Source of the DNA: Streptomyces sp. TG1A-8
GTDB lineage: Bacteria; Actinomycetota; Actinomycetes; Streptomycetales; Streptomycetaceae
Direction of reading: 5' to 3'
NCBI RefSeq assembly: GCF_030499535.1
Contig: NZ_JASTLB010000004.1
Coordinates: 248,001 to 312,000, forward strand
Length of the DNA stretch: 64,000 bases
Within the stretch, counting starts at the first letter, position 1. The number at the start of each line of letters is the position of its first letter. Shown one piece after another: positions 1 through 64,000 of the stretch. The notes under the pieces were generated by a model, which worked only from the letters and a program-made list of their open reading frames with translations, searched no databases and was not told where the DNA came from. The position numbers were made by a program, and so were the translations under genes.

Positions 1-504
1 GCAAAACCGCCGTCCAGCAGTCCCAACAACTGCTCCGCCCTGCCCCGGTGCTGGGCGCCATCCACGCCGGTCTGGACGCGTTCCGTCGCCGAACGGCAGA
101 AAGACGTCGAGACCACTCCCATCGCCCTCGCCCAGTGGCTCGCCGAAGCACGCCGGGACGGCATCAGGGCACTGTCCCTGCTGTCGGGCGAGCGCCGCGC
201 GCGCCGCGGCCGGCCGTCGCTGGAACAGCGCCTACGGCCGCACATCGATCGTCTCGCCGCGACCTTGACCGCGTTCGTATGGGCCCTGGCCGCTCTCACC
301 TCGGGCCGCCACCCCACCGCTTCGGTCCCTTCCGGGAGCATTGGCGTCCCGGCGCCGCACCTCCCGGGCCCGGCCATCGCGGTGCCCTGCACGGTGCGGA
401 CGCGCCCAAGCCGGCCGGCACAGCCTCGAAGGGAAAACCGGGACGGCCCTCGCCTACAACACGACCGACAGGCGACCGACACGCATTCGGCTCCGGCCCA
501 TTGA
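1..504 (+). pseudogene. unrecognised coding remnant at window edge
   Basis: One reading frame stays open from the window edge to a stop at 504. A plausible protein-like stretch (LAQWLAEARRDGIRALSLLS, then an Arg-rich segment and a hydrophobic patch) lies at roughly 120-300. The first 100 bases read better in another frame, which suggests a frameshifted or truncated gene. No start with a ribosome site and no recognisable domain was seen. It is cut off on the right by the IS array that begins at 622. The function is unknown and the coding status is uncertain. Confidence 0.2.
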
Positions 505-621
505 CCGCGGCGAGGCCGCCATGTATTCGCCGACGAAGCATCCAGGAAGGGAATTCGAAACGGCAGCAGCCTCGCCTTTTCACCCGGCCGTGAGCTTCCC
601 CTGCTGTGCGGGAGGTGCTGA

Positions 622-2003
622 CTTAGTACTGCAACGACACTCCGTGATTTCCTCTGCGTTTGTGGTGGCTGATGCGGGCTCGTGCTTGGCTTCTTCTTCG
701 TCATAGTGACCATGCGAGTACGTGTCGGATGTGGTGGCGGAGGGGAGAGGAGATGCGGGTGAAGAGCCGCCGGGCTTCGTTCGTGGTCAGGGGTATGAGG
801 GGTTGATCACTGCCGGTGTCCGGGTCCCCTTTTTTGCCTCTGCCCGCAGGATGGCGAGGAAGGCGAGGGCGGCCATGGACAAGGTGATGTGCCGGTACCA
901 GGCGGTGTAGCCGCGGACTTGATAGTGATCGAGTCCGGTTTCGTTCTTCGCGGTCTGGAAGCATTCCTCGACCATCCACCGGGACCCTGCGATCCGCGCG
1001 AGTTCCTCCAACAGGGTCCCGGCCGGGCAGAAGCAGATGTGGTAGGCGAGGTCCGTGGGATCGGTGAGGCTGCGCCGTGCCAGTAACCAGTGGTCCCAGC
1101 CTTCCCGCCGCCAGGGCCGGATCGGGGCCGCCGCCCAGTCGTACTCGCGTGGCCCGTGAGCACCGTCACCGCAGCTCAGACGCGCCCAAGCGTCGTCGGG
1201 GAGTTCGCTGACCAGCTGGTGTGCGCGGGCCTGGCCGAAGAATTCCATGGTCATGACCATCTGGGATTTCGGGACGGCCAGAACATGGGGGATGTCATGT
1301 TCTTCCAGCCACATCCGGATCCGGCTCCTCTGGCCGTAGACCTCGTCGGCGGTCACCCACCCGAAAGGGATCCCCGACTCCACAGCACGCTGGAGCATCC
1401 GCAGGCCCAGGTCCGGCTGGGTGGCGAACTCGACATCGTCACCGATGCCTGCGGCCCGGCACCGCTCGCGGTCCGATATCCAGTCCTTCGGGAGATACAG
1501 CTCGCGGTCGATCAGGGCCCGCCCCCGGTCGGATCCGTAAGCCAGGAAAACTCCGATCTGGGAATTCTCGATCCGGCCGGCCGTCCCCGAGTACTGCCGG
1601 GCCACCCCCGCCGACCTGATGCCCTTCTTCAAAAAGCCCGTCTCGTCGAGGATCAAAATTCCCCGGTCGGGACCTGCGATGTGCTCCACGACCGCGTCGC
1701 GGACGTCGTCCCGCAGAGCATCGGCATCCCACAGGTAGTAGTTCAGCAGCCGCTGCATCCCCTGAGGACCGTCATCGCCGGCGGCTTCGGCCAGGGTCCA
1801 GCCGTTCTTCCGTTCCGCCTCGCTGAGCAGTCCCCGCAGATAGGACACCATGCACCGTCTCGGCTCCACCCGCCCGAAGCGTCCCGCGAACCGCGCCACG
1901 AAGTCACCGAACACACCTGACCAACCGTCAGCTATCTCGTCCACCACAAAGCGACCAACGACTACGGCCGCATCGAGTCACGGAGTGTCGTTGCAGTACT
2001 AAG
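622..2003 (-). mobile_element. IS701-family insertion sequence
   Basis: A perfect 26-bp terminal inverted repeat bounds the element, running inward from cttagtactgcaacgacact at 622 and from its complement ending at 2003. It encloses one leftward transposase gene. The outer bases are TTAG/CTAA, compatible with the YTAR targets known for the family. Its right end abuts the next IS directly. It shares family, but not sequence identity, with the element at 13944-15349. Confidence 0.9.
787..1947 (-). CDS. IS701-family DDE transposase
   Basis: The 386-residue product catalyses cut-and-paste transposition of its own element. The N-terminal third holds the family hallmark LRDDVRDAVVEHI followed by the first catalytic Asp in ILILDETGFLKKG. 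A second Asp lies in VTADEVYGQ, and the acidic C-terminal box is in WMVEECFQTAKNETGLDHY, the layout usual for IS701/IS4-like DDE enzymes. The length is close to full size for the family and no frameshift was seen, so it may be active. The long opposite-strand reading frame at 1090-1920 is a high-GC shadow. Confidence 0.92.
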   Translation of the reverse strand: MVDEIADGWSGVFGDFVARFAGRFGRVEPRRCMVSYLRGLLSEAERKNGWTLAEAAGDDGPQGMQRLLNYYLWDADALRDDVRDAVVEHIAGPDRGILILDETGFLKKGIRSAGVARQYSGTAGRIENSQIGVFLAYGSDRGRALIDRELYLPKDWISDRERCRAAGIGDDVEFATQPDLGLRMLQRAVESGIPFGWVTADEVYGQRSRIRMWLEEHDIPHVLAVPKSQMVMTMEFFGQARAHQLVSELPDDAWARLSCGDGAHGPREYDWAAAPIRPWRREGWDHWLLARRSLTDPTDLAYHICFCPAGTLLEELARIAGSRWMVEECFQTAKNETGLDHYQVRGYTAWYRHITLSMAALAFLAILRAEAKKGTRTPAVINPSYP

Positions 2004-2853
2004 ACGTCGTCTCATTTGGTGAGTCTGCGGTAGCAGATGAGGCTGCAGGCGATGGCGGTGAAGGCCAGGAAGTGCTCGGCCTTGCGTTCGTAGCGGCGGT
2101 GTAAGCGACGGCAGCCGCCCAGCCAGGACATCGTGCGCTCGATCGTCCAGCGGTGCCGGCCCAGCCGGGTGGAGGACTCGATGCTTTTGCGGGCGATGCG
2201 GTGCCGGATGCCTCGCTTGCGTAGCCAGCGGCGCAGGTGGTCGTAGTCGTATCCCTTGTCCGCGTGCAGTTTGGCGGGCCGTCGCCTGCGCGGGCCGCGG
2301 CGGGAGCGGATCGGCGGGATGCCGCGCACGAGCGGCTCGAGTGCCTGGCTGTCGTGCAGGTTCGCGCCGGAGATCCCGATCGAGAGGGGTAAACCGGTCC
2401 GCTCGGTGATCAAGTGGATCTTCGAGCCTTTCTTGCCCCGGTCCACAGGATTCGGACCTGTCAGGTCCCCCCTTTCAGGGCCCGCATGTTCACCGAGTCG
2501 ATCGCACACCGCGACCAGTCCAGATCTCCGCGCGAGCCCAGCTCGTCGAGGATGAGGCGGTGCAGCTTCGCCCAGACCCGGGCGGCACTCCACTCGGTGA
2601 AGCGCCGGTGCGCGGTCGGCCCTGAGGGGCCGAAGACCGGCGGCAACTGCCGCCAGGTACAGCCCGTCGTGGCCACGAAGATGATCGCGGCCAGCACCTC
2701 GCGATCCCCGTATCGCCGCCGACCGCCGCCCTGCGGCCGCGATGGAGCAGGCGGGACCACCCGCTCGAACAGCTCCCACAATTCATCCGGCACCATGCGC
2801 TCGACCATCACCACACCGGCAGACTACCCAGCACCCCAAATGAGACGACGTCT
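2002..2853 (-). mobile_element. IS5-family insertion sequence, copy 1
   Basis: An 18-bp perfect inverted repeat (agacgtcgtctcatttgg at 2002 and its complement ending at 2853) bounds the element. It sits directly between the IS701-family element and a second IS5-family element. Each junction reads TAA, as expected if successive insertions chose the same TA-type target. It carries one transposase split over two frames. Confidence 0.88.
2012..2814 (-). CDS. IS5-family transposase (two frames, -1 frameshift)
   Basis: The upstream frame (2814 to 2461) gives the N-terminal DUF4096-like half, starting MVMVERMVPDELWELFERVV and ending NMRALKGG. The downstream frame continues with GDLTGPNPVDRGKKGSK and the C-terminal DDE half with LHADKGYD and RWTIERTMSWL. 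The frames meet at an AAAGGGGGG run, where a -1 slip joins them in register. This arrangement is typical of IS427-type IS5 elements, which make the full transposase by programmed frameshifting. Catalytic Asp, Asp and Glu positions are all present, so it is probably functional. Confidence 0.85.
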
Positions 2854-2854
2854 A

Positions 2855-3721
2855 AGACCGTGTCCTATGTGGTGATGGCTCGTTGAGCTGCGTATGGGGC
2901 GGGGTACGTGGAGTTGGATTGTTCCGGACGGGCTGTGGGAGATCGCGAGGCCGCTGATCCCGCCGTCAAAGGTGCGGCCGCAGGGTGGCGGGACGCAGGA
3001 CACGCCTGATGAGACGCTGTTTGCCGCGATCATCTATGTGCTGGTCAGCGGCTGCGCCTGGCGGGCACTGCCACCGTGCTTCGGTATATCGAAGTCCACT
3101 GCGCATCGCCGTTTCGTGATCTGGTCGCGCGCCGGTGTGTGGGGCCGGCTCCATGAGGAGATCCTGCGCCGGCTCGACGACACGGACCTCCTCGATCTTT
3201 CCCGTGTCGTCCTCGACTCCGCCCACGTGAGGGCTAAAAAAGGGGCGAACACACAGGTCCGAGTCCCGTGGACCGGGGCAAGCCGGGTTCCAAGATGCAC
3301 ATCCTGTCGGACGCGAAGGGACTGCCCCTTCTCGTCGGCATCTCCGCGGCCAACGTCCACGACAGCCAGGCCCTGAAGCCCATGGTGCTCGGTCACCTAA
3401 CGAGACACGACCCGCACAACGGCCGGTACTTCAAGCCCCAGCGCCTGCATGCCGACAAGGCATACGACGTCCCTGAGCTGCGGAAATGGGTACGCGGCAA
3501 GCGCATCGGCGTCCGCATCGCCCGCAAGGGCATCGAGTCCAGCGAACGGCTGGGCCGGCGTCGTTGGGTGATCGAACGGACCATGTCCTGGCTGACCGGC
3601 TACCGTCGGCTCAACCACCGTTACGAACGCAATCCCCGCAACTACCTGGCCTTTCTGGGGCTTGCCGCAGTCCTCTGCTGCTACAAGCGACTCCTCAAGC
3701 CCACCACATAGGACACGGTCT
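2855..3721 (+). mobile_element. IS5-family insertion sequence, copy 2
   Basis: A 19-bp inverted repeat, agaccgtgtcctatgtggt at 2855 and its complement ending at 3721, bounds this rightward element. TAA flanks both ends. It interrupts a SARP gene on its right. A truncated, inverted copy of its last 320 bp lies at 35445-35767. Confidence 0.9.
2894..3711 (+). CDS. IS5-family transposase (two frames, -1 frameshift)
   Basis: The first frame (2894-3376) encodes the N-terminal half with WIVPDGLWEIARPLIPPS and the first catalytic Asp region VVLDSAHVRAKKGA. The second frame (open 3268-3711) continues GPSPVDRGKPGSK, LHADKAYD and RWVIERTMSWLTGYRRL. A slippery AAAAAAGGGG run at about 3236 allows the -1 shift that fuses the halves. 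All DDE positions are present. A start at 2894 gives the usual family N-terminus. Confidence 0.87.
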
Positions 3722-4088
3722 AAGCCTTTCTGGCCTCGGCGGCACGCTGTTCGTTCACTCGCACGTCCACCGCACTGTCGGGGATGCGCAGCACGTACCC
3801 GCCGCCCACCGACACAAGAACGCGGGGAGGCTCGCCATGACCGCGGTCCGGTTCCAGTACCTTGCGCAGCCGGGACGCGTACGTACGCAACACGGACACT
3901 GCGGCGGGCGGTGGATTCTCGCCCCACACCGCATCCACCAGTTCTTCCTCGGCGACCACGCGCTTTCCGCACAACAGCAGTACAGCCCGCCGCTGCGGGG
4001 ATCCCAGATTCAGCTCGCAATCCGCGAGCCAGGCCCGCACGGGGCCCAACACGGTGAACCGCAGTTTGCCTTCTCCTGGCAGGTGCAC
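3720..4088 (-). pseudogene. SARP-type transcriptional regulator, C-terminally truncated by IS
   Basis: The product begins with the SARP hallmark LRFTVLGPVRAWL and carries an OmpR-like winged helix through YASRLRKVLEPD and GGGYVLRI. It then breaks off at the start of the bacterial transcriptional activation domain (VRVNEQRAAEARKA). The stop TAG is formed at the junction with the IS5-family element ending at 3721. SARPs normally activate antibiotic or other pathway genes, but without its BTAD domain this copy should be inactive. GTG at 4088 gives the family-like start; the frame is open further up to 4289. No downstream half is seen left of the IS array, so it was deleted. Confidence 0.8.
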
Positions 4089-4328
4089 ACCGTCACGGCA
4101 GTCGCCTGGTGTCACTGCTGTGGCACCAGTTCGTCCCTGGCCGGTCCCGGAAAATCTCTCACCGAGATTTAGCGCCAATCTGGTGCCGCCCACGTTCACG
4201 GCGGTGGTCCGAGGACGGCGCAACACTTCATCGCAGTGTGCCCCATGGTCGTCGAGGATGTGGAGAATCGAACCCGGTGGGGCCGCCACCTGCGTGATGC
4301 TCGCCAGGTCACTACGCCTCTCGGCGGC

Positions 4329-5375
4329 TCACTGCCCCGCGTGCCTCGCACTTCGCCCCATCAGGTCCAGCGCGATATCGGTGATCATGTCTTCCTGACC
4401 ACCGACCATCTTTCGGCGCCCGACCTCAACGAGGATGCTGCGGGCGTCCAGTCCGTGACGTTCGGCGGCGGCCTCGGCATGGCGCAGGAAACTGGAGTAC
4501 ACACCCGCGTAGCCCAAGGTCAACGTTTCACGGTCCACCCGCACTTCGCGATCCTGGAGCGGACGGACCAGGTCGTCGGCGGCATCCATGAGCGGAAACA
4601 GGTCGCAGCCGTGCTTCCAGCCCATCAGGTCGGCCACCGCGACGAACGCCTCCAGCGGGCAGTTGCCGGCCCCCGCCCCCTGACCGGCCAAAGAGGCGTC
4701 CACGCGGGTGACACCGTTCTCCACGGCGACGACGGTGTTGGCTACGCCGAGGGCGAGATTGTGGTGGGCATGAATGCCCAGCTCGGTCGCCGGGTCCAGC
4801 ACGTCACGGTAGGCACGCAAACGGTCGCGGACGCCATCCATGGTCAGTCGGCCGCCGGAGTCGGTGACGTAGACACAGTGTGCGCCGTACGACTCCATCA
4901 GCTTGGCCTGGCGCGCGAGTTCGGCGGGCTCGGCCAGGTGGGACATCATCAGGAAACCGGCGACGTCCATGCCCAGCTCCCGCGCGGCGGCGATGTGCTG
5001 GGCGGAAATGTCGGCTTCGGTGCAGTGGGTCGCGATGCGCACCGAGGTGATGCCGAGTGCGTAGGCCTGCCTGAGGTCCTGGAGAGTGCCGATGCCGGGG
5101 AGGAGCAATGTCGTGGGCACCGCCGTGACAGTGGCCTCGACGACGGCCTCGATCCATTCCCAGTCGGTGTGGGCGCCTACCCCATAGGTGACGCTGGAAC
5201 CGGCCAGACCGTCGCCGTGGGCGATCTCGATCGCGGCCACCCCCGCCACGTCCAGGGCGGCGGCGATGGCGCGGGCCTGCTCGACGGAGTAGCGGTGCCG
5301 CACGGCGTGCATTCCGTCTCGCAGGGTGACGTCCTGGACATACAGCCTGGGCGTGCGGTCGTGCTGCGTGGTCAT
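4329..5375 (-). CDS. mhpE: 4-hydroxy-2-oxovalerate aldolase
   Basis: It cleaves 4-hydroxy-2-oxovalerate to pyruvate and acetaldehyde, the last carbon-carbon step of meta-cleavage pathways. The 348-residue protein is full length for the DmpG/MhpE class. It has the TIM-barrel start [12 protein letters not shown] with metal and catalytic residues, the metal-binding HAHHNLALG, and the C-terminal communication domain that contacts the dehydrogenase. It is the last gene of a leftward operon and overlaps the dehydrogenase gene by four bases (ATGA), consistent with coupled synthesis of the aldolase-dehydrogenase complex. Confidence 0.95.
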
Positions 5376-6343
5376 CGGACTGCCCCTTCAAGGGACGAGC
5401 GGTGTGCGGCCATGCGTTCCGCGGTACGCAGAGCGGCCGAGGTCATGATGTCGAGATTTCCGGCGTACGAGGGGAGGTAGTGCGCGGCACCCTCGACTTC
5501 CAGGAACACAGACACCTTCAGCGCTTTGTCGTCTACGGCTCCCGCGGGCAGCAGACCGCGCAGGGGGTCGTCGGGCGCGACAGCGTCGAACTGCACGTGC
5601 TGCTTGAGGCGGTAGCCGGGTACGTACGCACGGACCCTCTCCGCCATCTGCTCCACAGCGGTCCGCACGGCGTCCCGGTCGCAGTCGGAGACCAGGCAGT
5701 GCACGGTGTCACGCATGATCAGCGGCGGTTCGGCGGGATTGAGGACGATGATGGCCTTGCCGCGGGCGGCGCCGCCGACCCTCTCGATGGCGGAGGCGGT
5801 GGTCTCGGTGAACTCGTCGATGTTCGCCCGGGTGCCGGGGCCGGCCGAGCGGGAGGCGATCGAGGCGACGATCTCGCCGTAGTGCACCGGGGTGACGGCC
5901 GAGACCGCGCTGATCACTGGGATGGTCGCCTGACCGCCGCAGGTGACCATGTTGACGTTCGGGGCGTCGAGGTGGGCGTCACCGTTGACCGGGGGCACCA
6001 CGTAGGGGCCGAGGGCCGCCGGAGTGAGGTCGATGAGGGTGCGGCCGAGAGGGCGCAGCACCTCGTCGTGGTGCTGGTGGGCATGGGCCGACGTCGCGTC
6101 GAAGACGATGTCGACGTCAGTGAACTCATCCATCGCCAGCAGGCCTTCGATACCCTGGTGCGTGGTGGCGATTTTGAGGCGGCGGGCCCGGGCCAGGCCG
6201 TCCGAGTTGGGGTCGAGCCCTACCATCGCCACTGTCTCCAGGCTCTCGGAGAGCCGCAACACTTTGATCATGAGGTCGGTGCCGATGTTGCCCGAGCCGA
6301 TGATGGCAATCTTCGTGCGGACGCTGGAATCGCTGCCGCTCAC
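5372..6343 (-). CDS. mhpF: acetaldehyde dehydrogenase (acylating)
   Basis: It converts acetaldehyde from the aldolase to acetyl-CoA with NAD and CoA. The 323-residue sequence begins with a Rossmann motif, [16 protein letters not shown]. The catalytic cysteine is in [11 protein letters not shown], and the C-terminal half is typical of the DmpF/MhpF class ([17 protein letters not shown]). It overlaps its neighbours by four bases on both sides. Substrate channelling to and from the aldolase is known for this family. Confidence 0.95.
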
Positions 6344-7173
6344 TTGTGATCTCCCTCTGCCAAAGTTGCGAAGGCGTGCGGACCGAAGCTGACTCGTACC
6401 GAGCCGAGGTCGGAGATACGGGCTTCGAAGGAGTCACCGGGCGAGGCGTCCGCCATCGGCCCCAACGCGCCGGTCAGCACGATGTCACCGGCGCGCAGCG
6501 GATCTCCCGCTTCGGCCAGGGTCGACGCGAGCCACACGGCGGCGTTGAGCGGTCCCCCCAGGCAGTCGCTGCCACGCCCCTGTGAAACCTTCTCCCCGCC
6601 CTTGACGAGGGTCATCCGCATGGAACGCAGGTCGACGCCGGTCAGCGGCATGGGCGAGGCGCCGAGCACGAAGAGCCCCGACGAGGCATTGTCGGCTACT
6701 GTGTCGACGATGCCGATGTCCCAGTCGGCGATCCGGCTGTCGACGATCTCCAGGGCGGGCAGCGCGAAGTCGACGGCGCGCAGCACGTCGGCCACCGTGC
6801 TCTGCGCATGCGGCAGATCCCCGCCCAGGACGAGGGCGACCTCGGCTTCGATCTTAGGCTGCAGCAGTCGGCCTGCCGGAATCACGTCGCCGTCCAATAC
6901 CGCCATGTCGGACAGCAGGGCGCCGTAGTCCGGCTGCTCGATGCCGAGTTGACGCTGGACGGACGGCGATGTCAGACCGATTTTGCGGCCGACCACCCGG
7001 TGGCCCTGAGCGAGGCGGCGCTGGATGTTGACCTGCTGAACGGCGTAAGCGGCGGCGATGTCACCTTCGCCCAGACAATCGCGTACGGGAGGACACGGGG
7101 TGCTGGTTTGCGCCGCACGCGCGAGGGTGTCAGCCACCTCGTGGACCGCGTCGGGGGAGGTTCGGGTGCTCAC
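6340..7173 (-). CDS. mhpD: 2-hydroxypenta-2,4-dienoate hydratase
   Basis: It adds water to 2-hydroxypentadienoate to give 4-hydroxy-2-oxovalerate for the aldolase. It matches the hydratase/decarboxylase (FAH-like) family: [16 protein letters not shown] near the N-terminus, metal-binding [12 protein letters not shown], and the C-terminal GALGPM turn. GTG at 7173 is preferred as start because it overlaps the stop of a 16-codon leader frame that has a strong ribosome site. GTG at 7182 is the alternative. It overlaps mhpF by four bases. Confidence 0.92.
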
Positions 7174-7220
7174 GGGCACCACCAGATGGCTCGGGGCGAA
7201 CGGGTGTCAGTCGCGGACAT
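7170..7220 (-). CDS. possible 16-codon leader peptide before mhpD
   Basis: ATG at 7220 lies six bases after a perfect GGAGG. The frame reads [16 protein letters not shown] and ends in TGA that overlaps GTG at 7173 as GTGA. This is the best ribosome site in the 130-base gap between mhpB and mhpD, while mhpD itself has no good Shine-Dalgarno. Translational coupling through a leader is the simplest reading. It has no known homologue. Confidence 0.4.
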   Translation of the reverse strand: MSATDTRSPRAIWWCP

Positions 7221-7305
7221 GCGGTACCTCCGGCATGGACGAGGAAGGCAGGACGGGGCATGGTCGAGCATCGAGGCGGCGGGCGGCCGCCTCGCTGCTG
7301 GATCG

Positions 7306-8232
7306 TCAGGCGATCTCGAAGGTGGTGCCGATACCCATACCGGTGATCCACTCCCGCACCGGCTCGTAACTAGTCCAGACCAGCGGTTCGGCGACGGCGG
7401 CCAGTCCGATGAGCCAGGACCGGATCTCATGCCCGCCCGAGCCGGCGTTCTCCTCCAGACCGTCGTCACCCAAGGCCACGATCGACGTCAGGTCACCCTC
7501 GCGCAACCGGTCGAGGAACCACTGGTCCCAGTCCGCGTTGACCCTGCCGTTCGGGTCGCCGCCCATCGCCCGTACCCGCGGTTCGCGGGCCGCGGCGAAC
7601 TCGCGGACATTCTTTCGGCCATGGATCATCGCTGCGCGCCGTTCCCCTTGCACAGCGGGGTCGCGGGGGTCGTTCGGCGGCAGCCAATGTGACAGACCGC
7701 CGCTGGCCACGATCAGCACACGTCCGGCGAAGTCCGCACCGCGAATCGCCTTGCCCAGCGCTTCGCCCAGTTCGACGCACCGGCCCATGCTCGGGAGCGG
7801 CGGCGCCGCCGTATTGACGACCAGGGGCACCAGCGGTGCATCGGTGACCATGCCGTAGCTCTGCACGAGACCGTGGTCCACCGTCAATGAGTAGGACAGC
7901 GACAGGTCGAACCCGGCGTCCGAGAGGTGGTCGCGCAAGGACCACGCCAACTTCGTGGCGACCGGAAGCGAACCCTCACGGCTGCCGAAGTCGCCGAATC
8001 CGAGGGTTTCTTCGACCCCGAGTACGAACGGGGGCATGACGTCGTAGAAGTTCGCGTGGAAGTGATCCGGGCCCACCACGACGACAGCGTCCGGAGCAAG
8101 GCGCTTGACGGCCTCGCCGACCCTGGCGGCATCCGCGAGGAACCGGCCGCCCGGCTCTGGCGGGCCGTTGGGCGGGAGCAGCGTGGCGAACGGCGAGTGG
8201 GACATCGCGACAAGACCGACGATCTCGCTCAC
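7306..8232 (-). CDS. mhpB: extradiol dioxygenase (2,3-dihydroxyphenylpropionate 1,2-dioxygenase type)
   Basis: It opens a catechol ring next to the hydroxyls using Fe(II) and oxygen. It belongs to the LigB/MhpB superfamily: AMSHSPFATLLP supplies an iron-ligand His, followed by VVVGPDHFHANFYDVMPPF, the acid-base region SLTVDHGLVQ and VASGGLSHWLPP. The C-terminus (WDQWFLDRL, HEIRSWLIGLAAVAEP) resembles E. coli MhpB throughout. GTG at 8232 overlaps the hydrolase stop as GTGA, so this start is chosen over the longer open frame to 8307. The exact catechol substrate cannot be read from sequence. Confidence 0.9.
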   Translation of the reverse strand: MSEIVGLVAMSHSPFATLLPPNGPPEPGGRFLADAARVGEAVKRLAPDAVVVVGPDHFHANFYDVMPPFVLGVEETLGFGDFGSREGSLPVATKLAWSLRDHLSDAGFDLSLSYSLTVDHGLVQSYGMVTDAPLVPLVVNTAAPPLPSMGRCVELGEALGKAIRGADFAGRVLIVASGGLSHWLPPNDPRDPAVQGERRAAMIHGRKNVREFAAAREPRVRAMGGDPNGRVNADWDQWFLDRLREGDLTSIVALGDDGLEENAGSGGHEIRSWLIGLAAVAEPLVWTSYEPVREWITGMGIGTTFEIA

Positions 8233-9107
8233 GCCTGCTCCTTGTCGAGCAACAGGAAGTCGCGATGGGTACTCAGGTACTCGGCGGGCTTCTCCCACTG
8301 AGGCCAATGACCGGCGTCCTTGATCACGTGCAGCCGTGCGTTGGGCAACCAGTCCAGCAGGAGCGCGGCCTCGTCAAGGCCGCCGGTGGGATCGTTGTCG
8401 GTCCACAGCAACAGGGTCGGCGCGGTGATCAGGCCGACCCAGGGCGGGTCCCACGCGAACGCCTTGCGCACCTCGGGATCCTGCAGCACGAGCGTGTTCT
8501 CGATGGCCTGCACGAACCCCGGCCTGCTGTAGACGGCACGGCGCAGGTTCACCAGCTCGTCGGTCACCATCTCCTTGTGGTGGAACAGGAACTCCACCCG
8601 TTGGCGGACGGTCTCGTCGCTGGGATCCTGCACGGCGGCTCGGGTACTTGCCTTGAGCCGCCTCATCACATCAGGCTTGTTCGCGATGTTGCCGGGGGTG
8701 TTGAGAACGAGCCGCGCCACCCGGCCCGGCTGGTGCGCCGCCGTCCACGCCGCGACCCAGCCACCGAGCGATTCGCCCGACAGGTGTGCTGTTTCTATGC
8801 CGAGTACGTCCATCAGGCCGATAAGGTGGTCCGAGAGCACGTCGATGGTGTACGGCCGGTCCGGCAGGTCCGACCAGCCGTGCCCGACCATGTCGTAGGC
8901 GGTGACCCGGAAGTCCGCTGCCAGCCCCGCGATGTCCCGGGCGTATGCCTCCAGATGCCCACCGGTCCCGTGCAGCAGGATCAGGTCCGGGCCCCCGCCG
9001 GCGCGCAGGACCCGGGTGCGGACACCGTCCACGTCGACATGCCGCAGCTCATGGTCCACATCGGATAGCTCGGCCCAGATGCTGATGTGCTCGGGCAGTT
9101 GGGTCAT
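8229..9107 (-). CDS. mhpC: meta-cleavage product hydrolase (alpha/beta hydrolase)
   Basis: It hydrolyses the carbon-carbon bond of the ring-fission product to release 2-hydroxypentadienoate and an acid. The 292-residue protein has the oxyanion segment LILLHGTGGHLEAYARD, the nucleophile elbow LSGESLGGWVAAW, an acidic WTDNDPTGG and the catalytic His in DAGHWPQWEKP. This order is typical of MhpC/BphD enzymes. It overlaps both neighbours by four bases within the operon. Confidence 0.92.
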   Translation of the reverse strand: MTQLPEHISIWAELSDVDHELRHVDVDGVRTRVLRAGGGPDLILLHGTGGHLEAYARDIAGLAADFRVTAYDMVGHGWSDLPDRPYTIDVLSDHLIGLMDVLGIETAHLSGESLGGWVAAWTAAHQPGRVARLVLNTPGNIANKPDVMRRLKASTRAAVQDPSDETVRQRVEFLFHHKEMVTDELVNLRRAVYSRPGFVQAIENTLVLQDPEVRKAFAWDPPWVGLITAPTLLLWTDNDPTGGLDEAALLLDWLPNARLHVIKDAGHWPQWEKPAEYLSTHRDFLLLDKEQA

Positions 9108-9607
9108 GCCAGGCCTCCTTCGAACTTTGCTCGAGCCTCGTCGACCGTCGCAAGGCCGGCGCTCTGCCGCCGCCCGAGACCGAAGACGGCGAGCAGACGG
9201 GAGTTCTCAATGGTCAGGAATTCGACCGGTCGGTCCGGAGAGTCGTTGTAGTGCCGGTGCCACGTCCAGGGTGGGGTGTAGATGAAGTCGCCGGTCGACC
9301 AGGGTTCCGTCTCGTCCTCGAGGTCGGTGTGTCCGTTTCCGGAGATGACGAAGTGCACGGTCTCGTGATGGTGGCGCTGCATATCGGTGCTCAAGCCCGG
9401 CGGAATGATCTGTCGGAAGATCTCGAACGTAGTCGTGGGCAGCTTCCCCGCGATGGCGATCTTGCTCGGGTTGTGCACCTGACCTGCTGGAAGGTCTTCC
9501 AGCTCCTCAGCGTGGACCACGATCGGTGCGGCGGAAACCGGCCGTACCGTATCCGAGATCGCACCGAGGAACTCGGGCAAGCTGAAATCTGATCCGGACA
9601 GTGCCAT
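9104..9607 (-). CDS. cupin-domain protein in aromatic operon
   Basis: The 167-residue single-cupin protein has both cupin boxes: HHHETVHFVISGNGHTDLED, then GDFIYTPPWTWHRHYND. The His cluster suggests a bound metal. It is coupled to the hydrolase gene (four-base overlap) and shares one base with the SDR stop. It might be a small dioxygenase, isomerase or decarboxylase for a pathway intermediate. No close family could be named from motifs alone. A second, different cupin lies in the facing operon. Confidence 0.75.
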   Translation of the reverse strand: MALSGSDFSLPEFLGAISDTVRPVSAAPIVVHAEELEDLPAGQVHNPSKIAIAGKLPTTTFEIFRQIIPPGLSTDMQRHHHETVHFVISGNGHTDLEDETEPWSTGDFIYTPPWTWHRHYNDSPDRPVEFLTIENSRLLAVFGLGRRQSAGLATVDEARAKFEGGLA

Positions 9608-10389
9608 CAGAGGGTCTCCGTTCGTCCGCCGTCGACCGTGAGCACGGTCCCGTTCACATAGCTCGCCGCCTCCGAGGCGAGAAAGGCGATGGCCGCACCG
9701 ATCTCCGCCGGCTCACCGGCCCGCCCGGCTGGGATCGACGCCGCGTCGGCTGCGTCGGCGGCCGCATACTCGCCCCCAGTCGTGCGAGCCCGGGCAGTGA
9801 GAATTTGCCGACGCCGTTCGGTGGCGGTCGCACCGGGCGCGACGCAGTTGACCGTCACGCCGTTGGCCGCGAACTCGCGCGACAGCAGCTTCGCCGCCGC
9901 GGTCACCGCCGCCCGCAGGACCACCGAGGTGGCGAGGTCGGGCTGCGGTTGCCGGACCGCTGTGGAGGTCACGAACACCACACGCCCGAAGCCTCGTTGC
10001 CCCATTCGAGGCAGGGCCAGCCGTGCCAGCCGCAGCGGCCCCAGCAGAAGCAGGTCGATGGCCTCCAGCCAGCCTTTGTCGTCGACGTCGAGAATGCGGC
10101 CGGGCGGTGGTCCACCCGCGTTGAGCACCATGATGTCGAGCCTGCCGTACCGGGCTTCGACCTGTGCGACGGCTCTCTCAGCTAGGTCCGGGTCGGCGAT
10201 GTCGTGCACGAGTGTGCCCACCACCGCCCCCGTGCGCTCACGCAGTCGTGCCGCGGCAGCCTCCAGGGTTTCGGCACTGCGTCCGGCGAGGACTACCCCG
10301 TGGCCCGCCGAGGCAAGCTGGTCGGCCGTCGCGTACCCGATGCCGCTCGCACCACCACCGACGAGTGCGATCCGACTGGAACTGGAAAT
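9607..10389 (-). CDS. SDR-family oxidoreductase, probable ATT start
   Basis: It is an NAD(P)-dependent dehydrogenase of the classical SDR type. It has the cofactor motif GGGASGIGYATA, LNAGGPP at the NNAG position, SSTAV-like Ser as TSTAVRQPQ and a C-terminal NGTVLTVDGGRTETL. The usual Tyr-x-x-x-Lys is not evident: the region reads DLATSVVLRAAVTAAAKLL, so catalysis may differ. No ATG or GTG precedes the Rossmann motif in frame. AGGAGG stands five bases before ATT at 10389, giving MSSSSRIALVGGG. TTG at 10449 would leave only two bases to the facing iclR start. It is first in the leftward operon. Confidence 0.8.
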   Translation of the reverse strand: MSSSSRIALVGGGASGIGYATADQLASAGHGVVLAGRSAETLEAAAARLRERTGAVVGTLVHDIADPDLAERAVAQVEARYGRLDIMVLNAGGPPPGRILDVDDKGWLEAIDLLLLGPLRLARLALPRMGQRGFGRVVFVTSTAVRQPQPDLATSVVLRAAVTAAAKLLSREFAANGVTVNCVAPGATATERRRQILTARARTTGGEYAAADAADAASIPAGRAGEPAEIGAAIAFLASEAASYVNGTVLTVDGGRTETL

Positions 10390-10451
10390 GGTGACCTCCT
10401 CGGCTGTCGTATGGGGATTACTCTGGCTCCCATGACTTCGCAGAACCAAGA

Positions 10452-11219
10452 ATGAGTCCCACAGAGCGGGACACCGCTTCTGGCAGCATGGGCGGCCTTG
10501 ACCGGGCAGCGGCGATCCTGGGCGCCTTCAACACCACGCACCGAGAACTGACCCTGGCCGCTCTCGTACAGCGGTCCGGGCTGCCGCGCTCGACCACGCA
10601 CCGTACGGCCGACAAGATGATCAGACTGGGATGGCTGGACAAACCCGGCGAGCGCTACCGCATCGGCAACCGGCTGTTCGAGATTTCCAGCCTCGCCCCG
10701 ATCCGGCACGAGCTGCGAGAAGCGGTGCTGCCGTTCCTTCAGGACCTCCACCATGCCGCCCACACCACCGTGCAACTCGGGGTCCTCGACGGCACTCAGA
10801 TCCTGGTCGTCGAAAGAATCAGCGGGCACCTGCCGATGCCGATGCTGTCGCAGACCGGCGGTACCATCCCCGCCTACTGTTCAGCGCTCGGTCGCGCGAT
10901 CCTCGCCTACTCCGACGCCGCGACGGTCGAGGCGGTGCTCGCTGCCGGCCTGCCGCCGCGCACGCCCCGTACTCTCACCAGCGCCGTAGCCGTCCTGCGG
11001 GAGCTAACCGCGATCCCCGACCGGGGCTGGGCGGTCGACCGTGAAGAGGGCAACATAGGGATCAGCTGCGTGGCCGCCCCGATCTTTGACCCGCTGGGAA
11101 AGTGTGTGGCAGCGCTGTCGGTCACCGGTCCCAGCAAGTCGGTGCGCGCCGACCGCATCGGCCCGGCTGTCCGCCTCGCCGCCGCGGCGGCATCCCGGGC
11201 CTACTCGACACGCCGCTGA
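10452..11219 (+). CDS. IclR-family transcriptional regulator
   Basis: The 255-residue protein has an N-terminal winged helix (AAILGAFNTTHRELTLAALV, then SGLPRSTTHRTADKMIRLGW) and a C-terminal GAF-like IclR effector domain (IPAYCSALGRAILAY, GWAVDREEGNIGISCVAAPI). IclR proteins of this type commonly sense an aromatic substrate and control catabolic operons, as MhpR does. It lies head to head with the SDR-to-mhpE operon and upstream of a cupin and a flavin monooxygenase. An operator-like dyad overlaps its own first codons, which suggests autoregulation. Confidence 0.92.
   Translation: MSPTERDTASGSMGGLDRAAAILGAFNTTHRELTLAALVQRSGLPRSTTHRTADKMIRLGWLDKPGERYRIGNRLFEISSLAPIRHELREAVLPFLQDLHHAAHTTVQLGVLDGTQILVVERISGHLPMPMLSQTGGTIPAYCSALGRAILAYSDAATVEAVLAAGLPPRTPRTLTSAVAVLRELTAIPDRGWAVDREEGNIGISCVAAPIFDPLGKCVAALSVTGPSKSVRADRIGPAVRLAAAAASRAYSTRR
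10456..10472. promoter_or_regulatory. operator-like dyad overlapping iclR start
   Basis: TCCCACAGAGCGGGA at 10457-10471 matches 13 of 15 bases of the perfect dyad at 11228-11242. It covers codons 2-7 of iclR and lies in the divergent control region of the aromatic operon. It is inferred to be an IclR binding site for autoregulation and perhaps for the leftward operon. Confidence 0.55.
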
Positions 11220-11227
11220 AACACATG

Positions 11228-11242
11228 TCCCGCTGAGCGGGA
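11228..11242. promoter_or_regulatory. perfect operator-like dyad upstream of cupin gene
   Basis: TCCCGCTGAGCGGGA has seven-base perfect arms around one base. It lies just after the iclR stop and 62 bases before the cupin start, and it repeats the dyad at the iclR start. It is a likely operator for the cupin-monooxygenase pair. Confidence 0.6.
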
Positions 11243-11303
11243 TCAACGATTGCCCGATGTTCAGCTTGGACTTCACACTGAGCCGACCAGGAGTGAGGAG
11301 ACG

Positions 11304-11771
11304 ATGATGACTCTCGGCGGCGGATACATGCTCCCTTCGAGGGAGGGGCCCCAGATCGGCGCTATCGGCCTTGGCATCACGAAGAAGACCGACGGCAAGT
11401 CCACTCGGGATGCGTACTCCTTGTTCGAGTATGCGATCCCGCCAGAGACCGACGGTCCGCCTCCACACGTGCATACGCGTGAGGACGAGTCGTTCATCTG
11501 TCTCTCCGGGCGGCTCGACGTCCACCTCGGCGGCAAGGACTTCGTACTGGAACACGGCGACTACCTGTTCCTGCCGCGCGACGTCGTACATGCGTTCCGT
11601 AACCCCTACAAACAAGAATCGCGCGTGATCTCCGTCGTCTCCCCGGCTGGGCTGGAGCGGTACTACCAGGCACTGGCCGACATGCCACCGGGCCCGAAGG
11701 ACATCACCGTAATGAAAAAAATCATGGCCGACTTCGGCATCGAGCTGCAACTGCCTCCCGAGGTGCGGTGA
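11304..11771 (+). CDS. cupin-domain protein
   Basis: ATG at 11304 (or 11307) follows GAGGAG by four bases. The 155-residue product has cupin motif 1 PPPHVHTREDESFICLSGRL and motif 2 GDYLFLPRDVVHAFRN, with metal-type His and Glu ligands. It resembles small quercetinase-like cupins, but its substrate is unknown. The stop overlaps the start of the flavin monooxygenase gene, so the two are likely co-expressed under the IclR regulator. Confidence 0.8.
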   Translation: MMTLGGGYMLPSREGPQIGAIGLGITKKTDGKSTRDAYSLFEYAIPPETDGPPPHVHTREDESFICLSGRLDVHLGGKDFVLEHGDYLFLPRDVVHAFRNPYKQESRVISVVSPAGLERYYQALADMPPGPKDITVMKKIMADFGIELQLPPEVR

Positions 11772-13294
11772 CGATGAGGATCGCCATTATCGGGGCAGGC
11801 GTGGCGGGCCTGTGCACCGCGAAAGTGCTGCTGCAGGCGGGACACGAGGTCACCGTGTTCGACAGAACACCGGACGTGGGCGGGGTGTGGAGCCGCACCC
11901 GGCGCTATCCCGGGCTGACCACCCAGAGCCCCATGGCTCAGTACTCCCTGTCGGATTTCCCCATGCCCAAGGATTTCTCGGAGTGGCCGACCGGCGCGCA
12001 GGTCCAGTCCTATCTGGAAGCCTACGCGGCGAAATTCGGCGTGGACAAAACCCTGCGGTTGAACACAGAGGTGACCGCGGCCCACGCCACGGACTCCGGA
12101 CACTGGACCGTCACGACCCAGGACGGCGCCGAGATGTTCGACCGCCTGGTCGTCGCCAACGGCGTGTTCTGCGAACCGGCCATCCCCCATTATCCCGGGC
12201 TCGATGAGTTCACCGCTGCCGGCGGCCGGCTCTACGCGGGGTCCGACTTCCACGATGTCGAGGACGCCCGCGGCAAACACGTGCTGGTCGTGGGTTACGG
12301 CAAGTCCGCGTGCGACGTCGCCGTGGCGATCAGCCGTGTCGCGGCGAGCACCGATGTCATCGCCCGGCAGATGCTGTGGAAGTTGCCGCGCAAGATCGGC
12401 GGCATCCTCAACTTCAAAATGCTCATGCTGACCCGGCTCGGCGAAGCCCTGTTCCCCTACCGCCGCTTGCGGGGATTCGAGAAGTTCCTGCACGGCGCGG
12501 GAAACCGTCTCCGGCGCGCGATGCTCAACTCGGTCGGCTCGGTTTCGGTGCGGCAGTTCGGCCTGCGCAAGCACGGGCTGGTGCCTGCCGGGCACATGGA
12601 GGACATCGTCCGTGGCGCGATCGGCCTGGCGACGGAAGGGTTCTTCGAAGGCGTCACCGACGGCACCATCGCAGTCCGTCGCGACCGTACCATTGTCCGG
12701 CTGTCCACCGGCCAGGCCGAACTCAACGACGGTACGAAACTGCCGGCCGACCTGATCGTCTGTGCGACCGGCTTCCGCCAAGGCGTGCCGTTTCTGACCG
12801 AGGATGTGCAGCGGCGACTGCTCGACGAGCGCGGGAACTTCCTGCTGTACCGCCAGATCCTGCCCGTCGACATCCCCGGCCTGTACTTCAACGGGTACAA
12901 CTCGTCGTTTTTCAGCCCACTCAACGCCGAGATGGCCGCTCTGTGGATCGCCGCCGACCTCGCAGGCACGGTGAACCTGCCGTCCGCCCCGGAAATGCGC
13001 CGGGCGATCACCGAGCAAGTAGCGTTCATGGACACCGTGACCGACGGGCACCACTGCCACAACACGAAGATCATCCCGTTCTCCATCCACAACGTCGACG
13101 AGGTGCTGAGCGACCTCGGCCTCAACATCAAACCCCGGATCCGCGCAGCACACTGGCTCGCCCCCGTCGACCCGGCCGCCTATAGGCATGTGACTCCAGC
13201 CCTTCTCGAACGACTGAGAAGCGCGAAGTCGCTGCCCTCCCCAGCAGAGCCCATACCGCTCTTTTCCGAAGTGGAGCAATCGGACGCAGGATGA
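11768..13294 (+). CDS. flavin-containing monooxygenase
   Basis: The 508-residue protein has an FAD Rossmann motif at the N-terminus (IAIIGAGVAGLCTAKVLL), a second NAD(P) Rossmann near residue 175 (VLVVGYGKSACDVAVAIS) and the late ATG-type motif LIVCATGFRQG. This matches flavin monooxygenase or Baeyer-Villiger-like enzymes. GTG at 11768 overlaps the cupin stop; ATG at 11774 is an alternative. In this context it may hydroxylate or oxygenate an aromatic substrate before ring cleavage, since no MhpA-type hydroxylase is present. A strong terminator follows. Confidence 0.85.
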   Translation: MTMRIAIIGAGVAGLCTAKVLLQAGHEVTVFDRTPDVGGVWSRTRRYPGLTTQSPMAQYSLSDFPMPKDFSEWPTGAQVQSYLEAYAAKFGVDKTLRLNTEVTAAHATDSGHWTVTTQDGAEMFDRLVVANGVFCEPAIPHYPGLDEFTAAGGRLYAGSDFHDVEDARGKHVLVVGYGKSACDVAVAISRVAASTDVIARQMLWKLPRKIGGILNFKMLMLTRLGEALFPYRRLRGFEKFLHGAGNRLRRAMLNSVGSVSVRQFGLRKHGLVPAGHMEDIVRGAIGLATEGFFEGVTDGTIAVRRDRTIVRLSTGQAELNDGTKLPADLIVCATGFRQGVPFLTEDVQRRLLDERGNFLLYRQILPVDIPGLYFNGYNSSFFSPLNAEMAALWIAADLAGTVNLPSAPEMRRAITEQVAFMDTVTDGHHCHNTKIIPFSIHNVDEVLSDLGLNIKPRIRAAHWLAPVDPAAYRHVTPALLERLRSAKSLPSPAEPIPLFSEVEQSDAG

Positions 13295-13323
13295 AGGCCG
13301 ACCAGAGTTTCGGCGCGTTACCT

Positions 13324-13362
13324 GCATAGAGCCGCATGTCGAGGTGACATGCGGCTCTATGC
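13324..13362 (+). terminator. strong hairpin after monooxygenase gene
   Basis: A perfect 17-bp stem (GCATAGAGCCGCATGTC and its complement) closes a five-base loop, 30 bases after the monooxygenase stop. There is no long T run, as is common in actinomycetes. Confidence 0.75.
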
Positions 13363-13475
13363 TGCGGTGCAAGGCAGGCTCCACCGACTGCGTATGCCCG
13401 AAACCCCACCAGCCGAGGCGGGCCGCTCCGGCTTATTGATGCGAAACGGTTTGGGTTCTGGGTCGTTGGTGGTGT

Positions 13476-13943
13476 GTGAACGATCTGGTGGGGGACGCGC
13501 GGCATCTGTCGCCGTCGGCGCAGGAGGCCCTGCGGTTGCGGGCGGTGGCCGCGTTGGTGGCGGGGCGGGGACTGTGAGGATGTGGCGGCGGTCTTCGGGG
13601 TGTCGCTGAAGGCGGTCGACGGGTGGTGGGTGAAGTGGCAGGCCGGTGGCCGTGGGGCGCTGGTCATGCGGCCGCGGGGCAAGCCGGTCGGGGTGCACCA
13701 GGTGCTCGGGGAGGCCGGGCAGGACGCGGTGCGGCAGGCGGTCTTCGATCACCGGCCCTGTGACGTGGGACTGAGCGGACAGCTGTGGACGCGGCGGCTG
13801 GTGGGCGAGCTGATCGCGAAGCTGTACCGGGTGCGGCTGACCGAGGTGGGGGTGGGCAAGTACCTCAGGCGTTGGGGGCTGTCCTTCCAGCGTCCGGACA
13901 AACGGGCCCTCGAGCAGGACCCGCAGGCCGTGGCGCGCTGGCA
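13476..13943 (+). pseudogene. IS630-family transposase, N-terminal fragment
   Basis: GTG at 13476 opens VNDLVGDARHLSPSAQEALR. The frame slips in a G-rich run near 13566 and continues in the other frame as CEDVAAVFGVSLKAVDGWW, the helix-turn-helix of an IS630-type transposase, up to PQAVARWH. The catalytic half is missing because an IS701-family element enters at 13944, and nothing from the family resumes after 15349. It is non-functional. Confidence 0.8.
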
Positions 13944-15349
13944 TTAGTACTCCAGCAGCGGTTCGTGTCCTGAGCTGGTGGTTGTCGTTGTCCTGGTATG
14001 GAGGGGATGAGTGAAGCCGCTTGCTGGGCCGGCGAGTTGGAGTTGGTGTTCGCTCGGGTGGCGGGCAGGTTCACTCGGGCGGATCTGCGGTGGCGGATGC
14101 GGGACTACGTCCGTGGTCTGCTGGGGCGGGCGACACGCAAGAACGGCTGGCAGCTTGCGGAATGGGCAGGTCACCGCACTCCGGACGGCTTTCAGCGGCT
14201 GCTGAACAGCAGTGTCTGGGACGCGGACGCCCTGCGTGACGACGTCCGTGCCTACGTCGCCGAACGGCTCGGACCGGGCGGTGTGCTGATCATCGACGAC
14301 ACGGGATTCATCAAGAAGGGCACCACCTCAGCCGGGGTCAGTCGGCAGTACACCGGCACCTCAGGAAAGATCGACAACTGTCAGATCGGCGTGTTCGCCG
14401 CCTACGCCACCAGCTCAGGCCGGGCCTTGGTGGACCGGGAGCTCTACCTGCCCAAAGCCTGGACGTCCGACCGTGACCGCTGCCGGGCGGCCAAGATCCC
14501 CGACGGGCGAGGCTTTGCGACCAAGGGGGAACTGGCCCGGGACATCGTCCGCCGCTGCCTGGCCGCCGGCCTGCCGGCGTCGTGGGTGACCGCGGATGAG
14601 GCCTACGGGCAGGACTGGCACTTCCGCCGCCTGCTCGAGCAGACGGGCGTCGGCTACGTGGTGGCGGTGCCCAAGTCCCAGCAGATCAAGTCCCTGGCCG
14701 GCATCTGGCGCATCGACCATCTCATCGATGAAGCACCCGATGATGCCTGGCAGCGGCTGTCCTGCGGCGATGGGGCGAAGGGCCCGCGGATCTACGACTG
14801 GGCCGGGGCCAAGTTGCCCGCCAACATCATCTTCGATCCGGATCCGCCGACCCATCACCGGTGGGTGATGGCCCGCCGCAGCCTGTCCGACCCCGAAGAT
14901 GTGGCCTACTACCTGGCCTACGCACCCGTGGGTGTCGAGATCGCCGAGCTGGTCCGCATCGCCGGCTCCCGCTGGGCGATCGAGGAGTGCTTCCAGGCCG
15001 CGAAGAACGAGTGCGGCCTGGACGAGTACGAAGTCCGCCGCTATGTCGGCTGGTATCGGCACATCACCCTGGCCATGCTCGCCCACGCCGTCTTGGCCGC
15101 ACTCGCAGCACAAGCCCAGGCCGGCGGGGAGGCAAAGGGGGCTGCAGAAACGGATCAGCCACCGTCCCGCTCACCGTGGCAGAGATCCGGCGGCTCCTGG
15201 ACACTCTCCTGCCCCACCCACGAGCCGACCGCGATCCCATCACCCACGCACTGAACTGGTCCGCCTGGAGAAGACACCGCCAGGCCATCGCCCGCCGCTG
15301 CCACTACCGAAAACGCACCTCAGGCCACGAACCGCTGCTGGAGTACTAA
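13944..15349 (+). mobile_element. IS701-family insertion sequence, second type
   Basis: A 31-bp inverted repeat with one mismatch bounds the element: ttagtactccagcagcggtt onward at 13944, and the complement ending at 15349. It disrupts the IS630 fragment on its left. The terminal TTAG/CTAA matches the first IS701 element, although the inner sequence differs. Confidence 0.9.
13998..15254 (+). CDS. IS701-family DDE transposase
   Basis: The 418-residue product starts MEGMSEAACWAGELELVFAR. It shows catalytic Asp in VLIIDDTGFIKKG, Asp in VTADEAYGQDW and the acidic box in WAIEECFQAAKNECGLDEYE. The frame is intact and the C-terminus runs a little past the usual end. It is probably active. It is clearly homologous to the transposase at 787-1947. 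Confidence 0.92.
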   Translation: MEGMSEAACWAGELELVFARVAGRFTRADLRWRMRDYVRGLLGRATRKNGWQLAEWAGHRTPDGFQRLLNSSVWDADALRDDVRAYVAERLGPGGVLIIDDTGFIKKGTTSAGVSRQYTGTSGKIDNCQIGVFAAYATSSGRALVDRELYLPKAWTSDRDRCRAAKIPDGRGFATKGELARDIVRRCLAAGLPASWVTADEAYGQDWHFRRLLEQTGVGYVVAVPKSQQIKSLAGIWRIDHLIDEAPDDAWQRLSCGDGAKGPRIYDWAGAKLPANIIFDPDPPTHHRWVMARRSLSDPEDVAYYLAYAPVGVEIAELVRIAGSRWAIEECFQAAKNECGLDEYEVRRYVGWYRHITLAMLAHAVLAALAAQAQAGGEAKGAAETDQPPSRSPWQRSGGSWTLSCPTHEPTAIPSPTH

Positions 15350-15388
15350 GTCGTCACGCAGATTGATGACTTGGGTAGTCTTCGGTCG

Positions 15389-16045
15389 GTGGAGATGGGA
15401 CTGAGCGCAGGTGACTGGCTGGCGGATACGCGGACGTCTTATGACACCGTCGCTGCAAGTTACGCAGAGCTGACACGTCATATTTTGGACGAATCGCCGG
15501 AAGAACGTGCGATCTTGGCCTTGTTTGCCGACCTGGTGCGTGCCCAAGGCGGCGGGCTGGTCGCGGACGTGGGGTGCGGGACAGGCAGGATCACAGGCCA
15601 CCTGCGGGAGCTGGGCCTGGACGCGTTCGGCATCGATCTGTCACCGGGGATGATCGATGTGGCCCGTCGCCACCACCCTGGGGTGCGGTTCGATCTCGGT
15701 TCCATGACGGACCTGACCTTGGACGACGCCTCGGTGACTGGGCTGGTCGCCTGGTACTCACTGATTCACATTCCTGACGACGAGATCAGCTCGGTTCTTG
15801 CGCACTTCCGTCGAGTGCTTCGGCCTGGTGGGCTGTTGCTGCTCAGCTTCCATGTCGGCGATGAGTCGCGGTTGAAGACTGAGGGCTATGGCGGGCACCC
15901 GATGAAGGTCTATGTCCATCGCCGGCAGCATGACCAGACGATTGCGTGGCTTAACGAAGCTGGCTTCTCCGTCGAGACGCACAAGACTCTCACCTCGGCC
16001 GAGAGCAAGTTGGGAGGGATCATCCTCGCGCGTCGTCAACCTTGA
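15389..16045 (+). CDS. class I SAM-dependent methyltransferase
   Basis: The product of about 218 residues carries the SAM-binding glycine motif VADVGCGTGRITGHL, followed by the acidic loop GIDLSPGMIDVARRHHP and the late motif RRVLRPGGLLLLSFH. This is a typical Methyltransf_25/11 fold. GTG at 15389 or ATG at 15395 are the likely starts; neither has a strong ribosome site. It stands alone between IS elements. The substrate is unknown, and it was possibly brought in as cargo. A hairpin terminator follows directly. Confidence 0.85.
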   Translation: MEMGLSAGDWLADTRTSYDTVAASYAELTRHILDESPEERAILALFADLVRAQGGGLVADVGCGTGRITGHLRELGLDAFGIDLSPGMIDVARRHHPGVRFDLGSMTDLTLDDASVTGLVAWYSLIHIPDDEISSVLAHFRRVLRPGGLLLLSFHVGDESRLKTEGYGGHPMKVYVHRRQHDQTIAWLNEAGFSVETHKTLTSAESKLGGIILARRQP

Positions 16046-16046
16046 G

Positions 16047-16074
16047 CGGCTCCGCCAGTCGCCTGGCGGAGCCG
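16047..16074 (+). terminator. hairpin after methyltransferase gene
   Basis: A perfect 12-bp stem CGGCTCCGCCAG with loop TCGC starts two bases after the methyltransferase stop. It also sits at the end of the leftward integrase remnant, so it may serve both strands. Confidence 0.7.
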
Positions 16075-16461
16075 GGATCAGGTGGCTCGTGCGGCGATCT
16101 CGCCGAAGGTGGGCAGGCCCAGGTGGATGACTGAGGGTTTGAGGGCGGCATGGGTCAGCTTCTCCTCGGCGCCGGCCAGGCTGATCTCCAGGCCCTCGAC
16201 CTCTCCGAGCCAGCCTTCGTGCTGAGCTTCGGCGATCCGGTCGAGCAGGTTGTCGCGGATCTCGATCAGACGGTCTCGCTGGAACGGCTCGGGCCGGAGG
16301 AGCGAACATCGGACGCAAGCGTGCTCGTGGATGCACGACGTTCCGAAGGCCCGAGCGCAGGTTCCCTAGGAGAGCTTGCGCTTCTCGAAGTGAGCGAGGA
16401 AGGCGTCCCACTCCTCGTTCGTCGGGGTCGGGACTGCTGCATGATCGGGTGACAGCGGGGT

Positions 16462-17352
16462 TTATGCAGCCAAGGCTGCGGCTGGGGTCATGATGGTCTC
16501 GTACTCGACGGGGGTCAATCGGGCCAGGCGTCTTTGACGCCGGCGTCGGTGGTAGGTGCGCTCGATCCAGGTGACGATCGCGATCCGCAGTTCCTGGCGG
16601 GTGGCCCAGGCACGGCGGTCGAGGACGTTCTTCTGCAGCAGCGCGAAGAAGCTCTCCATGGCCGCGTTGTCGCCGGCCGCACCGACCCGGCCCATGGAGC
16701 CGACCATGTTGTGACGTACGACAACGGACACGAACTTCCGTGAGCGGAACTGCGACCCGCGGTCGGAATGAACAATGCATCCGGCGACCTGGCCGCGACG
16801 GGCCACTGCGGATTCAAGGGCTCTCACCGCGAGGCTGGATTTCATTCGGGCGTCGATGGAATAGCCCACGATGCGGCCGGAGTACACGTCCTTGATGGCA
16901 CACAGATACAGCTTGCCCTCGCCGGTTGGGTGCTCGGTGATGTCTGTCAGCCACAACCGGTTCGGCCCGTCGGTGGTGAAGTTCCGCCGCACCAGGTCAT
17001 CGTGGACCGGTGGCCCGGCTTTGGCGTTCTTGCCGCGGCCTCTTCGCTTGCCGAAGGCGCTCCACCAGCCGTTGTCCCGGCAGATCCGCCAGGCGGTCCG
17101 CTCGGCCATCGCCTCGCCGGCGGCGCGGGCCTCGTCGAGCAGGAAGCGGTGGCCGAACTCTGGATCGTCGCGGTGCGCGTCGAACAGGGCGTTGGCCCGG
17201 TATGCCTCGGCCATCTCGGCGTCGGTGACCGGTCTGGTCAGCCACCGGTAGTAGGGCTGGCGGGCCAGCCCGAGCACCCGGCACGTCACCGCCACCGGCA
17301 CCCGGTGAGGGGCAGCGGCGACGGCCAGCTCGCGGACGAGCGGGTACATCAT
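16462..17352 (-). CDS. IS3-family transposase OrfB
   Basis: The 296-residue integrase-core protein has an HTH_21 region (YRANALFDAHRDDPEFGHRF) and the DDE catalytic core: Asp in LWLTDITEHPTGEG, Asp in IVHSDRGSQFRSR and Glu in AAMESFFALLQKN. It starts within the end of orfA (ATGA). It appears intact and is expected to act with OrfA, usually as a frameshift fusion. Confidence 0.93.
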   Translation of the reverse strand: MMYPLVRELAVAAAPHRVPVAVTCRVLGLARQPYYRWLTRPVTDAEMAEAYRANALFDAHRDDPEFGHRFLLDEARAAGEAMAERTAWRICRDNGWWSAFGKRRGRGKNAKAGPPVHDDLVRRNFTTDGPNRLWLTDITEHPTGEGKLYLCAIKDVYSGRIVGYSIDARMKSSLAVRALESAVARRGQVAGCIVHSDRGSQFRSRKFVSVVVRHNMVGSMGRVGAAGDNAAMESFFALLQKNVLDRRAWATRQELRIAIVTWIERTYHRRRRQRRLARLTPVEYETIMTPAAALAA

Positions 17353-17642
17353 TTTGCCGGCAGGTTCGCCTGCGATAGATACGCCGCTGCCCTTCTGAGG
17401 ACCTCGTTCTCCTGCTCCAGCAGCCGGATGCGCTTGCGGGCCTCGCGCAGCTGGGCCGACTCACCCGACGCCGCTGCCGGCCTGGCGCCCTCGTCGGTGT
17501 CGGCACGGCGCAGCCACTTCGACAGAGTGATCGGGCGGACGCCGAAGTCGGCGGCGATCTGTTCCAGCGTGACGCCGGGCTCGCGGTTACGCGCGACCCG
17601 CACGATGTCCTCGCGGAACTCCTTCGGATACGGCTTGGGCAC
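17349..17642 (-). CDS. IS3-family OrfA, DNA-binding
   Basis: The 97-residue protein begins at GTG with MPKPYPKEFREDIVRVA, has a helix-turn-helix (TLEQIAADFGVRPITLSKWL) and ends in a leucine-zipper-like helix (RKRIRLLEQENEVLRRAAAY). This is the standard OrfA layout that recognises the IS ends. Confidence 0.92.
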   Translation of the reverse strand: MPKPYPKEFREDIVRVARNREPGVTLEQIAADFGVRPITLSKWLRRADTDEGARPAAASGESAQLREARKRIRLLEQENEVLRRAAAYLSQANLPAK

Positions 17643-17880
17643 TGCGACATCCTTCCAGGCCGCCTCTCAGCAAGCCAGGTCAGGTGTCACCTATCCGTGC
17701 AGCAGTCCCGTCCGGTATTCCTCGCTGGGGCGAAGCGATCGACGACGGCGATGAACGCGCGGTGGGCTTCGATGGCGTCCGCCGGGTAGATGGCTAATGG
17801 TGGAGTCGGGTATTGGAACTCTCTGAATGCCTCCCGCCCTCGGGGCTCCGCGTGGGTCCCCGGGGTGCTGCCGACATGTA

Positions 17881-18390
17881 TTAGGTCAGGTCGGTGCGAG
17901 GGTCGATAGCCCAGTGGTTGGTGTGCAGGACTCGACCGGCGAAGGGCACGTCTTGCTTGCCCAGGAATCGGAAGCCGAGGGCGCGGCAGATGCTGTTGGA
18001 CGGGGCGTTGGTTGTTGCGGGGAATGCGTGGATCAGTCCCCACCGGCCGTCGTCGCGGGCCAGCTCTAGCAGCGTGCGGACGCCCTGCTTTCCGAGTCCC
18101 CGTCCCTGGTACTCCGGCAGCACCATCCAGCCGATCTCGGAGATGCGCTCGCCGTCTGCGTCGTGGGGCCACAAGGTCACGGTGCCTGCGACCACGTCCG
18201 GCTCGGCCTCATCGAGCACGATCATCTTTGTCCAGCCGGTGTCCGCTGCCACCCGTTGAACATCACGCTGGACCTTCGCCTCCATGCCCTCGCAAGGCAG
18301 CGGCCCGCCCAGCTCGGCCATCATGACCGGGTCGCATCGCATCTGGACGTAGGCGTCGACGTCGCCGTACTCAACATCACGTAACAGCAT
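17881..18390 (-). CDS. GNAT-family N-acetyltransferase
   Basis: ATG at 18390 follows GGGAG by eight bases and gives MLLRDVEYGDVDAYVQMRCD, a normal GNAT beginning. The acetyl-CoA loop is in MVLPEYQGRGLGKQGVRTLL, and the C-terminal strand holds SNSICRALGFRFLG. The 169-residue product is complete. Substrate is unknown; small-molecule acetylation such as drug or amine inactivation is common in this group. It lies between two broken recombinase genes. Confidence 0.87.
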   Translation of the reverse strand: MLLRDVEYGDVDAYVQMRCDPVMMAELGGPLPCEGMEAKVQRDVQRVAADTGWTKMIVLDEAEPDVVAGTVTLWPHDADGERISEIGWMVLPEYQGRGLGKQGVRTLLELARDDGRWGLIHAFPATTNAPSNSICRALGFRFLGKQDVPFAGRVLHTNHWAIDPRTDLT

Positions 18391-19166
18391 CTGTGTTGCT
18401 CCCTTGCCTTTGGATTCAGACGTCATGATGGCGGCGGCTGACCCCGGCCGCGTAGGCGCCCCAGTCCCCGGCGGCGGCTCGCTGCCATTTGACGGCGACG
18501 GTGATGTCGATGCCGAGGGTGCGGGCGAGGACGGCGGCGGGCAGCTCGGTGGCGAGCTGGAACAGCGCGGTCGAGCGGGCTTCCGCGAGGCGGATGCCGA
18601 GTTTGCGGAGTCGTTCGCCCATGGCCCAGGCACTGATCGGACGGCCGGGCTGACCGCCGGGAAAGAGCCAGGGTGACTCTGTCCGACCGAGGACAGCATG
18701 GCTGCGGCGAACAGCGACCTGTTGCAGGGCCAGGTCAGCGACGGGTGCGGGAAGCTCGACCGGGACGGCGCCAAGGCGGATGCGGACGGCTCCGTCCGTC
18801 TCCTCAATGTGGTCGACGGTGAGGCGGGAGATCGCCGCGGGCCACTGGGCATAGAGGAGCAACAGCAACCCGGCAAAGCGATCTTCGGACTTGAGGGCGT
18901 CGTCGTGCAGCAGGCGGCGGGCGGTGTCCCAGCGGGCCTTGTCGTCCATCGCCTGGGAGGGACCGTTCCATCGCTCGGCCGGGAAGCTGAGATCGCGGGC
19001 GATCTTCTGGGCCAGGGCCCAGCGCACGAAGTGGCCTGCCTCCCGGCGGTGGCGGGCGTCGTCGCCGGTCATCCAGCGTTCAAGGTCGGCCTGGCGGCAG
19101 GTGGCCAGGGTGAGGTTGAACCGCCCCGGTTCGAATAGAGACTCGATTTCATGAAAGGATCGAGTC

Positions 19167-19493
19167 ATGGCACGACCTTCCCGTTACCCGCTTGAGCTCC
19201 GCCGTCGTGCGGTGCGCATGGTCGCCGAGGTGCGCGACGACTACCCGAACGAGACGGCCGCCCTGCAGGCGGTCACCGACAAGCTCGGCATCGGCTCCCG
19301 CGAGACACTGCGGAACTGGCTGAAGCAGCAGGAGATCGACGCGGGGACACGGCCGGGGACGACGACGGAGGAATCGGTCCAGCTCAAGGCGCTGAAGAAG
19401 GAGATCGCCGAGCTGAAGCGGGCGAACGAGATCCTGAAGGCGGCGGCGAGTTTCTTCGCGGCCGAGCTCGACCGGCCACACCTGCGCTCGTAG
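19167..19493 (+). CDS. IS3-family OrfA
   Basis: The 108-residue product MARPSRYPLELRRRAVRMVA has the HTH_Tnp_1 fold (KLGIGSRETLRNWLKQQE) and a C-terminal leucine-rich helix (LKKEIAELKRANEILKAAAS). It ends in the region where OrfB reading begins in the -1 frame, as is usual for IS3 elements. Confidence 0.93.
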   Translation: MARPSRYPLELRRRAVRMVAEVRDDYPNETAALQAVTDKLGIGSRETLRNWLKQQEIDAGTRPGTTTEESVQLKALKKEIAELKRANEILKAAASFFAAELDRPHLRS

Positions 19494-20419
19494 CGTTCAT
19501 CGGCGAGCACCGGGACCGCTTCGGCGGGGTCGAGCCGATCTGCAGGACGCTCACCGAGCACGACTGCAAGATCGCCCTTTCCACCTACTACGCCTACAAG
19601 AAACGACTGGCCGCCCCGTCCGCTCGTACCGTGCGGGACACGGAACTCAAGGAGCTGATCCGGCAGGTCTACACCGACAACTACCGTGTCTACGGGGCAC
19701 GGAAGATCTGGCGGGAACTGAACCGGCAGGGTCATGAGGTGGCCCGCTGCACCGTGGAGCGGCTGATGCGCGAGCTGGGCATCGCCGGCGCCGTCCGCGG
19801 CAAGAAGGTCATCACTACGGTCCCGGACCAGCAAGCCGGGCGGGCACCGGACCGGGTGGACCGCGACTTCGTCGCCACGGCACCGAACCGCTGCTGGGTC
19901 GCGGATTTCACGCACGTGGCGACCTGGGCCGGGGTGGTCTACGTCGCCTTCGTCGTGGACACCTTCTCCCGCCGTATCGTCGGCTGGTCCGCCGCGACGT
20001 CGAAGGAGACCCAGCTCGTCCTGGACGCTCTGGAGATGGCGCTGTGGCAGCGCGACCGCGATGAACGCCCCCACATTCGGGGCGAGTTGATACACCACAG
20101 CGATGCGGGCAGCCAATACACCAGTTTCAAGCTGGCCGAACACCTCGACGCGGCCGGCATCGCGGCCTCGATCGGCTCCGTCGGCGACGCCTACGACAAC
20201 GCCCTGATGGAGAACACGATCGGCCTGTTCAAAACCGAGTTGATCAAGCCACAGCGACCCTGGAAGACACTCTCCCAGGTCGAGCTGGCCACCGCCGAGT
20301 GGGTCGACTGCTACCGCCACCGACGCCTGCACGGTGAGATAGGCCACGTCCCACCCGTTGAGTACGAGACCAACTACTACACGGAACTCACGAAACCACA
20401 GGTCACACCCACAATCTGA
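19490..20419 (+). CDS. IS3-family transposase OrfB
   Basis: The frame is open from about 19470. It encodes FIGEHRDRFGGVEPICRTL, the helix-turn-helix YRVYGARKIWRELNRQGHEV, and the DDE core: Asp in CWVADFTHVATWAG, Asp in IHHSDAGSQYTSFK and Glu in ALMENTIGLFKTELI. It ends TKPQVTPTI. The internal ATG-like start at 19631 would omit the first 47 residues, so production by frameshift from OrfA is likely. Confidence 0.92.
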   Translation, partial: VAFIGEHRDRFGGVEPICRTLTEHDCKIALSTYYAYKKRLAAPSARTVRDTELKELIRQVYTDNYRVYGARKIWRELNRQGHEVARCTVERLMRELGIAGAVRGKKVITTVPDQQAGRAPDRVDRDFVATAPNRCWVADFTHVATWAGVVYVAFVVDTFSRRIVGWSAATSKETQLVLDALEMALWQRDRDERPHIRGELIHHSDAGSQYTSFKLAEHLDAAGIAASIGSVGDAYDNALMENTIGLFKTELIKPQRPWKTLSQVELATAEWVDCYRHRRLHGEIGHVPPVEYETNYYTELTKPQVTPTI

Positions 20420-20620
20420 GATCTCTACCGAACCCGGGGCGGTTCATTGTGTTCTTCGAGCCAGTCCAGGAGGTGGACTGCCGCCCGCAGATGCTGGCGG
20501 GCGACCGTGAGCTGGTATTGAACTTGATTGGGTGATGTCGGGAGCGGTCGCCCGAAAAGGGCCGCCCGTCTCGCGGGCCTACGGTGTTGCCTGGGCACTC
20601 CAGGGGGAGAAGATCTCCCC

Positions 20621-21133
20621 GTGAGCCAACCTCTGCCGCAGTTGCCGAAGCCCGAGTTCGTCTTGATCCATGTTGAGGCTCCGCCCGAGGTGTCCGCCCG
20701 GATTGCTGTCGATCTCGGTGAGACCGGCATTCCGGCCGGGTTGATCGGATACGAGTACCGGCCGCTGAGTGAGACGGTGTTCCTTGAGGGGATCGGTGAG
20801 CGGGGGCTGGTCGCCATCGCGACGAGTGGCCTGTTCGGACGCATCGCCGTCGACGTTGCCACTGGTCACGTGGTGCAGATTCCCAAGATCGATTCAGCGA
20901 GGGCTCCCCGTCTCGTGAACAGCGATCTCGGCTCCTTCAACCAATGCGTGGCCGCGGTGATCGCGCGCTTCCCGTTCTATGCGGCCAGCGATGAGGACAG
21001 GTACGAGGTGGTGGCGGAAGAGCTTCGGGATCTCATCTCCGGCATCGACGAGGCAACTCTCGCGCACAACGGATTCTGGGAGACGTTCTGCGACGACGTG
21101 GCGATGGGGGACTACGAGGACTGGGATGCATGA
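20621..21133 (+). CDS. SUKH-4-like putative immunity protein
   Basis: GTG at 20621 follows a GGGGGAGA ribosome site and gives a 170-residue acidic protein starting MSQPLPQLPKPEFVLIHVEA. The pattern FGRIAVDVATGHVVQIP, then RLVNSDLGSFNQCVAAVIAR and a C-terminal FWETFCDDV, fits SUKH-type immunity proteins that neutralise polymorphic toxins. No toxin gene is adjacent; both neighbours are transposon remnants, so it looks like an orphan antitoxin. The family call rests on this pattern only. Confidence 0.5.
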   Translation: MSQPLPQLPKPEFVLIHVEAPPEVSARIAVDLGETGIPAGLIGYEYRPLSETVFLEGIGERGLVAIATSGLFGRIAVDVATGHVVQIPKIDSARAPRLVNSDLGSFNQCVAAVIARFPFYAASDEDRYEVVAEELRDLISGIDEATLAHNGFWETFCDDVAMGDYEDWDA

Positions 21134-21157
21134 GCCAGCAGCGAACTCCGCCCTTGG

Positions 21158-21556
21158 TCAGCCATCCATGATCAAGTCGATGCCAGCCAGACAGCCATCG
21201 ACCAGCTCGGGGTGGTACTGGATCTGCTTGAGCCTGCGCTTGACGGCACGGGTGATCTGGCCGAGGTCGGCTGCGGCGAGGTTGCCGATATCGCGCTTGA
21301 CCAGCGACCAGAGACCCTCTTGTGGATTCAAGTCCGGCGAGTAACTCGGAAGTTGGAAAACGGTGAGCCAGTCCGCATGGTCGGCGATGAACTCGCGCAG
21401 CGGTTCGACCAGGTGCATACGCAGGTTGTCCCACACGAGCACGATCGGACCCCCGAGCTGGATGTGGGCCCTGACCAGCAGGTCGCGCAGGTCGCGCCAG
21501 CCGATGCCCTTCGGCTCGCCCTTGCGGCCCCGGTACTCACGCACCGAGTAGAACAT
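21158..21556 (-). pseudogene. IS630-family transposase, C-terminal catalytic fragment
   Basis: It encodes the DDE_3 catalytic end: Asp in IVLVWDNLRMHLVEPLREF and Glu in SPDLNPQEGLWSLVKRD, ending CLAGIDLIMDG. The N-terminal DNA-binding half is absent, replaced by an IS6-family end at 21564. It is homologous to the ends of the IS630 copies at 35782-36075 and 57048-58103. Confidence 0.82.
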
Positions 21557-21563
21557 CCGGGGG

Positions 21564-22415
21564 TGCTGTCACGTTGGCTGATCGCATGGGGTGATCATGC
21601 TCGGGAGGGTCTTGTCGTGGAGAGCGCGTTGCCGTCGTGCAGGGGGCACCGGTACCCGGTGGAGATCATCTCTCATTGCGCGTGGCTGTACTTCGGGTTC
21701 CCGCTCAGCTTCCGCGAGGTCGAGGAGCTGATGCTCGAGCGGGGTGTCATCGCCTCCTGTGAAAGCATCCGCCGCTGGTGCCTGAAGTTCGGCCAGGCCT
21801 ACGCGAACTCCTTGCGCCGTCGGCACCCGCAGCCTGGCGACAAGTGGCATCTGAATGAGGCCTTCATCAGCGTCAACGGGGAGCGGAAGTACCTGTGGCG
21901 GGCCGTCGACCAGGACGGGAACGATCTTGGACATCCTCGTGCACAACCGCCGGGACAAGACCGCGGCCAGGCGCTTCCCGCGCCGCCCGCTGAAGAAGAC
22001 CGGTGCGGTGCCGCGGGTTCTGGTCACCGGCAAGCTCCGCTCCTGCCGAGCGGCCCACCGCGAGGCCATGCCCTACCGTCGAGCACCGGCTCCCACAAGG
22101 GCCCGAACAACACGGCGGACAACAGCCACCAGCCCACCAGGCAGCGCGAACGCGCGATGAAAGGCTTTCCGCTCCAGGGGCGCAGCCCAGCGGTTGCTGT
22201 CCGCGTTCAGCGGCATCCCGCCCCACTTCCGCCCCCGCCGACACCTGATGACCACCACCACCCACCGCGCCGAGACGAGCACCCGCTTCACGATCTGGGA
22301 CCAGATCACCGGCACCGCCGGCCTTGCCGCCACCGCCTGACCACAGGCCCGGCTCCCCAACCCACCACGCCCCCACACGCCATCAGGCAGCCACACACCC
22401 AACAACGTCACAACG
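21564..22415 (+). pseudogene. IS6-family element, decayed copy A
   Basis: The left end gtgctgtcacgttggctga and a right end near 22400-22415 bound a broken IS6/IS26-type element. Coding starts at GTG 21617 (MESALPSCRGHRYPVEIISH) and shifts frame after VDQDGN (to LDILVHNRRDKTAARRFPRR) and again later. The first catalytic Asp is replaced: the usual HLDEVFI reads HLNEAFI. It is not functional. It truncates an IS630 remnant on the left and abuts the replication operon on the right. Confidence 0.85.
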
Positions 22416-22420
22416 GCTTT

Positions 22421-22481
22421 TACAGTCCGGGTGCGGGAGCTGTGCCGATAAGCGGACGGTGTCGTTGGTTCCCGGACTGTA
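22421..22481. repeat. 11-bp inverted repeat downstream of replication operon
   Basis: TACAGTCCGGG at 22421-22431 and its exact complement at 22471-22481 are 39 bases apart, between the IS6 right end and the small gene at 22525. It could be a transcription stop or protein site. Function is not evident. Confidence 0.4.
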
Positions 22482-22524
22482 CGGCTGTGCGGGGCCCGGT
22501 TCGGCTGATGGTGAGCGGGCAGCG

Positions 22525-22926
22525 TCACAGGGGGAGAGTTATGCCGAGTTCCTGCATGGCGGTGGAGGGCGGGCCGCCTTCGGAGCGTTCGGTTTTGTAG
22601 CCCTTGACGCGTGCGGCGAGGGTTCGGGGATCGATGGCTTCGGCGGGCGCGCTTTTGGCGTACAGGCCGTTGGGCTGGCTGTCGCGGTCGTGGGGTAGCA
22701 GCCAAAAGACGCGTCGGCGGAAGGTGCCGGAGGCGCGGGAGGCTTTGGCGTCGGGGCCGAGGAGGGCGTAGCCAATCATGCGGCCGTCGCGGTGGTAGGC
22801 GGGTTTGCCTTTGCGGGTGGGTAGCCGGTCCAGGCTTTGGCGGACGTAGTCGAGCTGGTTGATGTCTTCGAGCCAGACCAGGTCGGTTTCGTGGCTGATC
22901 TCGTCCTCGGTGATCAGGGAACTCAT
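22525..22926 (-). CDS. small protein in replication operon, unknown function
   Basis: The 133-residue protein starts MSSLITEDEISHETDLVWLE. It contains a basic middle section (LDRLPTRKGKPAYHRDGRMI, then FRRRVFWLLP) and a C-terminal tail without known motifs. It overlaps the helicase gene by four bases (ATGA), so it is translated with the replication proteins. Its position suggests an accessory replication or copy-control role. No family was recognised. Confidence 0.7.
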   Translation of the reverse strand: MSSLITEDEISHETDLVWLEDINQLDYVRQSLDRLPTRKGKPAYHRDGRMIGYALLGPDAKASRASGTFRRRVFWLLPHDRDSQPNGLYAKSAPAEAIDPRTLAARVKGYKTERSEGGPPSTAMQELGITLPL

Positions 22927-24449
22927 CGGCCGGCGTCCCTTTCGTCGTCGGTGAGCAGTCCGATGCCCGGGTAGTGCTTGCGCTGGTTGGACAGGATCAT
23001 TTCTTTGGGCGAGGCCAGTCCCACGAGTTCCCTGGTGCGGGAGGCGAACGCGCGGGAGGACATGACGGGTGCTCCTTCATTGTGGCACCAGGTTTTGTAG
23101 GCGGCGTAGAGCGCGGTCTGTTCGGCGCGTAGGTCAGGGCTGAGGGTGCAGCATTCCTCGTAGAAGCGGCCGGTGTGGTCCTCGGTCTCGGCGTAGGCGG
23201 TGGTGGCGATGCGTACGCGTTCGGGGCCGGTGAGGTCGCGGTCGCCGGCGAGGTAGCGGCGGGCGCCGTCAATGAGCCAGCCGAGGATGCCGGGGCCTTC
23301 TTCGGTAACGAGGATGTCGGCGAGATTGTCGATTTTGCGGTGATCGGGGACGACTCGTTCGAAGGGGATCAGGCGCATGCGGCGCCAGAACGCGAAGCCG
23401 CCGGTGCCGACTTCGGGGCGGTGGTTGCCCAGGAGCCAGAGTTTGTGGGTGGGGGCGAAACTGAAGAAATCCTGGCGCATGCGGCGGGCTTTGATGCGGT
23501 CGCCGCCGGTGAGGAGTTTGACGCGGGCTTCGTCGAATTTGTCGCCGGGCTTGACTTCGGAGCAGACGATGACGCGGCGGCCGTGGAGTTCGGCGAGGTC
23601 GGTGGGGTGGCCTTCGTAGGGGCGGGCCATGAGGAAGCCGGGCGGGGCGGCGTCGGCATAGTCACCGAGGAGTTTCATCAGGACGTCCAGTAGGACGGAT
23701 TTGCCGTTCTTGCCGGAACCGAAGAGGAAGGGCAGAACTTGGCCGCCGACGTCGCCGGTGACGGAGTAGCCGAGCAGGAGTTGCAGGTAGGAGATCATCT
23801 CCTGGCCTTCGGTGTCGTCACCGAAGGTGTCGGTCAGGAAGCGTACCCAGCGCGGGGTGGGCAAAAGCTGGGGGCCGACGGTGGTGGAGCGGGAGTGGAA
23901 GTCCTTGTTCGGGTCGGGGATCTTGATGAGGCCCGTGCGCAGGTCGACGACACCGTCGGGAGTGCACAGGGCGTAGGGGTCGGCGTCCAGCAGGGCCGCG
24001 TTGAGGACCATCCCTGGGGCGGATTTGGCCTGGGTGAGGAGGGCGTTGATGCCCGTGGTGGACAGGGCGCGGCGGCGGTGCTGTTGCAGGGCGGTGGTGG
24101 TGAACACACCGCGGGGGTCGTGGGTGGCGATGTTCTCGGCGAGGTCGCCAGCAGCCCACAGGACGGTGTCGTCTTCGTCGATCTGCCAGCGAGTGGTGTC
24201 CCAGCGGTACCAGCCGATACCGGGGACGTGCCGGTAATCGTTGGCGTACAGCTTGACGAAGAGCTTGGCGTTGCCGCGGTCGGAGAGGGTATCGGGCAGC
24301 AGCCCGTTCGCGGTCGCTTCGCCGGGCGGGGTCGGGTGGGCTTCGGTCTGGGCGGGGCGCGGTACGGCAGTGGGGGTCTGGGCTCGGATCTGGGCGGCGA
24401 CGGCTTCGGGGTTGAATTCGAAGAGGGCTTCGGGTCGGGGCGAAGTCAT
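22923..24449 (-). CDS. phage/plasmid-type replicative helicase (D5/P4-like, SF3)
   Basis: The 508-residue protein has an N-terminal D5-type region (YRHVPGIGWYRWDTTRWQID) and an SF3-like ATPase with Walker A GSGKNGKS at residues 244-251, Walker B-like RVIVCSEVKPGD and sensor-1 LWLLGNHRPEVG. A C-terminal winged-helix segment (LYAAYKTWCHNEGAPVMSSR) follows. Such proteins unwind origins of phages, plasmids and actinomycete integrative elements. It is coupled by four-base overlaps to the Prim-Pol gene upstream and the small gene downstream. Confidence 0.9.
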   Translation of the reverse strand: MTSPRPEALFEFNPEAVAAQIRAQTPTAVPRPAQTEAHPTPPGEATANGLLPDTLSDRGNAKLFVKLYANDYRHVPGIGWYRWDTTRWQIDEDDTVLWAAGDLAENIATHDPRGVFTTTALQQHRRRALSTTGINALLTQAKSAPGMVLNAALLDADPYALCTPDGVVDLRTGLIKIPDPNKDFHSRSTTVGPQLLPTPRWVRFLTDTFGDDTEGQEMISYLQLLLGYSVTGDVGGQVLPFLFGSGKNGKSVLLDVLMKLLGDYADAAPPGFLMARPYEGHPTDLAELHGRRVIVCSEVKPGDKFDEARVKLLTGGDRIKARRMRQDFFSFAPTHKLWLLGNHRPEVGTGGFAFWRRMRLIPFERVVPDHRKIDNLADILVTEEGPGILGWLIDGARRYLAGDRDLTGPERVRIATTAYAETEDHTGRFYEECCTLSPDLRAEQTALYAAYKTWCHNEGAPVMSSRAFASRTRELVGLASPKEMILSNQRKHYPGIGLLTDDERDAGR

Positions 24450-25558
24450 GGGCGCCTCCCGGATGCATGGAGGGGCCTTTTGAGTCCGGCGGCGAGGCCA
24501 CTGTGGATGATCTGCTGGATGCGGCGTTCCTGTCCGGGACGGGCGGCGGCCGCGGTTTCCTGTAGGGCTTGTACGGCCTCGGTGCGGGACAGGCGGCCGG
24601 CGGCGATAAGGCCGCCAAGCGTGTAGGCGGCCCGGTTAAGGGTGTCGGAAAAGCCGGCGCCTTCGGGGACCTGACCACAGGCTTTGACGAGAGCGAGCAC
24701 GGTGGAGAGAACATGTTCGCTACGGCTGGAGCCGCCGGCGGCGAGGACGGCTTGCTGTGCTCGGGGTGGAACAGGCTTGGAGACTGGAGTCATGGGTGCA
24801 GGAAGGTGGCCTGTGCGCTCAAGTTCCTGGGCGAGCCAGGGGGGCAGCGGGGCCGGTTCGCGGGCGTCCCCGATGGCAGTGTAGGTGCCATGGCTGGTGG
24901 TAGTGCCGGGGGCAACGATGTAGCTGCCGTGGGCGCGGATGTCGACCTGCCAGGCCAGGGCGCGACCGGGGCTGGAGCCAACGGAGGACTGCCAGCGGCG
25001 GTTGTCAGCCGCCCGGTACCAGACGTGCAAGCCCCCGGAGGGGGTTCGTACACGCAAGGTGGTGGCGTCGTCAGCAGGGCTGGGCTGGCCTCGCAGTGCG
25101 GCCAGGACGGCCAAGGTGTGGAAGCCGTTGGCCAGGCCGGTGAGGTCGACGTGGTCGGCGATGGGGATGCCGGGCAGGATCCGGTTACGGGCAGGCGGTT
25201 GGGCAGGATGGGCATCGATGTCGATAACGATCAGGCGCGCGGGACCGCAGGAGACACCGATGCCGAAATGCGGGTGCGTGCCCCACCACTGCTGGATCCG
25301 GTCCTGATCGAGGGTGGCAGCGTGGAAGCCGTGACACCAGCGGCCTGCGGGGAGGCAGGGGCATTGGGTAGGTGGGTGTACTTGCGTTCGGCAGTCGTTG
25401 CAGTTGGCGGCGGGTGTCTTACGCCCCGGGGCTAGCGGGTGGACGGGCCAGCCCTGGCGGGCGAACCAGGAGGCGGCGGCCATCGGCAGGGTAGCGACTG
25501 AAGTATCAACAGCCGTTCGGCGTGAGTCGCTGCGAGAAAAGCCCAGCTCAGATGGCAT
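24446..25558 (-). CDS. bifunctional primase/polymerase (Prim-Pol)
   Basis: It primes and copies DNA at the adjacent origin. The Prim-Pol fold shows the active-site acidic pair in VIDIDAHP (residues 111-117), VRTPSGGLHVWYRA with the conserved His, and VDIRAHGSYIVAPGT. A Cys cluster (C53, C56, C66, C68, C75) looks like a zinc-binding insert. The C-terminal third is helical. ATG at 25558 is used; ATG at 25483 would avoid an iteron that falls inside the gene. It is the first gene of the rep operon, facing away from the iteron origin. RepPP-type initiators of actinomycete integrative elements are the closest known analogue. Confidence 0.9.
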   Translation of the reverse strand: MPSELGFSRSDSRRTAVDTSVATLPMAAASWFARQGWPVHPLAPGRKTPAANCNDCRTQVHPPTQCPCLPAGRWCHGFHAATLDQDRIQQWWGTHPHFGIGVSCGPARLIVIDIDAHPAQPPARNRILPGIPIADHVDLTGLANGFHTLAVLAALRGQPSPADDATTLRVRTPSGGLHVWYRAADNRRWQSSVGSSPGRALAWQVDIRAHGSYIVAPGTTTSHGTYTAIGDAREPAPLPPWLAQELERTGHLPAPMTPVSKPVPPRAQQAVLAAGGSSRSEHVLSTVLALVKACGQVPEGAGFSDTLNRAAYTLGGLIAAGRLSRTEAVQALQETAAAARPGQERRIQQIIHSGLAAGLKRPLHASGRRP

Positions 25559-26080
25559 CTATACCCCCTGTCAGCGACCGAAGCGACTCAACGACGGACA
25601 CAGACTAGCGAACGTGACCGGTGAGGTCATGGAGCACATGCGCAAGAACCCCGCCACTGTATCGATGATGCGTTCGGGGAGCCGGGCTTCCAGCGACTGG
25701 ACCGGGTGGGTAGCGACCCAGCTGTGCTGGGTCGCTACCCACCTTGCAGCAAAAAAGACCAGCTCAGAGGTGTTCCCACTCTCCTGACAGCGACTGAAGC
25801 GACTGAAGCTTCCTATATATGACGCACACGTGCACACCTGAACGTCTTGATATATGGGCAACTTCAGTCGCTTCAGTCGCTGCTCCTAAACGAAAAAGGC
25901 TTTGACCTGCAGTTTTTCCCCATCTTGCAGGAGCGACTGTGGAGACTGACAGTCGCTGACCCTTAGTCGCTGCATCCAGCTCTACACAGCGACTGAAGCT
26001 ACCCAAGCGACTGAAGCACCACCCTTGGCCAACGTTAGAAGACAGCCTGGTCATACGCGGGCGTGAGTCGCTTCAGTCGC
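25494..26080. other. iteron-rich replication origin candidate
   Basis: The nine-base unit GCGACTGAA or its complement recurs at least eight times as exact copies: 25494, 25790 and 25799 (tandem, period 9), 25863 and 25872 (tandem, inverted), 25989, 26007 and 26072 (inverted). Diverged copies lie near 25574 and 25932-25957. AT-rich tracts (cttcctatatatga, cttgatatatggg) sit between the tandem pairs. The region lies directly upstream of Prim-Pol and has no convincing gene. This is the layout of an iteron-controlled plasmid origin. Confidence 0.8.
25705..25743. repeat. perfect 18-bp hairpin inside origin region
   Basis: GGTGGGTAGCGACCCAGC, loop TGT, then the exact complement. It includes GTAGCGAC, related to the iteron core. 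It could be a primer-start hairpin, a terminator or an initiator binding site. Confidence 0.6.
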
Positions 26081-26836
26081 TGCCAAGGAGAGGAAGTTGT
26101 TCTCGGCCGGCGTTGATGTCCCTATGGATGTCGAGTAGTGGTTGCGGCACGTGCGCGGCTGGTTGGAGGGTTCGGAGTGGTGATGAGCCGGTAGATCTGC
26201 CGTGCGATGTAGCGCTCGGGGCAGCGGATGACTTCTCGGCGTGTCTTGCCTTCCACAAGGCGTCGCTGCAGTTAGTTCCGGGTGCGGTCGCCCCAGCGCA
26301 GGCGGCTGAGGACGATCCGGTAGAGGGCGGCGTTGGCCTGGCGGTCGCCGCCGCGGTTGAGTCTGCGGCGCTGGGTCTTGCCGGAGGACGCTTCGACCGG
26401 GCTGGTGTCGCACAAGGCAGCGAAGGATGTCTCGCTGGTGAGGCGTTCAGGGTTGTCACCTGCGGCGATGAGCAGGGCTGCGGCGCTGTCCGGGCCGACG
26501 CCGCGTACGTCGGGCAGACCGGACGAACTCGCCTTGACGGCCTCGGTTATCCGCTGGTTCAGGTTGTCGATCTCTTCGGTCGGGTGCTGGATTCGGCGGG
26601 CCAGCAGACGCAGGGTGTGCCGGGCAGCTGTGGCAGGCCCGGTCGCGTCCAGAGCTTCCAGTGCGGTTCACCGTTTGATCAGGTGCGGGTTGGTCAGGCC
26701 GGCCAGGGCCTCACGCAGGGCGGAGTCGGCGCAGACCAGGACGCTTTTGAGCTGGTTGATGGCCTGGGTGCGGGACTTGATCGCGGTGAACCGCCCCGGT
26801 TCGAATAGAGACTCGATTTCATGAAAGGATCGAGTC

Positions 26837-27163
26837 ATGGCACGACCTTCCCGTTACCCGCTTGAGCTCCGCCGTCGTGCGGTGCGCATGGTCGCCGAGG
26901 TGCGCGACGACTACCCGAACGAGACGGCCGCCCTGCAGGCGGTCACCGACAAGCTCGGCATCGGCTCCCGCGAGACACTGCGGAACTGGCTGAAGCAGCA
27001 GGAGATCGACGCGGGGACACGGCCGGGGACGACGACGGAGGAATCGGTCCAGCTCAAGGCGCTGAAGAAGGAGATCGCCGAGCTGAAGCGGGCGAACGAG
27101 ATCCTGAAGGCGGCGGCGAGTTTCTTCGCGGCCGAGCTCGACCGGCCACACCTGCGCTCGTAG
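26837..27163 (+). CDS. IS3-family OrfA (copy 2)
   Basis: The predicted product is residue-for-residue the same as that of 19167-19493: a 108-residue helix-turn-helix and leucine-zipper protein. The identity implies very recent duplication. Confidence 0.93.
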   Translation: MARPSRYPLELRRRAVRMVAEVRDDYPNETAALQAVTDKLGIGSRETLRNWLKQQEIDAGTRPGTTTEESVQLKALKKEIAELKRANEILKAAASFFAAELDRPHLRS

Positions 27164-28089
27164 CGTTCATCGGCGAGCACCGGGACCGCTTCGGCGGGGT
27201 CGAGCCGATCTGCAGGACGCTCACCGAGCACGACTGCAAGATCGCCCTTTCCACCTACTACGCCTACAAGAAACGACTGGCCGCCCCGTCCGCTCGTACC
27301 GTGCGGGACACGGAACTCAAGGAGCTGATCCGGCAGGTCTACACCGACAACTACCGTGTCTACGGGGCACGGAAGATCTGGCGGGAACTGAACCGGCAGG
27401 GTCATGAGGTGGCCCGCTGCACCGTGGAGCGGCTGATGCGCGAGCTGGGCATCGCCGGCGCCGTCCGCGGCAAGAAGGTCATCACTACGGTCCCGGACCA
27501 GCAAGCCGGGCGGGCACCGGACCGGGTGGACCGCGACTTCGTCGCCACGGCACCGAACCGCTGCTGGGTCGCGGATTTCACGCACGTGGCGACCTGGGCC
27601 GGGGTGGTCTACGTCGCCTTCGTCGTGGACACCTTCTCCCGCCGTATCGTCGGCTGGTCCGCCGCGACGTCGAAGGAGACCCAGCTCGTCCTGGACGCTC
27701 TGGAGATGGCGCTGTGGCAGCGCGACCGCGATGAACGCCCCCACATTCGGGGCGAGTTGATACACCACAGCGATGCGGGCAGCCAATACACCAGTTTCAA
27801 GCTGGCCGAACACCTCGACGCGGCCGGCATCGCGGCCTCGATCGGCTCCGTCGGCGACGCCTACGACAACGCCCTGATGGAGAACACGATCGGCCTGTTC
27901 AAAACCGAGTTGATCAAGCCACAGCGACCCTGGAAGACACTCTCCCAGGTCGAGCTGGCCACCGCCGAGTGGGTCGACTGCTACCGCCACCGACGCCTGC
28001 ACGGTGAGATAGGCCACGTCCCACCCGTTGAGTACGAGACCAACTACTACACGGAACTCACGAAACCACAGGTCACACCCACAATCTGA
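27160..28089 (+). CDS. IS3-family transposase OrfB (copy 2)
   Basis: It is identical in protein sequence to the OrfB at 19490-20419, with the DDE core intact (VADFTHVATW, HHSDAGSQYTS, NALMENTIGL). It is expected to be made by frameshift from OrfA. The last visible internal start is at 27301. Confidence 0.92.
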   Translation, partial: VAFIGEHRDRFGGVEPICRTLTEHDCKIALSTYYAYKKRLAAPSARTVRDTELKELIRQVYTDNYRVYGARKIWRELNRQGHEVARCTVERLMRELGIAGAVRGKKVITTVPDQQAGRAPDRVDRDFVATAPNRCWVADFTHVATWAGVVYVAFVVDTFSRRIVGWSAATSKETQLVLDALEMALWQRDRDERPHIRGELIHHSDAGSQYTSFKLAEHLDAAGIAASIGSVGDAYDNALMENTIGLFKTELIKPQRPWKTLSQVELATAEWVDCYRHRRLHGEIGHVPPVEYETNYYTELTKPQVTPTI

Positions 28090-28706
28090 GATCTCTACCG
28101 AACCCGGGGCGGTTCACGGATCCCTTGGCGAGTTTGAACAGCCGCAGCATCTCCACCGGGCCCTCGCTCGTCCTGGCCGTGGCAGTGGTGTGCCCGGACA
28201 GCACGGCGTGGGCGGCGGCTTCGGCGTCGACGGCGTCGGTCTTGCCGTGGCGTCGGCGGGCGGCCTTGTCCGGCTGGTTGACCTCCGTGACCTCGATCCC
28301 CTCGGCGTGCAGGTGGCGGGTCAAGGCCGCCCCGTGGGAGCCGGTGCACTCGACGCCGGCACGTCGCACCACTCCGAACGAGGGGGCCCAAGCGAGGAGT
28401 TGACGGTATCCCCGCGCGGTCGCCGGGAAGCTCCGGCCGTCCAGGGTGGCACCGGGCATGGTGATGACAGCCGCGGCGTGAACGTCCTTGTGGGTGTCCA
28501 CGCCGAGCAGGACCTCCTCAGCGGCGTCGGCCGGGATGTGACACGGGGCAGCGGATCGCGTAATGCTGGGCAAGGTCGCCTTCTCCTGACCGCCTTGGGT
28601 GCTGGTGGCCGTCGCCGGGCCGGGGCGGTCAAGACTGTGACGGTGCCTGTCGCGAAGGCCCCTATCGGGACACGTCCCCTGGAACGGGCCGCGTCCCGCG
28701 CCCCGT

Positions 28707-28968
28707 GTCGTCGAAGATCCGGCCGTACTCCTCAACCGACTGCTGCGCGACCCTGCCCTGCGACAAAAGGAGGCCGGCCGCCAACTGCTGCGCCTGCTGC
28801 AGCAGAACGCGATGGCCGAGCAGGAGTGGCACCATCTGAGCTTGGCCGTCCCGGCACACTCCGGAGAGATGGTCGTCCACCTGGTCCGTAAGTACGCCGA
28901 GACCTGGACCGTTTTTTGCGCAGGCCCTCGACGAGCGGATCGCCGGCACCAGCCGACTGAGAGGTTGA
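28707..28968 (+). pseudogene. unidentified gene remnant with frameshift in a T6 run
   Basis: The frame reads VVEDPAVLLNRLLRDPALRQ and AEQEWHHLSLAVPAHSGEMV, then VRKYAETWTVF. After the T6 run at 28911-28917 it continues in another frame as AQALDERIAGTSRLRG to TGA at 28968. The protein-like character across the slip points to a real but broken gene whose beginning is missing. The family was not recognised. Confidence 0.45.
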
Positions 28969-29127
28969 GCCGGTGGGGGACCTGCGCTGGCCTCCGTCGC
29001 AGCGGTGTTCGAAGTCTCGGCCCCCGACCTGGGCCATGTCAGTGACGTCGTCGGGTGGGAGAACTTCGCGCTCGTTCGAGTGTGCGGGGCTGACCGATTC
29101 GTGCCCGGCGGGAGCCGGATTCGATCG

Positions 29128-29625
29128 TCAGGGCCGGTTCGGGTCGGGGTGCACCACCATGAAGAGCGACCAGGCGGGCGCGGTCGGGTCGTCCGGGCGG
29201 GCGGCGAACTCGTCGATCAGGGCGCGGAGCCGGATCCGGAACTCCTCCATCTCCGCCGACGGCAGGCGCAGCCCGAGCCGGATGCTGTCGACCTCGGCCG
29301 CGGGCGCCAACGCCAGCTCCTCCAGGAACGCGTCGAGCATTGACCGGTCCTGCGCGGGCGCATCAAGTTGCCAGGACTTTCGCGTCGCCAGATAGGGAAT
29401 TTCCCGTGCGCCACGCGCACCACGTCGCTCCTCCTGGGCCTCCAGAAAACCGGTGCGTACGAGCGTCCTGATGTGGTGCAGCACGCTGGCAGGAGCACAG
29501 CCAAGGATCGTCGCGATCTCCTTGTTGGTGTGCGCCTCGCCGAGGCAAATGCGCAGGATGCGCAGGCGGAGCGCGGAGGCGAGTGCCTTCGCCTCCGCGT
29601 CGGTTGCCGGCCGACGTTCGGTCAT
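29128..29625 (-). CDS. ArsR-type helix-turn-helix regulator
   Basis: The 165-residue protein has an N-terminal winged helix (ALASALRLRILRICLGEAHT, then IATILGCAPASVLHHIRTLV) and a C-terminal region resembling regulators with an extended effector part. It lies head to head with an MFS exporter gene, 75 bases apart, and a perfect dyad overlaps its promoter side. Local repression of itself and the exporter is the likely role. The ligand is unknown. ATG at 29625 is chosen; longer upstream frames lack a ribosome site. Confidence 0.85.
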   Translation of the reverse strand: MTERRPATDAEAKALASALRLRILRICLGEAHTNKEIATILGCAPASVLHHIRTLVRTGFLEAQEERRGARGAREIPYLATRKSWQLDAPAQDRSMLDAFLEELALAPAAEVDSIRLGLRLPSAEMEEFRIRLRALIDEFAARPDDPTAPAWSLFMVVHPDPNRP

Positions 29626-29626
29626 G

Positions 29627-29643
29627 GTCAGTAGCCTACTGAC
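29627..29643. promoter_or_regulatory. operator-like dyad between arsR-type gene and MFS gene
   Basis: GTCAGTAG, one base, CTACTGAC: eight-base perfect arms immediately upstream of the regulator start, in the divergent intergenic region. Confidence 0.55.
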
Positions 29644-29700
29644 GGACAGGGCAGGATAAATGATTGACAAAACCCAATCACTCTTCCACGGTAGTTCCCC

Positions 29701-30969
29701 ATGATTGTCACCGAGCCCTCGCCCGGCCGCCCCGCCCCCCGCGGCGGACTGTGGCGGCATGCTGACTTCCGTCGACTGTGGGTCGGTGAGACGGTCAGCC
29801 AGTTCGGGACAATGGTCAGCCAGTTGGCGCTTCCTCTCGTTGCCATCCTGGTGCTGCACGCCAGTACCTGGCAGGTCGGGGTTCTGACGGCGTGCGAGAC
29901 CGCGGCGTTCGTGGCAGTGGGCTTGCCGGCCGGCGCGTGGGTTGAGCGGATGCGCTTCCGCTGGGTGCTGATCGTCAACGACCTGGTTAGGGCTGCCCTG
30001 CTGGCCTGGGTCCCGGTGGCTCAGCTCCTAGGGGTGCTAACGATCGAGCAGTTGTACGTGATCGCGCTCGCCTGCGGGGTCAGCACGGTCTTCTTCGACG
30101 TCGCCTACCAGTCCTACCTGCCCCAGCTGATCGACCGAGAGCTGCTGGTAGAGGGCAACGCGAAGCTCCAGGCCAGCGAGTCACTCAGTCAGATCGCGGG
30201 TCCGAGCCTCGGCGGCGCGCTGATCCAGGCGCTCACCGCGCCCTATGCGGTACTCGTCGACGCGGTGAGCTTCCTGTGGTCGGCCGCGTGCGTGACGCGG
30301 GTCGAGGTTCGGCCGCCGCGCCCCGAGCGCAGCTCCGACCCCAACCTGCTGCGGGAGATCCGCGACGGTCTGCGGTTCGTGCTCGGTAACCGGATACTCC
30401 GCGCCGTCGCCATGTGCACCAGCACGGCCAACCTCTTCGGTTCGGTGATCTCTGCTGTCTTCTACGTGCTGCTCGTCCGCGAACTGCGGCTCTCTCCGGG
30501 CGTCATCGGCCTGCTCACCTCGACCGCGGCGGTGGGTGGCCTGATCGGTGCCCTGGTGGCCGGACGGTTCGCGGCGAAGGTTGGCCAGGGCCCGGCCATC
30601 TGGATTGCGATCGCGGTCGCCGGACCGTGCGCGCTGGTCACACCGTTCGTACAGCGCGACTGGACGGTGGGGCTGCTCGCGGTCGCACAGATCGCCATGT
30701 GGATGGGCATCGTGGTCTACAACATCAACCAGCTCAGCTTCCGGCAGGCGCTGTGCCCGCCCGGGCTTCTCGGTCGGATGAATGCGACGATGCGGTTCCT
30801 GGTCTGGGGCACGATGCCCTTCGGTGCGCTGCTGGGCGGCCTGCTCGGCTCCACGATCGGCGTCCGCGCCACGCTGCTGGCCGGGGCGGTCGGCCAGTCA
30901 CTCACCTTCCTGCCCGTTTTCCTCTCGCCGCTGCGCCGGATGCGCGAACTGCCGTCCTACGCCGAGTAG
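29701..30969 (+). CDS. MFS exporter (EntS/DHA3-like)
   Basis: The 422-residue membrane protein has about twelve hydrophobic segments, starting VSQFGTMVSQLALPLVAILV. The cytoplasmic loop GAWVERMRFRWVLIVNDLVR fits the DHA3 exporter group, as do SYLPQLIDRELLVEGNAKLQ and the late LLGRMNATMRFLVWGTMPFG. It probably extrudes a drug or siderophore-like compound. It is divergent from the ArsR-type gene that likely controls it. Confidence 0.9.
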   Translation: MIVTEPSPGRPAPRGGLWRHADFRRLWVGETVSQFGTMVSQLALPLVAILVLHASTWQVGVLTACETAAFVAVGLPAGAWVERMRFRWVLIVNDLVRAALLAWVPVAQLLGVLTIEQLYVIALACGVSTVFFDVAYQSYLPQLIDRELLVEGNAKLQASESLSQIAGPSLGGALIQALTAPYAVLVDAVSFLWSAACVTRVEVRPPRPERSSDPNLLREIRDGLRFVLGNRILRAVAMCTSTANLFGSVISAVFYVLLVRELRLSPGVIGLLTSTAAVGGLIGALVAGRFAAKVGQGPAIWIAIAVAGPCALVTPFVQRDWTVGLLAVAQIAMWMGIVVYNINQLSFRQALCPPGLLGRMNATMRFLVWGTMPFGALLGGLLGSTIGVRATLLAGAVGQSLTFLPVFLSPLRRMRELPSYAE

Positions 30970-31278
30970 GCGGGCGATCGGGATCACACTGCCGGCCCGT
31001 TGGCACCGAGCGAGTTCTGAGAATGAGGTGCTGTCGTGGCCTTTCCGGGTGTTGCGGTAGACACCTGCCGATAAGATGCCTCTTATGTTGATCGGTCTGC
31101 CTGCCGTGCTCACCGGCGCCGCCCGCCCGATCGACTGACCGGCTCCGAGTACCACCGGCTGAAGAAAGCAGCTTGGGGACGTACGACTCCTCAGAGGGGA
31201 ACTTCCTCGGTCAGCACGTTGTGATATTCGCGAAGTTCCCACTCGGCTCAGCTGGGACGAGTCGGCGCCCCGGGCGAG
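30970..31278. other. intergenic stretch without recognised features
   Basis: About 310 bases after the exporter hold no convincing reading frame, RNA or repeat. A weak hairpin-like stretch near 31070-31090 was not considered strong enough to call. Confidence 0.5.
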
Positions 31279-31512
31279 GTGACCGTGCGCGAACCGGCCG
31301 GCGTCCTGACGCAGGCACTGAGCGAGTACCTGGACCGGCATCCCGGCGACGGCTCTCTCGTGGAGAAGGCCCTCCTGGCGTACGCCGCGAGCGGGCACCG
31401 GACCGATGACGACTTCGAGGACATATTGCACCGGCACGGGTCCGCACACGGTGCTGCTCCGTCTCACCGCGGGCTCGCGTGGGAACCTCGGTGGTTGGCC
31501 ACCGTGGCGTAA
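31279..31512 (+). CDS. small hypothetical protein
   Basis: GTG at 31279 opens a 77-codon frame, VREPAGVLTQALSEYLDRHP then VEKALLAYAASGHRTDDDFE, with a helical, acidic profile and normal codon bias for the first 50 codons. The last 25 codons look random, so the 3' end may be shifted or truncated. No family was recognised. It lies between the exporter and an IS remnant. Confidence 0.35.
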   Translation: MTVREPAGVLTQALSEYLDRHPGDGSLVEKALLAYAASGHRTDDDFEDILHRHGSAHGAAPSHRGLAWEPRWLATVA

Positions 31513-31575
31513 GGCCTGGACCCGTCTGGTCCTGGCCAGGCAGGACATCACATCGGAAGATTTCAAGTCCAATGA

Positions 31576-32276
31576 GAAGCCGTATCTCAACCGATCTTGG
31601 AACGTGTGGGTCGAACGGAGTTCCTGGTCGGGTGATCTTCCGGCCGTATGCGCGTGAAGGCAGGGCCTCCTGGTAGCTCGGGGGTGCGGTCCCATTCCGA
31701 GCGGTTCCCGGAGGCCCTGTTGTCGTTGTTGTACGCGCCCGAGCCCGTTGACTTCAACTCGTCCGCCGTGTCGTGCGATTGCCTCGCGCACGTGTACGGC
31801 AACGCGGCCGATCATCCGGACCGGGTTCGCCGGTATCCGTCGGACATGACGGACGCGGAGTGGGCGGCCATCGGGCCGTTGCTGCCGGTGCCGGCCTGGC
31901 TCCAGGGGCGGGGTGGACGGCCCGAGGGCTACTGTCACCGGCAGCTGCTGGACGCGATCCGTTACCTGGTCGCGGGCGGGATCTCCTGGCGGGCGATGCC
32001 CGCGGACTTCCCCGGCTGGGGCCGGGTTTACGCCTTCTTCCGCCGCTGGCGCGAGCACGGGCTGATCACAGAGTTCCACGACCGGCTGCGCGGGAAGGTC
32101 CGTGAGCGCGAAGGCCGTGAGGCCGAGCCCACGGCGGGAATCATCGACGCGCAGTCGGTGCGTGCCGCCGCGACGGTGCCGGCCGCCTCACGCGGCTACG
32201 ACGGCGGGAAGAAGGTGCCGGGCCGCAAACGGCACATCGTGACCGACACCCTCGGTCTGCTCCTGGTCGTCTGCGT
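31576..32276 (+). pseudogene. IS1031-type IS5-family element, 5' part only
   Basis: After TGA, the element begins GAAGCCGTATCTCAACCGA and matches the element at 36123-37787 in inverted orientation. Its transposase frame (from about 31648; MTDAEWAAIGPLLPVPAWLQ) runs to LLLVVCV and is then cut at 32276 by a scrap of IS6-family end. The C-terminal catalytic Asp and Glu are lost. Confidence 0.85.
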
Positions 32277-32357
32277 ACGACGACGGCGCGCTGTCCACGG
32301 ACGACCCCTCCCGGCATGACCAACCAGAAGATCATCTCACCCGGTCAGTCAACGTGA
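32277..32357 (-). repeat. IS6-family terminal fragment
   Basis: This is the outer 80 bases of an IS6-family element: the start codon region (encoding VDSAP) through the end gtcagtcaacgtgacagtgc. It is similar to the tips of the copies at 38796-39185, 46525-46607 and 53833-54687. No transposase body remains. Confidence 0.65.
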
Positions 32358-32378
32358 CAGTGCCGGTCACGGTTCGAA

Positions 32379-33371
32379 CTACTGCCACACCAGCGCGGCG
32401 ACGCGGCGGAAGTTGGTCCCCAGGATCGCGGTGACGGCGTCGTTGGGATATCCCCGGGCGAGAAGTGCGTCTTCGACAGTCAGCAAGCCTTCCGGGGGCA
32501 TGAAGTTGATCGGCCCCCAGCGGGTGTAGCAGTCGGGGAACAGCTCAGGGCTCTGTTCGAGCATCGCGTTGAAGTCCTCGTGGTCGAACGGGTAGTCGGT
32601 CGACACTCCGACGTGTTCCGGACCTACGAGGTCGACGGCGTAATCGATGTGCCGTACCAGCGCGTCGATGGTGGCGTCGTTGGGGCCGAGAAAGATCCCC
32701 ACACCGGTGATGCCGATGACCCCGCCCGTGGCGGCACACTCCTTGGCCTGCTCGTCGGTGATGTTGCGGGGATGGTTCCACACCGAGCGCATGCAGGAGT
32801 GACTGTAGATCACCGGCTGTTCGGAGACCTCACACATGTCCAGCCCAGTACGAGCACCGCAGTGAGATCCGTCTGCCACCATGCCGACGGCGTTCATCTC
32901 CCGGACCAGCGCCCGACCGTAGGAAGTGAGGCCCTCGTCGACCTCGTCCAGGCAACCGCCGCCGGCCGCGTTGCGGTTGTTGTAGCTCGGTAGCATCGTG
33001 CGGACACCGAGATCGTAGAAGTGGCGCACCCGGTCCAACTCCCCATCGAGCGGACCGGAATCCTCCAGGTCGAATGCCACCACCACGTCCCCCGCACACC
33101 CAGCGGCTTCGACATCGTCGATGCTCACCGCCAGCCGCAAACGGTCATCCGCGGCGATCCGCTCCCGCCAGCTTGTGATCAGATCGGCGACATCGTCAGC
33201 GCTGTGGGGGACATAGCCCGCGTTCACCGAAACGAAGCTGCCCCCGGGCCTGCGGTAGCGGGCCAGTTCGCCGACATCCGCGCGCTTCTCCAACGGCAGG
33301 CAGCAATGCTGCTCCCACAGCAAGGGCGGGCGGCGTGGTCCTGAAAATTCGTTCGACACGGTACGTATCAT
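32379..33371 (-). CDS. membrane dipeptidase family protein (peptidase M19)
   Basis: The 330-residue zinc-hydrolase-like protein shows VVVAFDLEDSGPLDGELD with the bridging Glu, the M19 segment GVRTMLPSYNNRN, metal His in VADGSHCGARTG and IYSHSCMRSVWNHPRNI, and the C-terminal AILGTNFRRVAALVW. The usual N-terminal His-x-Asp is replaced by LLWEQHCCLPL, as in some bacterial M19 subgroups. It may cleave a dipeptide or an amide such as a lactam. It stands alone, read leftward, between IS scraps. Confidence 0.85.
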   Translation of the reverse strand: MIRTVSNEFSGPRRPPLLWEQHCCLPLEKRADVGELARYRRPGGSFVSVNAGYVPHSADDVADLITSWRERIAADDRLRLAVSIDDVEAAGCAGDVVVAFDLEDSGPLDGELDRVRHFYDLGVRTMLPSYNNRNAAGGGCLDEVDEGLTSYGRALVREMNAVGMVADGSHCGARTGLDMCEVSEQPVIYSHSCMRSVWNHPRNITDEQAKECAATGGVIGITGVGIFLGPNDATIDALVRHIDYAVDLVGPEHVGVSTDYPFDHEDFNAMLEQSPELFPDCYTRWGPINFMPPEGLLTVEDALLARGYPNDAVTAILGTNFRRVAALVWQ

Positions 33372-33519
33372 GCCCGTGCCCCTCCGGCTCCAGACCCGGC
33401 AGCGGGGACCGGGGCCCGTTCACGCCATGCCCTTCACCGCAGCGGCCGACATCACGCATTCAACTTGAGTAGCTGTCACATAGGCAGGCTTGTTGTCACC
33501 GGCGTAGTGAAGTACGCGC

Positions 33520-33690
33520 GGGCTCACGTTGAGTGGCCTGAGACAGGACCACATCCTCAAGAGGCGGCCGAAAGCGTCGGCCCGCTCAGGCTGATGCGAC
33601 TGTTCGGCATCACCGAGCAGACCGCCGTGCGCCACCTCGGCGCGGCCCACCTGAAACGCACCGCCAAGCTGCCCGGGCGGCCCGGCTGGT
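33520..33690 (+). pseudogene. C-terminal scrap of an integrase-like or DNA-binding protein
   Basis: The frame HVEWPETGPHPQEAAESVGP leads to LRLMRLFGITEQTAVRHLGA and AHLKRTAKLPG, a tail pattern that resembles the ends of actinomycete integrase-associated proteins. It has no start and ends without context at the neighbouring hydrolase stop. A low-certainty remnant. Confidence 0.3.
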
Positions 33691-34677
33691 TCAGCCTTGG
33701 ATGGTGGCGAGCCAGTCGGTCAGCAGGCTGTTGACCTCGTCGGGGCGTTCCTGCTGGATCCAGTGGCCGCAGCCGTCCAGGAGGTGGGCGGCGGACAGGG
33801 CGGGGAGGGTGGTGGGGTAGGCGTCGATGGCGTCGGCCATCCAGGTGGTGGAGGCGTCCAGTGCGCCGCCGATGAACAGAGCGGGCTGTGTGATCGGGGC
33901 GCCCCGGTGAGGGGCGAGGTCTTCCCAGTCGCGGTCCATGTTGCGGTAGCGGTTGAGGGCGCCGGTCAGGCCGGTGCGTTCGAATTCCCCGGCGTAGACG
34001 TCGAGGTCGTCCTCGGTCAGCCAGGCCGGGAGCGGGCTGGTGGGGAAACGGTCGCGCAGCCGGCAGCCCAGGGCGACGAAGTGCGGGTCGGGCTCGTCCT
34101 TGGCGGGCATGGTGTCGGCGGACAGGGCGGCGTAGAAGCCCGCGAGCCAGCCTCGGACGTCGGGCTCGATCTCCGCCTCGGCGCGGCCGGGCTCCTGGAA
34201 GTAGGAGACGTAGAACTCCTGCTGGGGGCCGCCGATCTGGCCGAAGATGTCGGTGGGGCGGGGGCCGCCGGGCGGTGCGTACGGGACGCTCAGTAAGCCG
34301 ACCGCGCGGAAGACTCCGGGGTGGAGCAGGGCGGAGGCGGCGGCGATGTTGGAGCCCCAGTCGTGGCCGACGACCACCGCGCTTTCCTCGCCGAGGGCGC
34401 GCACGACGGCGACGTTGTCCTCCACCAGGTCGAGCATTCGGTAGGCGTCGGTCGCGGCGGGCTTGGAGGAGCGGCCGTAGCCGCGTACGTCGATCGCCAC
34501 TGCCCGGTACCCGGCCGCGGCGAGGGCCGGGAGCTGGCGGCGCCAGGAGTACCAGGACTCAGGGAAGCCGTGCACGAGCAGGATCAGCGGGCCGGTGCCC
34601 TGCTCGGCCAGGTGCAGGCGCCCGGCAGGGGCCTCGACGGTGCGGTGGCGGAGCACGGTGGTCGGCTCGGATGACAT
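33691..34677 (-). CDS. alpha/beta hydrolase, epoxide hydrolase type
   Basis: The 328-residue protein (ATG at 34677 after GAGGAGAAG) has the oxyanion motif ILLVHGFPESWYSWR, nucleophile Asp in VVVGHDWGSNIAAAS and catalytic His in LDGCGHWIQQERP. The cap region contains Tyr residues expected to activate the epoxide (FYVSYFQEPG). Asp at the nucleophile elbow argues for epoxide hydrolase rather than esterase. It is divergent from an XRE-cupin regulator, which probably controls it. Confidence 0.87.
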   Translation of the reverse strand: MSSEPTTVLRHRTVEAPAGRLHLAEQGTGPLILLVHGFPESWYSWRRQLPALAAAGYRAVAIDVRGYGRSSKPAATDAYRMLDLVEDNVAVVRALGEESAVVVGHDWGSNIAAASALLHPGVFRAVGLLSVPYAPPGGPRPTDIFGQIGGPQQEFYVSYFQEPGRAEAEIEPDVRGWLAGFYAALSADTMPAKDEPDPHFVALGCRLRDRFPTSPLPAWLTEDDLDVYAGEFERTGLTGALNRYRNMDRDWEDLAPHRGAPITQPALFIGGALDASTTWMADAIDAYPTTLPALSAAHLLDGCGHWIQQERPDEVNSLLTDWLATIQG

Positions 34678-34820
34678 GGGGCTTCTCCTCGGTTCGCGGG
34701 CGGCCGGCGGGTACCCACCGATCATGCAGCGCGACGGCCCCTCGGCGCGATCAGCGTTGCCATTCTGGCAAGCTTGCAGGACAGGGAGGTGAAGCGGCAC
34801 CGCGGGAAGGAGCAGGGACG

Positions 34821-35444
34821 ATGGCAGGGGACGACGTGGCCCAGACGCTGGCGGCGATGGGACCCCGGCTGCGGGCCGTGCGCGAGCGCCGTGGCGTCAC
34901 ACTCGCCGTTGTCAGCGGCGCGACCGGTATCTCGCCCAGTACGCTGTCGCGGATCGAGACCGGCCGGCGCAAGCCCACCCTGGAGGTTGTGCTGCAGTTA
35001 GCGAAGGAGTACGGCGTCTCCCTGGACGAGTTGGCCGGCACCGCACCCGCGGCCGAGCCGCGCGCTACGGCGCCGCTGAACTTCGGCGACGACAAGGCGG
35101 TGTTGCCGCTGACCCGGTACGTCGGCGGCCTGCACGCCCACAAGCATGTCCTGCCTGCCGTCGAGGAGCCGCCCGGGCGGCCCCGGCAGGTGTCCCACGA
35201 GGGCTACGAGTGGCTGTGCGTCCTGTACGGGCGGCTGTGGCTCGCACTCGGTGGCCAGGACCTCGTCCTGGATTCCGGCGACGTCGCCGAGTTCGACACC
35301 CGCGTCCCCCACGGAGTCGCGAACGCCGGATCCGACGGACCGGTCGAGTATCTGATCATGTTCGGACCCCAGGGAGAACGTCTACGGCCGCGCACCCCTC
35401 CAGCCGCTGGCCGCGGGACTGGTGACAGAAAGGCTGCCGAATAA
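34821..35444 (+). CDS. XRE-family regulator with C-terminal cupin
   Basis: ATG at 34821 follows AAGGAGCAGGG. The 207-residue protein has an N-terminal HTH_3 (MGPRLRAVRERRGVTLAVVS, GISPSTLSRIETGRRKPTLE) and a cupin_2 sensor domain (HEGYEWLCVLYGRLWLALGG, EFDTRVPHGVANAG). Such proteins usually repress an adjacent enzyme gene in response to a small ligand. The stop TAA coincides with the target TAA of an IS5-family remnant at 35445, so the native C-terminus may have been slightly longer. Confidence 0.9.
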   Translation: MAGDDVAQTLAAMGPRLRAVRERRGVTLAVVSGATGISPSTLSRIETGRRKPTLEVVLQLAKEYGVSLDELAGTAPAAEPRATAPLNFGDDKAVLPLTRYVGGLHAHKHVLPAVEEPPGRPRQVSHEGYEWLCVLYGRLWLALGGQDLVLDSGDVAEFDTRVPHGVANAGSDGPVEYLIMFGPQGERLRPRTPPAAGRGTGDRKAAE

Positions 35445-35767
35445 GACCGTGTCCTATGTGGTGGGCTTGAGGAGTCGCTTGTAGCAGCAGAGGACTGCGG
35501 CAAGCCCCAGAAAGGCCAGGTAGTTGCGGGGATTGCGTTCGTAGCGGTGGCTGAGCCGACGGTAGCCGGTCAGCCAGGACATGGTCCGTTCGATCACCCA
35601 ACGACGCCGGCCCAGCCGTTCGCTGGACTCGATGCCCTTGCGGGCGATGCGGACGCCGATGCGCTTGCCGCGTAACCATTTCCGCAGCTCAGGGACATCG
35701 TATGCCTTGTCGGCATGCAGGCGCTGGGGCTTGAAGTACCGGCCGTTGTGCGGGTCGTGTCTCGTTA
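35445..35767 (-). repeat. truncated inverted copy of the IS5-family element at 2855-3721
   Basis: It begins with the same end agaccgtgtcctatgtggt and matches the 3' third of that element, including the RWVIERTMSWLTGYRRL coding segment. It breaks at 35767, where IS630-like sequence starts. Confidence 0.88.
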
Positions 35768-36119
35768 CTGACTTCGGCTCGTCAGGGTGAGGCTGGTTCG
35801 TCGAAGGTCAGGCCGGTGCCGGCTATGAAGCCGTCGAGGGTGCCGGGCCGGTACTGAAGGCGCTTGAGTCGGTTACGGACGAGAGCTTCGAGCCGGTCGA
35901 GGGCGACCACGGCGAGGTTGGCCAGGCTGCGTTTGACGTGTGCCCATACCCACTCGACGGGGTTGAGGTCGGATGAGTAGGCGGGCAGCAGGAACACCGT
36001 CAGCCATTTCCGTTCGGCGATCAACTCACGCATGACACGCGAGACGTGGGTGTTGAGGCGGTCCCAGACCAGCACGATAGGTGCCTTGAGGAGCTGGTGG
36101 ACGCCGTCGACGAGTGCGA
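35768..36119 (-). pseudogene. IS630-family transposase, C-terminal fragment
   Basis: The frame at 35782-36075 encodes MLVWDRLNTHVSRVMRELIA with catalytic Asp, SSDLNPVEWVWAHVKRSLAN with catalytic Glu, and ends GTGLTFDEPASP. The N-terminal half is missing because an IS1031-type element lies immediately to the right. Confidence 0.82.
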
Positions 36120-36223
36120 TGAGAAGCCGTATTTCAACCGAACATGCTTCCTTGATTTCTGCTGGTCAGGCATGGTTTCGCTCGGGTTGAGGGGGGGGCA
36201 TCGCGGCGTCTTGTGTCCGCTTC

Positions 36224-36775
36224 ATGGTCGAGGGGTGCGCGGTGGCGTCGGTGCTGGGGATGCTGGAGGAGCGGGAGGCGGCTGCCCGGGTGCGGGGGGA
36301 GGGTTTGCGGGAGGAAGCCGCGCGGTTGGCTGAGGTGCTGGAGGCCGCGGAGATCGAGCTGGACCGGCGGGTGATCGCGCGGGAGGAACTGCTCGAGGCC
36401 CTGGCGGTCTCCGCGGCCGAGTCCACCGCCGTGACCACGGCCGAGGCGGGGGAGGAGGCGGCGCCGTCGCTCGCACGGGTGCCGGGCTCGGCGGTGCCGC
36501 CCTGGCGGGAAGGGCCGCCGGTGACGGTTCTGGCGCCGGACTGTCAGCGGATTCTGGGCATCCTGGAGCAGCAGCGATCCACGGGTCACGGGCCGCTTCG
36601 AGCCAAGGAGATCGCGGTGGAGCTGGGCCTTGACGCGACGCCGGCGAAGGTCGAGGCGGTGCGGTCGAAGGCCCGGCGCCTGGCGGAGCGCGGCTGGCTT
36701 CTGCTGGAGGCGTCGGGGGCCTTCAGTGCCGGCCGGCGGCTCGGGGCCGTGCCAGGCGCCGGCTCATCCGCGTGA
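36224..36775 (+). CDS. passenger gene of IS: coiled-coil plus winged-helix-like protein
   Basis: The 183-residue product starts MVEGCAVASVLGMLEEREAA and has a long charged coiled coil (residues about 10-60), a low-complexity linker, and a C-terminal helical domain QRILGILEQQRSTGHGPLRA, KEIAVELGLDATPAKVEAVR, ERGWLLLEASGAFSAG that looks like a winged helix. It lies inside the IS ends, convergent with the transposase and overlapping its 3' end by 53 bases. It might regulate transposition or recognise the ends. No named family was recognised. Confidence 0.65.
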   Translation: MVEGCAVASVLGMLEEREAAARVRGEGLREEAARLAEVLEAAEIELDRRVIAREELLEALAVSAAESTAVTTAEAGEEAAPSLARVPGSAVPPWREGPPVTVLAPDCQRILGILEQQRSTGHGPLRAKEIAVELGLDATPAKVEAVRSKARRLAERGWLLLEASGAFSAGRRLGAVPGAGSSA

Positions 36776-37715
36776 CCATCGACCACCGGATCATCGCCTC
36801 GCTGGCGGCGGGCAGGGTCTCGTAGTCCCGGGCCAGACGACGCGAATGCATCAGCCACGCGAACGTGCGCTCTGCCACCCAGCGCCTGGGCAGCACCACG
36901 AACCCGGTCATGTCGCCGGTGCGCTTGACGATCTCCCAGGTCAGCGCCAGTTTTTGACGGTACCAGTCGACGAGGGAGCCGGTGTAGCCGCCGTCGGCCC
37001 AGACGAGGGTGATGTCGCGGTGCAGGCGGCGCAGCCGGTCCAGCAGGCCCGTGGCGGCGTCCCGGTCGCCGATGTTCGCGGCGGTGACGCAGACGACCAG
37101 GAGCAGACCGAGGGTGTCGGTCACGATGTGCCGTTTGCGGCCCGGCACCTTCTTCCCGCCGTCGTAGCCGCGTGAGGCGGCCGGCACCGTCGCGGCGGCA
37201 CGCACCGACTGTGCGTCGATGATTCCCGCCGTGGGCTCGGCCTCACGGCCTTCGCGCTCACGGACCTTCCCGCGCAGCCGGTCGTGGAACTCTGTGATCA
37301 GCCCGTGCTCGCGCCAGCGGCGGAAGAAGGCGTAAACCCGGCCCCAGCCGGGGAAGTCCGCGGGCATCGCCCGCCAGGAGATCCCGCCCGCGACCAGGTA
37401 ACGGATCGCGTCCAGCAGCTGCCGGTGACAGTAGCCCTCGGGCCGTCCACCCCGCCCCTGGAGCCAGGCCGGCACCGGCAGCAACGGCCCGATGGCCGCC
37501 CACTCCGCGTCCGTCATGTCCGACGGATACCGGCGAACCCGGTCCGGATGATCGGCCGCGTTGCCGTACACGTGCGCGAGGCAATCGCACGACACGGCGG
37601 ACGAGTTGAAGTCAACGGGCTCGGGCGCGTACAACAACGACAACAGGGCCTCCGGGAACCGCTCGGAATGGGACCGCACCCCCGAGCTACCAGGAGGCCC
37701 TGCCTTCATGCGCAT
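36723..37715 (-). CDS. IS5-family (IS1031-type) transposase
   Basis: The frame encodes the N-terminal DUF4096-like part (PSDMTDAEWAAIGPLLPVPA), catalytic Asp in GIIDAQSVRAAATV, Asp in LVWADGGYTGSLVDW and Glu in RRWVAERTFAWLMHSRRLA. The native start is probably near 37517 (MTDAEW) or a little upstream; the frame is open to 37715. Complete and probably functional. Confidence 0.9.
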   Translation of the reverse strand: MRMKAGPPGSSGVRSHSERFPEALLSLLYAPEPVDFNSSAVSCDCLAHVYGNAADHPDRVRRYPSDMTDAEWAAIGPLLPVPAWLQGRGGRPEGYCHRQLLDAIRYLVAGGISWRAMPADFPGWGRVYAFFRRWREHGLITEFHDRLRGKVREREGREAEPTAGIIDAQSVRAAATVPAASRGYDGGKKVPGRKRHIVTDTLGLLLVVCVTAANIGDRDAATGLLDRLRRLHRDITLVWADGGYTGSLVDWYRQKLALTWEIVKRTGDMTGFVVLPRRWVAERTFAWLMHSRRLARDYETLPAASEAMIRWSMVTRMSRRLARPRAAGRH

Positions 37716-37787
37716 ACGGCCGGAAGATCACCCGACCAGGAACTCCGTTCGACCCACACGTTCCAAGATCGGTTGAGATACGGCTTC

Positions 37788-38352
37788 TGAGCGCTTCGGC
37801 GGGTGTCTTCCATCCGAGGGTTTTGCGGGGTCTGTTGTTGAGGGTCGCGGCGGCTGCCCTGAGCGCGTCGGTGACCAGCGAGGTGCGCATGTGGTCGGCG
37901 ATCGACCAGCCCACCAGACGGCGCGGGAAGCAGTCGATCACCGTCGCCGGATACAGGAACTCGCCGTCACCCACCGGCAGGTAGGTGATGGTGCCGACGT
38001 ACTTGGTGTTCGGCGCGCTGGCGGTGAAGTCGCGCCCCAGCAGGTCCGGCACCGGTGTGGCGGACGGTTCGGGCACGGTGGTGACCTGGCGCTTGCGCAG
38101 CCGCAGCCCGGTGATGCCGAACTTCCGCGTGAGCTCTCCGACGCGCTGGTGATTCACGCGTTCACCGTCCTCGCGCAGCTCGGCGGTGATGCGAGGACGA
38201 CCGTAGGTGCCGTCCCACTCGGCATGCACGGCCCTGATCCGCTCGGCAAGTGCCGCGTCCGCCCGCTCACGCGCGGCGCGGGTCGCGCGGCCGGACCGCC
38301 ATTTGTAGAAGCTGGACCGGGCGACCTCCAGCACGGCACACAACCGCTTCAC
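37788..38352 (-). pseudogene. IS3-family OrfB truncated and joined to an IS30-type tail
   Basis: The frame begins MKRLCAVLEVARSSFYKWRS and runs through HTH_21 (WDGTYGRPRITAELREDGER) and the first rve Asp region (NTKYVGTITYLPVGDGEF, where Asp is replaced by Thr-Ile). It switches after ALRAAAAT to NNRPRKTLGWKTPAEALR, the C-terminal end of an IS30 transposase, without frame change. The rest of the rve domain is missing. It is a chimeric scar. Confidence 0.75.
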
Positions 38353-38392
38353 GCCCCAGGCGCGGTGTGGTCCTCAATGAACTGGCAGCGGT

Positions 38393-38734
38393 TCACCAGG
38401 TCATCTCCTGTGCGGAAAACTTCGTCGCCTTGCGCAGGACGTCCCGTTCGGTGGCCAGTTTCCGGTTCTCCTTGCGCACGGCCTTCAGCTCCGTGCGCAG
38501 GGCCGCGATCTCGGCCTCCAGTTCCTGCCTCGTGGCCTCGCTCACCGGGACGTCCTTCGTGTTCGTGTTTGTGGTGCCGCTCTCACCGCGGCGGACCCGC
38601 TCGGCCCGCACCCGGTTGCGCAGCGTCTCCCGGCTGATCCCCAGGTCCTTGCCGATGCCCTCGAAGGTGTGGCTCGGGTCCGACAGGTACAGCGCGACGG
38701 CGTCCGCCTCGAACTCGGGCGAGTAGACCTTCAT
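38393..38734 (-). CDS. IS3-family OrfA
   Basis: The 113-residue product starts MKVYSPEFEADAVALYLSDP, with helix-turn-helix GIGKDLGISRETLRNRVRAE and a long zipper helix (RQELEAEIAALRTELKAVRK). It is intact but its OrfB partner is broken. The element entered an IS6-family gene whose N-terminal part remains at 38779-39120. Confidence 0.88.
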   Translation of the reverse strand: MKVYSPEFEADAVALYLSDPSHTFEGIGKDLGISRETLRNRVRAERVRRGESGTTNTNTKDVPVSEATRQELEAEIAALRTELKAVRKENRKLATERDVLRKATKFSAQEMTW

Positions 38735-38795
38735 CACCGTAAGAGATTCCTCTTCCCCGGCCCCTGGCGGGGCCGGGCTCAGAGGTGTCCACTCC

Positions 38796-39185
38796 TCGGG
38801 GACAGGTCCCGGGCGTTGCCGTCCTGGTCCACAGCCCGCCACAGATACTTCTGCTCGCCGTTGATCTTGATGAAGACTTCGTCGAGGTGCCATGTGTCGC
38901 CGGGCCGGGGACGCCTGCGGCGAAGCCCGTTCGCGTAGGCCTGCCCGAACTTCCGACACCACCGTCGCACGGTCTCGTACGAGACGATCACGCCGCGCCC
39001 GGGCATCAGTTCCCCGACCTCGCGGTAGGACAGCGGGAAGCGGAAGTACAGCCACACGCAGGGGGAGACCACCTCGACCGGGTACCGGTGCCCCTTGTAC
39101 GACGGCGACGTGACCTCCACGGACGACCCCCTCCACCACGATCACCCCGAAGACCATCCCACCCCGCTCACCCAACGTGACAGCG
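38796..39185 (-). pseudogene. IS6-family element, copy B, N-terminal part
   Basis: The transposase begins at 39120 with MEVTSPSYKGHRYPVEVVSP, has the zinc-finger/HTH part (YETVRRWCRKFGQAYANGLR) and the first catalytic Asp in GDTWHLDEVFIKINGEQKYL. It is cut after VDQDGNARDL by the IS3-family element. The outer end cccaacgtgacagcgcc lies near 39170-39185. Confidence 0.85.
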
Positions 39186-39293
39186 CCCGTCGGTGCTTTG
39201 GCCGCAGCCGCATCGTAGTCCCGCTCGGATCCAGGTCCTAGTTGTCCGATGTGCTGCGGCCGTCAGACCGGACGGTCGTGACGGGGGGCGCTG

Positions 39294-39905
39294 TCAGGGA
39301 GTGGTTTCGACGGCTTCGCCTGGATGCGCAGAATGCCGTCGGCGGGCGCGCGAAGCGCGCAGATTCAGGGCGTTGCCGCAGGTCTTCATGTCGTGCCAGA
39401 CGCGGGTGCCGTTGCGTGACCGGTCGTAGAACGCCGCGCCGCAGGCCGGGTTCTTGCACGTCTTCAGTCGGCTCAGAGTGCCGGTGTGGGAGGCTAGCAA
39501 GGTCTCCAGGTGAATCAGTGATGCGACGGCGGCAGCGCCGTCGTCTCGGGGTGCATAGGTCAGGCGGCCGTCGCGGAATGTGATGTCGGCTTCCAGCGGG
39601 TGCGGCGTGCTGTCATCGACATCGCCGGCGAGCCAGCCGCGCATGAGGCTGCGGAGGTCACGGAGCGCGGCCACATCGTCACCGCCGATCGTGATCCGGG
39701 GCGCGGTCCGGCCGGTCTGCTCCTGCCAGGTCCGCAACGCTGAGTCGAGCCATGCCTGCGCCGAGGTCTCGTCGGTCAGGAGGTCAGGGATCGAGGCCGC
39801 GGGCATGCTCGCCGAGTTCAGCAAGTCCTGTACGACGCACAACCCCCCGGGAGCTGCTGCCAAACGGAGGCGCCGGGTGCTCTGGGCGGTGTCGTCACTG
39901 TTCAC
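39294..39905 (-). CDS. ABATE-domain/CGNR zinc-finger protein
   Basis: GTG at 39905 gives a 203-residue protein. The N-terminal two thirds match the stress-linked ABATE domain (GGLCVVQDLLNSASMP, HPLEADITFRDGRLTYAPRD). The C-terminus is a CGNR-type zinc finger: TCKNPACGAAFYDRSRNGTR, WHDMKTCGNALNLRASRARR. Here CGNA replaces CGNR. These proteins are thought to be transcription regulators. It faces an SDR-aldehyde dehydrogenase series across 128 bases and is the best candidate to control it. Confidence 0.85.
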   Translation of the reverse strand: MNSDDTAQSTRRLRLAAAPGGLCVVQDLLNSASMPAASIPDLLTDETSAQAWLDSALRTWQEQTGRTAPRITIGGDDVAALRDLRSLMRGWLAGDVDDSTPHPLEADITFRDGRLTYAPRDDGAAAVASLIHLETLLASHTGTLSRLKTCKNPACGAAFYDRSRNGTRVWHDMKTCGNALNLRASRARRRHSAHPGEAVETTP

Positions 39906-40033
39906 GCTCGCCAGCTTAGCCCACCCCGACGCTACCGTCACGCCATGAGTGCTGTCGCACGACACCTTCATAAGCGTTACGGTGGTGTCATCGTTCGGCG
40001 GTTCACCACGCACCGATCACCCAAGGGACCCCC

Positions 40034-40795
40034 ATGAGCACTGCACTGACCGGCACGACCGCACTCGTCACCGGAGCGAGCGGCGGTATCGGCGCCGCCA
40101 CCGCACTGTCACTGGCTGCCCAAGGCGCGAATGTCGCGCTGGCCGCCCGGCGCAAGGATCGCCTCGACGAACTCGTCGAGCGCATCAAGACCGACGGCGG
40201 CACCGCCCTCGCGATCGAAACCGACATCACCGACCGCGCGCAGGCCACCGCCATGATCGAGCAGACCGTCGCAACCTTCGGCGGCCTGGACACCCTCGTC
40301 AACAACGCCGGAATCATGCTGCTCGGCCCCGCCGAGAGCGCCCCCATCGAGGAATGGGACCGGATGATCGCCCTCAACGTGCAGGGCCTGCTGTATGCCA
40401 CCCACGCCGCACTGCCGTACCTGCTCGCCGCGGCCGTGGGCCCCCGCGCAACAGCCGACATCGTCAACATCAGCTCCCTGGCCGGTCGCGTCCCCATAGC
40501 CGGCTCCGCCGTCTACAGCCTGACCAAGCACGGCGTCGGAGCCTTCACCGAAGCGCTGCGCCAAGAGGTCACCGGCCGCCATGTCCGCGTGTCCCTGATC
40601 GAACCCGGCCCCGTCGCCACCGAACTGTTCACACACATCCGTCCGGAAATCCTGGAAGCAGGCAAGGACGCCTACGCCAACGCCACCCTCCTGCACGCCG
40701 AAGACATCGCCGACACCATCACCTACGTGGTCACCCGCCCCGCACGCGTCGTCATGAGCGAACTGCTCGTCCGCCCCGACGGCAGCCAGTGGTAG
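40034..40795 (+). CDS. SDR-family oxidoreductase
   Basis: The 253-residue classical SDR has cofactor motif LVTGASGGIGAATALSL, structural NNAGIMLLG, and the catalytic Ser-Tyr-Lys as NISSLAGR and YSLTKHGVGAF. NADP preference is suggested by AARRKDRL after the second strand. It is followed by an aldehyde dehydrogenase and a second SDR on the same strand, which suggests an alcohol-to-acid oxidation set. The long alternative frame from 39949 is a shadow. Confidence 0.9.
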   Translation: MSTALTGTTALVTGASGGIGAATALSLAAQGANVALAARRKDRLDELVERIKTDGGTALAIETDITDRAQATAMIEQTVATFGGLDTLVNNAGIMLLGPAESAPIEEWDRMIALNVQGLLYATHAALPYLLAAAVGPRATADIVNISSLAGRVPIAGSAVYSLTKHGVGAFTEALRQEVTGRHVRVSLIEPGPVATELFTHIRPEILEAGKDAYANATLLHAEDIADTITYVVTRPARVVMSELLVRPDGSQW

Positions 40796-40980
40796 ATCCG
40801 GCTCACCACACCCGTGGATGCCGACCGGCAGTGAGCCTGCGCCTGCGAGGCAGTGGCCGACTGAGGCAAGGAGACGCCTTGGGCGATTGCCCCGCGCGCA
40901 GGCAACAAGGACGAACCGTTTTCACCGAAGCAACCGAGCTTTCCAGGGCAGCGCCCACGCGTTTCCCTGGAGGAGGAACG

Positions 40981-42420
40981 ATGACCATCACGCACGACAC
41001 CACCCTGCACCGTCCCCACGTCATGACGATCAACGGCCAACCGGTGGAGGGCACTGCGACGTTCGACGTCGTCGATCCCTCGACCGGTGACGTCTTCGCC
41101 CAGGCACCGGACTGCACGCCCGAACAGCTCGACGCGGCGATGCGGGCCGCACAGCTGGCACAGCCGCCGTGGGCGCAGGACGAGGATGCGCGCCGCAGAG
41201 CGCTCCTCGCCGCCGCCGACCTGCTGGAGGCGCACGCGGACGACCTGGCCCGCATCCTCATCCGCGAGCAGGGCCGCCCCGCCTCCTTCACCGGCGAAAT
41301 GGATCTGGTCGTCGCCTGGCTTCGCTACTTCGGCAACGTCGAGGTGCCCCGCGAGGTGCTCGTCGACAACGACACCGAATTCATCGAGAAGGTCCACAAG
41401 CCGCTCGGCGTCGTCGCTGCGATCGCCCCGTGGAACGCGCCCCTGATGCTCGCCATGTGGAAGATCGCTCCAGCCCTCCGCGCCGGCAACACCGTGGTCC
41501 TGAAGCCCTCGCCCTACACACCGCTGTCCACGCTGGCCATGGGCGAACTGCTCCAGAGCGTCTTTCCGGCCGGTGTGCTCAACGTGGTTTCCGGGCTCGA
41601 CCCGCTGGGCGCTCGCATGGTGGAGCACCCCGTCCCCCGCAAGGTGAGCTTCACCGGCTCCACGGCCACGGGTAAGAAGGTGGCCGCCTCGGCCGCGAAC
41701 AGCCTCAAGCGGATCACACTCGAACTCGGCGGTAACGACCCGGCCATCGTCCTGCCCGACGCCGATCCAGCCGCCATCGCGGACAAATTGTTCTGGGGCG
41801 GCTTCGTCAACAGCGGCCAGATCTGCCTGGCCGTGAAGCGCGTCTACGTGCACAGCACCATCCGCGACCGCCTGGTCGAGGAACTGGCAGCGCGGGCACG
41901 AGCCGCGGTCGTCGGCGACGGTTTCGACCCGCGCACCACCCTCGGCCCGCTGACCAACGCCATGCAGCGCGACAAGGTCGCCCAATTGGTGAGCGCGGCG
42001 ATCGACGACGGAGCGGTCGCGGTCACCGGCGGTGAAGCGCCCTCCGGTCAGGGGTACTTCTACCCCCCGACGATTCTGACGAACGCCAAGGACGGCATGG
42101 CCGTCGTCGACGAGGAACAGTTCGGCCCGGTCATGCCGATCGTCGCGTACGACGACCTCGACGCCGTCATCGAGCAGGTGAACACCTCACCGTTCGGCCT
42201 CACCGCGTCCGTGTGGTCCACCGATCTCGACGCCGCCGCGCGCGTGGCGGCGCAGCTGGACGCCGGTCAGGTCACCATCAACGCCCACGCCAACGGGCTG
42301 CGCCCGTACCTTCCGTTCAGCGGCCACAAGGAGAGCGGCATTGGCGTCGAGAACGCCTTGGAGGGCCTCGCGGAGTACACCAGCACGACGGTCCTGATCC
42401 GCCCGAAGCCCACCAGCTGA
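40981..42420 (+). CDS. aldehyde dehydrogenase
   Basis: ATG at 40981 follows GGAGGA by five bases. The 479-residue enzyme oxidises an aldehyde to its acid with NAD(P). It contains the family signatures IAPWNAPLMLAMWKIAPALR, FTGSTATGKKVA, catalytic Glu in RITLELGGNDPAIVLPDAD and catalytic Cys in NSGQICLAVKRVYVH. Both residues are intact. The reading frame continues open upstream to 39949, but only as an antiphase shadow of the SDR gene. Confidence 0.93.
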   Translation: MTITHDTTLHRPHVMTINGQPVEGTATFDVVDPSTGDVFAQAPDCTPEQLDAAMRAAQLAQPPWAQDEDARRRALLAAADLLEAHADDLARILIREQGRPASFTGEMDLVVAWLRYFGNVEVPREVLVDNDTEFIEKVHKPLGVVAAIAPWNAPLMLAMWKIAPALRAGNTVVLKPSPYTPLSTLAMGELLQSVFPAGVLNVVSGLDPLGARMVEHPVPRKVSFTGSTATGKKVAASAANSLKRITLELGGNDPAIVLPDADPAAIADKLFWGGFVNSGQICLAVKRVYVHSTIRDRLVEELAARARAAVVGDGFDPRTTLGPLTNAMQRDKVAQLVSAAIDDGAVAVTGGEAPSGQGYFYPPTILTNAKDGMAVVDEEQFGPVMPIVAYDDLDAVIEQVNTSPFGLTASVWSTDLDAAARVAAQLDAGQVTINAHANGLRPYLPFSGHKESGIGVENALEGLAEYTSTTVLIRPKPTS

Positions 42421-42486
42421 CCGCATCGCCGTCTAACCCAGCCCTCTTTGGCCCACCGCCTGTCGTCTGCCCGGGCCGAGAGCCGA

Positions 42487-42528
42487 CGCCGCCCCGCCAC
42501 ATCGAGGTGTGGTGGTGGGGGAGCGGCG
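42487..42528 (+). terminator. possible hairpin after aldehyde dehydrogenase
   Basis: CGCCGCCCCGCCACA and TGTGGTGGTGGGGGAGCGGCG pair with a few mismatches around a six-base loop, 67 bases past the stop, followed by an A-rich tract. A moderate candidate only. Confidence 0.35.
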
Positions 42529-42608
42529 CTCACAAAAAACCTCTTGAGCCATCGGTTCGGAACAGGCCGTGCAGGCCTTGCACACGCACAAGCGATCAGG
42601 AGCACATC

Positions 42609-43547
42609 GTGACCACAAACGCCCAGCCCATGAACGCGCAGCCCGCGACCAGCCGTCCTGCCGGCCACGGGGATGTGCGCAGCTGGTTCATCACCGGCGC
42701 CTCGTCGGGTATCGGTCTGGCTCTGGCCCAGGCGGCGGCCGGCAGGGGAGACAACGTCGTGGCGCTGGCCCGCCGCGCCGACGCCCTCACACCTCTGACC
42801 GAGCAATACGGCTCACAGGTGCTGGCGGTTGCGGCCGACGTGCGCATCCCCGAGCAACTGCGTGCCGCGGTCGCGGCAGCCATCCGGGCATTTGGCCGCA
42901 TCGACGTGGTCGCCAATAATGCCGGATACGGCCTGTTCGGCGCGGTCGAGGAGAGCACGGATGCCCAAGCGCGCGGCATCTTCGACACCAACGTCTTCGG
43001 TGTCCTCAACGTCCTGCGCGCCGTCCTACCCGTACTGCGCGCCCAGGGCAGCGGCCACATCCTGCAGGGCTCGTCCTATTACGGACAGACCGCCCACCCC
43101 GGCGTCGGTCTGCTCGCCGCCACCAAGTACGCCGTCGAAGGACTCACCGACGCTCTCACCGGCGAACTCGCCCCCCTGGACATCAAGGTGACCCTCGTCG
43201 AACCCGGCCCCACCGCCACCGCCTTCCTGTCCGCACTCGACGTCGCCGACACCCTCACCGACTACGACCCCACCGTCCGCACCGTCCAGAAGAGCATCGG
43301 CGAACTGCCCGCCACGGCGTTCAACACCACCGAGCGTGTCGCCACCGCCATCCTCACCGCCGTCGACGCCGGCCAGCCGCCCCTGCGCCTGGCCACCGGC
43401 ACCACCGCCGTCAGTGAGATACGCGCAGCGCTCCAAACCCGCCTGGCCGAACTCGACACCTGGGAAACGATCAGCGCTAGCGTCGATACCCCCCCGCCGA
43501 CCACACCGGCCAGGCATGACGCCGACCACTGCGACCTGAGTAGCTGA
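42609..43547 (+). CDS. SDR-family oxidoreductase (second)
   Basis: GTG at 42609 follows AGGAG by six bases. The 312-residue protein has WFITGASSGIGLALAQAAAG, VANNAGYGLFGAVEES, Ser in LQGSSYYGQTAH and YAVEGLTDALTGEL with the preceding TKYAV motif, matching SDRs annotated as short-chain reductases with a C-terminal extension. It lies 188 bases after the aldehyde dehydrogenase, so it could belong to the same unit or have its own promoter. Confidence 0.9.
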   Translation: MTTNAQPMNAQPATSRPAGHGDVRSWFITGASSGIGLALAQAAAGRGDNVVALARRADALTPLTEQYGSQVLAVAADVRIPEQLRAAVAAAIRAFGRIDVVANNAGYGLFGAVEESTDAQARGIFDTNVFGVLNVLRAVLPVLRAQGSGHILQGSSYYGQTAHPGVGLLAATKYAVEGLTDALTGELAPLDIKVTLVEPGPTATAFLSALDVADTLTDYDPTVRTVQKSIGELPATAFNTTERVATAILTAVDAGQPPLRLATGTTAVSEIRAALQTRLAELDTWETISASVDTPPPTTPARHDADHCDLSS

Positions 43548-43596
43548 GGTTCCCCTCCTACTGTGGGGACCGTGACCGGAGGGATAGTTGGGGGTC

Positions 43597-43929
43597 ATGG
43601 CATCCAGGAAGCGCATCTACGACGCTGAGTTCCGTGAGGGAGGGGTACGGATCGTGACGGAGGCCGGGAAGCCGATTTCGGAGGTGGCTGAGGATCTGGG
43701 CATCCACCCGGGGACGCTGCACAGCTGGGTGTCGCGTGTGCGGCGCAGCGGGTCGCCGTCGTCGGACCGGTCGGTGGCCGAGCCGTCGCCCGGCGGTCGT
43801 CTGCGGGGGAGCGAGCGCGCTGAGCTGGAGCGGCTGCGGGCCGGGGCGGGGGAGAAGGACAAGGGCATCCGCGAGCTGGGGGTGGAGCGTGATGTGTGCA
43901 AGCGATTCGTGGCCTTGTGGGTGAAGTAG
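43597..43929 (+). CDS. IS3-family OrfA
   Basis: MASRKRIYDAEFREGGVRIV with helix-turn-helix ISEVAEDLGIHPGTLHSWVS, then a charged helix and GVERDVCKRFVALWVK. The 110-residue product looks complete. The A/G-rich junction with orfB starting at 43896 fits frameshift production of the fusion. Confidence 0.85.
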   Translation: MASRKRIYDAEFREGGVRIVTEAGKPISEVAEDLGIHPGTLHSWVSRVRRSGSPSSDRSVAEPSPGGRLRGSERAELERLRAGAGEKDKGIRELGVERDVCKRFVALWVK

Positions 43930-44548
43930 CTGAGGCGGACCCGGTCGTCGCGGTCGGGGTGATCAGCAACTGCAAGGCCGAGCAGAGGATTTTGTACCGC
44001 ACCGCCTGCCGGGCGCTGGGGGTGTTTGAGTCGTGGTTCTACAAGTGGCGGGATCGTCCGCCGACAGCGCGTGAGGCGCGTCGGCAGCAGTCGGCCGAGG
44101 AGATCGGGGAGATCTTCCACGGCTCGGGCGGCACCTGCGGCTCGCCGAAGGTGTTCATCGAGTTGGCGCGCAGAGGCTGGCGCGTATCGGTGAACACAGT
44201 CGCGAAGGTCATGGCCGAACTCGGGCCGGCCGGAGGGAAGGTGCGCCGCCGCCGGTTGCTGACGAGGCCGGGCAAGCGGCCGGCCGCCCCGGACTTCGTG
44301 CGCCGGGACTTCACCGCCGAGGAGCCCGATCTCGTCTGGGCGGGCGATCTCACCGATATCGAAACCGGCGAGGGCAAGCTGTACTCGGCGACGGTCATCG
44401 ACCTGTTCTCCCGCCACCTGCTCGGCTACGCGATGGCCGAGCGGCACGACGCCGACCTGGTCGTCGCGTCCTTGGACATGGCCGCGGCCACCCGCGGCGG
44501 CGACGTGCGCGGCGTGATCATGCACACGGACAGGGGCAGCGAGGGTGG

Positions 44549-46034
44549 GTTCAACTGGTCGTCGCAACACTTTGATCTCGGGGGTGTGCGACGTGGCCAC
44601 GGCGGACCGGAGTTTGAAGGCCAGCGATGTTCCGGAGGGTCGGCGCCGGCAGTGGCGCGCTGATCGTGCATTGCGGCCGGCGATGCGTTCGCCGGGGCGG
44701 CCTGATCCGTCTCGAGTCGTGCAGCGCCAGTTCTGGCGGCTGATCGCCACAGGGGTCACGACGGTGGAGGCGTCGTTGGCGGTCGGCGTGTCGTGGCCGG
44801 TGGGTGCGAGGTGGTTTCGTCACGCTGGCGGCATGCCACCGATCTCGTTGGCCGAGCCCACGGGCCGGTACCTCGCGTTCGAGGAGCGCGAGGAGATCGC
44901 AATCCTCAGGGCGATGAACAAGGGCGTGCGCGAGATCGCCCGCGCCCTGGGGCGTGACCCCGGAACGATCTTTCGCGAACTGCGCCGCAACGCCGCCACG
45001 CGCAGCGGCAAGCAGGAGTACCGCGCGACGGTCGCCCAGTGGAAAGCACAGCAGGCCGCCAAGCGCCCGAAGACCGCGAAGCTAACAGGCAACGACAGGT
45101 TGCGTGAGTACGTGCAGGACCGGCTCGCTGGCAACGTCCGCCGCCCCGACAACACGATCGTCCCCGGACCCAGGACGCCGGCGTGGAAGGGGCTGAACAA
45201 GCCGCACCGGCAAGACAGACGATGAGCGACGGCATGGAGCCCGGAGCAGATCTCGCACCGTCTCCCTGTCGACTTCCCCGATGATGAGTCCATGCGCATC
45301 AGCCACGAAGCGATCTACCAGGCGCTGTTCATCGAGGGCCGTGGCGCGCTCAAGCGGGAACTGGCCACGTGCCTGCGCACCGGCCGGACGCTGCGGACTC
45401 CCCGTACACGGTCACAGAACAAGCCGCAGGGGCATGTCACCGCGGACGTCATCCTCAGTGAACGGCCCGCCGAGGCCGGGGACCGCGCGGTCCCCGGACA
45501 CTGGGAAGGCGATTTGATCATCGGGACGGGCCGCTCCGCGACCGGCACGCTGGTCGAGTGCAGCAGCCGCTCCACGCTCCTGGTGCACCTGCCCCGGCTC
45601 GAGGGCTGGGGTGAGAATCCGCCCGTGAAGAACGGCCCCTCGCTCGGGGGCTATGGCGCGATCGCGATGAACGCGGCGCTCACGGCGTCGATGAAGCAGC
45701 TGCCCGAGCAGCTACGCAAGACCCTCACCCGGGACCGTGGGAAGGAACTCTCCGGCCATGCCCAGTTCGCCCTCGATACCGGGACGAAGGTGTTCTTCGC
45801 CGATCCGCACTCGCCCTGGCAACGACCGACGAACGAGAACACGAACGGGCTGCTGCGTCCGTACTTCCCGAAGGGCACCGATCTGTCCCGGTGGTCGTCC
45901 ACGGACCTCGAAGCCGTCGCCATGGCGATCAACAACCGGCCCCGCAAGATCCTCGGTTGGCGGACCCCGGCCGAGGTCTTCGAAGAACAGCTACGCTCGT
46001 TGCAACACCCCGGTGTTGCAACGACTGGTTGAAC
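44549..46034 (+). mobile_element. IS30-family insertion sequence
   Basis: Ends GTTCAACTGGTCGTCGCAAC (44549) and the complement of GTTCAACCAGTCGTTGCAAC (ending 46034) are imperfect inverted repeats. It encloses a single long transposase frame broken by one stop codon. Confidence 0.8.
44584..46032 (+). pseudogene. IS30-family transposase with one in-frame stop
   Basis: The N-terminal part has the HTH_38 motif YLAFEEREEIAILRAMNKGV, REIARALGRDPGTIFRELRR. After PHRQDRR a TGA at 45223-45225 interrupts, and the same frame continues ATAWSPEQISHRLPVDFPDD, MRISHEAIYQALFIEG, Asp in HWEGDLIIGTGRSATGTLVE and Glu in RPTNENTNGLLRPYFPKGTD. Only that single codon (possibly CGA to TGA) prevents a full-length product. 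The downstream part alone starts at 45292. Confidence 0.85.
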
Positions 46035-46382
46035 TCGCCGAGTACTGCTCGCGGCGGTTCAGGCGGGCATGCCGAAAGCTCGGCGTGGTCCAGTCCATGG
46101 GCAGAGGGCAGAGTCGGATCTTGCTCCGACAACGCCGTGAGCGAGGCGTTCAACAGCGTCCTCAAGGTCGAGTACGTACACCGCCACACCTTCCGCACCC
46201 GCACCGAGGCACGCATCAAGATCGCCACCTGGATCACCGACTTCCACAACGCCAGGCGGCTACACAGCGTGTGCGGGTTCAAGAGCCCGATCGACTACGA
46301 ACGCGACTACCGAGCCACCCTCGCCCAGGGACTGGCCGCATAGACCGTCTCCACGCTGCGAGGGGATTGACAGGTCAGTCAA

Positions 46383-46510
46383 CGTGGCAGTGCCGCCACA
46401 AGCGGTGGACCATGCGCTGGAAGGCACCCCTGAACGCCTTCCAAATCGCCTTCGAGGGCCGCCTCACCCCAAGCAACAACTGACCACCCAACAACCAAGA
46501 TCAGCCGTTA
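46383..46510 (+). repeat. IS256-family 3' scrap
   Basis: It encodes RWTMRWKAPLNAFQIAFEGR and LTPSNN with a stop at 46482, the typical end of an IS256-type transposase, followed by ttaaattgacacaccc, which resembles an element end. It is a remnant only. Confidence 0.55.
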
Positions 46511-46524
46511 AATTGACACACCCG

Positions 46525-46607
46525 TACGACGGCGCACTGTCCACGGGCGGTCCCCCTCCACCATGACCAACCCGAAGATCATCCCGCCCGGTCAGCCGAC
46601 GTGACAG
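46525..46607 (-). repeat. IS6-family terminal fragment
   Basis: The first few codons (VDSAPSY) and the outer end of an IS6-family element, ending agccgacgtgacagcacc. It matches the tip at 32277-32357. No transposase body is present. Confidence 0.6.
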
Positions 46608-46650
46608 CACCGTTCGGGGTCATGCGGGTGCTCTCTAGTGCGGGGTGGGG

Positions 46651-47445
46651 TCAGAGGGTGGGGACGGTGCCGCCGTCGATGGTGTGCTCGGCGCCCGTGA
46701 TGGCGGCGGCGCGGTCGCAGACGAGGAAGGCGACCAGCTCGGCCACTTCCTCGGGGCGTGCCGGGCGGCCGAGGGGGATGCCACCGAGCGAGGCCAGCAC
46801 CTGGTCCCAGGCCGCGGTCCGGTCGATTCCCTGTGCGTCGGCGATGCGGGCGACGAGGGCCGTGGTGCCTTCCGTGGCGATCGCGCCCGGGGAGACGACG
46901 TTGACCCGTACTCCGTGCGGGGCCAGTTCCCGGGCGAGGCCCTTGCTGTACGTGGTCAGCGCGGCCTTGGCGGCGGCGTAGCCGAGTGTGGCGTCGGGCA
47001 GGGGCAGCCGGCGCTGGATGGAGGAGACGTGGACGACGGCGCCCCGGCCCGCGTCCCGCATCGCCGGGAGCAGTGCGCGATCGAGGCGTACGGCGGCCAG
47101 CAGGTTGAGGGCGAGTTCGTCCTGCCAGTGGGCGTCGGTGAGGGCGGCGAACCCGCCGGCCGGCGCGTGCGAGCCGCCGAGCGTGTGCACGACGACGTCC
47201 GGGGTGCCGAGCCGGTCGCGCACCGCCGAGACGACGGTGTCGACGCCGTCCGGCGTGGTCAGGTCGGCCGTGACGAAGAGCGGGTCGGCCGCCGCGGTCG
47301 CGGGCGCCGTGCGGGCCGTCGGGAGCACGGTGGCGCCGGCCGCGCGCAGGCGGGCCGTGATCGCGGCGCCGGTGCCCCGTCCGGCGCCGGTGACGACGGC
47401 GAGACGCCCCGCGAGGTCGGGAGAGACGGAAGGGGTGTTGGTCAT
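46651..47445 (-). CDS. SDR-family oxidoreductase
   Basis: The 264-residue classical SDR has [32 protein letters not shown] at the NNAG position, [20 protein letters not shown] with Ser and Tyr, [15 protein letters not shown] with Lys, and a C-terminal [14 protein letters not shown]. It is divergent from a MerR-type regulator across 79 bases that hold a MerR-like operator. This pairing is common in Streptomyces and suggests inducible detoxification. Confidence 0.92.
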
Positions 47446-47490
47446 GTGCCGGAGCGTGCCGCCTCCCGCGGCACCCGGGTCAAGCGCTGT

Positions 47491-47514
47491 ACTCTCCCCC
47501 TGCGGGAGGGTGCA
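47491..47514. promoter_or_regulatory. MerR-type operator between SDR and regulator genes
   Basis: ACTCTCCCCCTGCGGGAGGG lies 11 bases before the regulator start. The CTCCC-5-GGGAG dyad is typical of actinomycete MerR operators placed inside promoter spacers. Confidence 0.6.
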
Positions 47515-47524
47515 CAGTGGGGGC

Positions 47525-48340
47525 GTGCTGACGATCGGCGACTTCTCCCGGCTGACCCACCTGAGCATCCGTACGCTGCGCCGCTACCACGAGGCCGGGC
47601 TGCTGGAGCCCGCGCACGTGGACCCGTCGAGCGGCTACCGGTACTACGACCCCGGCCAGATCCCCAGCGCACAGGTCATCTCCCGGCTGCGGGAACTCGA
47701 CGTACCGCTCGCCGACGTCCGACGGATCCTGCTCACCCCGGACCCGACCGTGCGCGCGCACCTGGTGGGCGAGCACCTCCAGCGGCTCCAGGACCAGCTG
47801 TCGCGGACCCAGGCGGCCGTCGCGTCGCTGCGACGGCTGCTGCGCCCCGAACCGGCCGGTGTCGCCGTCGAGCTGCGCCACGCGCCCGCGCGGCGCGTGG
47901 CCGCGGTGCGGGACACGATCACCCACGAGGAGGTGCTGTCCTGGTACGCGGGCGCGATGGCCGAGCTGGACGCCGTCGTCGACGCGCCCACGGGCCCCGC
48001 GGGCGGCCTTTACGACAACGCGCTGTTCAGCGAGGGCCACGGGGGCGTGCTCGTGTATGTCCCGGTCGCCGCGCCCGTGCCGGACCTGGGGCGCGTCTAC
48101 GGCACCGAGCTGCCGCCCGCCGAGCTGGCGGTCACCGTACACCCGGGGTCCCACGACACCATCGACGTCACCTACGGCGAGCTGGGCAGGTGGGTCGCCG
48201 ACCACGCCCTCGCCGTGGCCGGGCCGGTGCGCGAGACCTACCTCGTGGGCCCGCGCGACACCCCGGCCGCCGAGGAGTGGCGCACCGAGATCGGCTGGCC
48301 GGTGTTCCGGGTCGCCGGTGCCGGCCCCCGCCCGGTCTGA
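47525..48340 (+). CDS. MerR-family regulator with effector-binding domain
   Basis: GTG at 47525 gives 271 residues. The N-terminal HTH_1 begins [20 protein letters not shown], continues [20 protein letters not shown] and has the dimerisation coil [20 protein letters not shown]. The C-terminal half is a GyrI/BmrR-like ligand domain ([20 protein letters not shown]). It probably activates the divergent SDR gene on binding a hydrophobic ligand. Confidence 0.9.
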
Positions 48341-48371
48341 GTCCGGCACGGCCCGGTGGGGACGCTGAGCC

Positions 48372-49238
48372 GGGCGCTGTCACGTTGGCTGACCGGGTGG
48401 GATGATTTTCTGGTTGGTCGTGCTGGGAGGGGTCGTCCGTGGACAGCGCACCGCCGTCGCACCAGGGGCACCGGTACCCGGTCGGGATCGTCTCCCGCTG
48501 CGTGTGGCGGTACTTCCGCTTCCCGCTCGGCTTCCGCGAGGTCGAGGGGCTGATGCCCGAACGCGGCGTGGTCGTGTCCCACGAGACGGTCCGCCGCTGG
48601 TGCGCGAAGTTCGGGCAGTCCTGCGCCGACGGCCTGTGTCAAAGGCGGCCCCGGCCCGGGGACACCTGGCACCTGGACGAGGTCTTCACCAGGGTCAACG
48701 GCGAGCGGAAGTATCTGTGGCGGGCCCTCGACGCCGGCGGCAGCGTGCTCGACATCCCGGTCCAGAGCCGGCGGGACACCGCTGCGGCCAGGCGCTTGTT
48801 CCGCAAACCGCTCAAGAAGACCTGCCCGGTGCCGCAGGTGGTGGTCACCGGCAAGCTCCGTTCCCACGGCGCGGCCCACCACGAGGTCACGCCCTGCGTC
48901 GAGCACCGCCCGCACAAGAGCCTGAACAACCCGGCCGCGAACAGCCACCAGCCCACCCGGCAGCGCGAACGCGCGATGAAAGGCTTTTGCAGCGTGGGCG
49001 CAGCACAGCGATTCCTGTCCGGGTCCAGCGGCATCCCACCCCACTTCCCATCTCTGCCGCCATCTGATTGGCCGCCGCCCATCACCACGCCGAAACGACC
49101 CTCCGCTTCGCGATCTGGGATCAGGCCACCGGCGCCGCCCGCCAACCCGCCGAAGCCTGAACACGGAACCGGAACCCTGCCCCACCACACCCCGACGCGC
49201 CGTCAGGCACTTACACACCCACCAACGTGGCAGCGCCG
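48372..49238 (+). mobile_element. IS6-family element, copy C
   Basis: The left end gggcgctgtcacgttggct at 48372 and the right end ccaacgtggcagcgcc near 49223-49238 bound a full-size element of about 867 bp. It contains one transposase gene with a late frameshift. Confidence 0.8.
48439..49170 (+). pseudogene. IS6-family transposase with C-terminal frameshift
   Basis: GTG at 48439: MDSAPPSHQGHRYPVGIVSR, Asp in GDTWHLDEVFTRVNGERKYL, VLDIPVQSRRDTAAARRLFR and HQPTRQRERAMKGFCSVGAA are all in frame and include the DDE residues. Past residue 200 the native tail (ETTLRFAIWDQATGAARQPA) is found in another frame, so the tail is shifted. The catalytic core is intact, and limited activity cannot be excluded. 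Confidence 0.82.
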
Positions 49239-49477
49239 CCGGGCGAACTTGGCGACGACGACCTTGCGGTGCACCGATCCCAGATTTTCGGGCAGCGAGT
49301 CGTCCCCAATGAGCGTCGCCTGCCCTGCTGCTTCGGCACGGAGCGCGCAGCTCAACCCGACGAGTCAGTCGTACCGTCCAAGCCGCCCGCACCCTCTTGA
49401 CCTGCGACTACATAGGATAAAAGAGGATCACCGGTCGAGGCCGGCAAGAGAGCTCGCACAGAGCTGGGTCCCAGCTT

Positions 49478-50002
49478 TCAATCCTCATGCGACACACCAA
49501 GATCGTGGCGCATAGCGGTTCTCATAGTCCGGAGCATCTCCCAGACCTCGCACTGGGCTCGGGCCGCGGTCTCCATCGTTTCGCCTGGTTCGGGGGCACC
49601 GCGTTCGAGGCGTTTGACCTGGCCGTAGACCTTGTTCAGGGCTTGGTTGACGACACTGGCTCGCATGAGTACTTCTTCGGGAGCAATCATCTGCGCTTCG
49701 GAATATCGATCGCGGTGCGCGTTCTTGGCCTCCTCGAGTGCGTCGCTGTCGGTCTCCTCTGCGCCGCGCTCCCTCATGACGTGCAGGTGGCGGTTGAGCG
49801 CGGTAGTGAACTGCCGGGCATCTCGGTTGAGTTCCACATAGCAGGTGCGTCGCAGCGAACGGTTTTCGCGAACCTCCTCATGGTCTCGAACGAGCTCTAT
49901 CTCCAGGCGCTTCGCCCGTTCAGAGCCGCGCTGGGTGAGCAGCGCCCCTCCCAAGGTTCCTGCAACGCCTGCCACAGCGATGATCACTGAGCTGAGATCC
50001 AC
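49478..50002 (-). CDS. hypothetical protein with one N-terminal membrane segment
   Basis: GTG at 50002 gives 174 residues: an N-terminal hydrophobic helix (DLSSVIIAVAGVAGTLGGAL), then a charged, mostly helical region (RLEIELVRDHEEVRENRSLR, LNRHLHVMRERGAEETDSDA, EVWEMLRTMRTAMRHDLG). This is a common actinomycete pattern of membrane-anchored coiled-coil proteins without an assigned role. The open frame continues to 50992 only through an IS remnant. Confidence 0.7.
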   Translation of the reverse strand: MDLSSVIIAVAGVAGTLGGALLTQRGSERAKRLEIELVRDHEEVRENRSLRRTCYVELNRDARQFTTALNRHLHVMRERGAEETDSDALEEAKNAHRDRYSEAQMIAPEEVLMRASVVNQALNKVYGQVKRLERGAPEPGETMETAARAQCEVWEMLRTMRTAMRHDLGVSHED

Positions 50003-50079
50003 CGGCGTACCCCGTGAAACTTTTCGGCCTCGTACCCGCTGCACATGGCCCAGGCCGTCAAGTTTGCCGCTCCTTGGTG

Positions 50080-50790
50080 CGCCAAGGGTTGGTGCCCTTC
50101 TTGTGGTGAGCGGTGCGGCAGTGTCACCACCCACCCGCCGCTCTGGGCCTCCAGGCCCTGGTAGCCGGCATCGGCGAGGATTCCGCCAGAGGACCGTCGG
50201 CCAGGAGTCTGACCAGCCCAGCTGGCGGGCGTGCGTGATGTCCGCGTAGCTTCCGGGTCTGGCCGGGCTGCGGAACCAGCACGCGGCCGTCCGCGCCGGT
50301 GAGCACCATGGTTTTGACGGCGTTCTGCTTTCTCTTGCCCGAGATGAATTCGTCCCGGTCCTTGTAGCTGACCGCCGGGCGCGGACCTCGGCGCCGTCGA
50401 CGGTTCCGGCCCTCCCACTGGCGCCGAGGTGGTCGACAACCTCGACCAGCGCCTTGAGCCGCACACCAGGGCCGATGGCGCGTCCACGCTCGGCAAGCAG
50501 GGGCCGCACCTCGCCGACGGCCCGGGGGATGGTGGAGCGATCCACACCGATCCGGCAGGCCGGCACGTCGTGCGTGGTCCCGCGGCGGAGATGGACGAGC
50601 GTGGCCAGGAGCCGGCCGACGAGGACCAGCCGGTGCTTCGCGCCGACGCCCACGGCCCGCTGCCGCAGTACGGGACGCAAGCTCGGCCAGCTCAAGATCG
50701 TCATCATGACCGCCGCACCCGGCAGTGAGGACGAGACCAGGCTCCGGCTCACCGCCGTCGCCGGACCGCCGGCCACCACGCGCAGCTGAT
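50080..50790 (-). pseudogene. decayed IS5-family (DDE_4 type) transposase
   Basis: Recognisable pieces lie in different frames: LLATLVHLRRGTTHDVPACR, IGVDRSTIPRAVGEVRPLLA, KDRDEFISGKRKQNAVKTMV and SYADITHARQLGWSDSWPT-like sequence. The order matches a DDE_4 transposase of Streptomyces, with several frameshifts. It is not functional. Confidence 0.7.
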
Positions 50791-51141
50791 CCGGCCCACG
50801 TGCCGACCGGCCGACTGCAGGTGCACGGCCGGTGTCGAACCACAATGCCAGCCTCCATGCCGAAAGGGGCCCCGTCGAGCACCTGACCGACAAGTTCACG
50901 GCCCGGCGAGGCGGCTCGACCTCAGACAGCCGCCTCGTCAGCCTCCACTTGCGCGCCTCAGTGATCTGGAGCAAAGACTCCCCTTGAACCACTCATCAGT
51001 CACAGTCAGGTATACGGCCGAGATATCTTGCCCCGCAGGGTTGCCGCCTCCGGCGATGGAAGGCCGGCCTCTGGGCGCCGCGGCAGCGAAGTGCTTGTAG
51101 GCGCGGAGGCAGCTCTGCAGCACTGTGGTGTGTTCGGTGTG
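50791..51141. other. intergenic stretch before partition locus
   Basis: These 350 bases contain no convincing reading frame, RNA gene or repeat. They separate an IS remnant from the first parS-like palindrome. Confidence 0.5.
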
Positions 51142-51180
51142 GGTTCGTGAGCTGATTACGCCGTAATCAGCTCACGAACC
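51142..51180. other. parS-like palindrome 1 (19-bp arms)
   Basis: GGTTCGTGAGCTGATTACG, one base, and its exact complement: 39 bases of perfect dyad symmetry, 131 bases before parA. The core GATTACGnCGTAATC is shared by three other sites in the locus. It is a candidate centromere and/or operator for ParB. Confidence 0.75.
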
Positions 51181-51202
51181 GTGCGGACAAGTGCCCAACA
51201 GC

Positions 51203-51227
51203 GGGGTGATTACGGCGTAATCACCCC
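51203..51227. other. parS-like palindrome 2 (12-bp arms)
   Basis: GGGGTGATTACG, one base, and its exact complement, 84 bases before parA and 22 bases after the first palindrome. It has the same GATTACGnCGTAATC core. Confidence 0.75.
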
Positions 51228-51310
51228 AGAGCTGAGCTGACGCCTCGCCAGTTCTACCTAGCTAACGTGTCGGGCTAACTTTTGATTGTAGACGTTAGTA
51301 TGGTGTCCTC

Positions 51311-52576
51311 ATGAGTTCGCCAGCTACCTCCAGCGGCCGCGAAAAGGTCGTCTCTAAGCTGCCGGGACGGCTCCGGCAGAGCCTCAAGGTCAGAGCCGCC
51401 GAGCACGGCATCGAAATTCAAACCGCAGTCGAACAGGGCATCGGGAACTGGTGCCGTCTAGGCTCCACCGTCACAACCATCGACACCTCCGGCGCTGACT
51501 CCTTCTCTACGTTCCTCCCCGTGGGCCAGTGGGAAGAGTTCCGGCAAATCGCAGCCGACCGGCGGGTGTCCCTCACCCAAGGGCTCGCTCAGTCCGTTCA
51601 GCTATGGCTGGACGCCAACCCCGCCCCGGACGTAGAACGCCCCGAGATCACTCGCCGTATCATCGTCTGCAATCAGAAGGGCGGCGTCGGCAAGACGGCC
51701 ATCACAGCGGGCCTCGGGGAAGCCCTAGCGGAAAACCCGCATGCCTTGCACCCCGTACGTGTAGCCAAAGCGCTTACTAAAGCCCTAAGGGCGAGCGACG
51801 CCCAAGGAAGCGAAGCAGCGTCGGCAGACGATCCGCTCGACATCGAGAACCTCCCTGGCCCGGGCCTGAGGGTGCTACTCGTCGACTTCGATCCCCAATG
51901 CCACCTCACCAACCAGCTCGGTGCCACTCCCCTGCCAATGAACGGTGACAGCCTCACCAACCACATGGCGGGCGACGCCAAGGGCGACCTCCGCGACCTC
52001 ATCGTCTCCATCGACGACGACGCCTTCGGTGGACGCCTTCACCTCCTGCCGGCATGCCACGACGCCTTCCTGCTCGACGTGCGTCTTTCCGCAGTGCGGG
52101 CCAGGGAAGCCGCCCTGGAGAGGGCTCTGGCGCCACTCGACGATGATTACGACGTAATCATCGTCGACTGTCCTCCGAGCCTCGGCCTGAGCATGGACGC
52201 CGCGGCCTACTACGGGCGCCGACGTAACGGAGAAAAGCCCGGGCAGTCCGGCGCACTGATCGTTGTACAAGCCGAAGACAGCTCTGCAGACGCCTACGAA
52301 CTACTCACCACGCAGATCGACGATCTGCGCGGCGACCTCCAGATCGACATCGACTACCTCGGTATCGTCGTCAACCTGTACGACTCGCGCCGTGGTTACA
52401 TCGCCACCTCTTCGCTGCAGGGCTGGGTCGACATAAAGGACCCACGGGTCGTCGGGCTCATCGGAGACCTCAAGGAACAGAAGGAAGCTGTCCGAGTGAA
52501 GCAACCCCTGCTGTCATACGCGCCTAAATCCCAGCAAGCCGTGGGGATGCGTGCTCTCGCCCGGGAGGTGCTGTGA
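51311..52576 (+). CDS. parA: plasmid partition ATPase ParA
   Basis: The 421-residue ATPase drives plasmid segregation on the nucleoid. The deviant Walker A is KGGVGKT at residues 123-129, Walker A-prime is VLLVDFDPQCHL, and Walker B is DVIIVDCPPSLG. The first 105 residues hold two similar ribbon-helix-helix-like segments (residues 16-50 and 69-103), suggesting site-specific DNA binding and autoregulation as in large type Ia ParAs. About 45 extra residues lie between Walker A and A-prime. ATG at 51311 is used. The stop overlaps the parB start (GTGA). A parS-like site lies inside the gene. Confidence 0.93.
   Translation: MSSPATSSGREKVVSKLPGRLRQSLKVRAAEHGIEIQTAVEQGIGNWCRLGSTVTTIDTSGADSFSTFLPVGQWEEFRQIAADRRVSLTQGLAQSVQLWLDANPAPDVERPEITRRIIVCNQKGGVGKTAITAGLGEALAENPHALHPVRVAKALTKALRASDAQGSEAASADDPLDIENLPGPGLRVLLVDFDPQCHLTNQLGATPLPMNGDSLTNHMAGDAKGDLRDLIVSIDDDAFGGRLHLLPACHDAFLLDVRLSAVRAREAALERALAPLDDDYDVIIVDCPPSLGLSMDAAAYYGRRRNGEKPGQSGALIVVQAEDSSADAYELLTTQIDDLRGDLQIDIDYLGIVVNLYDSRRGYIATSSLQGWVDIKDPRVVGLIGDLKEQKEAVRVKQPLLSYAPKSQQAVGMRALAREVL
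52142..52162. other. parS-like palindrome 3, inside parA
   Basis: GATGATTACG, A, CGTAATCATC: perfect ten-base arms. It encodes the residues leading into the ParA Walker B strand (YDVII), so symmetry is kept inside a conserved coding motif. Confidence 0.7.
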
Positions 52577-53763
52577 GCAAGGCAGACCAGCTCGGAGCCG
52601 GCCGCTTCGGCGGGGGAGTACGTCCCGTCAGCGCACGCCGCCAGGCCGTTGCAGCCGCGACTGGGGTCCCCACCGAAGGAGTCGCTCCTCCAACGAAGCT
52701 GCCTCCGGACCGCATCAGCCTCAACCCGGACAACCCGCGTTCAAGCCTCGGAGATCTCACCGACCTTGCCAACAGCCTAAAAGATCACGGCCAGAAGGTC
52801 GCTATCACGATCATGACCCGGGAGGCCTACGTAGGCGCCAACCCGAGCAAGGAAACCGAACTCGAACCGGACACCACCTACGTCGTCGTAGACGGAAGCA
52901 GCCGTCTTGCCGCAGCCAGGGAAGCCGGGCTGGCAACAGTCAAGGTGATGGTTGACGACGACCAGGGTGACGACGCCGAAAGCATCCTGGAGTCTGCTCT
53001 CGTCGCCAACATCCACCGGCAAGACCTCGACGAGATCGACGAAGCCCGCGCCCTGCAGCGTCTGCTCGCCATCCACGGAAGTCAGCGAGCCCTGGCCAAA
53101 CGCCTGCACCGCTCCCAGGGCTGGGTGTCACAACGCCTGGCTCTGCTCAGCCTCACCCCAGAGCTGCAAGCGCGCATCGGCGAGGAGCCGATCGACCTCT
53201 TGCGCGCAGTCGGCAATAAGCCCGCCCATGAACAGGAAGAAGCCCTGGCAGAGCTCAAGGCGGAACGGGCTCGGAAAGAGGAGGAAAGGGGACGCCTACG
53301 GAAGATCCAGCAGGAGGAGACCGCAGAGGGACAAGGGGACAGCACTCATACACCTCCTGAGGGGGACGCCGCACCCATCGACGCATCTGCAAGCGGTGCG
53401 CGGGAGGGAGAAGAAACCAGCCCTGCAGGTGATTACGACGTAATCACTGACAGCGCTGACACCGCCCTGACAGCTGCTGTCCCCGCACCAGTTTCGCCAT
53501 CGGAGGCGATCCCCGAACCACGTCTGCAGTCACCCACGCCAGAAGCAACTGAGGACACCGCCCGCGAGGTATCGCGCCCTCGTCAGGTCCCGTACGGCGA
53601 GCCTGGCCCCCTTGCCATGCTCCTGGACGCAAAGATCCCGTCGGATGAAATTTTCTTCGATCTCCTTCGCTTCCTTGGCGCGCGAGGCCTCAAGCGGAAC
53701 CCAGCCCGTCTCGGCGAACTAGCTCGCTCTCTCAGTGAGCAAGTCACTGCGAAGGTCGACTGA
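52573..53763 (+). CDS. parB: partition protein ParB
   Basis: The 396-residue DNA- and probably CTP-binding protein loads on parS and recruits ParA. The N-terminal ParB/Spo0J domain has ISLNPDNPRSSLGDLTDLAN, box GSSRLAA at residues 108-114 and ANIHR at 145-149, which correspond to the CTP-binding motifs. A helix-turn-helix follows at 168-192 (GSQRALAKRLHRSQGWVSQR). A long acidic, variable linker leads to a C-terminal dimerisation-like domain. GTG at 52573 is coupled to the parA stop. The fourth parS-like palindrome lies in the linker-coding part. Confidence 0.93.
   Translation: MSKADQLGAGRFGGGVRPVSARRQAVAAATGVPTEGVAPPTKLPPDRISLNPDNPRSSLGDLTDLANSLKDHGQKVAITIMTREAYVGANPSKETELEPDTTYVVVDGSSRLAAAREAGLATVKVMVDDDQGDDAESILESALVANIHRQDLDEIDEARALQRLLAIHGSQRALAKRLHRSQGWVSQRLALLSLTPELQARIGEEPIDLLRAVGNKPAHEQEEALAELKAERARKEEERGRLRKIQQEETAEGQGDSTHTPPEGDAAPIDASASGAREGEETSPAGDYDVITDSADTALTAAVPAPVSPSEAIPEPRLQSPTPEATEDTAREVSRPRQVPYGEPGPLAMLLDAKIPSDEIFFDLLRFLGARGLKRNPARLGELARSLSEQVTAKVD
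53429..53447. other. parS-like palindrome 4, inside parB
   Basis: GTGATTACG, A, CGTAATCAC: perfect nine-base arms within the variable linker-coding region, where the protein sequence is not expected to be conserved. Confidence 0.7.
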
Positions 53764-53832
53764 GATCATCCAATAAGAGAGCCGGCGTCCTTGCAGGGCG
53801 CTGGCCCTCTGGTACTACTGAGTTTGTCGGCG

Positions 53833-54618
53833 GGCGTTGTCACGTTGTTGGGTGTGTGGGCGTTTGACGGTGTGTCGAGGTGTGGTGGGGCCGGGTTCCG
53901 GGCCGTGGCGGGTCGGTCCGTGATGCCGGTGATCTGCTCCCAGATGGTGAAGCGGACGGTCGTTTCGGCTCGGTAGTGAGGTGCGGGCATCGGGTGGCGA
54001 CGGGGCCGGAAGTGGGGTGAGATGCCACGGAACGCGGACAGGGACCTCTGCGCCCCGCCCACGGAGCGGAAGCCCTTCATAACCCGTTCGCGTTGCCTCG
54101 TCGGCTGGTGGCTGTTCTCGGCCTGGTTGTTCGGTCTCTTGTGCGAGCGGTGCTCGACGGCGGTCATGGCCTCGTGGTGGGCGGCGCTGCAGGAGCGGAG
54201 CTTGTCGGTGACGATCACCCTCGGCACTGCCCGGGTCCTCGTCATCAGCCTGCGGAGGAACCCTCCGGCTGCGGCCTTGTCGCGGCGGTTGTGCACGAGG
54301 ATGTCGAGGGGCGTTGCCGTCCCGGTCCACAGCCCGCCACCGATACCTCTGCTCGCCGTTGATTTTGATGAAGACTTCGTCGAGGTGCCATGTGCCGCCG
54401 GGCCGGGGACGCCTGCGGCGAAGCCCGTTCGCGTAGGCCTGCCCGAACTTCCGACACCACCGTCGCACGGTCTCGTACGAGACGATCACGCCGCGCCCGG
54501 GCATCAGTTCCCCGACCTCGCGGCAGGACAGCGGGAAGCGGAAGTACAGCCACACGCAGGGGGAGACCACCTCGACCGGGTACCGGTGCCCCTTGTACGA
54601 CGGCGACGCGACCTCCAC
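53833..54618 (-). pseudogene. IS6-family transposase, frameshifted
   Basis: The start at 54618 gives MEVASPSYKGHRYPVEVVSP, then Asp in GGTWHLDEVFIKINGEQRYR. After VDRDGN the frame slips and the native sequence continues in another frame: HNRRDKAAAGGFLRRLMTRT, VIVTDKLRSCSAAHHEAMTA, RVMKGFRSVGGAQRSLSAFR. It is closely related to copy B at 38796-39185. Confidence 0.83.
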
Positions 54619-54687
54619 GGACGACCCCCTCCACCACGATCACCCCGAAGACCATCCCACCCCGCTCACCCAACGTGACAGCGCCGG
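53833..54687 (-). mobile_element. IS6-family element, copy D
   Basis: The left end gcgttgtcacgttgttggg (53833) and the right end acccaacgtgacagcgcc (about 54668-54685) bound a full-size element downstream of parB. The transposase inside is frameshifted. Confidence 0.8.
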
Positions 54688-54688
54688 T

Positions 54689-55831
54689 CTACCGGTTTGC
54701 GGCTTCGCGAGAGGCGATCCGGTACGTGCGACCGACTGCGCGGCCCACCGCGTTGCGCACCGCGAGGCCCTGCCGGGTGCGGGGCACCATGAGCCTGGAG
54801 AGCAGACCGACGCGTCGCTGCCGCGGACCTACCTCACGGCGGAGCCGCGACTGGTAGGCGGCGAAGGCGCGGACGTGATCACCGGGATGGGCGGCGAGCT
54901 CTTCTGCGAGGGCGTATGCGCCCGCCATCGCCATGCTGGACCCGTCGCCCAGCAGGGCTGTCGCCGCCGCCGCGTCCCCGAGCAGTACGACCCGTCCGCG
55001 GGACCACGAGGGCACCCGGACGGTGGTCAGGGGGTCGAAGAACGGAGCCGGGTGGTTGAGGAACGCCGCCACGAGTTCCGGTGCCCGCCACGGCACGTCG
55101 GCGTAGGCGTCGGCCACGGTCTGCTTGTGAAGGGCGATGTTCTTGCGGTCGTGGGGCGCCGGCTGTTCGGCCCGGAAGGTGAAGATCGCGAGCGGAGTGG
55201 TCCGCGAGGGGTGGACGACCAACATTCGGTTCGGCACAGTCAGCATCGTCATCTCACTCGGGTCCTCGATGGCGTCGGGTTCCAGCGGCACGGTCGCGCC
55301 GTACAGGCCCAGGTCGCTCGCGAACTGCCGCTCGGGTCCGAATATCAGGCGCCGTACGGTGGAGTGCACCCCATCGGCACCGACTACCAAGTCGAAGCGC
55401 CGTGGCGCGGACCGCCGGAAGGTGACGTCGACCCCACCTCCGTTCTGGGCGAGAGCAGTGACCGTGTCGTCGAACAAGAACTCGGCCTCGGTCTGCGCCG
55501 ACCGGTGGAGCACCTCGGACAGGTCGGCTCGGGTCACCTCGGCCCTCGGCGCCTCGTCAGAGGCGAGCGGAAGTTGCAGGATTCGCCTGCCGCCGGAGTC
55601 GAGCAGGGTCAGCGACCGGTTGCGGGTGGCGAGCCCGCGGAGCTGCGGGAGGATGCCCATGCGGTCGGCGACCGGGATCGCGGGCCCCTTCACGACGATC
55701 GCGCTCCCACCGGAGCGCAGCTGCCGGGCATGTTCGACGACCGTCGGCCGGTATCCACTCCGGGAGAGCCAGTACGCGAGTGCAGGCCCTGCAATTCCAG
55801 CACCGACTATCAGCACCTCGAGCTTCTTCAT
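54689..55831 (-). CDS. FAD-dependent monooxygenase
   Basis: The 380-residue flavoprotein of the PHBH-like class has VLIVGAGIAGPALAYWLSRS (FAD Rossmann), the DG motif in LVVGADGVHSTVRRLIFG, and the GD motif in RVVLLGDAAAATALLGDGSS. Such enzymes hydroxylate aromatic or polyketide-like compounds, including antibiotics. The stop TAG lies only a few bases from the end of an IS6 element, so the C-terminus may be clipped. It is divergent from an ArsR-type gene, with two strong dyads between them. Confidence 0.9.
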   Translation of the reverse strand: MKKLEVLIVGAGIAGPALAYWLSRSGYRPTVVEHARQLRSGGSAIVVKGPAIPVADRMGILPQLRGLATRNRSLTLLDSGGRRILQLPLASDEAPRAEVTRADLSEVLHRSAQTEAEFLFDDTVTALAQNGGGVDVTFRRSAPRRFDLVVGADGVHSTVRRLIFGPERQFASDLGLYGATVPLEPDAIEDPSEMTMLTVPNRMLVVHPSRTTPLAIFTFRAEQPAPHDRKNIALHKQTVADAYADVPWRAPELVAAFLNHPAPFFDPLTTVRVPSWSRGRVVLLGDAAAATALLGDGSSMAMAGAYALAEELAAHPGDHVRAFAAYQSRLRREVGPRQRRVGLLSRLMVPRTRQGLAVRNAVGRAVGRTYRIASREAANR

Positions 55832-55922
55832 GACGATGACCTCTCGGAGTGTCGACGACCAGGTCTCGGCGAGCGCCGGGCCGGGTCTCGGGGAGCGGCG
55901 GCACGGGGCAGCGCAACCGGAA

Positions 55923-55950
55923 CTGAGGTACGAAAAATTTCGTACCTCAG
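55923..55950. promoter_or_regulatory. operator dyad 1 (13-bp arms)
   Basis: CTGAGGTACGAAA, two bases, and its exact complement, in the divergent region. It shares AGGTACGA/TCGTACCT with the second dyad. Likely binding site of the adjacent ArsR-type regulator. Confidence 0.75.
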
Positions 55951-55961
55951 TGGAGCACACC

Positions 55962-55991
55962 CTTCAGGTACGATTCAAGTCGTACCTGAAG
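55962..55991. promoter_or_regulatory. operator dyad 2 (12-bp arms)
   Basis: CTTCAGGTACGA, six bases, and its exact complement, ending ten bases before the regulator start. It overlaps the probable promoter or ribosome site of the regulator, so repression of both genes is expected. Confidence 0.75.
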
Positions 55992-56001
55992 GGGGTGCCG
56001 C

Positions 56002-56337
56002 GTGGCCGGGAAGAACATGGTCGGCCCGGAGACCGATGTGCTCGATCTGGGTGCGGTGTTTCGCGCCCTCGCCGACGAGCACCGTCGTTCGGTGATGACG
56101 AAGTTGGCCGCCGACCGCAGCGACAACGAGCGGGGGTGCAACTCGTTCGATCTTCCGATCTCGAAGCAGACCCAGACCCACCACTTTCGGGTCCTACGCG
56201 AGGCAGGTCTCATTGACGAGATCGACTACGGCAACCGCAAGGGCATCCGACTACGACGCGCGGACATTGAGAAGAGATTCCCCGGGCTGCTCGCGCTCCT
56301 GGAGGCAGAGTCTCAGGGCGGTACCGCTCCTCGCTGA
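56002..56337 (+). CDS. ArsR-family transcriptional regulator
   Basis: GTG at 56002 follows AAGGGGG. The 111-residue winged-helix protein has VFRALADEHRRSVMTKLAAD, the recognition helix segment SKQTQTHHFRVLREAGLIDE and the wing IDYGNRKGIRLRR. It lacks the Cys metal ligands of metal sensors apart from one Cys, so a small organic ligand is more likely. It faces the FAD monooxygenase gene across two matching dyads. Confidence 0.9.
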   Translation: MAGKNMVGPETDVLDLGAVFRALADEHRRSVMTKLAADRSDNERGCNSFDLPISKQTQTHHFRVLREAGLIDEIDYGNRKGIRLRRADIEKRFPGLLALLEAESQGGTAPR

Positions 56338-56711
56338 GCACAGGTGAGCACATGTTCGCCCTATGGTCCCTCGGCTCCGGGCTGCTCAACTCGAAGGAGT
56401 TCACCAAGGCGTGATTGACCAACCGGCCCGCGATACGACCGCCGCCGTCCTGGCCCGCAGCGGAGCATGTAAGTCGGAGACGCGCAGCGGTCAACCCCGA
56501 GTGGTGAAGGTGCGGGCGGGGAGACGACGGAGAGGACCCTCCCGGCAAACCCAGGCACCCCCTCAGCGTCCCGGCTCTGCGCCCCCCTTCTCCGGCAGTG
56601 GCGACCGTTTGGGCCAGGTGACAGCGGCACCGGACGTGTCGCGCTGGCTCCTTGCTCGGCTGCTGGGGTGAACCCGCGGGGGAACAGGCCCGGCACGGCC
56701 CGCCGGCCAGT
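56338..56711. other. intergenic stretch without recognised features
   Basis: About 370 bases between the ArsR gene and the truncated inhibitor gene. Reading frames here are short and Arg/Pro-rich shadows. No RNA gene or strong repeat was seen. Confidence 0.5.
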
Positions 56712-56953
56712 ATGTGTAGTGCCGTGATCAAAAACATGATGCGTGCCGCGGCCGTCGCCGCCCTGGCCCTCTGTCCGCTGGCGACCCCGGCCTCCGCTTC
56801 CCACGAGACCGGCACGGCGCGGCCCGAGGCGGAAATCGACTGCCCGTCCGGCTACGTGTGCATCTACCCCGAGATCAACTTCGGCGGGCAGCCCTGGGTG
56901 CGGCGCGCGGCCGACGGCAGCGTCAAGGACCTGCCCTGGCCCTTGGGGGGAGT
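56712..56953 (+). pseudogene. secreted peptidase inhibitor I36-like protein, truncated by IS
   Basis: A signal peptide (MMRAAAVAALALCPLATPAS, cleaving near ASA-SHE) precedes EIDCPSGYVCIYPEINFGGQ, the start of an I36/crystallin-like domain with its Cys pair. The domain breaks off after VKDLPWPLGG, where an IS630 element begins, and the frame ends artificially at 56993. GTG at 56724 is an alternative start. Confidence 0.65.
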
Positions 56954-56959
56954 ATCGGA

Positions 56960-58110
56960 ACGGGATTTAGCGTTACTGATTTTGAACGGGTGATGTCGTC
57001 CCGGTTCGGCTGGCAGTCTGCTGCTGTGTGCGCTATCTCAATGTGGTGTGAGATATGTGCGAGGGGGTGGGCTGTCCGACAAGGAGTGGGCGGCCCGGGA
57101 ACGGATCCGGCTGGAGGCCGGGGCCCGGTTCGAGGCGGGACAGGCGAACGCGAGGATCGCGGCGGAGCTGCGGGTGTCGGTGCGGTCGGTCGAGCGGTGG
57201 CGCAAGGCCTGGCGGGAGCGGCGTGAGGCCGGTTTGGTGTCGAGGGGATCGCCGGGCCGTCCACGGTTGCCGGGTGAGCAGATCGCCGGGCTTGAGCGGG
57301 AGTTGGCCCGTGGTCCGCTGGCTCATGGCCCGGGTGAAGGTGGTGATCGGCCGGTTGTTCCATGTGTCGTACACGGTCGAGGGCACGTGGAAACTCCTGC
57401 GGCGGCACGGCTGGTCCTGGCAGCAGCCGGCCCGCCGGGCGACTGAGCGGGACGAGGAGGCCGTGCAGGTGTGGAAGGAGGAGACCTGGCCGGAGGTAAA
57501 AGGATGGCGGCGGCCTTGGGGGCCTGGGTCCTGTTCGAGGACGGGTCCGGGCAGTCGGTGAGGCCGCCGCGTGCGAAGACCTGGGCGCCCTGGGGCGTCA
57601 CCCCCGTGGTGAGGGTCCGCGGCGGGGGAACCGGCAGGATCCACGTCGCCGGCGTGGTCTGCTACAGACCGGGCCGCCGGTCCCGGTTCTTCCCTCACCT
57701 ACGCACCCACCGTGGCCGCAGGGGCGAGCTGAAGAGTCTGACCTGGAAGGACTACCGCGACCTGATCCGCCGGGCCCACCAGCAGCTCGGCGGCCCGGTC
57801 ATCCTCATCTGGGACAACCTGGCCACCCACCTCGTCCGCCCCTTACGGGAGTTCATCGAGAAGACCGACTGGCTGACCGTGGTCCAAATGCCGCCCTACG
57901 CACCTGACCTGAACCCGCAGGAAGGCATCTGGTCCCTTCTGAAACGCGACCTCGGCAACCTCACCGCCCAGACCTTCGACGAACTCCTCCGCGCGGTGAA
58001 ACGCAAGCTGAAATCACTCCAGTACCGGCCCGACATCATCGACGGCTGCCTCGCCGGAACCGGCCTCACACTCGAAACAGCCCTGCCCGACAACACCAGT
58101 TAAAGATCAA
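56960..58110 (+). mobile_element. IS630-family element
   Basis: It lies between the truncated inhibitor gene and the EthD gene and contains a nearly full-length IS630 transposase spread over two frames. The ends (near gttactgattttgaacg and near 58100) were not matched precisely, so boundaries are approximate. Confidence 0.7.
57048..58103 (+). pseudogene. IS630-family transposase, frameshifted
   Basis: The HTH part (GLSDKEWAARERIRLEAGAR, ANARIAAELRVSVRSVERWR) ends in one frame at about 57320. ARVKVVIGRLFHVSYTVEGT and WSWQQPARRATERDEE continue in a second. From about 57500 the first frame returns with Asp in GAWVLFEDGSGQSVRPPRAK, Asp in VILIWDNLATHLVRPLREF and Glu in APDLNPQEGIWSLLKRDLGN. Two opposite shifts make it likely inactive unless frameshifting rescues it. 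Confidence 0.8.
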
Positions 58111-58142
58111 TAGGCGGCTCCGTGACCAGCAGTTACTGGCCC

Positions 58143-58481
58143 TCAGCCGATGACGACTTCCTCTTCGGAGATGATGCGTCCAAAGGCGTTCAAGTCGATG
58201 AAGTTCTCATGATCTGGGTCGACATTCTTCAGGAAGTTCTCGCAGAAGTAGAACGCGTTGAGGTCGTCCATCGTGTCGAACCACGCCTCGACCACCGAGT
58301 CATAGTCCGGCTCGGGATAGTTCGGGGCGGGGACGGGATAAGACACCACGAATCGGCGGATGTACTGCTCCGCCTCCGGGATGGACATGAGCAGCGGCCT
58401 GTGAATGTTCCGCTGGTAGTGGGTGAACTCGTCATGAGTCATACCCTCGCGACGCTTCAATGTGATGACCATTTTGATCAT
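58143..58481 (-). CDS. EthD-domain protein
   Basis: The 112-residue protein is a dimeric alpha/beta-barrel of the EthD type: MIKMVITLKRREGMTHDEFT, HYQRNIHRPLLMSIPEAEQY, SVVEAWFDTMDDLNAFYF. EthD proteins occur in ether, polyketide or aromatic degradation gene sets, often with unknown chemistry. Here it is alone, divergent from an XRE regulator across a large palindrome, which may control it. Confidence 0.87.
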   Translation of the reverse strand: MIKMVITLKRREGMTHDEFTHYQRNIHRPLLMSIPEAEQYIRRFVVSYPVPAPNYPEPDYDSVVEAWFDTMDDLNAFYFCENFLKNVDPDHENFIDLNAFGRIISEEEVVIG

Positions 58482-58651
58482 GATTTATGTCCCTTTCTGG
58501 TTGATAAGGTGCAATTCGTCGGCTCGGTATCACTGGCCGGGGGATGCTGTGCGCGCCGGGACTGGTTGGATGCGCGCCACCGTTAACAACAGGCCCACGC
58601 CGGTGGGCATGGAGGTGCGGGTGATCCGTGCGTTGTTCATGGCAGCAAGCC

Positions 58652-58716
58652 TGCGCTCGGCCGCGGAGCCGATCCAGGCACCGCTAGTGCCTGGATCGGC
58701 TCCGCGGCCGAGCGCA
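58652..58716. promoter_or_regulatory. very long perfect palindrome upstream of XRE regulator
   Basis: Thirty-base arms run from TGCGCTCGGCCGCGGAGCCG onward, with a five-base loop CGCTA and an exact complement. The palindrome ends ten bases before the XRE regulator start and lies in the divergent region with the EthD gene. It could be an operator pair, a cruciform or a duplicated promoter fragment. Confidence 0.75.
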
Positions 58717-58726
58717 CACTGGAGGT

Positions 58727-59578
58727 ATGGACAGACGAGAGCTGGCCGGCTTCCTGCGCAGCAGGCGCGAGCGCATCGCCCCTGCCGACGTGGGCGTGCC
58801 CGCCGGGCCGCGCCGCCGCACACCGGGGCTGCGCCGCGAGGAGGTGGCGCATCTGGCGTTCATCTCGACCGAGTACTACACGCGGCTGGAGCAGGCCCGC
58901 GGCCCGCGTCCGTCGCGCGAGGTACTCGCCGGCCTAGCCCGAGCCCTGCGCCTGTCGGACGCCGAGCGCGACCACCTGCACCACCTCGCCGGCGCGCCGC
59001 CCGGCCCGCCGACCGGGCCCTCACGTGAAGTGCCGCGGAGCATCCTCGACCTGCTGCGGCGGTTGCCGCACACCGCGGCGATCGTGCTCTCCGCGACCTA
59101 CGAGGTGATCGCCTGGAACGACATGGCCGCCGCCCTCCTGGAGGACTTCTCCCCTCTCCCCCGGCACGAGCGCAACCTCGTGCGCCGTGCCTACCTCGCA
59201 CCGCCATCGCGGGAGCGGCTGCTGTACGACCCGTTCGACGCGGAGGCGTTCGCCCGCGCTGCAGCCCGGCGCCTGCGGGCCACTGCCGCCCGCTACCCCG
59301 ACGACCCCGAGGTGGCCAAGCTGGTTGGTGACCTCCTCTCCGGCAGCGCGGAGTTCGCCCGGCTGTGGGCCGCCCACGACGTGCGCCCCGAGCCCACCCT
59401 GCGCAAGACCGTCAACCATCCACTGATCGGCCCCATCGCCCTCAACTGCGACCTCCTCGACATCACCGACCAGGACCAACAGCTCGTGCTCTATACGGTC
59501 GAGCCCGGTTCTCCCGCAGAGGAGGCGCTACGGCTACTTTCCGTGATTGGCACGCAGCGTATGGACGTGCCCGGTTAA
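58727..59578 (+). CDS. XRE-family regulator with MmyB-like ligand domain
   Basis: ATG at 58727 follows GGAGG by two bases. The 283-residue protein has HTH_31 (LAGFLRSRRERIAPADVGVP, RREEVAHLAFISTEYYTRLE) and an MmyB-type PAS-like domain (AAIVLSATYEVIAWNDMAAA, ARLWAAHDVRPEPTLRKTVN, HPLIGPIALNCDLLDITDQD). Such regulators are abundant in Streptomyces and usually repress a divergent oxidoreductase. Here the divergent gene is EthD. Confidence 0.92.
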   Translation: MDRRELAGFLRSRRERIAPADVGVPAGPRRRTPGLRREEVAHLAFISTEYYTRLEQARGPRPSREVLAGLARALRLSDAERDHLHHLAGAPPGPPTGPSREVPRSILDLLRRLPHTAAIVLSATYEVIAWNDMAAALLEDFSPLPRHERNLVRRAYLAPPSRERLLYDPFDAEAFARAAARRLRATAARYPDDPEVAKLVGDLLSGSAEFARLWAAHDVRPEPTLRKTVNHPLIGPIALNCDLLDITDQDQQLVLYTVEPGSPAEEALRLLSVIGTQRMDVPG

Positions 59579-59759
59579 GGGGCCGGCCTCGGGACTGGTG
59601 TATTGGTGGGCTCGCGTATTCAACTGTCGCCAGTTCTTGGGTGCAGCGAGGGCGATGTTGACGGTGTGTAGCGAAAGCAGCTCGGTGACCCCCATTGCCT
59701 TGCCCAGCCAGCGTGGGCGGTGCCGCCGAGTGTGCTCGGCGGCTTCCCCGCTTTGATGC

Positions 59760-60269
59760 TCAGTCGTGCGTCTTCGCAGGGGTGTTGAACGAGATCCAGA
59801 CGTCAGGAGGCAGGTCGGGCCGACCTGGTGTCGGTCTGCGTTCCTCTGTCCATGCGTCGTCGGCGATCTCCGTGGCGACGCGACGCCAGAAGTGCACCGC
59901 GGCGATGTTGGCATCCTGAAACGCGACTTCCCACGAGCCTGGGTGTCTGGCCGCGATCTCCTGAACAGCGTGCAGCCCGATCCTTGTCCGCCGTGCGCCG
60001 CGCACCACGAAAAAGCTGTTCAGCACCCGTGTCGGTGCGGTCAGACTGCGGACGAACGCGAACCCAGCGGGGCTGTCACCGCTTGTGAGGAGGTATGGCG
60101 CCCAGTCGGGCTCAGAGAAGGCCATGTGGAGCCGGTCGCTGCGGAAGGTTCCGTCAGTGTTGGGCAGCAGACTGTCGAACTCCGACATGTCATGGCGGAA
60201 CATCAGCCATAGCCGCTCCACTACGGGGCGGTCGGCGATGCCTGCGAGGCGAATGGATACGTCTGGCAC
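59760..60269 (-). CDS. GNAT-family N-acetyltransferase
   Basis: GTG at 60269 follows AAAGGAG by five bases. The 169-residue protein has the N-terminal SIRLAGIADRPVVERLWLMF, strand and loop GFAFVRSLTAPTRVLNSFFV, acetyl-CoA segment RRTRIGLHAVQEIAARHPGS and VAFQDANIAAVHFWRRVATE. This is consistent with GNATs distantly related to aminoglycoside or amine acetyltransferases. The pyrophosphate loop is a divergent RxxRIG. Substrate is unknown. Confidence 0.8.
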   Translation of the reverse strand: MPDVSIRLAGIADRPVVERLWLMFRHDMSEFDSLLPNTDGTFRSDRLHMAFSEPDWAPYLLTSGDSPAGFAFVRSLTAPTRVLNSFFVVRGARRTRIGLHAVQEIAARHPGSWEVAFQDANIAAVHFWRRVATEIADDAWTEERRPTPGRPDLPPDVWISFNTPAKTHD

Positions 60270-60394
60270 GTGACTCCTTTGCAGAGGTGGCCAACCGGCG
60301 CGCGCCCCGCATGCCCGGGTCGGGTGATACCGAGGCTTGGGGCTGACGCCTGTTTGATGAGCGCTGGTCTCCGGATAAGCGGCGCCGGGGCCAT

Positions 60395-60440
60395 GAAAAA
60401 AGCCTCCCTGGGCGGATGTTGTATCCGGGCCAGGAAGGCT
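60395..60440 (-). terminator. Rho-independent terminator of the recombinase operon
   Basis: Read leftward, AGCCTTCCTGG pairs with CCAGGGAGGCT (one mismatch) and is followed by TTTTTT. It lies 45 bases past the stop of the split recombinase-like gene and upstream of the GNAT gene. Confidence 0.8.
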
Positions 60441-60627
60441 CACTACTGACGGAGATCTTAGCAGGTCGGTGCACCAGCCTGCCTTCACGTTCCGCGGGCA
60501 CAGGTCTGGGCGTGTGCATGGTCGTCCGTGTGATCGCCGGCGGCGTATCGGCTCCATGTCCCGCCGGTCTCTCTGATCAGGCGGCTGGTGGTTTTGTGAG
60601 GTTCCCCCGCTGTGCGGGAGTGGCTGA

Positions 60628-61545
60628 CTAGCTGGTCAGGGCGGCTTGACGTGGTTTCAGGTTCACTTGTTCGGCTGCTGCCTGGTCGGCGTAGTGCTTC
60701 TCCTCGAACTCGATGGGGCTGAGGTAGCCGAGCCGCTTCTGGATGCGGCGGGGGTTGTAGAAGCCGTCGATGTACTCGAAGAGCGCGAGGTTGGCCTCAG
60801 CTCTGGTCGCGAAGACGCGGCCGCGGATGCACTCCGTCTTGACCAGCATCCACAGGTTCTCCGCCAAGGCATTGTCGTATGAGTCGCCGACTGAGCCCAT
60901 GGACGCCTGGATACCCGCTCTGACCAGGCGCGTTGTGAGCTTGATGGACGTATATTGCGTGCCGTGGTCGGCATGGTGGACGAGTTCGCCGGGGGCGACC
61001 TCGCGGCTGGCCAGCGCGTACTCCAGGGAGGTGAGGACCAGGTCGGCGTCCGCGCGGGCAGAGGTCTCCCAGGCCACGACTCTGCGGGAGAAGGCATCGC
61101 GGATCGCCGATAGCCAGAGCGGTCCCTCCAGAGTGGAGACCATGGTCAGATCGGTGACCCACAGCCGGTTCGGTGCGCGTGCCGTGAAGTCACGTTGCAC
61201 CAGGTCAGGGGCGATTTCGGCGTCCGGGTCCCGGCGGGTGAAGCCCTTGCTCCGCCGCGGGCTGATCCCGGCCAGGCCGGCCTGGCGCATGAGCCGCTCG
61301 ACCCGCTTGCGGCCGACGTGGACACCCTCGCGTTTCAGGACGGCATGGATCCTGGGTGATCCGTAGATGCCGCCGGAGTCCCGGTGGATCTGCCGAATCT
61401 GTCCGATCAGCTCGGTGTCCTGGCGGATCCGTTCACAGGGCTCCTTCTCGGCCTGGCGCCAGCGGTAGTAGGTGGAGGAGGGGATGTGCAGTTCCCGCAG
61501 GACGGGCTCGACCCCCAGGTGCGGGTGCTCGTCGAGGAGCGTTCT
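60628..61545 (-). CDS. IS3-family transposase OrfB
   Basis: The frame runs from RTLLDEHPHLGVEPVLRELH (near 61545) through HTH_21 (RDSGGIYGSPRIHAVLKREG) to the DDE core: Asp in LWVTDLTMVSTLEGPLWLSA, Asp in LVHHADHGTQYTSIKLTTRL and Glu in ALAENLWMLVKTECIRGRVF. It has no good start of its own; a T6 run at the end of orfA fits frameshift fusion. Confidence 0.92.
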   Translation of the reverse strand, partial: RTLLDEHPHLGVEPVLRELHIPSSTYYRWRQAEKEPCERIRQDTELIGQIRQIHRDSGGIYGSPRIHAVLKREGVHVGRKRVERLMRQAGLAGISPRRSKGFTRRDPDAEIAPDLVQRDFTARAPNRLWVTDLTMVSTLEGPLWLSAIRDAFSRRVVAWETSARADADLVLTSLEYALASREVAPGELVHHADHGTQYTSIKLTTRLVRAGIQASMGSVGDSYDNALAENLWMLVKTECIRGRVFATRAEANLALFEYIDGFYNPRRIQKRLGYLSPIEFEEKHYADQAAAEQVNLKPRQAALTS

Positions 61546-61853
61546 TACCTGGGCCGGGTCGGGTCGAGCTGCGCGGCGAAAAAAGCCGAGGCCGTCCGCA
61601 GGACCTCATTCGCCCGGCGCAGGTCCCGCACCTCGCGTCGCAGCTGGGCGAGCTCTTCCCTCTCCTCGGTGGTGAGCAGGTCATCCCGCTCGCCGGCGTC
61701 GGCCTCGGCCTGCCGGATCCAGCCCCGCAGGGCCTCGTGATGCACACCGAGTTCCTCGGCCATGCGGCGGATCACGGGCTTCGGCTCAGCAGTCCGGTAC
61801 ATCCGCACCGCACGCTCTCGCAACTCCAGCGGGTACTTCCTCGGCGCAGGCAT
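61545..61853 (-). CDS. IS3-family OrfA
   Basis: MPAPRKYPLELRERAVRMYR starts at 61853, with helix-turn-helix MAEELGVHHEALRGWIRQAE and a zipper-like helix (LAQLRREVRDLRRANEVLRT). It ends DPTRPR next to the slippery T6 run (A6 on the + strand, 61579-61584). Confidence 0.9.
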   Translation of the reverse strand: MPAPRKYPLELRERAVRMYRTAEPKPVIRRMAEELGVHHEALRGWIRQAEADAGERDDLLTTEEREELAQLRREVRDLRRANEVLRTASAFFAAQLDPTRPR

Positions 61854-63348
61854 CGTCTGGGCTCCTCTCATGAGACCCATCTGACCCGTTGTCACCATTC
61901 CCCGCATCTCGGGGGAACCTCATTGTCGTGGTAGCCGAGGGCGTCCGCGGCGACAGGGGCGGGCAGTTCGAGGAGCTGCTGGCGGATGGCGGTGCCGCGG
62001 GCAGCGGCGGCCGGGACCCCGACCTCGTTCAGGAGCGCGGACAGATGATCCGGGCGGGACGGCTGGCCGGCTCGGCGGCCCGGGAAGAGCCAGCGGGACG
62101 CCGGGTTGGTGGCGGTGTTCATGTTGTCGCGGTTCGCGATGTGCTCCAGCAGCAAGTCAGCGACCGGTGCGGGAACGGGCGAGGCTGGATCCCCGAGCCT
62201 CAGCAGCACGGTCTCGCCGACGCGGATCACGTCGTCGACGCTGAGCCGGACGATGCGGCTCACGGGCTGCGCGTAGAGGAGCACGATGACTCCTGCGACA
62301 CGCAGACGCATCGGAATCTCCGCGTCGGTCAGCAGTCGGCCGAGGGCATCGAGGCGCTCGTCCTCGCTCAGTGCGGCCCGCCGGGAGACCTTCATAGCGG
62401 GGATGGAAAGAGAGCGTCGGCAGTGGCGGCCCTGCACGGCCCAGTTGAGGAAGGCTCGCAGGCAGGTGCGGCCGTGTTCGGTGTTCTCGGCGTACCAGGC
62501 GTCGATGTCGATCTGGCCGCAGGACGCGAGGGTGCTGTTGCGCTCACCGAGCCATTGCAGGAAGGCGGTAGCGTACTTGATCTGCTCGGCGGCGAACCGT
62601 CGGACGCTGGGGGTGATGTGGCTTCGCTCGGCGCGGGCCCGCAGCCGAGGAAGGACGCGCCAGGTCGCGAAGAGTCTGATCGTCTTGACGTGCTCGGGAT
62701 CGGCGATGTCGGCCAGGTGCCCGGGAAGCCAGCGCTGGAAGGAACAGAGATACTTGTCGACCGCGGGCAGGACTCCGCAGGTCATCAGGAGTTCTTCCAG
62801 ATGAGCGGCGGCCCGCCAGGGCTGGAGCTCGTGGAAGGCGTCGTGGGTCAGCGGGACCTGGCCGAGGCCGAGCCGCCGCGGCAACTGTGAGGCGTTTCCC
62901 GGCTGGCCGCGGCGCATCTCCAGCCAGGCCAGCCCGCTCCTGGGTTTGTCCATCGCCACCAGCAGGTCGAACAGCGGGACCAGCGCGGGACGGATATGAC
63001 TGGTGCCGTCGTCCAGGAGCGCGGTGAGGCGGTCGGTGAGCGTGCAGCGTTCACACAGTCGCCCGCCCAGGAGCTTGCCCTCGAATCCGCACCGTGAGCA
63101 GTCGAAGGTCTGGGAGAAGCCGGCGCAGGTAGTGCAGATCGGAGCCCCGTCACTGGGGCGGAGCCCGGGAAGGGCACGGTCCCGGCCGCATCCCGGGCAG
63201 ATGCCCCTTGTCCGGACGGCGCGGTGCGAGCAGGTCCGGCAGACATACCCGTCCGGCCAGGTGCCGGCCTTGTGTCTGCGGCGGCCGCAGCGGCAGCACT
63301 CCGCCATGTACCAGCGTTCGTACTGGTCGTCGGTGGCGTGGGAACGGG

Positions 63349-63684
63349 TCATGCGTCGGGCAGGATGCGGGCGGCGCGGGGCCGCAGCTTTGCGACGTTC
63401 GCGGGCGGGGCGGGCAGGTCTCCGGTGGCGGTCTTGCGGACGCCGGCGTTTTCGGCGGTGGTGGCCACCAGGTCGGCCGGGGTGCAGGACAGGATGTCGC
63501 AGAGCGCGGCCATGACCTGCAACGACAGACGTTCCGGGGTGCCGGAGACCAGGCGGTGGACCTGGGAGGCGGACAGATCGATGCCCCGCTCGCGCAGCAG
63601 CGGCACCAGTTCGGTAGCCGTGAAGATCTGCTGCTGGGCCATGATCTCGCGCAGCCGCCACGTGTATCCCACCTTGCGTTTCAT
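63349..63684 (-). CDS. XRE-type helix-turn-helix protein of recombinase operon
   Basis: The 111-residue protein has FTATELVPLLRERGIDLSAS, QVHRLVSGTPERLSLQVMAA and LCDILSCTPADLVATTAENA, a Cro/C1-like DNA-binding domain, and a short basic tail. It overlaps the upstream recombinase stop and the downstream recombinase-like start by four bases each, so all three are translated as a unit. It may regulate the operon or direct recombinase binding. Confidence 0.85.
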   Translation of the reverse strand: MKRKVGYTWRLREIMAQQQIFTATELVPLLRERGIDLSASQVHRLVSGTPERLSLQVMAALCDILSCTPADLVATTAENAGVRKTATGDLPAPPANVAKLRPRAARILPDA

Positions 63685-64000
63685 GCTTGCCTCCCGGTCT
63701 GGGTCTGGAGGGCCGCGGCGATGGTGGAGTCCAGGTGCCGCCGCAGGGTGCGGGTGCGAAAGTCCAAGGAGACGCAGGTGTAAAGAGAGGTGGTGCTGGC
63801 GTGCTCGTGGCCGACCTGCTCCTGGACGAAGCGCGGGTCCCAGCCGTCCTCGATGAGGTGGGTGACGTAGGACCTTCGGAAGGAGTGGAAGTCGAGTCCG
63901 TCGTCCAGGCCCAGGGCCTTGCGGTAGGCGATGAAGCGGGAGTTGAGCCGCTGGCAGCCGATCCGCATGCCCCGCTCGGAGGGCCAGGCCGCCGGGTTGT
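63681..64000 (-). CDS. tyrosine recombinase, C-terminal part (runs off the window)
   Basis: The catalytic C-terminus is clear: His-x-x-Arg in DFHSFRRSYVTHLIEDGWDP, then RFVQEQVGHEHASTTSLYTC with the second His and the nucleophilic Tyr, and VSLDFRTRTLRRHLDSTIAA. The frame continues to the window edge, so the N-terminus is missing here. It is the first visible gene of the three-gene recombinase operon and appears active. Confidence 0.9.
   Translation of the reverse strand, partial: NPAAWPSERGMRIGCQRLNSRFIAYRKALGLDDGLDFHSFRRSYVTHLIEDGWDPRFVQEQVGHEHASTTSLYTCVSLDFRTRTLRRHLDSTIAAALQTQTGRQA

Follow-up and report, generated by a model that had tools for sequence, protein, structure and literature searches.

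Partition systems of the kind analysed here have been described for SCP1 of Streptomyces coelicolor A3(2), whose parABS1 locus was characterised by ChIP-seq, binding and stability assays (NAR, June 2026; PMC13245405). In the parts of that paper considered here, ParB1 binds CTP and three inverted repeats of 13 bp that lie around parAB1, one of them in parB1; it gives ChIP-seq enrichment over 15–20 kb and is needed for stability. The centromere role of such sites is thus already known, because of these binding, ChIP-seq and stability data. For Caulobacter ParB and Noc, the sections consulted assign the reading of base A1 of the half-site to Q173 and of C6 to R201, with K179 or K184 being permissive (PMC7383237). 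A parS within a gene is known from parT of SCP2 (PMC12260392), and in repABC replicons parS lies in or near the operon, where positive selection for the site has been hypothesised even in coding sequence 3′ of repC (PMC9040568). The parts considered of two further papers (PMC8743542, PMC5450999) contain nothing on the core described below.

The present locus resembles SCP1 parABS1 as an HTH-ParB type I system of a large Streptomyces plasmid, with 13-bp repeats around parAB and one in parB. The six CTP-pocket residues of SCP1 ParB1 named in the section considered all match: N54, R56, G108, S109, S110 and R111 of ParB1 are found in this ParB by residue and number. It differs in that three sites were reported for SCP1 and four are present here, and the parts of the SCP1 paper examined mention no parS1 within parA1, whereas one copy lies in parA here. 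The preliminary description had called the set a candidate new one; it does differ from the chromosomal parS, but the SCP1 relative had been characterised earlier (PMC13245405). SCP2 ParATS also belongs to a Streptomyces plasmid and has parS inside the gene for the protein that binds it, although ParT, according to the sections seen, has no CTPase domain and an 18-bp site, whereas ParB here has ParB_N (PMC12260392). The repABC systems are of another family and consensus, and the passages considered hold no parS in the Walker B codons of parA (PMC9040568). The set, of the parABS1 type, is ordinary in kind and informative in detail.

The parAB locus, its dyads and their recurrence

The window, a stretch of 64,000 nucleotides, lies on contig C4 (518,462 bp) of a genome of 7,664,205 bp in four contigs, and most database relatives of the locus, among the matches listed, are from Streptomyces. 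The genes and dyads are as follows, in window coordinates (dyads carry no strand):

51142..51180, candidate parS copy 1, 5′ of parA; perfect dyad with 19-bp arms
51203..51227, candidate parS copy 2, 5′ of parA; 12-bp arms
51311..52576, + strand, parA, a 421-aa Walker-type ATPase (AAA_31, CbiA)
52137..52167, candidate parS copy 3, within parA; 15-bp arms
52573..53763, + strand, parB, 396 aa, ParB_N and HTH_ParB
53429..53447, candidate parS copy 4, within parB; 9-bp arms, in frame as DYDVI

The 3′ end of parA and the 5′ end of parB share four bases. ParA has the domain matches of a nucleotide-binding ATPase (AAA_31, E 3e-22; CbiA, E 5e-14). ParB exceeds the cut-off for HTH_ParB (E 3e-7) and falls a little below it for ParB_N (E 1.5e-5; 25.4 bits, cut-off 26.3), and its sequence also matches ParB and Noc chains in the PDB. 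Two putative IS-like transposase ORFs, alike and in opposite orientation, flank parAB (48439–49515, + strand; 53815–54618, − strand). Further downstream, two operator-like inverted repeats on GGTACGA..TCGTACC (55925–55992) separate an ORF on the − strand from a small one on the + strand (56002–56337), putatively named FAD-monooxygenase-like and regulator-like, respectively.

Searches of the window and the genome confirmed the four exact dyads that the preliminary description had placed at or in parAB. GATTACGNCGTAATC has four exact copies in the window, all at or in parAB and two of them in genes (one in parA, one in parB), compared with a mean of 0.04 per window in shuffled controls, where none of 100 shuffles reached four. 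The claim that the window holds no further copies stands with up to two mismatches allowed. Arm lengths of 19, 12 and 9 bp had been given correctly, but the third dyad has 15-bp arms, not 10. Many core copies scattered through the genome away from parAB had been named as grounds for rejecting the centromere role, and the role passes this test: with up to two mismatches there are 19 places, namely the four exact copies at the parAB locus of C4 and 15 others, all on C1 and each with exactly two mismatches, so that no copy with zero or one mismatch lies away from parAB in the 7.66-Mb genome. The core was also rightly described as unlike the chromosomal parS. With up to two mismatches, TGTTTCACGTGAAACA occurs at 17 places, all on C1 and within about 0.2 Mb, and a chromosomal ParB gene lies among these dyads; none occurs on C4, and the present set is not of the chromosomal ParB–parS type. 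Both sets of dyads are clustered in one replicon region, but their sequence and spacing differ.

Recurrence was assessed in 84 parAB loci, comprising, of 142 genome loci ranked by the similarity of their ParA, the best 80 (selected independently of site presence), three plasmid loci (L111, L116 and L117) and the window. The 13-bp core ATTACGNCGTAAT is present in 67 of the 84, the window counted: within 400 bp 5′ of parA in 60, in parB in 53 and, from an alignment-based count, in parA in 34, the in-parA copy being absent in the other 50. It is also found on a Pseudonocardia plasmid with a 53% identical ParB, and a 387-kb plasmid of S. anthocyanicus has dyads of exactly 13 bp 5′ of parA and in parB. 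In an evenly drawn sample of the genus, the 15-mer occurs in 25 of 295 genomes, and the backwards control pattern in none of the rows. The centromere role, which had been proposed from context, is supported by this return of the same dyad to the same places in relatives.

Seventeen of the 84 loci lack ATTACGNCGTAAT. Seven have a different repeated dyad, with half-sites ATTACC (three loci), ATAACG, ATCACG or TTAACC around one shared centre base, or the even-spaced TTACCGCGGTAA; the other ten, whose ParBs have the matching Q182-G183 and D/E208, have no core or other repeated dyad in the stretch around parAB, which speaks against the centromere reading. In the genus sample of 295, ATTACC-type sites occur in two genomes, of which one has a cluster. 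We searched 18 of the genomes in full. Four have a switched core; of the other 14, ten lack a nearby site, three have sites, and L097 has them only at a distance of ~2 kb. ATTACGNCGTAAT was found in none of the four and in all 14, at 2–8 copies each, a result partly explained by L150 and L153, each of which is a second parAB locus in its genome; for two of the ten loci, most genomic copies belong to such a second locus. Loss of parS from the loci without nearby sites was considered and rejected, as their genomes have the core elsewhere, partly at a second parAB. Ten regions with core clusters were read, a count that leaves out one siteless 1-kb stretch of 11: seven are free of parAB, one ends with its contig in a fragment of parA and two are the second parAB loci. 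Clusters of 4–6 ATTACGNCGTAAT sites apart from a complete parAB are seen in L144–L149, L151 and L152; several share a conserved segment of ~850 bp near the sites, and some adjoin a putative primase/polymerase-like ORF. In S. globisporus C-1027 plasmid SGLP1 (NZ_CP013739.1, L130), an annotated viomycin phosphotransferase gene lies ~1 kb from the related parAB.

Taken with the SCP1 precedent, the four dyads very probably make up a parS centromere set on this 518-kb plasmid-like replicon, belonging to a type-I HTH-ParB partition system like SCP1 parABS1. The repeated dyads are confined to the parAB region here, with exceptions among the relatives. From the biology of the family, a ParB dimer would read the two half-sites with its helix-turn-helix, close as a CTP clamp and slide onto adjacent DNA, and ParA would move the ParB–parS complex. 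The upstream dyads may also regulate parAB, and the copies in parA and parB would be in-gene parS.

ParB residues and half-site bases

Across related loci, differing DNA-contact residues of ParB go with a differing repeated dyad. We compared the 84 loci with 18 from PLSDB and the two other par loci on C4, numbering the half-site from base 1 with base 0 just outside the core. The codons concerned in the present parB are:

53086..53088, + strand, R172, which goes with G at base 0
53116..53121, + strand, Q182-G183, which go with A1 and T3
53194..53196, + strand, D208, which goes with G6 and is placed at Noc R201 / Caulobacter ParB G201

Q182 aligns with Noc Q173, and R188 with K179. D208 was assigned to position 201 by the conserved R211, equivalent to R204, together with a two-residue deletion in the family alignment; the ungapped pairwise HMMER alignment to Noc puts it two positions off 201.

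Among sites of the 13-bp kind, residue 182 is Q with A1, P with T1 and, in one locus, S with C1. G183 goes with T3, P or A at 183 (followed by W, Y or L at 184) with A3, and S, N or A at 183 (followed by T or S) with C3. At 208, D, E or A accompanies G6, K accompanies C6 (five loci) and S accompanies T6 (one locus). In the even-spaced kind (L109, L142 and the 87-kb locus of C4), R goes with C6, and base 1, with A, K or R at 182, falls outside the rule. Several of these residue classes are represented by one locus, and relatedness means that the loci are not independent observations; the K/R–C6 and P/A–A3 pairings recur on different ParB backgrounds. Base 0 follows residue 172: G is the majority flank base in all 32 ATTACG loci with sites and R172, while in all 42 with another residue it is T (39) or C (3). 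Counted over half-sites outside parA, the 264 of R172 loci have G in 98%, and the 202 of T172 loci have T in 83% and C in 14%. In other core kinds, H, A or G at 172 also goes with flank G.

The pairing of K or R at 208 with C6 is in line with the published Noc pairings Q173–A1 and R201–C6. As in the parts seen of that work, Q at 173 goes with A1 and K/R at 201 with C6; the difference is that the Noc and Caulobacter site is even, whereas this is an odd 13-bp dyad whose arms share a single centre base, and bases 0 and 3 with residues 172 and 183 are added here (PMC7383237). Among the matches listed, the open-licence literature held no ParB–parS code for these plasmids, and a code at four base positions looks to be new. 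Two loci were searched for predicted sites: L126, where no repeated dyad had been found, has one ATTACG site 104 bp 5′ of parA, and in L139, for which two cores were tried, ATCACG lies in parB and ~2.3 kb 5′ of parA and ATAACG has no exact copy. For SCP1, the parS1 core is predicted to be ATTACGNCGTAAT, and parS2, whose ParB has G109-H110-R111-R112, to be of the ATCACGNCGTGAT or ATAACGNCGTTAT kind.

The two further loci of C4 bear on the same correspondence. The contig has three ParB genes, at 300, 488 and 87 kb, each beside a parA, with ATTACGNCGTAAT (four copies), TTAACGNCGTTAA (one) and TTGTCCGCGGACAA (two) as their respective candidate parS. The additional pairs (no strand assigned) are:

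C4:487972-490082, second ParAB pair (L118), candidate parS TTAACGNCGTTAA once, inside parB
C4:86594-89043, third ParAB pair (L119), candidate parS TTGTCCGCGGACAA twice, inside parB

The forecast for the 488-kb ParB (P182, A183, E208) is TTAACGNCGTTAA, which has exactly one copy on C4, inside that parB, and one other exact copy in the genome, on C1. With up to one mismatch, TTGTCCGCGGACAA was found nowhere else in the genome (the backwards control pattern gave one match). The 87-kb parA seems to lack the usual N-terminus, beside IS-like residues, and that system may therefore be inactive. Three ParAB systems, each with a private candidate parS, on one 518-kb replicon look to be new; among PLSDB Streptomyces plasmids, dual systems were reported as the only multiple combination in the parts of the survey considered (PMC13245405).

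Sites within the coding sequences

Two dyads had been placed in coding DNA, one of them across the Walker B region of ParA, and the genes bear this out. The word within parA is:

52145-52159, no strand assigned, D279-Y280-D281-V282-I283 as GAT TAC GAC GTA ATC, followed by IVDCPPS

Among 104 loci, parB has 66 complete ATTACG sites, every one of them read in the same frame, whereas six of 11 in-parB sites of the ATCACG kind lie in another; in L054, the TAA of an out-of-frame ATTACG site is the parB stop. In frame 0, ATTACG gives a TAA stop, and in frame 2 it gives TTA, a codon that is rare in Streptomyces; for this reason only one frame suits the core. It reads x-Y-x-V-I.

Selection on the in-gene sites, as the preliminary description had suggested, is supported, but a phylogenetically corrected test was of low power and not significant. 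The conserved DYDVI of ParA nearly spells the core already, being two synonymous changes away from it with common codons, so the in-parA copy could be a by-product of protein conservation and codon drift that does not function as parS. This fits the rare codons of other columns (Val 262, Val 257 and Asp 377), the independent-pairs test of the codon association (eight pairs, median p 0.22) and the three loci without R172 that retain GAT (L071, L104 and L116). However, GAT and GTA are enriched in the site columns, at 44 of 76 and 37 of 84 compared with 299 of 2974 Asp and 157 of 2537 Val codons elsewhere in the genes, and both rare-codon changes occur together in 36 of the 84 loci and in none of the seven with a switched parS. 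The site also follows ParB, being present in 28 of 33 loci with R172 and six of 51 others, and well-supported branches of a ParA tree, quickly built and without bootstrap, force at least six changes in it. Finally, three of six site-bearing ParAs paired with a non-R172 ParB, and none of 28 paired with R172, have Tyr (TAT) in place of Asp (GAT) (p 0.003, uncorrected). Tyr279 is found in only these three of 84 ParAs, all with a site and a T172 ParB, two being sister rows. Our reading of the codons is that flank G would come free in Asp (GAT), while flank T would demand Tyr (TAT). Weighing both sides, we consider a mere by-product unlikely, and an in-gene parS under selection the better reading of the parA copy.

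A parS in the Walker B codons of ParA looks to be new, and nothing on it was found in the open-licence literature among the matches listed. We lean, by a modest margin of confidence, towards a general rule for actinobacterial plasmid ParBs, in which the residues equivalent to 163, 173, 174 and 201 would set half-site bases 0, 1, 3 and 6 and make parS predictable. The centromere would then have been written repeatedly into the codons before the ParA Walker B Asp, at a frequency set by the compatibility with Asp of the flank base that ParB requires; some lineages would have replaced this Asp by Tyr, the protein sequence giving way to that of the centromere.

Operators, long arms and the centromere reading

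The dyads could instead be operators only, through which ParB or another regulator controls parAB while the centromere lies elsewhere. The cores of the upstream dyads begin 102 bp (copy 2) and 156 bp 5′ of the parA start, an operator-like place. That copies lie within parA and deep in parB, and that relatives have clusters apart from parAB, suits a centromere better, and SCP1 ParB1, in the parts of the paper considered, binds such repeats and spreads over 15–20 kb (PMC13245405). The regulatory and centromere roles may coexist; a purely operator function is very improbable.

Some dyads extend into long perfect palindromes. The first three or four flank bases belong to the ParB motif, and among the 84 and the PLSDB loci, 33 of 232 non-coding core sites extend perfectly for at least 8 bp beyond the core, compared with 10 of 637 other odd palindromes of the same loci; beyond the first mismatch, complementarity of the arms drops at once to near background. 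Once an extension has reached 4 bp, the shares reaching 8 bp are not far apart (33 of 93 core sites and 10 of 44 others), and we rejected long perfect arms as a signature specific to parS. Two of 13 chromosomal parS extend 7–10 bp. The long dyads could, for instance, have arisen by templated copying of one arm. The close relatives L090 and L095 share a dyad (~6341–6373) with A in one and T in the other as the single centre base and identical arms in the stretch compared. A role as transcription terminators or mobile-element ends, which arms of up to 31 bp (L048) and the putative IS-like ORF adjoining parB might suggest, is scarcely credible, given a constant 13-bp core with variable outer arms, arms no more GC-rich than their flanks (0.66 vs 0.70), two of four sites inside genes and a flank base that follows ParB residue 172.

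With the centromere reading preferred, the hundreds of uncharacterised par loci of Streptomyces plasmids amount to a natural experiment on centromere specificity. Plasmid parS would be predictable from ParB, a matter of relevance to the coexistence of several partition systems within a cell or plasmid. At the site within parA, the demands of DNA-binding specificity seem to conflict with those of protein coding over a shared set of bases.
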